Shown in pieces: positions 1 through 64,000 of a DNA stretch of 64,000 nucleotides. The notes beneath the pieces were generated by a model, which saw nothing but the letters and a program-made list of their open reading frames with translations, had not been told where the DNA came from and made no database searches. How positions within the stretch are numbered: the stretch's first letter is position 1; each line of letters begins with the position of its first letter. Source of the DNA: Scatophagus argus (Eukaryota > Chordata > Actinopteri > Scatophagidae); assembly GCF_020382885.2 (NCBI RefSeq), contig NC_058513.1:9643774-9707773 (forward strand), read 5' to 3'. A program made the translations under genes and the position numbers.

Positions 1-624
1 TCAGACATTAACCTGATTTCTACAACAGATTACCAGGAATTTAATTGTTATTTTAAGGCTTCTGTAGCAGGTGCATGTCTACCTTAACACACATCAAACA
101 TCAGTTCAGTTTTTATTCACACAGTTTCTGAAAATGAATGAGCAGTGGAAGTGAGGATCAAACAAAGACATGAGGATACCCACAAACAATGAGTGTGTTA
201 CAATGTGTGGGGTTCATTATTGATTCATGTAGTCCACACGTTCCAACAGCAAAAAACTCATTGAGAGCCAGGTCTCTTTTCAGGAATGCCCTGTGTACAG
301 TGTTACACAAAACCAAATAACTAAAATACAACACTTTACACAGACTATAAAAGTATTATTTAAGTAGCAATGAAGAAACCTGCAAATTGAGATGAATGAG
401 CAGAAAATCATGACATGCACAGCCCAATAGAACAGAATACTTGAAAAATTCTTCAATATTAAACACTGACATAGATGCAAGTGCCAACACGCAGAGTGGA
501 ATGAAAGCAGTAATAAGAAGGAGGAAGAGGCACATTCCTGTGATTATTATAGACGGACACAGACACAGGCTAAGCACCAACAAACAAAAGAGACAACAGG
601 CATAAAGAGTAGAGTTGGAGATAC

Positions 625-765
625 CTTGAGTCTGATGATACGCTTCTTCCACGAGCGCACACCAGAGAGGTAGATCTCAGTGAGGGCCTGGTGGGACAGC
701 TGCACATCGATGCCCTCCAAAGTGACGGTGAACTGGAAGGCCACCGCTTGGTGGGCTTCTGCCAT
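625..765 (-). CDS. cpt1: Carnitine palmitoyltransferase 1, first coding exon (partial gene)
   Basis: This exon encodes 47 residues starting [14 protein letters not shown] and continuing with a [13 protein letters not shown] / [10 protein letters not shown] block. That is the N-terminal regulatory segment of CPT1, the outer-mitochondrial-membrane enzyme that transfers long-chain acyl groups from CoA to carnitine. In the family this segment mediates malonyl-CoA sensitivity. The start codon (complement of 763-765) follows a short leader whose acceptor AG lies at 773-774. The exon ends with a good donor (GTATCT, 624-619), exactly where CPT1 genes have an intron. The transmembrane and catalytic exons lie beyond the left edge. 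Which paralogue (1a, 1b, 1c) this is cannot be told from 47 residues. Linkage to irf3, prr12 and adm5 favours the CPT1C-type locus. Confidence 0.86.
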
Positions 766-2933
766 GGCTGCTCTGTGCATTACAGGGGCAGAAGGGAAGA
801 CAGAGCAAAAAGCAAGAGAAGAGGAAAAAGAAACTGTCAACTGAAGTAGTCAGTCAACCTAAAAAGCAAGAGGAAATGTGTGTGTCCCGCCTTTCGAGTC
901 AAACCTCAAACACCTTAAATACAAGTAAACTAATGAACATGGTGAAGCTACTGACCTCAGGGGAAAATGGAAATCATGCACAAATACTTGCATTCTTAAG
1001 AGACAAATGTGCTAGCAGTTGAAAGCAGCCCAGCTAAGATGTACAAACAAACTTGTTTAAATGCCTGATGTGGATTATTGGCATTTAAACATACAGGATT
1101 AGCCTGCAGTCAAACGGTCTTTGAAGGTTAAATATACGACAGTCACTATAGTACCAGCACCTCAAACAAACAACCAACCAAAAAAGCAAGTCGTTCATTT
1201 AATAAAGTTGAAAAAAATAAAACAATAATAATAAACAGTATCACGATTCAGCATCAAGATTCTGTTACTGCAAAACCCATTTCTCACCTAAAATGTATTC
1301 AGAAACATATCTTTGTGTACTGCTGTAATACAAGTATAGAAACATACCAAACTGCTGTGATGCTATATTAATATTCAAAAATCAATTGTAAGACACCCAA
1401 TATTCTCCTTTTTCATCTTTTTGAAACAAAAATGAATGAAATCTTCTGCCACACAGTGAAGATAATTCTTGGCTTGGCTACTCAAGTGTCACTTTTACTA
1501 CACCAGGACCACTTGGTCACTGTTGTGGGAGTTTGTGTTTAGACACAACACACAATACATCCAATGAGACCTCGATTGTGACATTTGGGCTCTCTGGAGG
1601 CCCGTTAAAACAATGGGCACATGGGTAAGAAGCTGCTTTTTACACCATATGACCCACTTAATAGCATGACAGCATGCAAGCTGTCAACACGGAAAATAAA
1701 CAAAATGAATCATGTAAAAAGCAAACAGCAACGTCCTTTTTGCTTTGTGATTTCCGATCACAATTCATATACGCAACTGCACTGCAGAAGCTGATGGCTA
1801 ACTGGGCCCTGAAGGTGGTATCAAGTGCCGTGAAGGCACTTACAGATGATTCATCAAATTGGTAAGGAACTGCAAAATGCATGTGCGTAGGCCTGGCAAA
1901 ACACATCCATCTTATGCATGTGCATTTTTTTAGAGAAGCTCAAAAGAGACATATTATTTATGAGTCCTTTCAAAAGTCAGCTTGAAATTTGTTAGGAAAG
2001 CGCTGACTTGCTGCTGATGTGACTGTGTATTTTGTTTAAGGCAATAGCTGCTTCTCTTCACAAAGGGAATTGATTTTCCTCCACAAATAGGCTATGGATA
2101 ATGCCCTGAGGTTTAGTCACTGTGACACTGGACTGCACTCCTGTGGAGGCCATGTCTGCTCTATTTGTGTGTGTTTAATAAGGCTAACACATGGACATCA
2201 AATTCCCTCATTGTCCCTAGGCCCCAGTGAGGTTCTGCTCTTTCGGTTAAATCTGGCAGATACAGTCGTGCCTGTGCCAAGGACTTATGGCAGTAAATTT
2301 CAGGCTTTTCTCTCAGTGCCAACACACAACACACCTGCTTTGTTCGGGGCTGCACCTACACTGAAGGAGCCTCTACATTTTATTACCAATATGCATTAGA
2401 CAGGAGTAAATGTTTAATGAACTTAATGTGCATTGACAGAGCTGTAAACCTTATCATCTCTTTGACTTTGATTCACAGTTCACTTAGAACTTAGACTTTA
2501 ACTGCTGTATAATGACTGCCAGGCAATGATACAGCTTAACAATGATATAGTATAAATTAATAGCACAATTAACAATGTAAGTGGGCTATGAATAATAAGG
2601 ACTTACAGGTTCAAGGTTCAAGGACTTACAGAGTTAAAGTTTTCCTACAGCACTAACACAATGTTGTATTTGCTTACTTGCTTCATTTATGGACTACAGA
2701 TCAACTTAACAAATTTGCAATGTGGTCTTTGGAAAACTTTGAGCCAGAAAGCCAAAGCGGATAAACAGCAGACAGTGGGTTCAGAGCAGGAAGAGAGGAG
2801 GAAGAACAGAAGAGCACAGAACCAATGTGAGTAACCTAGTTAAAAGGTAAGTACCTGAGGTGTTTAGAAAAGTAAAAGCAAAATTAATGGAGCATGGAAG
2901 CCCACAGAAATACCCAGTGCACTCGGTCTGAGA

Positions 2934-3269
2934 TATACACTGATCAGCTGCAACATTAAAACCACCTGCTTAATATTTTGTAGGTCCCCTTTGTACTGAC
3001 AAACACCTCTGACCTGTCAGGAGAAGGGACACAGGAGCTCCGGGGGAGTTTTGCGGTCACCACCATTGGAATATTGGACCCTTTGGATCCTGTGCATTGA
3101 GGGTGTGGCCTCCAGGGTTGGGGGGGGGGGGGTGTATTTGGTCTGCAATGTTTAGCTGAGTGGTGTGTGCCAGAGAACATCCACATGACTGCCAGAATCC
3201 AAGGTTTTCCTGCAGAACACTGTAGTGTCACCTGTTTGTGGCTTTAATGTTGTGGCTGATCATTGTATA
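2934..3269. mobile_element. Internally deleted Tc1/mariner-like element
   Basis: The ends are inverted copies of a roughly 30-bp terminal repeat beginning TATACACTGATCAGC at the left and, reverse-complemented, TATACAATGATCAGC at the right, with TA at both borders as expected for Tc1/mariner. This is the abundant fish repeat with the word CAACATTAAAACCAC. Internal sequence near 3130-3225 matches a short decayed piece of a Tc1-type transposase read on the minus strand. At about 336 bp most of the coding region is gone, so it cannot move by itself. A run of G occupies about 3118-3133. Confidence 0.8.
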
Positions 3270-4009
3270 TTTAAGGCCTAACAACCTGCATACCTACCTA
3301 ACACAGAAAGTAGAGCCTGACTGATACTGGATCATACTGGTTCGGCTCCAAAGTGGAGGGGAGGTATGTGGTTACTACTGCTGCTGCTCACTAACTAATG
3401 ACAAATGACTTTAGTTTTAGTGCATAGCAGTAAACTTAAACACAAAATAAATGGAAATGACAATCTTCTCCAGCTTCAACCAGGTATCTGTACATTCTCT
3501 TTAAATTAGAACACCTATTTGAAAAAATGAAAACAAACTAAGCTTCACATTTAGATGCATTGTTCTGCTGTTTGATTGCAGCAGTTTGTTTTGTGGCCGT
3601 TTGCCCTCCAGGAAAGACAGTTCAGCTAAAGAAGAATACTGTCAGGTTATGGTTATCATGCTCACGTTGTATACATATATATTATTTTTAAATTGATTTC
3701 ACACCCAAAACCACAACAACAAGAACAACAAAAAAACCCACAAACAAATATCCTACACAACCTGAATACCTGACAACCAATACATTAAGCCAAGATTACA
3801 TGCTGGCCACTGTGGACACAGTCTCTCATTAGGAGCTAACACTCTCAAATAAAGGAGATTTGAATGTAAAATCAAATACTGCTTGTCATTTATGCTATCC
3901 ACATCATATATACTCATTATTAAGAGACGGATGTCAGAATTTTCTCCCCACAGTTGAGTTTTTCTTTTTCTTTTTCTGAGGGGGTAATAATACCCTTTTT
4001 AATTTTGTA

Positions 4010-4270
4010 AAGAACGGTTCACCTTAAAGTCAAAAATGATTTTCCCCCTTACCTGTAGTGCTATTCATCCTTCTAGATTGTTTATGTGCAAGTTGCAAAT
4101 GTTTGGAGAAACAGACTATAGTTGTTTACTTTCTCTTACCTTAGTAAACCAATTGGCACTTCCTTCTGCGTGGCGATATAAACAAGAAAAAGTTCCTACA
4201 TGAAACTCACAACAAATTCTGTGGAGTATCTTCAGTTACTGGATCATAATGTCTGTATTTTGGAGGGAAC
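4010..4270. repeat. Dispersed teleost repeat fragment
   Basis: The stretch contains the words TTACCTGTAGTGCTATT, CTAGATTGTTT and GAAACTCACAACAAATTCTG in an order I recognise from a common fish dispersed repeat. No terminal repeats or coding potential are visible. The class cannot be assigned without a repeat library. Confidence 0.5.
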
Positions 4271-5169
4271 TGTCCCTTTAAATCATCATGCTCAAGGCTC
4301 AGTCAGAGCCAGCCTCCAGCTCATACCATACTCATACTACATTCAATTAATTCAATCAAGACATGTGATCATAATACTACAACTGACTCTCATTGGTCTT
4401 TTCATGAGAGCAGAGTTTTAGATTTGAACTCAAATTTTTACTTACAACATCGAGGACTCCTTGTTACACTAATAAGCCTGACTGATCAACTCCTCACTGT
4501 GGAGCTCCCTTGGTATGAATCTCTAGCAAAGATCACTACCATCATTTAAACTTCACATCATCATACTTTATGATACTCTCCACTTCAGTGGAGGAATGCA
4601 CAAGTGTACACTGGTAAGTCTAAGCCTACAGAAATATGTCAGACAAATTGAGAGGATTCCTAAAAACAAATAATATTTCAGCCCTTTAAGCCAGGTCAGC
4701 ATCAGAGAGCAGACAGGGATTGAATGAAGGGGTTGTTAGAGATAAGCTAGCTAACACTGACATCTTAGCAAAAAATAACGCCAAAAAAAACGTGCAATTC
4801 GTGAACACAAAGTAAAATTTTGACTCAGCAGTAACGCAGCAACAGTATTAATCATATTTAAGTATTTATTTATCAACCTCGTTTCATTATTATAAACGAC
4901 GCCGTGTGTAGCTCCACATTAATGTTAGCCGTAATAGTACAATTATGAAAAGTCAACTGGCATACATTAACGTTTGTTGTCGTTTAACGGCGTTTAACGT
5001 TTTAATGGGAATTAATGCTAGCTGCGGCTAATGCTGGCTAGCCCAGCACCCAGCCCATTATGTAGTTAGCTAACGTTATACACAAACGGCTGCTGACAGG
5101 GCTCATGGAAAGACTGTCTGCGTCTTCACTGCAAGGCACTACAACATTTTCAGACGTCTGTTAGCATAC

Positions 5170-5300
5170 CTTTTCTCGTTTACAGGGGGGGGGGCGAAGT
5201 TTCTACAGTCAAGAGAAGCAGAAACCGACTGTTAACTTCTAACGTCGACCAGGCGCCCGGACTCTATTGCTGTGGTGTCATCCCTCCTCTCGACTGAACA
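5170..5300 (-). promoter_or_regulatory. Possible 5' non-coding exon and promoter of cpt1
   Basis: On the minus strand a consensus-like donor (AAAAG then GTATGC) ends a possible exon at 5170, inside a CpG-containing stretch with no long ORF. Upstream (4.7-5.2 kb) the sequence is rich in AACGTTA and GCTAGC words, which also mark the starts of other genes here. It would fit an untranslated first exon spliced to the acceptor at 772, leaving a 4.4-kb first intron. This is inference; transcript data would be needed to place the start. Confidence 0.35.
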
Positions 5301-8300
5301 ACTGTACCACAGATGCTCGCCTGGATGGAGCTGATGCTGCCTTCAGTGACTCTCGGACATTTCAACATCAGGCAGAGACAGCGATGTCGCTGATGCTTGA
5401 GTTGGAAGCCATGGAAGCCATGTCTACATCCGATGGGAAAAAATTCCTACTTTTATTTGACTTTCTCTGTAATATAAAATAAAATGTGGATGTTATATGT
5501 TTTGAATATATTCAATAGCAAAAAGAAAAGAAAATCTATCCTTTACATTTTCAGTCCTGACAAGTCCTTTTTCTGGAGCTTTCATCCACATCTGACATTA
5601 TTTTAATACTGATGAGTTTTGTGATAGTGACGTAAAAACCCTTAATGGTCTGCTCTTGTTTTTTTCTGCCTAATCATTCATTAACTGTCCTATATATTTT
5701 TACTTCATGAGAACAACGATAATTTTGATGTGTTGTTATTATTTGACATAATAGCAAATAATACAAATAATGTTTCCATCTAGAAGGCAAAACTAGACTC
5801 AATACAAGGTAAGATAAATAGCCACGTAACACGAACAGAAACCATTTTAACCCAGAAACTAAATACACACACACATGAATTTAGGGTTTATTGTTGTAAC
5901 CATAACAATAAGGTGGATCTCTCTTTATTTTGACCATCACTTCAATCATAATTGTTCTTTTTATCACAGGCAATAGTTATAATAGTGCACTTTTTATATT
6001 TAAATTATGATACAGACATTTCTTTTTTTTAAACACCTTATTCTACTGACCCTTATGAATGGAGAATAGTTTACAATCTTAGCCAGAGCTGGGTCAATGA
6101 ATGTGAAGGTGATGTGGTGATGAGAAAGATGAAACTGGTGATGGTGAGCAATCGTCAAAGTGTATGTGTGTGGACAGTGAGGCAAACAACTTTGTACAGT
6201 TTCTCTGGTGAAGATGGCTACACAACAGGTGAAGAGGCAGACAGACAGGTCAAAGGGACAAGGCATAAGAGAAGCGAGAGATGAAGCCAATTAGCAAGCA
6301 TTCAATGCGTGTGAGAGAAATTATGTTCCTATTAGGGTTTGGTTATGTTAAATAATTTAATATTCCTGGGTCAGTTAAAATCTCTGTAAGTAATCAGCTC
6401 AAAATGCATCTGCTGCAAAGTTTTCAGCTCACCCTCACTCAACCACCTGTCTCACACACACATTTCAGTTACCGAGGAGAAGCGTGATAAAGCATTTGTG
6501 AGATATAAACAAAGAGCACCGAAGAAGTAAGATGAGAGTAATTTGTCAGTACTGCTATCAAAGTCATCTGAAGTGCTCAAAAAAAAAACACCAAAAAACA
6601 GTAGTGATGAGAAATCAAGCAGAACAGATTTTCTTCAATTAGCTCTCGATATATTTTTACATGACATATCTACGTATACATGACATAAAAAGCACATGAT
6701 CAAATAAATAAATAAATAAATAAATAAATAAAGATGGATCGCTAAGTAGACAAATACAAAAAGAAAAATACCATTAAAATAAACAGAACTCTAGCATGTA
6801 CCTCTCTGAAAACATTCTGCACTTTTGTTGCATATTGCGCTGTATGGAAGACTGGTGATGAACATCGACTAATCTGATAGTGTGCTGGAATAATACATGA
6901 CTGTCCGAGCTGCTACGTCTGCTTGCAGAATGGCGCGACTCTCAGTGATGAGCATGGGTGCAGTGATGGACTACTTGGCTTGTTGGTGAACACTGAAGTG
7001 AGGAGCATGGGGAAGGGGCTTAGGATTCTCTGCTTGCTTCCCATTTTGGAGTCCTGTTCAACAAGGAATTGACATCGCAAGCCTTTCAAGTTGGGCATGA
7101 TGAAAATGTCCATTGATGAATTTCCTTTATGGGTTTTTTTTGTTTTTTGTTTTGAGTCACAAGATGAATACTATGGCGATAGGAGACAAGCTCAACAATA
7201 AAGGTAGCTTCTGTTTGATCCACAGGCCAGGAATGCTCTTCTCATTCAATCTGGGCACAAACAGCTGTGATGAGGTTCATGGAACTATTCACGCATAGTG
7301 TTTTTTTCATATAGTAATGTTCATATTTCTGTTCAAATCAAAAATACTTTTCTTCAGAGCAACAGGGATCCAATGCGCAAAGTGTAGATGCATTGTTTCG
7401 CATTGTCTCTGAGTAAAAAGAAAATACAAAAGGATCAAAACATTTAACTTTAAACAAATGCCTGCTAAAAAAGCATCTGGTCAGCTCCCCTTTTGCGACA
7501 CCGTAAAATGTTTTTAGTTACTGCCTTTACTGCTATCGCTGTGCTACTGACATCCTCAAAAGAAATATTGTAAACATAAATAAAAACTAAATAAAAAAAT
7601 ATTTTTTCACATTCACTTACTTAGCTTACTTTGTTGGTTTTCTTTACCTCCACTACAGGAATTCCAGGATGTGGTTTCTCCTGAGAAAATCAGGACCATT
7701 TGTTCAGCTCGTCACCACTCACTGAAGTGGTAGCAGGCTGCTAACTCTTAGGGTTCATCTGCTGAGACACATTTATTTCTCTTTCGGTATGGACTGGTAG
7801 TTGCGTGTTGCTTGATAACGATATGAGCGCACTGCTTAATTTTAAGAGTAATCTTGAGAACCATCACAAGGCTATTATTTGTTTTTGGTGTCAGATACTG
7901 TATTAGAATGACATGGCAGACTAGCCTAGCTGATCACGTCAGCATCCTTTAGCGGGCTGATTTGCTAACTGGCATGCACATTAGCAATTCAAAATTCCTA
8001 TTTTGATCTGTGAAGCTTTATGTATGATGGATACCAAACTGCTCATTTACATATAATTTTTTTAATTAAAGGGTGATTCCTTAACACTTCTTTGTCATAT
8101 AAGGGTAGGAATCCTGGTGATCCAAACGGTCAAAAGAATGTTGAGTTGGAAAAAAGCGTGACAGGGAAAAAACTCAATCCTTGCTATGGTAAAGCACCTT
8201 CAATAACTTAGTCAAGGAAGAATAGGAGTAGCTCATGGCTTGCAGGGACACTTGGAGATGAAGATAACTTGTCTTCTGTCTGGTGCAGTTCAGGCATCCT

Positions 8301-8323
8301 GCTGTGTGGTCTCATTTTCTATC
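5300..8323. other. cpt1-brsk1 spacer with brsk1 3' UTR
   Basis: No coding exon was recognised. The right part must contain the brsk1 3' untranslated region, since brsk1 ends at 8324 on the minus strand. A minus-strand AATAAA (TTTATT at 7772-7777) lies about 550 nt past the stop and is a candidate poly(A) signal. An (AAAT)n microsatellite lies at 6702-6732. The short ORFs here have no recognisable features. Confidence 0.5.
6702..6732. repeat. (AAAT)n microsatellite
   Basis: About eight near-perfect tandem copies of a 4-bp AT-rich unit. Confidence 0.9.
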
Positions 8324-17344
<9,021 letters not shown>

Positions 17345-18700
17345 ACTGCTCTGACTGGAGGCTAATACACCACTACTACTAGTACTACTACTACTACTAC
17401 TTCTGCACTGTGGTTATTGCAATTCCTGCGGTATTATACAGCTTATACAGAAGTTGCTGAGGGACACAAAATGGTGCTCAAATTAGAAAAACGTTTTTAT
17501 TTCATAACACTGCTACTCTGGAGTTACTGGGTGAACATGTAAAAAATGCACAAGTCGAGCTGGTGCCGATTTACAACATCTGGATGATATATGGACATTC
17601 TTCACCTAAACCTGATTAATAAACATAGCTAAATCTTTTTGTTCTGAAACACGGCAAACATATATAACGTTGATATTTAACAAAACTGCTAGCTAGTGGT
17701 TGATTAAAGCAGACAAACTGGTATGACAAGTTACAAGGCTGCCTTATGCGTTAAATACCGAGCACTACCCTAAAGATAAACATGAGAAGGTAGGCGAACT
17801 ACTGAGTTTTATTTCTGTACATTAGCTTATTTGTGTAAGTTGCACCGTATATGACGTTAACTATATGTGACGGTTAATAAGCAAATTAGCGCATAGTAGC
17901 GTTAACGTTATATAGCCTTGGACAAATCAAGTTTTTAAACGTCTGCTGCAGATTTCTGATATTAGCTGTTTGAGTCGGCCAACAAAATGTCAAGTAGGTC
18001 AAGTGGATGTTAGCACTGAAAAATAAATCAATTTAATTCTCTCTGTCAGGCCTGTTTTACAGGTGCAACAACATGCTATTTTAGCCTCGCAGTCGCTCTC
18101 CCACACAGCAGCGAGGTTAGCTTTAGCTTCAACGCCTCGACCAACGGCCGTCTCGCTCGCGCCGCCTGTCAAAAAAACCGACACCTCCTGAAGTTTCCAG
18201 TCATCACCAAACGGTAGGATTTATCGGACGGCCGCCGCATTCTCACAGTATTTCCTCGCAAAACAAACATCTTTAGCGTAGTCCTCCCCCTCCCTGACTC
18301 GCCCCGTCTCTCCCTCTCTACATCCCTGCAAGTAGCGGATCACAGCATCTTCTGCTCTCTCCTTTGGCGTGTCCTCCTCCCTCACCGGCGGTTACACAGG
18401 TAAAAAAAACACAGATATCCTCAGATCAACCCGCACTACTACCATCTACCTTATTTTCCACCTCAGTTCCGATAACAGTTCACGCAGTGTAAAGGCCCCC
18501 TATATTACACTCCCTTCGGTTTTCTTGCCGTAAATCGATATTTTCTCTCTCCTCTTCCTTCCTTCGTCTCACTCGCATCAGCATCCGGGTCCCACTCTCT
18601 CTCCATCCTCTCTCCTCTCGCCTCTACTCCCCCGCCCTCCTGCTCCTCCTCCTCCTCCTCCTGATCATCTTCCTTAAAATGCGCTTATCTTTGCATTTAC
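17345..18700 (-). promoter_or_regulatory. 5' leader and promoter region of brsk1
   Basis: From the ATG outward this interval has AACGTTA/GCTAGC words (about 17680-18120), then a CpG-containing stretch and a long pyrimidine-rich tract (18270-18660; purine-rich GGA/GAG on the gene strand). The tract ends in a (CCT)n run at 18641-18662. No ORF of note is present. A CpG-rich, GA-rich leader suits a TATA-less promoter. The transcription start was not located. Confidence 0.5.
17371..17400. repeat. (ACT)n / (AGT)n repeat just upstream of the brsk1 start codon
   Basis: An imperfect trinucleotide tract of about ten units begins 27 nt upstream of the brsk1 ATG. On the gene strand it reads as AGT triplets. 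If the leader is unspliced here, the repeat is part of the mRNA 5' UTR. Confidence 0.8.
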
Positions 18701-18889
18701 CTCAGCACCGGCCACACTGTGGGCCCCCCTCATGCTGCTGCGGGCATCTCCCACACTGTTACTGTGAAAGACATTTGGAAACATTGTTGGGGGTCGCTGA
18801 GGAGCTTTGGACCGGCTCTGGCGTTTCAGAATGAGTCCCACAGGTGGTATTTTGTTTATAGTTTGATTTGATCTCAGGTGTATAATTTA

Positions 18890-19440
18890 AGGTCCAGCAT
18901 AACTTAGCATAACGTAGAAGAAACACTGTATTTTTCCACTGATATTTTCCTTAAATCTACAATATCCAAAGTAAACACTGCACTTAAAAGAAGTAAAATT
19001 ACTCAAACAGCCTATAAAGTAAGAAGTTCTTTATTTGCCTCTTTCCATTTTATGCTATTTCATATTTATCCTTATTTTATCCGTTATACTACATGTATTT
19101 GTCCGCCACAGTGGCCTTGCAAAGTAATATTCTCCATACAAGACACAACAAATTTAACGAGTGTAATGCTTTGTCAAAGGTTAACCTGCACAGCAGTATA
19201 TAGTGCTCCATCTCCACCAGCTGGAATATGAAACATGACAGTGATAATGCATGATAAATATACTCTGAAGGGGACCATACTTTTTGATACTTTAAGTACA
19301 CAATTTGCTTAGAGCACTTTAATGCAAATTTTTTAATGCAGGACATTTTATTTGTAAGGGAGTGTTTTTACTTTCTGTTATCACTACTTTTACTCAGTCA
19401 TCTGACTACCTCTTGCACCTCTGTTCGATACAAGTCTGCA
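18890..19440. repeat. Dispersed teleost repeat (ACTTTTACT-type)
   Basis: Words such as CCACCAGCTG, TGATACTTTAAGTA, AATGCAGGACATTTTATTTGT, TTTTTACTTTCTGTTATC and CACCTCTG occur in the order of a very common fish repeat that ends in a run like ACTTCTTCCACC. It lies between brsk1 and the twin-CX9C gene. No coding sequence is seen. The class was not assigned. Confidence 0.6.
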
Positions 19441-19770
19441 TTCATAATTATTTTACTCAAGTAGTAGTAAAGAAGTTTTAGCAGCAAAATGTACTAATAT
19501 AGAAAAGTATGGCCATATGTTTGGTACGCTTACTGTTTGAAGTAACATTTAATAAATGTCAAATAAATTTAGTTGGGATAAATGTCATTATTTCTCCCTG
19601 AAATGTAGTATCAAATATGGAATAAAATAAACATATCTAAGTCAAATATCACTCAACCAACAATAGTAGACCTATCTTCACAGTGCTTTTTAAAGATTTT
19701 CATGATTATATGTTCATTAAGTGTTAATGTTTGCTGACATGTTGCAGTAGCTGATAACCTGTCACAAAAG

Positions 19771-19860
19771 CACAGGTGTAAACAATAAAATGACTGATGG
19801 TTGAATTCCATTTAGCTCCTTCAGTTTTGCTGGTGTTGTGCACACTGGCTCACTGTGATT
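19771..19860. repeat. Diverged copy of the repeat found at 59.2 kb
   Basis: It shares the words CAGGTGTAA, TTCCATTTAG, GGTGTTGTGC and TGGCTCAC in the same order with 59210-59305, so the two are members of one dispersed family. Confidence 0.6.
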
Positions 19861-21666
19861 GCATACTGAGACTGTACAGAATGATACAGAGACATTGTTA
19901 AAGGTATTAGCAACCACACAAGCAGGATGTCTGCTGTGAAAACGAATTATTAATTGACTTGTATTGTTGTGGTCATATAAAAACACATATTTTGCATAAT
20001 CCTCTAGGTGATTTAGATTGTCAGCTCCATTTATTATGTTATTACAAATTGTCACATGATGATACCAGAAACTGTCAAGTCACAGTCTGGGTTTCTGTTC
20101 ATTGGTATGGTATATGGAGAAATAAAACATAAAAATCCTCAACAGCAGCAGAAAGTGTTGGCTGCTGATTTAAATTAATCAGTCAGAGATGACAGTTTTA
20201 TATTTGAAAAAAAAAAAGAGCAAATAGGACATTTCAATGTATCATCTGTAAAGTACCTTGAAAATTCTCTAAAATCTCAATTTGAAATGTTGTGTGTGGG
20301 TGGATAATTCCCCAAAGCCCATCTTCATCTGCGCCTAGCTGGTTGATTATCACGCAGCCAGAAGGATTTGTCTCCAACCGTGGAGCAGAAATAGAACAGA
20401 AAAGATAAGCATCCTACCATTTTTTGGGTTCATTCTAACGGAACACACATGGTCTTACGAGATCAAAATACTAATCCCAATAATACAAATCATTCCTGTG
20501 AAAGTTTACCTAAAGGAAATATAACAAACAAGTCTACAATTCAGACTGAGACATTGTGAATATTACGTTTGTTTGATTTTACCACAAGCAGCGTTTTAAA
20601 TAAAAGAATGGAGGTAAGAATGGTAGAAAAGCTGAGAGAAGAGAAAATAGGTCAAAACTTGTCAGACTGCAGTAGCAGTTGAAGTTCGCCTTATCCATAA
20701 ACATGAAAAGACACTCTTTTTTTCTGTCTATCTAACAGATAATGTGCTCTTCCATGTGTATTGTCTCTTCAGCTTGATCCTGAACCCATCATCCGTCTGT
20801 CAGCACCACGATCTACCTTGTTCTCTGGAATTACACAGAGGGTTAGTCTGTAATATCCCGCTTGTGAGTAAATCCCCTTGGCTCCTTAACACCTTTTTCT
20901 CCCATCTCTTCTCAGAGCAAGGAACCTTCTCTTCCAGGTCCTTTCTGAAGTCTAATCTTTGTGCATTTCCACAGACCCTGCACTCAGTGCCAGAACTCAG
21001 ACTGGAAAAAGTGACATTAGACTGCTCAGCACAGATACTAATGTGAGGATTAAGCACAGATTAACAAGATCTTCTTAATTCCATTAAGAGTAACTATTCT
21101 GTGCACTGCCAGTCAAGAAGTTCCAACAGCATCTAATAACATAACAAATACTGCTGCTAATGACATTGGTGATTTATTTTATTTTATACGTTGTTGTGTA
21201 TAAATATTTTACAGTACATAGGTCAGGGTTACAGCATACTCCATAATGAAAAAAGGTTTCACATTGACAGAAGCATACAGTGACAGAGGCTCAGCGTCCA
21301 CCCCTCCTCTTCAGTTTTTCAGATGGTTCAGTCCACAGAAATAAGCAAGGAAGGGGATGCTTAAAAAGTGGAGGACTTTGATGAAGTGAAGCTGTGATCA
21401 CAAAGAAACAAAAGCAGACACACTATGGTTTTTATAGCATTATATAAAACAGAATGTTGAATAGAAGAATCATATGGGACTTGACAAAATCAGTAACAGT
21501 AAATTTTCAATATCCAATGTCCTTTTTTTTCAGTTTCACACAATTTGAAAAAATTCCTAAAGATGCAACAGTGAACCCACACCACATTTTACTGTTTTGT
21601 TTTATTTTGCTGAAAGATTGCAATGATTGAATGACCATAAGGTGCAGTCATTTGTGTGAACTTACA

Positions 21667-21672
21667 TTTTAT
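21667..21672 (-). terminator. Poly(A) signal of the twin-CX9C gene
   Basis: AATAAA on the minus strand about 22 nt beyond the TAA stop of the 49-aa protein. The short spacing would give a very compact 3' UTR. Confidence 0.55.
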
Positions 21673-21693
21673 TAAGATGGATTTCCTTATATA

Positions 21694-22692
21694 TTATGAT
21701 GCCTCTGACAGGGTTTTTATACAGGCCTGGAAAGCATCTATGAGATCTTTACAGCCGTCCATTCCCTTCTGTCTGACACTGAAACACAAAGCCAGATTTA
21801 TTAGAAGAAATCACCACTCGCTTCACATTTAGCTGGGTTATTCTCTTTGGCACAACAATTTCCATTAAAATTGTGCGAAGCAGAAGTTATATAAGTGCCT
21901 GACCTAGGAATATCTCTAAACTTATCCCTCATGTGCGTCCAACGGATTATCACAGTATAGCCTGATAATAAAGTATTTCAGCTTAAACCCTCACAGCTGC
22001 TCTTATCTGTATTTGATGAAACGCAAGAACAAGAGTGAGTAATCTGTGCAGCAGCTTCACTGACACTAATCATCGCTGCACGTGGACACACACCAAACGT
22101 CTGTCACTTATTGCATGTAACATGAACCAACAGGAATGTGTTGGTCCTCTCTCCACTGTAGGTCATACACGTGGAAGTCCATTTTAAACAGCGGGTCTAT
22201 TTATGCTTCTCAAGGCATTTATGTTACTGTAAGAGCCATCTTTAAATGTTATTACACTTAGTCTTATGATGCAGAGTGGATTTACGGACATTTACGAACA
22301 CATATTCTACATTAACTTCAGTTAGACTTAATGATCACCCCACAGGCGCTTGTACAAGTTGAACTCAGGTTAGAAGTTAATGTGAATACACTGAATGGCC
22401 AAAAGGATGTAATGGGAACTGACCACTGTAGCCAGAACCCAAACGCACTTAATGAACCTTCTTGAGTGCACAAAGTTATACAAAGGCACTCTGTAAAGGC
22501 ACTTCCACTCCCTAAAGGCTGTCACACTGGCTGGAGAAATTGTAATGATTGATTTTAAAATTGTGAACGTATGTTCATTTGTATATTTCAGCATCTGTAA
22601 TTGTGTCTCATTCCTGTCAGTACTCACCATTTGTCAACGTCCTCTTTGATAACCTGGCATGGTGCTGGAACAGCGTCGTTAGAGTCTAGCAT
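21694..22692 (-). CDS. Twin-CX9C (CHCH) microprotein, COX17-like
   Basis: Two exons (22692-22628 and 21778-21694) join in frame to 49 aa. The intron has a consensus donor (GTGAGTA) and acceptor (TTTGTGTTTCAG). Cysteines are at 12, 22, 31 and 41, giving C-x9-C, an 8-residue loop, and C-x9-C, as in COX17, and the second helix (GCKDLIDAFQAC) resembles the COX17 C-terminus. Such proteins are oxidised by MIA40 in the mitochondrial intermembrane space and form a disulfide-linked helical hairpin. The vicinal Cys pair that binds copper in COX17 is absent; Pro9 and Ala10 occupy those positions. An in-frame stop precedes the ATG with no other ATG between, and a poly(A) signal lies about 22-27 nt after the stop. 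No assigned name is known to me. It could be a COX17 paralogue, an unrelated CHCH protein, or a recent duplicate. Confidence 0.72.
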
Positions 22693-23729
22693 TGTGACAG
22701 AAGAGAGCTGGAGTTGGAGGAGGTGTGCTGCTGCGTGAGCTGCAGTCAAGTATGCTTACAGATTAGTTACAATGATGGAGGGAGGGGTGGAGGGAGGAGG
22801 GAGGAGGCATGACACTGACCGAGTACGATAAACTCAATAGGTGGAATCTAATTGCAAGAGATTACTCAAAATTTCTATTTATTTTATTTATCTTTTTCTC
22901 TGATATTCTTTCCCATTCATGTACATCAGCCTATTTAGGAATTCTCAAATTCTTTCGCTGCTCTCCTTTGTTTTACAGTCTTTATAATGAATATGCATGT
23001 CACTGACCTTTTGAGTCAAGCGTTATGCATTACAAAGGCCCCATAATGCATCTAAAAACACTCACTATGGGGTGTTTTTCCTGAAAAGAGATCAGGGAAG
23101 ACACAAGAGGTTGAGCAGAGAGTTGTAGCATTTGTTTAAGCCGTAAAATGTTGAATTAGGATTCAGCATGTTGTCACAAATAATGCCACCGATAGCCTGA
23201 AAATAATCCATAATTTTTAGGCTCTTGAAGATAAAAATAAAAGCAGATATGAGTAGAATTTGCAAGGCTGATCCATACAGGAACACACATTTGTTTCTTA
23301 TTTTGAATATCAAACTCATCTTGTCGTGACCGCATAGTTACATTCAGCAAACAGAAGTGAAACATACTGTTTTTGAGCATTTTGAGGTTTACTAACACTG
23401 AATCACTTTTTGTCCCACAAAGTTTTTTTAATCACACACAAGAATCAGATTGATTCATAACATGTTTTGTCTGTTTGTTTTTAATTTATGGATCTTCATA
23501 TTTATTCTACATTTTTATGAAATGTGATGATTGGGAAATGTTATATAGAGTTGTTTGTATGGATTTCAAATGTAGATATTTGAGTAAGGTTTGACCAGGT
23601 CGGTAAAAAAAATGATATGCCACTGTAATTAAAGTTACAAGTAAATGAATTGTGAATGTTTTCATCTGCTTAATATAAGACTGTATACCGGCAAGATGCG
23701 TCCACAATTTAACTTCACCACTAGAGGGC

Positions 23730-23767
<38 letters not shown>

Positions 23768-24500
23768 GATGGATTTCTGGACAAATAGGCCCCTTATTTA
23801 TATGTGTGAGTGTGTGAGTGTGTGAGTGTTACCTGTAAAAGAAATGGGATCACATTTACATTAAGCAATGTTAAGTCGTTTACATACCCTTAACACTTTG
23901 CTAACACCTTATCCTGTTTGATGTACGCAACGCCTGACAGTGAAAGGTTAACATGATGGTGAAATCAAATACAGTCTCTCAGAAAACCCTGGTCAAACAC
24001 GGAAAATATGATTTATGAACAAGAGCAATGCATCCCTCTGTCTCAGCTCCCAGTCGTCTGTGATTCCTCCTCCCTTATGATCGCCACAAAACGCAGTGTG
24101 CCATCTGCTGGTGAACAAATCAAGTGCATATGGGGTCTGGTAGACAGGTTCTCCAAATACAACAAAAAACGGAATGGAATTGGGGGGGGTAAACCCTAAT
24201 TGGCATGCTGATTCTAGGCAAACTGCAGCCTATTTAAATAATTAAGCTTCTGACGCGAGGATATGCCACTGACTCTCAAACGGGCTGCACGATTAAGATG
24301 TGAATCTGCACAATGAGGCCTATATGAATGTGGTTCGTCTTATGAGTCAATGGAAATAGCCTGCTTTTGCACTCGAATGCGCCTCAGCCAATCGCACCGT
24401 CCAGCACCCACAGCTGACTGTATCTGTTCGCGTTAAATGTACTAGGAATTAATAATTAGCATATCAATAATCTGAAAATGTGGAAAAACATGCATGGCTG
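22693..24500. other. Divergent spacer between the twin-CX9C gene and prr12
   Basis: No recognisable exons. Its left edge must include the promoter of the minus-strand twin-CX9C gene (purine-rich, 22760-22805 on the plus strand). Microsatellites lie at 23731-23764 (CA)n and 23801-23830 (8-bp TGTGTGAG unit). The rest is AT-rich. Confidence 0.5.
23731..23830. repeat. (CA)n followed by a TGTGTGAG tandem repeat
   Basis: A (CA)n tract of about 34 bp is separated by roughly 36 bp from three to four copies of an 8-bp unit. Confidence 0.85.
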
Positions 24501-25449
24501 ATTGGGAGACTGTGGGCCGGTGAATGGAGGTCACCGCAGACACTGAGTGAACGAGTCTCGGCGGTGAGACAGAGAGAGGGGGAGAGGGAGGACGGACAGC
24601 AGCCAGCCGCCTTCAAAAATGGCGTCTCCGGAGGAAAATGAGTAAAAAATATTAAAACGCGGCCTGCCTTCTTTACACTTCCTCGTTCGGTAGTTGTGTT
24701 TCTTTTAACACTCAGACTGCATTTTTACCGCTGGTGGCGAACTCGTCGTTGCTTTTACTTGAATGGCTAAAGAAAGCAGAAACATGGGGAGCCATCATTT
24801 GGGGAAATAAAAGCAGCCCTGTTTTATTTTGATGCGTCGTTACTGACAGCTAGCATCTGCTGCTAGCTCTCAGCTCTGCTCCGGAGGGGGGTGGGAACGA
24901 TTTGCATGCAAAGAAAAAAGAAAGCTCTTGAAATAGGGTTTTTCTTTGCTCGTCTACGGGGAATGATTGGTAACAACGTGGCCCGTCGATTGCAATCTTT
25001 TTCTGGTGCTAGCAGCGTAGCTAAGACTAGCCTAAAGAAAGGGGAGGAGAGACGGTGAAAAAGGACGCATTCAAATCAAATGTTTATCAGCAATTCGTCC
25101 ATCACCGGCCGAATCCGCGGCATCTTCATCATGACCGAGGCTGAATTTGGATTTAATTTGCTTTCGTGGAAATGATAAATGTGAAAGGCGTAGGTAAAGG
25201 AGAAAGACTGGCTTTTTTGGAGGTGGTTGGATTATAACCCCGTAGACCCCCCTCTTTTTTCATCCAGCTTTCTCCTCCTCCCCTCCATTTCTCTTTCAAT
25301 ATGCTGTTTTCCACTCCTGAGGACTTGCTTATGAAACCGGGGAAAATAGCCTGAAACCGACAACGGGAAAGACTGGATTTTTTTCCGTAATCTGCTCTGC
25401 GACGTTCTCGTTGCTTTCGTCCTCATCGCACACATTGTACACCACATAA
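24500..25449 (+). promoter_or_regulatory. 5' leader and promoter region of prr12
   Basis: This GC- and CpG-enriched stretch lies directly before the prr12 start codon. It includes a YY1-like word (CAAAAATGGCGTC, about 24614-24626), which also opens a 9-codon upstream ORF (24619-24645). There is a cluster of GCTAGC words at 24848-25030. No TATA box stands out. A YY1-type initiator would suit a broadly expressed nuclear gene. Confidence 0.5.
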
Positions 25450-39163
<13,714 letters not shown>

Positions 39164-40440
39164 GGCGACCGCGAAGAGAGAAAGAGGGAGAGGACGAATT
39201 AAAGCAGAAGGATTTAAAAAAAAAAAAAAAAAGAAAATACAAAAAATGGAAAGAGATGGATCCTATTGTACAGCCCCCCCTTCCCCGATGCTCTTCAAAT
39301 CTCAAAGATCTGAGGAAGAATTTTTAAGGCCCTTGCCGAACACAAAGGGATCTGTTCATGTGACCTGGGACACTGACCTCTGTTTTTTTTTCTTGTTGTT
39401 GATCAATGACTAAAGAAATGTCTTACTTTGTGAGAAGGAGGGACCCCACCGGTTCAGGGGGTCACTGGCGGGTCAAGAGGGAATTGACCATTGGTGAAAA
39501 GGGAGCGACGTGAGGTGGAAGGACAAAGAGGAGGAGCCGCAACGCCAAGTCTACGGAGGAGCCACTGACATCTTGTTAACTGTGTGTCATAAAGACAATA
39601 GTTCAGAAGAGAAACTATTACCACTTAGTTTTTACATAAATTATTTTTTTGAAGACTAACATCAGCTGTTGGCTTTTGAAAAGAGTGGAAGAGGGTGAGA
39701 ATGCTTTTTAAAACTGCGTGTAGAGTGTGCCGTGAGCAGCGTGAACATGGACTCGTCCACGGATAGAAACATGAAATGTGATGATAAAACACTCTCTCTC
39801 TCTCGCTCTCATCCTGTGCTATGTGAAGGGCAGCCCCAGTCAGCTGTGTGATAATATATAAACACATTTTTATTATTTATATGAGGAGGTTTTTAACTTA
39901 AACTCTCACAAGCTCTGGGTTGCTGCCCTAACATTTTAAATACCTTTTTATTTCCCACAGGTTCAGTATACAATCGTAACCCACATATCCAAGCTGTCTT
40001 CCCCTCTATAGAAAAGAACAGACGTCGAGACAGAAATATTGAGTGGAACTCAGTGGGTGTAAAATAACAAAAAAAATAAGGAAGAAAATTAAAAAAAAAA
40101 AAAAAAAAAAGAAGTGAATGGGAAAATCTATTTGAAACTTAACATTGTTGTGCTTCAGTTCAATCATCATTCATGCAGGTGCAAAGAAAAATAAGTAAAC
40201 TATCCATTTCCTATGTGGGAAGAAGGAGTATAAATAAGTAATATTTAAAGAGGAAATAGTCATTTCATTTTTATCATTTTGATGTTTGTGCATACTATGA
40301 CTTATTTTGAAAACAATCTAATTTTCCATAAAAAAGGAAAAAAAAAGGCGTGTAAATATTGTACAGTTCTTGATGAAATTCTTTGTCCTTCTGTACATTA
40401 ACTCTCCTGTATTTGAGAAACAAATAAAATCTGCAAAGAA
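39164..40440 (+). other. 3' UTR of prr12
   Basis: The sequence after the TAA stop has no ORF of interest. It contains A-rich runs (39215-39232, 40091-40110), a Pumilio-type element TGTAAATA (40351-40358) and a canonical poly(A) signal AATAAA (40423-40428). The implied 3' UTR is about 1.28 kb. Confidence 0.75.
40423..40428 (+). terminator. Poly(A) signal of prr12
   Basis: AATAAA followed within 25 nt by a GT-rich stretch (GTGTTTTCATTTCCCTTTGG), the usual arrangement of a cleavage site. Confidence 0.75.
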
Positions 40441-40795
40441 CAAATGGTGTTTTCATTTCCCTTTGGTGCGTGGGACCTTTTTACATCCGTCTTTGTGAGA
40501 ACATTTTACCCGGTCCTTTCTAGACATTTGCAGATTGGTGTACAAATAATTTATTAGCTGAATGTATTTTAAAATGTCTTAAGTGGTGCAATGTTGTGTT
40601 GTAGTACATTTACTCAAGTAGGCTACTGATGTACAAATTACGAAATACAAATATCTGTCAGCTTTGGTCGTTAGTTACCTTACAAATCGTGAAAACTGAA
40701 CGACGTTTTGCACACCTGAAACATTCAAATGGTTCCAGCTTCCCAAAGTGGAGGATTTTCTTTTCATTTTTAATTATTTTAATAATTTTATCTTG

Positions 40796-40797
<2 letters not shown>

Positions 40798-40845
<48 letters not shown>
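40798..40845. repeat. (AT)n microsatellite
   Basis: About 24 AT units in the prr12-irf3 spacer. The remaining sequence between 40440 and 41075 is AT-rich with no recognised exon; a fragment like GTACATTTACTCAAGTA near 40603 resembles a dispersed fish repeat. Confidence 0.9.
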
Positions 40846-40847
<2 letters not shown>

Positions 40848-41073
40848 GTATATATATTTAACTTTGTAGCCTATTATAGGACAAAAACGACCGTTGTGAA
40901 TGTGTGTGTGTGTAATGGTGATGGAATTTATCACCATTTTCACAATTTTGATTAATTGCCTTTTTAATTGAGGAAACAGCAGAACAGATTAATCCATAAA
41001 GAAAATCATCATTTGTTTACTATTAAGTGAACTCTGAACGCTTCCTCCATCACCTGCTTAACTTATGAGTAAG

Positions 41074-41075
<2 letters not shown>

Positions 41076-41142
<67 letters not shown>
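41076..41142. repeat. (GT)n microsatellite upstream of irf3
   Basis: About 33 uninterrupted GT units that end roughly 60 bp before the ISRE-like box of the irf3 promoter. Confidence 0.92.
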
Positions 41143-41143
<1 letters not shown>

Positions 41144-41199
41144 TGTTGACCCCACCTAGCGGGTCCGACCGGTATGAAAGTCGAAGTCGAATGACGTGA

Positions 41200-41310
41200 C
41201 ATTTTGAAAAACGAAACTGACGACTCGGAGTTTCCCGAGAAAACCTCCACCGGATAGGAACCGTCTGTCCACGGTATTTAAGAAGTCAGCAGCTGGGATA
41301 GAGTGAGACT
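41200..41310 (+). promoter_or_regulatory. irf3 core promoter with ISRE-like, STAT-like and TATA-like elements
   Basis: In order: an ISRE-like box GAAAAACGAAACTGA (41206-41220; the two GAAA halves are 3 nt apart instead of 2), a STAT-like palindrome TTCCCGAGAA (41232-41241), and a TATA-like TATTTAAG (41275-41282). A start near 41305-41312 would give an untranslated exon ending at the donor CAG-GTAGGG (41403/41404). It suggests irf3 is itself induced by interferon, as reported for several fish irf3 genes. Confidence 0.6.
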
Positions 41311-42271
41311 TTCCCACACGGCTTTTGTTCCTGAAGCGGACACTCAGAGCCATCATCTCGCATCACGTTTCAGACTTTTGAGCGTGGAAAGCCGTCACTT
41401 CAGGTAGGGGAGTTTTTTTTTTTTAATTTCTCTTAATGGTGTCGGTGTTGTTGATACTTTCCACGTGAGTTTCGATCTTATTTGTGACTGGTCTGTTGTG
41501 AAACTGTTAGAGCCGTAAACCTTTAGCTCCTCGGCTGTTATTTCTTCAGCTCTTCTCACTGTCCATCTTATATTACTTCATATTTCACTTTGACCACACA
41601 CACTAATGTTTGGCCACTTTGCAAAGCGGCGTATTTGAGAGTGAGCACTTGTACTTTTCATGCTTGAATACATCTTACTATAAGATGATTAAACTGCTAA
41701 AACTGGCTTTTTCTCAGTATTTTTGTAATTGAAGGCTGAACCAGAACTGACTTGTTTGTTTATTTATTTAGTAATTCAGAAATTGCAAATATTTGCTGCA
41801 CAGCACAGCAGAGCTGATGTTCAGATACTCTATACGGGGTATTTCTTCTTAAACCTTTTATCTTATGTCACGCTTTACCTTCATTTGTTCATCTTTGTTG
41901 TTTGATTCAATAGCGCCCTCCACAGGCGAAAATATTATACTAAAATGTGCACAAAAATTCTAATAATTACTATAAAGCACTATCTAAATATAAAAAGCAC
42001 TTACTATCAGCCTTGCTCAGATGCTTTTACTTAAGTAAAGTATGAAGCTTGAACTTCTTTAAAGTATTGATTTGGATAAGCACTTGAGTTTTAAATTGAA
42101 TGGATTTTACAAAACTAATGGTAACAACAGAATGTCTTACTGTCTTTCTATTGAAGGCGACATGCAAATTATGTTACTGTTTGCTGAAAAGGCTCAGTCC
42201 TGGAGTAGATGACGGCAAACCAGTGCAACAGCACTGTTGTTGACATGGCACTTTTTCTTGCGCCTGCAGAA

Positions 42272-45200
42272 ATGCCACATTCTAAACCGCTTCTCATCCC
42301 GTGGCTGCGGGCCCACATCGACAGCGGCAAGTACCCCGGTGTCCAGTGGACGAACCCTGAGAGGACAGAGTTCTCCATCCCGTGGAAACATGGATTAAGA
42401 GAGGACTCGACGGACACTGACATCCTCATCTTTAAGGTAATTTTTTTTCACGACTGCACATGCAGAGTAAACGCATAAATTCCTTATGGTCGTGGGGGTC
42501 TACACAGTGACAACTGTTTCCACCATGCAGGCCTGGGCAGAGGTGAGCGGCAATGGGCGGGCTCAGGGGGACGCCTCAGTGTGGAAGAGGAACTTCCGCA
42601 GCGCCCTCCGAGTCAAAGGCTTCAAACTGGTCACCGACAAAAAGAACGATGACGCTAACCCCCATAAAGTGTTTCACTGGCCGGATGAGTCGACATCAGA
42701 AGGTGAGGATCCACCTGGGAATCCACTGACAATCCACTGAACTGTACCAAACCTACTGTACTAGACCTACTGACAAAAACACTAAGATGTGTTTGTGATG
42801 TAACACCTGGCTTGAAAAAAAAAATGCACAAAATAATATAAGACAGATTGTTCTCTCACTTGCAAAATCCAAACACACATCCCATTTCTCTTGCAGTTTT
42901 TATTTATGCAAAATTATTCAGCTTCTGTGTCTTAACTATAATCCAAGGAAAGGTGGGGGGGGGCATCAGTTGTTTCTTCATATCCCTATAATGTTGTGGA
43001 TTGCAAATTTAGATTACAAAAAATATCAGGTAATACAGTAAATGCACCACAGATACTGCTCATTCATGCTCACACATGGGCGATGGAGCATCTTTCTATC
43101 AGTGTGAGCACACAAAGAAGATCACCTCCTTACCTTCACATTGCTATCCATTTTGCATACATTCATGTCTGGATTCATGTTTGCGTGGTTGAGATTTGTC
43201 AAGGCAATGTGCAAATGCAGAGCACGCAAGTCAATGCCATTTGTAAAGGGGATTATAAGATTAAACGGGTGTTTCTGAGGAGAATAAGTGATGAGAAGAT
43301 AGCAAGCAGGAAATATTAACTTGATTCTTTGCTCTCACCCTCACAGCCAACTCTTCTGCTGGATCCCAGGAGCATGATGACTTGTTTGAGGATATTGGCC
43401 TTCCTAGACAAGAAGTAAGATTTTTAGCAACATAGGAAGTAAACTGTAAATGCTATGCAGTTATGTAATTGCATATGAACTCATTCAGCTGTGCGTCTGT
43501 GATATTTTAGAGCCAGTTTGTCTCCTGCTTTGACGAATGTCTTTATCTTCCAGAAGAAACTGTCTTTTCAGGTATTGAAGCCTGTCTCCATCTATTTCTT
43601 ATATGCTGGCATGAATTCTGCATCTCAAATTCATTTGCATCGCAAATTTATTCTCTCATTAATCTGATAGCGAGGAATGTGAAATGACTTTTCTGAATAT
43701 TTCTGATCAATATTTGCCAACAGAATCCACTGCCAACCAGGATATTCTCCAGCAGTGTCTAAAGGGATTAAACATTGGCCCTGAAACAGGTAGACCTCTC
43801 AGCTCTGCTCATCACTTCCTCCTCACTGCTGCAGTACGAGCAGAAAATGAGAGTATCCAAAGTACTTTTTCTAGAAAATAGTTTTTTAGTTTCTCCAACT
43901 TTTCCACAGAGGGCACTGCAGGCTTTGAGCCTCCTCCTGAGCAACAGCAGCTGCAAAACGAGGTTGTGATTGGTGGAAGCACGTTGCCTGGGCAACAGCA
44001 GTATCCAGTAACGTTTGAGGGTGCAGTCGGTGAAGCTGAGTTGCCTGAGCAACCAGCACATCCAATGGAGGGAGCCATGGGAGGGGCCTGTGGTGGGCAG
44101 TTGGCAGAGCAGTTCCTACATACCATGAACAAGACCAGTGATGGAGATAATTTCAGTGAGTTGCTTCTGTGAAAATGAAAAAAGGGAGAATCGCACACAA
44201 AAATATTAGATATTCAAATGGAATGTTTTCACACGGCTATTAAAACAATGTGGCCTGCCTGTATGAATAATATCATTCACTTGAATATTGTATTTTAAGG
44301 AATACAGTCAGGGGTGAAATTGTTAAAAAAAAATTTCCTTATACACTTCTCCTTTTCCTGAATCCATAGAGACTGAATTCAAGATAACGGTGTTCTACAG
44401 AGGGGTGAAGGTGATGGAGCAGCTGGTTGGGAATGAAGCTGGGATCCGCTTAGTCTACAGGTAGCATCAAAATAAAGCTTTCAACAAAGGAAACATGTCT
44501 GACAAATGTTCAGTGTCAAACTGAACTGGGTGTCACAGTAAAAGGGATTATGCTGTTCCTTCTTGCAGAGTGCCACAGATGAGAAGGTTAATAGCACTCT
44601 TATGTCTAGGTGTTAAGTAAGTAGCTTGAGGCAGGAGCCGATTAGCTTAGCTTAGCATACACTCACAACAGGTAGCCCAGTTCTGAGGAAAAATAACAAC
44701 AGCATTGAAGTGTGAAAAGAGCAAGGCCACCTGTACAGATATGATATTGCCATTCAGTTTAAAACATAAAGAATGCATTTTCTCTTCACATCAGCCCTGA
44801 ACTCATTGGAACGGTTTTGGATCCCGAATCAGGCCTCACTGTGGTTTCTCTGCCAAGTCCTGGAGTCATGCTGGACCAAACTCAAGCTAAACTGACCCAG
44901 TGCATCCTGGACAAGCTGGGCGACGGTTTGGACTTGGGGGTATCAGGCCATGTGATCTACGGCCAGCGACATGGTGAAATCAAAGCATTTTGGAGCTTCT
45001 CCAAGTTTGACAGGAGCAGACAGCCCCAAGAGATTTCTAAACTGCATCCTGAACCGCTGTACCTGTTCAAGGACTTTTTACGAGGTGGGTGAGAGGAATA
45101 ATCTTGCAGTTTTCTGTTCGCACATGTGTTGATATGTGAGCCATCTTGTTGGCTTGATGTTATGATTGATTGTCCTTTCCCTGTAGGAATATTGGACTTC

Positions 45201-45875
45201 ATTGATGGCAGAGACTGCCCTCCCTGCTCCCTGTTCTTCTGCCTCGGGGAGAAGTGGCCTGACCCAGACAACAAGCCTTGGGAGAAGAAACTCGTCACTG
45301 TGGAGGTGAGAGAGCCTTTAAAATTACTGACATACACAGACCCTCGAGAACTCTCTGTATTTCAGTTTGGTAGAGAAGTTTTCTATTTTTTTCCACAAAC
45401 CTCTATCAAATTTCATGAGTGATCAAACTGCCAAAATTGCCCACTCAAGGGAGCTGTAGTCATCAGCACTTTTCAAAAGGCAATTTTGTCACAGTATTGA
45501 TTAATAGCACTGAGGGAACAGAGTCTGAATACCTGCAGTGACAGCTGATCCCTCTGGTGTAAAAGGTTTTTTGTCCCCCAACCCTCTACTGAGGAGTACA
45601 TGCCGAGAAACGAAAAGCTTATACAAAACTTTAAATAAAGACAACTTGACACATCTCGTGTCTTCAGCCCTCCCTGTCAAGTTTCAGTTTCCTGTCTCAC
45701 TCTTGTCACCGTTGTCATTGCACCTGACTTTTGCTTCCTGTTTTTTTTTTTTCTGTCTCAGGTTGTCCTGACTTCAATGGAGTTACTGAAGAATATGGCT
45801 GTTGAAGGCGGTGCCTCCTCTCTGCAGTCTGTGGAGCTGCAGATGTCACTTGAAGAGATGATGGAGATGTACTGA
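42272..45875 (+). CDS. irf3: Interferon regulatory factor 3
   Basis: Ten coding exons: 42272-42436, 42531-42702, 43347-43414, 43511-43571, 43724-43789, 43910-44155, 44370-44460, 44795-45084, 45187-45305, 45762-45875, in frame to 463 aa, after an untranslated exon ending at 41403. The DNA-binding domain (1-113) has the tryptophans at 11, 26, 38, 57 and 73. A Gln/Pro/Gly-rich linker follows. The IRF-association domain runs from about 260 (TEFKITVFYRG) to about 426. The tail GGASSLQSVELQMS keeps the double Ser (445/446) and a near pLxIS motif (ELQMS, Ser455) seen in IRF3, but ends eight residues later. IRF3 is phosphorylated by TBK1 after viral RNA or DNA sensing, dimerises, and activates type I interferon genes. 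Linkage to prr12 matches human IRF3 and argues against IRF7. Confidence 0.94.
44600..44720. repeat. Dispersed teleost repeat fragment in an irf3 intron
   Basis: The word GGCAGGAGCCGATTAGCTTA followed by GCTTAGCATA is typical of a very common fish repeat. It lies in the 334-nt intron between coding exons 7 and 8, well away from the splice sites. Confidence 0.55.
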
Positions 45876-47139
45876 CACACTTTGCTGCATCTTAAGAGGC
45901 TCGTTGTTTACCCCTTGACAGTAGAAAAAAAACCCCAAAAAACCTTGACAGACGAATCTCATAAATAATCATGTTTACGTTATTCCTCATATCTTCATTC
46001 TCCACCAAACAGAACAGAACAAGAAATAATAATGGTTTTATAAATTTCTCAGGTGTTTAATTTCCCGTTTCTGCATAAAGGACCAAAGCAAAAATATTAA
46101 TTTTAAACTTACATTTTGATATTTCACATAAAATAATGAGACTATGAACAGAGTGATTTGACAGGGTCTTTCTTATGCCAGTATAAATACTACTGATACT
46201 GTTTCTGGGCTAAATAAGCTCTGCCTTTCAGCATTAAACTGCAACTATTTTCACTCATTTTTCATTCTACTCTTGCAAATAATGCGTTTGTGTTGATCTA
46301 AGTGCACTCAATGTGCAACGCCATCTGGAGGCTGTCAGCCATCCTTAATGACCTTATTTGTTCATTTGTTTGCATTAATTAATGCTAATGTGTCAGAATA
46401 AAAGTGGTAATTGCAAAAATTCCCACATACAGCCATTTATAATCAGATAAAGAAGTTTAATAAAGACCCACTTGTCAAAACTGAAATAAATACTATAATG
46501 AATATACTTTAACAACACTTAAAACCTCCAACAAACAAAAATAATAGCAAAGCCTTGAGATCATGTCAGATTTAACAGTGCAGATGTGATCAGAATATCT
46601 GGAATCAGTCCAAATGTTTCTGCACCTGAGCACAACCTGAGACATTCATGTACCGCAACACACACTGTATACAACAAAGTAAATATGCTGTGCAGATGTT
46701 TATTTCATCTTATTATTATTATTTTTTTTTTTTTAAAGGTCACGGCTAGCCAATGAGTACGTGTAACAGATATCAGCCTATCCTGACTTTACTCTGAAGC
46801 AGCTCTACAGAATTAAACTCTACATTGAAATATGCGTAATATCAGTACAAACAATGAGATTTTTGAGGATATTATCATGTTATTACCATGAAATCAGTTC
46901 CTTCTTAATATCCACTATCAATTCAGAGTTTTAATCTTAACTCAAACAAGTGTGACCTTATGGCTGCTCTAAATTATTAGTATGAATCCAAAGAAGAAGT
47001 AAAAATTAGCTCCTTATATTTCTTTCTTTAAGTAATTCAGTCTCTGAATGCCTGACTGGTGGAGAACTATGCACTGTGCACTTTAGAATTGGAGTATTTA
47101 CAAAAGTGAAACTGATCAGTTGAATGAATTTGACATGTT
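45876..47139. other. Convergent 3' region of irf3 and ric8
   Basis: No coding exon lies between the two stop codons. A plus-strand AATAAA at 46397-46402 could serve irf3, and a minus-strand AATAAA (TTTATT at 46699-46704) could serve ric8. The sequence is AT-rich. If these sites are used, the two 3' UTRs do not overlap. Confidence 0.5.
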
Positions 47140-50100
47140 TCAGTTCTTCTCTCCTTCCTCTGCTTCTCCGTCATCCTCTGACCCAGACTCCCTCTGTTCT
47201 GTGAGGGAATTCTCCCTCAGTCCCGACATTGGGACCAGCTTCCCCTCTGAATCCACTCCCATCGGCTGGATAATGTTACCTCTGCAAAACAAGTGAATGG
47301 TACAAAATATGGACTATTTATTACTCAACATTAACATTCTTGTTACTGTTTTCATTTATTCTTTGTTCGCTGTGAGGGTTTTTTTTTTGTTGATGTTGTG
47401 AAAACTGGTACAAATAAACAATCTCAGTGATAGAAATCTTAATGATAAGAGATACTGTGAGTGTTTGTCATTCCACTGACCTGGCAAGCTTGCTGAAGAG
47501 CATGATCAGCCTCTTGGCCTCCTCCTCCTTCTCCTCCTCTGTCATGCCCTCCATGGGGTCTGGCTGCTCGGTCTCCACCCGCCCTGTCACCGGGTTGATA
47601 CGATCTTTGACTTGCCGGTACTCCTCAGTGTCAGAATCGGAGTCGCTGGAGTACTGGCCGTCAGTGCCAGAGGTCCTGCACCGCTGGCCAGCCAACAGAC
47701 CTCTGGTGGCCAGCAGGCCCGCGGCGTTACCGTAGCCTGTGTACTTGACAAAACGACTCACTGGAGGAAGAAGTGAAGGTGATGATTGGTGGAGACAGAG
47801 TATATACACAAAATGCATGTTGATGAAACACTGTTTGTTTTTGGTTTTTTTTGCTGTTATTTATAAAGAGTTGTGAAAGCCATCTACAGGAAATAAGAGA
47901 TGAAAATTAGACCGACACCCCATGGAGTCTTTGATTACTAATGCATGCTGTGCAGCCATGCATTGCTTAAAACCACAAAATTATTTTAAATTCCAGTGGA
48001 GAGCCATAAGCCAAAATGTGTCAAGCTGAATTTTCAAAAACTGTAGGTAAAAGTCACACACACAAGACTGTTTTAAAGAATATTTTCCATATTTAAAATA
48101 TAAAAGCAAAATCTTTCAAGTGATTTTAGAGGAAATTTGAGGGTAAGACATAACTTTAAGAGGTTAAATAATCGGGAGGGTTACAGTAGCAAAATTGTTG
48201 AGATTTTTGCATCTTTATCCTCTAGATTTTAAATCAGCTCGAGATGATAGCTAATCACATCCCCATTAATAATCCGTACACACTGCTCTTACCATTTTCC
48301 TTGCAGAGGACGAAGATGAGGTCTGCAGCGCAGTATTTAACGTCTGTGTCCAGATGAGTCATGAGACGGATCAGACGACTCTTCACAGTGGACCCTTCCT
48401 CTGGCCTGTGTGTTAAGTCTCTCAGGGGAGGCAGGATCTAATGATGGGGATGAATTATAAACTCAGCTAAACATGTAAAAAAAACACCAGTTACAAATAC
48501 AATCCAAATGTTATGAGAAGCAAATTGAGTTTTCTTTCGGATGTTTTTGGGGGTATTACATGTTTCCTGATGTAATGACGAGTTTCTCTGTGGGCCCTGC
48601 AGCTCTCAGTCAGCAGATTGAGGACTGGCGTCAGCCTCTCTTTGATTTTATCACCCTGAGAAACAGACAAACACAGAAGACTCTCTCATCTTATTTGAGC
48701 ATCAGTGAATGGCTTCCCGGTTTTTGGAGGAAACTCTTAATTTTAGCAGGGGCTGCTATACATTCTGCCTCTTCTCACCGAATCCAATCGTCTCTCCATG
48801 AACAGCAGCAGGGTGTGGACACAGTCCATGTTGACACCGTTGCACTGCTCTGAGCCTGGCTCCACAGGTCCCACCAGCAGCACATCGAGACACTGGAGAG
48901 GCAGCGCTGACAGCAGGTGGACCGTGTGACTGCGGAATTTCGAAATTAGAAAGACAGAAAGTCAGTTGATAAAAGAGAGCAATGAGACATAAATGTATTA
49001 TCAGCCCAGTATGTTCAAAATACACATGAATGACCCAACAGAACCCCTGAAAATTAAACTGACAGAATGAGAAAAAAAATTATGAAATTATATTTTTTAA
49101 AAAACTTTAAATGTATCATTCTAATTAGTAATGATTAATTAAGACTGTCATTGCAATTTGCTTTCCACCCAACCTCCCTTTGTTTCATGCTCACCCCTGC
49201 AGGTCCTCAGTGTCCTTTGGAAGCATACATTTCCTCATCAGGCAGACACGCAGGAGCGCCACTAGGTGTCGGTAGAGAGCTGCATCGTCCTAAGGTAGGA
49301 GAGAACTTGAGTAAAGCTCATATCTCTGTGATAATGTGCGAAATACAGCTGAGAGACAACAATGAGGTTAAGGGGGGATAAGTTTTGATTTAATCTATTC
49401 TTATTAGACGCTGACATTAACCCTGAAGGCTGGCAGGTTAATTACGGGCTCATCGTCACTGACCTCACTTGGCTCCTGCCTGTGGGAGCTGCAGGTGATG
49501 TTGAAGAGGATTTTGAGGATCTCTGTGATACGCTGAGAGGCTTCCAGTGAGATGGGTGGCACTGCAGGGCTCAGCTCACACTCATACTGGTCCTTCCACT
49601 GAACCTCCAGGCAGTTCTCCAGAGCTGCATTGAGAAGGGACACACCTCCCTCCTGGAAGAGCAACAAAATTTGTGTGAAAGCAAGAAGGGAGTCAGTTTA
49701 GAGGTGCGGAACAAGTCGGGTCTGTCCATGTCAATATTAGAATAAACTGGAGGCGACATGATAAAGAAAAGAAAATAAAGCTCAGGGGATTGTTGCATCA
49801 GAATAATCTACCACATGTTGTAACTACCATAACATATACTACAACAAACATTCAATCCTTTGCAGTATGCAAGGTCACATTACCTGTTGAAGCTGAGTCC
49901 TTAGCTCTGGCCGTAGTGCAGTAATCAGGAACATGAGGCGTAGTTCATAGAACTGGACACTGGAGGGAGGTGAGCAACTAACACTGGAGGAGAGACGCTC
50001 AATGAGACCACACGTCAGCCTGGGGGAAACAATGATGAGAGGTCAGCTGTGTGGAAACACGCTGATGTAAAGAAGAGAAAAACAAGCCAATGAGATGAGC

Positions 50101-52331
50101 CGGACGTAGTTTTGTCTCAGTGTGCCCTGTCAGTTTCCATCTCAGTTTGGGATTTGGATTTCTCATAATGACCTTCAACAACGCCCTGTTTACAGGCATA
50201 GACTTGTTGCCTTCAGTCAAAGGTGGCTCAATGTGTATATAATTAGAAACACAGGCAAACAGTTCGTAAACACTTTTGTTCATTGTTGGTGCAAAGCTGG
50301 TGCAACGCATTGAGTTTTTGACAGCTAAATGGACTGGAAAACAAAAGCTGACAGTTGTGTTTGACAGTATTTTGGATCCTTATGTGTGCATGTTTTTGTT
50401 TTGCGGCTTGTGAGGAAGCCCACCTGAGAGCACTGAACCTCTCCTGTGCCCAGATGCTGTTGTACACCACATTACATAAAACCTTCATGGCCTCTTTCCT
50501 CTGTGCCTCATCTCCTGAATTTCCTTCCTCCTCCTCCTCTTCCTCCACCTCCATCTTGCTCTCTCTGCGGTCCCTCCTCCCTCGCTCCAGAACCTTTTGA
50601 TGGATGCTGCCTCTGTGCGTTTCGTTGATGCTGGTCCTGTGGCTCCCCTGCCAGCTGATGCTGTCCAGATCTGCGCTGTTGGCATTGCTGATGTCACTGT
50701 TGGCGTCCTCGTCAAAGGCATAGCACTCTTCGTTTTGGTCTTTTGTTTCCATGTCACCTTCGTCCTCTTCAGCGTGAGACTGCAACACTTTGGCCTCAGC
50801 AAGAGAAGCGATAATGTTGTCATAGAAATCAGAGTCAGGGACACTGACTTCATCGCTTGCATCGCATGTGGTCAACCCAGCTAGTCTGGCCAAGGTCAGG
50901 AGAGCGCTGTCTGTCACGAAGGGGCCCAGGACCTTTTTGTCTCTGGAGAGGATTCTCAGGGTGCGTAGAGATACTCTCAACAGACGACATTTAACTTCTG
51001 TTCTTATGAACCTCAAGAGGACAACGGCTAAATTCTGAGGACAGGAAGAGAAAAAAATGGCATTTAGTTTAACATTATTATTAAAAGGAACATGTGACAA
51101 TACCGTCACTTACCTGTCTGAGAATGAGGCCTCGATCCTCCTGGTCATAGTCGTCACAGTCTGAGTCAGAGTCAGTGTAGTCCCTCACTTTATTCTTCTT
51201 GAACTGGTACAGCAGGGCAAAGAAAAAAATTAAAGGGAAATTTGAAGCTGTTCTCACATATGACCAAAAGCAATACTTGAAGATTATTTCTAAAATGTGG
51301 CAGTGCTGTACCTCTTCGAGCTTTCTTTGCTTTATGAGGTGGATAGTCCGATTTCAGTGAGCAGACAGAAGAAATATCAGTACATTACACAAAGTGTGAC
51401 CCTTATCTAACTGTCAGGAGTCCTTCTAAAAGTTCCTAACAAAGAACTTCTAAGCTATTCATAAAGCTGCTAAGCCAAGAGGATAGGTTGGGTTTCTATG
51501 CAAGACATCTTATTGGTTTCTTCATTAATTTACTCACGGTCTACAACGATAGGATGAGATTGGATTAACATTAAAAATCAAAAAATTAAATAGCATCTAA
51601 AATTACATTTTCAATTATATCTGATTATTAAATTAAATTAATTAATTTAAGTCATTTTTAATTAAATATAAAATGAAATCAATTTAAATTATATGTAAAA
51701 ATGTAATTATATTAAAATCAAAAATGTATTTTATTAAAGTAAATATAGATAGATAGATTTTTGGACTTTGGGAGTATCCTCTAACTCAGCCATTTAAGAG
51801 CTGCTTCTGACCTCAGGATGTTTGTGAATTTGGCCACAAATCTGCTATTCAGTGACTGCAGATGACAGACCTGAAAGTGTTGAATAGATTAACATGCGCT
51901 ATGTTGGTTACTCAATCTGCTTGAGCATGCAAGGAAAGAGGATCAGGGACAACTGATACAGCAGAATTACTAATCACAGTAGGGGGTGGATGAGATGGAG
52001 CAGTGGGGTGGGGCGGGGTAAGGAAAGGTGTGGTTTAGGGAATGCAGGTAGGACAGAGATGTGACAGCAGATGCAACATAAACCAACCTACTTTCCTTCG
52101 ATCCCTCTCCTCTGCATCAAAAAAGAAGCACTGGGCAAACTGTAGGAGAGAAATGACAACAAAATGATGGTCTTTAAATGTCAAAATAAGCAGCAGCAAT
52201 CGTCCAGGCACAAGAGTGTGTGAGTCTCTATGTGGTTTTACCGCTTTGTTGAACTCCTGCAGCTGTGTCTGAACACCGTTCTCATCCCCCTGTTTGATGC
52301 ACTGGATAATCCCCTCCAGGTCCATGTCCAT
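47140..52331 (-). CDS. ric8: RIC8-family G-alpha chaperone/GEF (synembryn), divergent copy
   Basis: Twelve coding exons: 52331-52242, 52139-52092, 51203-51114, 51034-50424, 50019-49884, 49652-49464, 49289-49195, 48929-48779, 48655-48560, 48437-48293, 47760-47481, 47281-47140, in frame to 690 aa. An untranslated exon probably ends at 52736. Family blocks include [41 protein letters not shown] and [20 protein letters not shown]. Also present are the acidic Ser/Thr cluster [12 protein letters not shown] that CK2 phosphorylates in RIC8A, and [18 protein letters not shown]8 folds nascent G-alpha subunits and can act as a GEF. At 690 aa it is about 160 aa longer than human RIC8A, mainly from an acidic Ser/Glu/Asp-rich insertion (about 132-260). 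It is neither clearly RIC8A nor RIC8B and may be a third paralogue. A second ATG lies two codons after the first. Confidence 0.92.
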
Positions 52332-52345
52332 GCTTCCTGCGCGTC

Positions 52346-52370
52346 CACACACACACACACACACACACGC
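52346..52370. repeat. (CA)n microsatellite beside a ric8 acceptor
   Basis: On the ric8 strand this is a (TG)n run that replaces most of the pyrimidine tract just upstream of the probable acceptor (GGACGCGCAG) of the ATG-containing exon. Confidence 0.85.
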
Positions 52371-52667
52371 ACAGAAATAACCATTCAGGCCATAACAAAA
52401 TTAAAATTACACAACAATAACGATGAGGATGGCAAGGACAGAGGTTATTTATTTTTAAATACATATATGCAAAAAACACATCATAAACAAAGCGTGTTTG
52501 GGCTATCACACACAGAATGGGGAAATAAGTCAACAGATGTGACATTTAAGGTAGGAAAAGATTTTCAGTACGATACCATCTTATCGCCGTAATAAATAAA
52601 CGCTCCCCGGCCAATGAAAGCTGAATCAGCATCTTTTACATTGCAATGGTCTATACTGTGATCTGTT

Positions 52668-52689
52668 ACACACACACACACACACACAT
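52668..52689. repeat. (CA)n microsatellite in ric8 intron 1
   Basis: About eleven CA units, about 47 bp inside the donor of the untranslated first exon. Confidence 0.85.
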
Positions 52690-52735
52690 AAAAGACTACA
52701 GACAGATTTAACTCCATATATCTGTCTGAACTTAC

Positions 52736-53083
52736 CTTCGTAATTCACTTGAACAGCCAGGTGATGTACCACAGGTGAGTCAAAGTGCTGCCACAGCTTC
52801 ACTTCAGCTCGCTCCCAGTGTGTCTCAGTCCACGTATGCACAGTTTACAAAGCTCTGCCTTTGAATTTGCTCAGTTCACTTGCTTTCCAGTTCCTCATGC
52901 ACTCAGCACATCTCTCTCTCTCTCTCTCTCTCTCTCCGTCTCTGTCTGTCCCTCTCTCTCTTTTTAATCCCAGAGGGACACAGGAGCCATAGACTGGTTA
53001 TGGTTATAATCCACTAATGGACTCTAAGCTTATATCTCAGTGTTGACCCTCTAACCTACAGGTTTTCCAGACTTACTCTGCAT

Positions 53084-53125
<42 letters not shown>
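52736..53125 (-). promoter_or_regulatory. ric8 5' untranslated exon and promoter flank with (CT)n tracts
   Basis: A consensus donor (ACGAAG then GTAAGT) on the minus strand ends a probable untranslated exon at 52736. Upstream lie two (CT)n tracts, 52911-52937 and 53086-53119, which read as GAGAGA on the gene strand. The transcription start is not resolved. No TATA box is evident. Confidence 0.5.
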
Positions 53126-56100
53126 GTGTGTGTGTCCCGCTTTAATGCACTCTCTCAATCAAATCTCTTAATAGCTTGGGAATCACTGAAATAACCACCA
53201 AACCAAGATTTTGTTTTTATCACGCTTCTCTAGCTGTTGCATAACACTGGAGCTATTGATGGAAATGCATCTGTCACCTCAGATAAAATCAAAGCTTTTC
53301 AGCTGAAAGGTCACAGCTTAAAATGGCTGTCATTTCTTTCATTGTTATTGATCAAAATCCTTCCATCTTGTAAATGAAAAGGTACAGTGAATTACATATT
53401 ATACATACGGAATTATAATGCTGTTTGTGTCTAGTCCCACAAGATGGCGCTATTTTCAAAGCTGAGTCAATTCAACCAGAAAGTCTGAAGAGGTTATTTA
53501 TCTCTTGCACAATACCCACATAGTTCAAAATACTTCAATTCAAACATTCAGTATGCTTTAATGCAAGTGCAGCCAGTATAAATGATCATCATCTGCAACA
53601 GAAATCATTCTCCAGTAAGGGATTTTATTCTTTCAGGTAAAACACCTGTTTTTTGTTTTCGACTTGTTGTTTTCGACTTGTTTTCTTTCAGCTGTCATAC
53701 AGCGTGTACTGTAAAGACAAAGTAGAGATTTATGCACTTGTTGCAAAGTGTCTTGAGTGCACAATGAGATGTATACTGTGAGAAGGTGATATGTGAGTGA
53801 ATGCCAGGCTTTCCTAACAGGATGCTCACTCTTGTGCCCAATGTGTAGAGGAAACACGGCCAAAGAGGCCGGAGTGGTCGGCTGGTGGACGCAGGTTTTA
53901 CAACAACAACAGGATGCACACCACGTCAGCGATAGTGGGAGAAAAGTTGGAGGAGTCATGACAAAGTGCTCTCATGTAAGTAAATATTCCTTCAAGATGA
54001 ATTAGGCACATGAGAGGTTGGGAAAGGACAAATCAGAGATACAAGAAACAGATGACCCTCAGTGACCCTTAAAATCAGTGGAAGTAAACAACCATTGTCA
54101 CTGACATATGTAATCCAGGGCTATTTGCTCAAGTCATGCTGACAAAATGACATCATGATTAGCTGTCATAACGGTTGCAACACTGCATACTACATGTAGC
54201 CCAAACTCAACTGAACTTTTCTGGCTTTAAAACATAAATCCACTTTAATAGAAATCTGTTTTGGACAGTATGGAGCTCTATGTTTGTATGATGTATTTTC
54301 CGAACATTTGTATTTGACGTCTGTTTGTATTTTGTATGAGAATGGAGACATCTTGTGTCCAGTAGTTCCCCTATGTAGCACTAATAAATGTAAATAAACA
54401 TTACAAACACTATACGAACACTATAATGAATTTTTACACAGCTGTAAGGAGATTTTAAGTGTTTATTAAGGTACAGTACTTGTAATCAATATTATCCCCT
54501 GTGAAGACATATTTTATATTATGCATATAATATGAAACTGCATATTTACTATTTTATCATTCATGAGCTATTTCCTAGTCTCCACTTTGTCGTTATCAAT
54601 CACTTATTAAAAGTTCTAATCAATGGTGATGTAATGATGATGTAAATGTAATTTCAGATGTAAAATCAGACAAATTATTCTGTGAAGGATATTTTTTTTT
54701 TTATCGTTGATTAAATGACAAATGTGGAAATGTAGAGAAGCCAATTAACCTGGTGCATGTTTCTGGGAGTGTGGGAGGAAGCCAGAGAACCCGGAGAAAA
54801 CCCACGCAGGCAAAACATGTCAGTGAATCTGCTGACCATTGTGTCCACCCATGATCATGTAATCATTTGGTGTATATAATATAAAAATGCCCATCACATA
54901 CTAAAGCCTAAGGTCCAAGGGAATTTTTTTATAATTTTTGCTTGAAAAACAATTAATCAGTTTTCAAAACTGTTGCTGATTCATTTTCTGCTAATTGTCC
55001 AGTCCATAAACTGTTTAAAGCATTATTCGGGACATTTTGCATTCAGATGTATTATGCATGTATTCGGGTTTACAGTGTGCCCATGATTTTGTCAGAAATT
55101 ATCAGTCAGCAACAGGTGTACAGGAACTAGACATCTGTTGCTGACCGATCACTGAAAATGAAAATGAATCAGCGACAGTTTACAGTTTACACTATTCTTT
55201 CTGCTGGCACGTAATTCTTGTTGTCACGCACGTTGTAACCCTTCAAGAATTTTTTTTTCATAAAAATAAAAAAAAACACTTTGCGTAAACTAATGTGAAA
55301 TCATGAGACTGCTAATGCTGCTATGTGCATGCGCTCCAGTAATGACTCAATGCACTACTCTGACATCACATACTGCCCAGATGGCAGTCACAGGAAAGGT
55401 GCACAATAGACTCGAGAAGGGAAGTTGTGATTCAGTGAGAAGGAGAGAGACTACGAGAAACAGCACAGAGGCTTTAAATATGACGCAGACTTCCAGTGGA
55501 GTATTATTAAATGATTAAGAATTAAGAGATAATTTCCGAGAGATGTGTTAGAACGTGCCAAATGTGAAAAGTTCGACAATTTGTGACAAAGATATTAAGT
55601 GTTCCAGCATGCTTTAATATTATCCGATTATCTCTAAAATCTGATTTATTATCTTTAAAGAGACTGAGAATTTGTTTTTGAAACAGTGTATGTGAAGGGG
55701 TGGGGGGTAGATGCGAGCGAAGGACATTTCAGGAATAAACACAGTGACGGCAAAAATGACTCAAGGGAAAAGGCCACAGGAAAAATGGGGCGATAAAGAA
55801 AAGCCTGGAGGAGAATTAGGGTTATTTTGGACTCTGCGGGCTTCCTGCAGGTGATGGAGATGAAAGAATGATTTCTGGAACAATTGAACAGTAGCAAGTG
55901 GAGTGAGGGAGGAGAGGAATGGAGGAGGATGTGGATGGGGGTGGTGGGGGTTCAGTGGAGCAAAGAGTGAACATGAAAATCAATGTAAACATTGCACAGT
56001 GTACGAGGTCATGGCATGTATACATACAATGTTGTGCTTGGACGCTGCTGTTAAAAAGTTGTTTATGTTAGCATCACATCTCCTGGAAATAGAGGATAAA

Positions 56101-56180
56101 ACTGCCACTATAACTCATTAATTACAAGCGTGGGAGTTGGTCTGCCAGTGTGAGTACAGACACACCCCCTTCACCCTGCC
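53126..56180. other. Divergent spacer between ric8 and adm5
   Basis: AT-rich with no recognised exon. It holds a dispersed repeat fragment at 54735-54825. An open frame at 55303-55518 begins with a hydrophobic stretch (MRLLMLLCACAPVM) but has no family match I know, no supporting splice sites and no clear promoter, so it is not called. Confidence 0.45.
54735..54825. repeat. Dispersed repeat fragment (GTGGGAGGAAGCC type)
   Basis: The words CTGGTGCATGTTTCTGGGAG, GTGGGAGGAAGCCAGAGAAC and CCGGAGAAAACCCACGCAGG are the signature of a repeat found throughout fish and amphibian genomes. Only about 90 bp remain. Confidence 0.7.
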
Positions 56181-56187
56181 ACCACAC

Positions 56188-56194
56188 TATAAAG
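56188..56194 (+). promoter_or_regulatory. TATA box of adm5
   Basis: TATAAAG lies about 30 bp before the likely start of an untranslated exon whose donor is at 56300/56301 (GTAAGT). This exon joins the acceptor at 56495/56496 that precedes the adm5 ATG. A TATA box suits an inducible hormone gene. Confidence 0.65.
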
Positions 56195-56506
56195 GACCAG
56201 AGGTGGAGAGAGGATGACAGACTCAGGCATCCAACAATCAGCAAGACACCACGAATGGTTTATTCAAAAAGCCACAGGAGAATTCAGGATTTTCTTGGCA
56301 GTAAGTTTCATCATGGATTCATGTTTCTGCACTTTTGAACAGGCCTCTTATTCAGAATTGTTATCTTTATTGACTTTTCTTCTGTGTTTGTACTGTTAAC
56401 AGCTAATACTGAGTTTGTAGACCACTTGTTAAGACCAAGTCTGGTCAGGTCAGCACGTTTTCCTCTTCATCATTCACTGTTCCTCTGCTGCACAGGTCAG
56501 AGCGGT

Positions 56507-57388
56507 ATGGAGATAGCTGTTCTACTGCTGCTGACTGTGCCTTTGACTGCTGCCACACCACTCAGACCAACTCGCAGGTCAGTGAAAAACATCAATAAAT
56601 ACATAAATAATGATGGAACAGAAACACCTACAGGGACCAAAAGGATGCATCACCCACTACCTGCTAAGCTGTTAAAAGAATATCAAAATGTTCCCGCCTC
56701 AAAAGTGATGAAGGAATTTAGAAAGAAAAAGAGTAAAACTGAACTATGCGCCAGTTTATCTATACTACACTGTTACACAAATTAAATTGTTTGGTTCATA
56801 AAATGCCAGCATGTTAATAAATACCTTTTTCTGATGGAACCACAGGTCAGACGTAGACGCAGTCCTCCCAGGGGACACTGTCAAGCCATCAGGGGTGAAA
56901 AGATCAGAGGACACACAGGAGCAGCATGTTCACGAACTGAAGATCATCCCGTTTCACTCAGAAGACAAACATCTAGACCTGGATGCACTGAAACACAGGT
57001 ACAAAAGAACAGACAGCATAGCATGACTGGCTGGAGACAAGAATTAATGATTAAAATTAAGGATTAGGGTAAATACTGTCATGTTTACTTTAGTTTGACC
57101 AATTATGGCTGCAAAACCTAAATTTTAGGTTTATGATTATTTAAAAACTGGTGTTAATCTTTGTATGTGATATTTTAAATTTTATTTTAATTTTTCTTTT
57201 CCCCATGTCTCTTCTTCATCACCGGCAGCATGTCAGGGAAGTTACGTCCACGGCGTGCGCCTCTTCGCGGCTGCCAGCTCGGGACATGCCAGCTTCACAA
57301 CCTGGCCAATACTTTATACCACATCAGCAAGACAAATGGAAAAGATGAGTCAAAAAAGGCCCACGACCCGCAGGGATACGGCAGATAG
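56507..57388 (+). CDS. adm5: Adrenomedullin-family peptide precursor (probably adrenomedullin 5)
   Basis: Three coding exons (56507-56577, 56846-56998, 57229-57388) join in frame to 127 aa. Residues 1-16 form a classic signal peptide (MEIAVLLLLTVPLTA). A propeptide rich in acidic and His residues follows, then a basic RPRR processing site. The mature peptide has the six-residue disulfide ring CQLGTC, the amphipathic LHNLANTLYHIS segment and a C-terminal DPQGYGR before the stop, where Gly donates the amide. These are the defining features of the calcitonin/adrenomedullin family, vasodilator peptides acting through CLR-RAMP receptors. The QGYGR end resembles AM1/AM5 more than AM2. Linkage to cpt1, irf3, prr12 and trpm4 matches human ADM5 at 19q13.33. 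An in-frame ATG 57 nt upstream (56255) would add 19 residues before the signal peptide. Confidence 0.88.
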
Positions 57389-58400
57389 GGCCAAGAGGAA
57401 TGAAAACAGTTACGGACTAACAAGGTGGACGGTTCCCAATTTAGTCCCCATCTATTTACATCCTAATATCTCTGTATATGTTCTGACTGACGGGTACTTA
57501 TCAATGATTTATGTTCTATATACGCATAGAATGTGGATGTTTAAATGTTGTGTGAAATTCTTTATCATATTACTTTTTAAGATATAAAATTCTCAATATT
57601 TAAATACATTGAACAATAAATATTTAATAAGGGCAAGTGTGTGGTGTTACAGTTTCCTGCCAGGGCCTTGAGGAAAAATGCAAAATAGACTCCTACAGGT
57701 TGAAGGTTGCTTATATGAGTGCTTTCATTTGCTTAAGCGTCACTTATGGTTAGAGGGGCCCTGTAACATTATTCTCAGATTATTATAATCCTGTGTGTGA
57801 ATGAAATCTGGTGTTGAAAATATTTCTGCATACCAATAATTCTGACTGTCAGCGCCCTCTGTGTTTGAGGTATCTGCCCCCACATGCCCTGTCGGAAAGC
57901 CAGCGATATTTTTAGACAACCATGACAGCAGCAAAATTGCTCAGAGCACAAGTGTGTGTGTGTGTGTGTGTGTGTTAAGTTGTTTGTCTGCTACAGAAGC
58001 GTCAAAATATGTCACAATAGCGCAAGTGCTGTTTTTCCCCTACCTTCACCACATCTGATATCACCTGGAGAGGAGGATCTTAGTACTGAGAAGAACTCTC
58101 ACTCCAGATGTGAGATGTCTGTGGCTTTTTTGTCTGGCCCCTCCTACATTAGCGAAATGTGGACGGTGATATTTGCAAATTATCGGCCTCTTGTAGAAAC
58201 CACACCCTCACCTGTGTGGCGTGTCTGCACCTAGATTCCTTTCTGACGGGTGAGGCGATTGGAAATAGCTTTTTCCTAATTTCCGCAACCTAAGCAGTAG
58301 AATAAACTAGCCAGTTCACTGGCCAGAGAATGGCCAGAAAGACATCGTGAAACTTCCCCTCTTATCTCTCAGAGTGAAACAAAAAAGAAAGAAAAACAAC
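57389..58400 (+). other. adm5 3' UTR and trpm4 upstream region
   Basis: About 1 kb between the adm5 stop and the trpm4 ATG. It holds the adm5 poly(A) signal, a (GT)n tract at 57951-57974, and the unmapped trpm4 promoter and leader. An inverted CCAAT word (ATTGG) lies near 58257. No other gene is seen. Confidence 0.5.
57615..57620 (+). terminator. Poly(A) signal of adm5
   Basis: AATAAA about 230 nt beyond the adm5 stop codon, followed by GT-rich sequence near 57640. Confidence 0.65.
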
Positions 58401-61400
58401 ATGAGAGACACAGGAGGACAAGCAGGAGACGGTGGAGATAAAATCGGTAAATCTGAGAAGGACCAGGTGGGTTAGCTCTCCATTTAAATCATTCTGCTCC
58501 TGTTGTGATCTCACGGTGCTGTTTTTGGCACAATTTACAGCGGCGAACAGACCGAAAGAAGAAGAAGACTCTTACAAAGTGGAAGTTAGTCTTTGGGGGA
58601 TCTTAGTCACGGTTACGATGGAAAACTTGTTGTGGAGTTGCGGTCTGCTTCCTGGAAAATAAAAAGGCATCGAAGCCCTTGAAACTGCGTGTGTAAACGG
58701 ACTCGCGTTTTGTCTCAGTTGTACAAGAGTAGCTTTAGCCACTCTATCGCTCTTTCTGCTTACGTTTATTGACAATACCGTGCGGAGAAAATGCAACCGA
58801 CTCACCAAACCTGCGGAAGTTATGCTAGCTTGTTTGCCGAAAAAACACATTTAACAGTTTTACGACACAATTGGCAGCTAACAAGCCGGTCAGCGTAATT
58901 GACTGTGAAAACAAGCTTAGGTTAAACATTTTCTAACATAAAGTGTACGTTAATTTGACTATCAAAACAAAAGACGAGATCACGCCCATTACTGTATGTA
59001 ACATTAGCTTCTTCTCAGCACCAACGATAGCTAACTGTAGCAAAAAACATTTAAGCTAACATATTACATGATTTTGTAAGGTTTATCTTTAAGTTAGCCG
59101 CAGCTGTAAGAAACACGCACCGATGATACCGTGATACCAGCATCCACAGGGTAAATAAACTAAGATGTGAAAATTGGCTCTGCACTCGTAGCAAATATTT
59201 TCGTTTCACAAGTACAGGTGTAACTAAAAATATTAAGTATGGCTGCGTTCCATTTAGACGTGCCAGTTCCAGGGCTCCGGTGTTGTGCCTGTGGCTCACA
59301 TGCAGGGATTGGCTGGCACAGCTAGATGGAACGCAACCATGATGCTAGCGGTAAACAGACGCCTTTTGCGACTTAACCTGTCAAAATATCTCCTGAGACA
59401 GATGTATCCACGTTACCACACAGCTGTTGATGTGACAGTGGATTATAAATGCATTTCTTTAAGGATTAAAGAGTTTCTTTAAGGATTAAAGAAATGCATT
59501 TCTTTATAGTGTATGTTTAAACTAAACGTTGTAGGTACTTGTACGTTTGCAGAGTGCATTGTATACTGGATACCTTCTCACGGTAGTAGCCCACCGCACA
59601 CATGCCCACACACGCTCTCACACATTCCCAGTCTTACACATACACACTTGCAAACCGGACCTGAAACTACAGCACCACGTCAGAAGTCACAGTCAGGTGT
59701 TTAGACAGGGCAGATCTCACCAGCATATCACCAGGCACTTCTCTCAGTCAAAGGCAACACTTCTCATTGGAAAGCTTCACTACACCATGCACCCACATGA
59801 TTTCCAAGCATACAAGGGTAGGGTCTGAATCAAACTTATGAACACTGAAACAGCATGTATATAAATTATTATTATCAATTATTAACCCATTAAAAACTGT
59901 TTCCAGAGTTGGATCCCCAAAATCATCAAGAAAAGAGTGTGCACCGCCTTTGTAGAAGATTCCTTCAGGTAGTGTGAATTCTGTGAAGCACATTCCTTTG
60001 TGGTAGTAACGTCTCTCTGTTGACTTTGTTGATGCAACAAAGGATGATCATGTCTTCATGTGTATCATCCTGTCACCTCCTGCAGTAATGGTGCACTGTG
60101 CCAGTGTGGGGGTGAAAGAGATGCCCATGCCTCTGTGGCTCTTGGTGACTACTTCAGCACAGCAATTGTCAACCACTGGGACAGCGCCCAGCACTCCTCT
60201 GAATACCCAACAGATGCCTTTGGAGAGTTGCAGTTCGCAGGAGCCAGCAAAAGGCATAGCTATGTGGGTGATCTTTCTGTTGGCTATGAACGCCTCATTA
60301 AAGACCTTATTCTTAAAACTTCACAGTTTGAGTACTTTTGCTTTTCCAGTTTGCTTTGTCACAACTAGTCTGTGACTCTTGAAGTATAATTTGACATGTT
60401 TTGATATTAAAATCACATTTATTTTTTAAGTCGTAGGTTGTGGACTTCTAAAATATGCTTCTTCCTTATAATCAATCACATGTCCATTTTATTTCTCTTC
60501 GGGATCTCAGTTCCTTCGTCTGTCATGGGACACACCACCATCTATGGTCTACACCCTGATGACAGCCCACTGGGGTCTTCCTGCTCCCAACTTGGTGGTT
60601 TCTGTAGTGGGTGGAGAAGGCAGGACAAAAGTGAAGACTTGGGTACGAGAAGTCCTCAGACAGGGGCTGGTGAAAGCCTCACAAAGCACAGGTAAACATG
60701 TCATGGTGGGTCATCGATTAAATACCATAATACTGTTTACAGTATCACTATATCAGTTAGCTTCGACTTGTAAAATTTAAAAATATAATTTAGTTTCCTC
60801 AAGAAAAGTTCTTAGAAGTTATTTAAAAGTTTTAGCCCTTAAAAATTGTGCCTGCTGATTTAGTGGGCATAACCAGATCGCCAGTTTACAGTAGCATTCA
60901 TTGTCACCTCTACAAGACGTTCATTTTCTCATACGATCAAGTGTCATCTTTAGCTTTTTCAGTTTTTCATTTTCTGTTTCTTGTTCAGGAGCAGGTTGTG
61001 GCATATAATTAAATCTATCATTAGAAATATTTTTAATTTGCTGCATGGGAATACGGGGAAAAAAATAGATAACTCTATGCTGCATCGCTACTCGTGGTTT
61101 TCCATCATACTTACTTATTAATCAGTCACTTAATGATACCTTTACATGACATGAACGCAAACATTGAAGCAACTGTACCTGAAACACATAAAATTGCTAT
61201 CTCTGTGGCATTCAAAAGTTTTTAGTTTAAGTTAATGAATCCTGCTGAAGCCCTACATTTGGATGCAGCATGCTTTGGTGTCTTTGAAGCTCTGTTAGAT
61301 GCCTCATATTGATTGTTCACTTTTCTCACATATCAAAATGCTGATTTTAATCCTCTTTTACTGCTAATGAATGCAAATGACTGGTATTTTAGCCTCATGT

Positions 61401-63990
61401 GACTTATCTTTATAGCACCAGTAAATGTGATTAAATCAGATGAAATTATTTTCTCCTTAAGGTGATTTTATTATTTTGCCTACCTCTCATACCCTGCCAC
61501 TTGCTAAAATGTTCACTGAAGGTCAAGTCAGCAGAGTCAGCAAGATTTTATTCTCAAATGAAGAACCATCTAAACCAGATCATAAAGATGGGCAGACATT
61601 GCAGTTTTTCTATTTTTGATTATGTAAGAATTTTCCGGTGAAGTCAAAATACTCCAAAACCCCCTGCATTTCAAACAAACGGACTGACTAATAATATGAG
61701 AAAAATGAATCTGTGCTTTCCTGGAAGACACAGGACCTTCTCATGGTGGTTTTAACAAGGAAAATACAGCTGTTACAAAACATAGTACCATTGCACTGTG
61801 TGTCTCCTTGGGGTCTGAATCTAATTTGGTACTACAATGGCCATTTCCTCCTGACTACTGTGCCAAGGGCAGGTGGCACACAGTGATACTGATCTCCCCT
61901 CATTGGAGGTCACTTTAACTGGCTGTTTACAGCAAAGGTAATAAGACAGGTGCAAAAACATTCAGGCATACACACAAACAAATATTAGTCGATTAATCCT
62001 TGGCCTTAGTTAAACATGGTTGTGGGGAAATGTGATGTGTGCGGTACAGTGGTGTGAGCAGAGCTGTTGTACATAGAGACACATCGTGACTTATGTGCAT
62101 GTTGTGACACTTTATACACCTTTTCTTCTACTTGACTTTACTAAGCTACTTATGTGATATGTACGCATCTCTCTGTATCTCCGTGACCTGCAATTTGCAC
62201 TCACCAAACACTTAAATTCCACTTTCCCAATTTAAAACTCTATTGGATTATCTGAAAAGTGTCGCTGGCTGAAAACATGGCTATTCTTCTTTGCACATGA
62301 AAAGCTGATAGTTAGGAAGTATATGATTTTCATAGAACAGTGATGAAATGTAGATACTGTGTATGAATGCAGTCCTTGTTACATAAGATCATGACATTGT
62401 ATGTTATATATAAACGATAAAAAGATAAGCTCATTTATATCCAGTCTGGAAGAATATTTCTCAGTAATCTACTTGATAGAACAAGGATAATTGTGCATTT
62501 TGCAGACAGCTTTCCATTGCAAAACTTTGTCATGAGCTAAGTTTTGGTTTTGATTCTCACAGTCACTGTGACTGACTCTTCCAACAGGAGCGTGGATCCT
62601 GACGGCAGGCTTGCGTGAAGGCGTTGGCAGGTGTGTTGGAGAGGCAGTAAGGGATCACGCCACTGCAGCTTCATCGGTCTCCTTCAACAAGGTGGTGGCG
62701 CTGGGCATTGCTCCGTGGGGCCTGGTGCACAACCGACAACAGCTGATCAACCCTCAGGTTGTACAGGCACTGTATTTTCATGTTGAATTACCTACTCTTA
62801 AAAATATGGTGTTTACAATGCATGTTTGCCTTTACTTCACAATCTGGGTTCCTGATCCTAACTGTTATATTCTACCGCTGCATTTTTGCTCTTGCAGGGC
62901 AGCTTTCCTGCTAAGTACTATGTCCAAAACACGTCCCGGGACTCCTGCTGTCTTGACAACAACTACCAGGCCTTCCTGCTGGTGGACGACGGGAGTGTGG
63001 GACGCAGAGGAGGAGAAACGGGGTTCAGGGCCAAACTGGAGGACTACATTTCCCACCAGCGCACAGGCATCTGGGGTGAGAGCTGGCATAATGAAATTTT
63101 ATAGTTCACATTGTATGTACAATAGAAGATTTGGAAGAAGCTGCTTCCTGCACACACACACATATATAGTCCAGGAATTTGGTTACTTGTGTAAACTGAA
63201 TGCAAAGAATGAAAACAGCTCAAAGCTTTTGCAGCTGTAAACATCCATCCAACAACCGTCCGACCCTGATTTCAAACTATTTGGCCCTCTTGTGGTGAAC
63301 ATCTACTAATGCATGTAATTGATGATCATCTGGCATCCAATGGATGAAAGCCATTGCATTCCCCTGCAAGAAAACACTTCTGTTCAGCACGTAAAATCAA
63401 GCAGAGATTTGTCCAAAATGTAACTGGGTACCTTTTCCGTGTCTGTGCTGTCTCTAATTTCTTGTATTATGAGAAAAAGATGTAGTTTCATTGTTGTAAT
63501 GTACAAACATTGATCATAATGTCTGCATTTAAAGTAAAGTCAGTAAAGGTTTATGCATGTATATTTACAGGCAGTGGCAGCATTGACATCCCTGTCCTTT
63601 GTATGCTGGTGTCAGGGGAGTCGAGCATGTTGGAGGTACAGTCACTACTTTATATGTTGGTTGCTTTTCACAGAACTTACTATTAAATTAATTTCCTTAT
63701 TATACTCTTTTATTTTGTAAAGTAACATTTGACTTTCTTTTCCTAAAATCTATCAGAGAGTGGATCTTTCTCTGAAAAACTCTATGCCCTGGCTGGTGCT
63801 GGCTGGCTCAGGGGGCCTAGCTGACTTCTTGAGTGACATCTTGGAGAATCTGTCTTCGTCCCCGGCTGTCCAATCTACCAGTGAGGGTGATGGCGAGGCG
63901 GGTCCCAGTGTGGATCTGAAAGACAAAATGACAGAACGGGTTAAGAAGCACTTCCCCTCTGAAGCGGAGACAGAAAAACTAGTGGAACGA
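58401..63990 (+). CDS. trpm4: TRPM4 cation channel, N-terminal part (runs off the right edge)
   Basis: Eight coding exons are visible: 58401-58466, 59907-59968, 60086-60263, 60511-60691, 62588-62757, 62898-63075, 63571-63635, 63757-63990, in frame for 378 aa, ending at a donor (GTATGT). They cover the TRPM homology region: [82 protein letters not shown] and [15 protein letters not shown]. The order and spacing match TRPM4, a Ca2+-activated monovalent cation channel that depolarises cells. TRPM5 is the close alternative, but the locus (irf3, prr12, adm5) favours TRPM4. The six membrane helices and TRP box must lie to the right. Introns 58467-59906 and 60692-62587 carry no other gene that I can see. 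Confidence 0.92.
59239..59340. repeat. Short inverted-terminal-repeat element (MITE-like)
   Basis: The ends are 18-bp inverted repeats with two mismatches (ATGGCTGCGTTCCATTTA and, reverse-complemented, ATGGTTGCGTTCCATCTA). It lies in trpm4 intron 1. The left part also matches 19771-19860. Confidence 0.6.
59448..59500. repeat. Hairpin combined with a 19-bp direct repeat
   Basis: Perfect 13-bp inverted arms (AATGCATTTCTTT, 59448-59460, and its complement at 59488-59500) enclose two 19-bp direct copies of TTTCTTTAAGGATTAAAGA at 59454-59472 and 59474-59492. It lies in trpm4 intron 1. Confidence 0.8.
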
Positions 63991-64000
63991 GTATGTGTGT

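Follow-up and report, generated by a model that had tools for sequence, protein, structure and literature searches.

A probable COX17-derived small gene without the copper-binding cysteine pair, with a second copy beside a duplicate brsk1-like gene in Scatophagus argus

The window, as we call the whole stretch of 64,000 nucleotides of Scatophagus argus DNA analysed here, probably harbors a genuine small coding gene of COX17 descent whose product would adopt a CHCH fold. On the basis of sequence comparisons, we read it as an old COX17 paralogue that was duplicated and of which both copies have been retained. The second duplicate lies on contig C16 beside a duplicate brsk1, which suggests that the window gene makes a real protein. 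Since the window gene is one of a pair, what began as the sighting of a motif becomes evidence of selection. Genes of this kind, split by an intron and encoding 49–58 amino acids, can be overlooked by open reading frame callers.

Results

The window gene lies on the minus strand and comprises two coding exons. An earlier note had proposed this model, and re-reading of the sequence reproduced its coordinates, splice sites and translation. The gene starts with an ATG at 22692 in the context CACAATGC (minus strand). The coding part of exon 1 (22628..22692; 65 coding bases) reads MLDSNDAVPAPCQVIKEDVDK followed by the TG of a split cysteine codon; it contains the first CX9C cysteine and no CC pair. 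The donor is ATG/GTGAGT at 22628/22627, and the acceptor reads TTTGTGTTTCAG/TG before 21778 (TTTCAG). The GT-AG intron between them (21779..22627; 849 nt, phase 2) splits the codon of the second CX9C cysteine. The coding part of exon 2 (21694..21778; 85 bases including the TAA, whose last base is 21694) was assigned by direct reading and by its match to exon 2 of the C16 copy, and contributes the T of the split codon, VRQKGMDGCKDLIDAFQACIKTLSEAS and the stop. The resulting coding sequence of 150 nt yields a spliced product of 49 amino acids, MLDSNDAVPAPCQVIKEDVDKCVRQKGMDGCKDLIDAFQACIKTLSEAS. Both flanking signals claimed previously are present: the nearest upstream in-frame stop, a TAA at 22756..22758, is located 63 nt before the ATG by computed distance and by reading of the bases, with no in-frame ATG in between, and an AATAAA polyadenylation signal read directly at 21668..21673 (in the order 21673-21668) occurs 20 nt past the stop codon. 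Both strands of the window were scanned for two exons with the same phase and the same spacing of the cysteines, joined across an intron of 50–3000 nt with a GT(A/G)AG donor. The single match was the window gene, as opposed to no match in 20 dinucleotide-block shuffles of the window, and a chance motif was rejected on these grounds; stronger support came from the second copy on C16.

The cysteines of the window protein at positions 12, 22, 31 and 41 form the pattern C-x9-C-x8-C-x9-C, which is exactly the COX17-type spacing that had been described. According to the accessible part of PMC12114033, Cys23 and Cys24 constitute the copper-binding motif of COX17, Cys26-Cys55 and Cys36-Cys45 form disulfides, Cys45 docks to MIA40/CHCHD4, and the arrangement CX9C-X8-CX9C is given for COX17 alone in Table 2. 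The reported absence of the copper-ligand cysteines held up as well: in an ungapped register, Pro and Ala occupy positions -3 and -2 before the first CX9C cysteine. Both new proteins have Pro-Ala at the positions at which cox17 on contig C11 has Cys-Cys, and neither contains the copper(I)-binding CC(x)C pair of COX17 (PF05051). Since this defining feature is absent by sequence, the window gene is classed as a copper-site-less COX17-derived paralogue and is not filed as a COX17-type copper chaperone. The sequence feature of twin CX9C MIA40 substrates, hydrophobic residues after the predicted docking cysteine, occurs in both the window protein (C31-KDLIDAF) and the C16 protein (C-KDLMEAF).

Against the Pfam COX17 family (PF05051; cut-off 24.9 bits), the window protein scored 26.5 bits and the C16 protein 28.0 bits, a narrow pass in both cases, while the canonical cox17 of this genome reached 78.1 bits and thus lies far above both paralogues. 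Membership in Cmc1, CHCH, UPF0203, Pet191_N, CX9C and GCK was rejected with scores under the respective cut-offs; the other Pfam families listed, four for the window protein and six for the C16 protein, were all sub-cut-off. A PDB search with the window protein listed four sequences up to E 10, all of them COX17 chains (best E 0.016), a similarity which is weak when taken alone. At the level of the genome, the exons of neither paralogue were among the 11 matches obtained with PF05051 up to E 10; two of these matches were cox17 and nine were weak, four of the latter being read in the matching frame (L007, L008, L009 and L012). Similarly, a genome search with canonical cox17 recovered no sequence but its own up to E 1. 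Because both genome searches missed the two paralogues, the link to COX17 rests on the Pfam scores of the spliced proteins, the spacing and the intron.

When the entire genome (570.7 Mb) was searched with the Pfam model, canonical cox17 proved to be a separate gene on C11, and the window gene was thereby rejected as the canonical gene. The cox17 intron is 81 nt in length and is also of phase 2. It occupies the same position in all three genes: the second CX9C cysteine is split as TG/C in cox17 and as TG/T in both paralogues. The retained intron further led us to reject a retrocopy of cox17. Thus, the common intron position together with the Pfam scores lends support to the earlier proposal of derivation from COX17. 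Within the core, 12 and 13 of 38 positions of the two new proteins agree with cox17 from this genome; both proteins have a shorter N-terminus.

Neither new protein carries the C-terminal GFKI of cox17, and with the CC pair likewise gone, COX17 features beyond the four-cysteine core have disappeared. This would be in line with a protein that has kept the COX17 fold and left copper handling and COX assembly altogether. Like TRIAP1 or CMC4, it would serve in the intermembrane space as a structural or redox microprotein folded by MIA40, and its use would be restricted to certain tissues, perhaps neuronal ones. A twin CX9C protein of listed unknown function exists in CMC4, according to the excerpt of PMC7909247. 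However, 10 of the 38 core positions are the same in all three genes, including a KG that precedes and an L..A that follows the third cysteine. With respect to neuronal use, a scan for the RE1 motif with up to 5 mismatches gave no match near the window gene; two matches occurred elsewhere in the window and one in the BRSK1 region of C16. We consider such a departure from copper and COX assembly unlikely, and continue with the reading as a retained COX17 paralogue.

The second copy was found with the 49-residue protein as genome query, which matched an exon 2 on C16 with 41% identity over query residues 12–48 (E 2.8e-4). This exon reads CVAEKGAEGCKDLMEAFAACVKSAAEGTS and has the same phase as in the window gene; the reverse genome search from the C16 copy recovered window exon 2 at E 0.0029. 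Exon 1 of the C16 copy was located by motif scanning. A scan for TG/GTRAG donors within 4.1 kb upstream of exon 2 gave one donor at which the cysteine was absent. When the scan was widened to 13 kb and to TG/GY donors preceded at ten codons by a cysteine, five candidates emerged, and one of them, at C16:4545349-4545437, reads MSDSETAAAAPAEAPVPAACASIKADLDK. By hand count, 9 of the 14 residues of VPAPCQVIKEDVDK are identical to the window protein, and the scan itself imposed just one of these; the genome searches missed this exon 1 resemblance in both directions, and it was seen only in the motif scan with one cysteine fixed. The donor of this exon, GTAGGC, is weaker than consensus. The predicted C16 protein has 58 amino acids, is encoded across an intron of 7626 nt, and is identical to the window protein in C-x9-C-x8-C-x9-C and Pro-Ala. 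Its gene seems to be longer at the 3' end (L003 1501-2190), perhaps with a 3' UTR intron and an AATAAA near L003:2183. Searches with both proteins gave no further copies among the best candidates scored in the genome. An extra copy beside the BRSK2-like loci on C1 and C7 was looked for in 30 kb of each and among the best genome-wide candidates, and none occurred.

The window and C16 proteins are identical at 24 of 49 aligned residues, 11 of which, including two cysteines, use different codons. A hand count restricted to exon 2 gives 15 identities in 28 residues; for exon 1, the comparison depends on the C16 exon that the motif scan located. Over the 49 aligned codons, pS was 0.77 and thus saturated, and pN was 0.33 and not saturated. 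pN was lower than pS in 5000 of 5000 bootstraps, with an upper 97.5% bound of dN/dS of 0.39 when saturated replicates were set to zero. Compared with a pN of 0.004 for three BRSK1 kinase exons, the value of 0.33 indicates much looser constraint in the small-gene pair. Given the short frame and the lost ligands, the window gene might instead be a decaying duplicate, an old and unused cox17 copy that has escaped disruption of its frame by luck. In a neutral simulation with substitutions only and no indels (20000 runs per divergence level), 11–30% of the copies were free of stops, 13% at 1.0 substitution per site, and an open frame by itself therefore proves little. However, both copies have kept the frame, the four cysteines and the intron phase at saturated synonymous divergence. 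The combination of no stop, all four cysteines and an identity of 24/49 or more was kept in 2.1% of the simulated neutral copies at 0.3 substitutions per site, in 10/20000 at 0.5, and in 0/20000 at each level from 0.75 upwards (0.75, 1.0 and 1.5). Luck of this kind appears very improbable, and a pair of genes retained under selection is the reading that we pursue.

Downstream of the window gene and on the same strand, open frames matching C16 outline a BRSK1-like kinase gene at approximately 8327..17413 (minus strand), which marks the duplicated block; a PRR12-like large open frame is located on the other side (28321..33123, plus strand). These neighbors, which we take to be BRSK1 and PRR12 in the window and on C16, and BRSK2-like on C1 and C7, fit the brsk1-prr12 interval named in the earlier note. 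A BRSK exon of the window matched 27 places in the genome, four of them at 94–100% identity: on C21, the contig of the window, and on C16, C1 and C7. In the DNA compared, C16 matches the window BRSK gene over far more length than C1 or C7, and variable BRSK exons are closer to C16, for example 44/52 for C16 versus 35/52 for C1. As the C16 match is both longer and better, we assign the BRSK1 pair to C21 and C16 and the BRSK2-like pair to C1 and C7.

In both blocks BRSK1 lies downstream of the small gene in the same orientation, with its first matched exon about 4.4 kb away on C21 and 6.2 kb away on C16. A 117-aa PRR12-like piece had one other match in the genome up to E 0.001, again on C16, with 54% identity. 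Thus, as for a duplicate pair set beside the same neighbor gene, BRSK1 adjoins both copies and PRR12-like sequence occurs on both chromosomes. Because the BRSK1 copy and the only other PRR12-like match are both on C16, the two blocks look like copies from a genome duplication. Between C21 and C16, pS of BRSK1 was 0.67 over three kinase exons (108 codons), which is near saturation as expected for an old duplication; we infer that this was the teleost-specific genome duplication. The PRR12-like match on C16 (C16:476007-476291) has one TGA inside and is about 4 Mb away from the BRSK1 block, and the duplicated blocks seem to be rearranged in this respect. The location of the small gene 4–6 kb upstream on the BRSK1 strand in both blocks might also point to a dicistronic or regulatory element of BRSK1, either an upstream open frame or a set of alternative 5' exons, and to no independent gene, a reading to which we give very little credence, as AATAAA occurs 20 nt past the stop on C21 and another about 560 nt past the stop on C16, and the peptide is under amino-acid constraint.

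Elsewhere in the window, two large open frames on the minus strand (47471-47860 and 50246-51109) resemble parts of a RIC8-type guanine nucleotide exchange factor gene, and an open frame on the plus strand (62572-63237) holds a stretch of 18 residues that we take to be TRPM4/5-like.

Discussion

Because the same phase-2 intron lies in the same cysteine codon, the paralogue probably originated by a DNA-level duplication of cox17. The CC copper-binding pair would have been lost before the brsk1 block was duplicated, with the CHCH hairpin and its two disulfides being retained. The protein would be made in the cytosol, cross the outer membrane and be oxidised by MIA40/CHCHD4, docking through its third cysteine, C31, followed by KDLIDAF, as the counterpart of C45 of COX17. 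By analogy with C26-C55 and C36-C45 of COX17, disulfides are predicted between C12 and C41 and between C22 and C31. Without the CC pair, carriage of Cu(I) of the COX17 kind is not expected. As the four structural cysteines and the hydrophobic residues are kept and the copper pair is absent, the protein should be able to enter and fold, though not to carry copper; judged from its sequence, it is probably imported by MIA40.

As to function, the retained helical surface may bind a partner of COX17, either the copper-insertion factors SCO1 or COX11 or the MICOS complex, in a copper-independent manner, and modulate or compete. We put forward such a partner-binding role tentatively. The interaction of Cox17 with MICOS is promoted by copper, which would favor SCO1 or COX11 over MICOS, or else a weaker hold on MICOS. 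In a wider frame, it is possible, if doubtful, that the pair represents a new vertebrate family of twin CX9C proteins, namely COX17 paralogues that lost copper binding prior to duplication of the brsk1 block and were kept twice, acting as a copper-independent regulator such as a copper-deaf competitor of COX17 at SCO1, COX11 or Mic60. As a conserved COX17 paralogue lacking the copper site, the gene would constitute a natural separation-of-function mutant that could distinguish the copper-dependent interactions of COX17 from those for which the CHCH surface suffices, and would extend the well-catalogued proteins of the intermembrane space by one member. COX17 itself is an essential copper chaperone, and null mice die as embryos, according to the accessible part of PMC7909247 (Table 3).

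Word searches of open-access papers gave no prior mention of the small gene among the matches listed; automated annotation may already list the window gene as an unnamed fish locus. Two of the matches to the names cox17-like and cox17b were rejected as earlier mentions, as they refer to COX19 (PMC11011759) and to an Arabidopsis gene (PMC6696091). In the available portion of a study of a sea bass gonad network, cox17 is named and no sequence is given (PMC9509653).

Among known systems, the window gene resembles COX17 in the C-x9-C/8-residue loop/C-x9-C arrangement, the phase-2 intron site, KG and L..A around the third cysteine, and a Pfam score above the cut-off. It differs in having Pro-Ala instead of CC, a shorter N-terminus and no GFKI end, and in being linked to brsk1, whereas cox17 is located on C11. 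With CMC4, TRIAP1 and other small twin CX9C substrates of MIA40 it shares the size class and the two CX9C motifs (PMC12114033 Table 2, in the part available). In contrast to the loop of 8 residues observed here, those of CMC4 and TRIAP1 comprise 9 and 18 residues in the same table, and the cut-off of no other Pfam family was passed. A further parallel is provided by Arabidopsis HCC2, described in the accessible text of PMC5877523 as a retained paralogue of a mitochondrial copper chaperone without the metal-binding motif; unlike the window gene, HCC2 is a plant gene and a homologue of SCO1, and belongs to the SCO family and not to the CHCH proteins.
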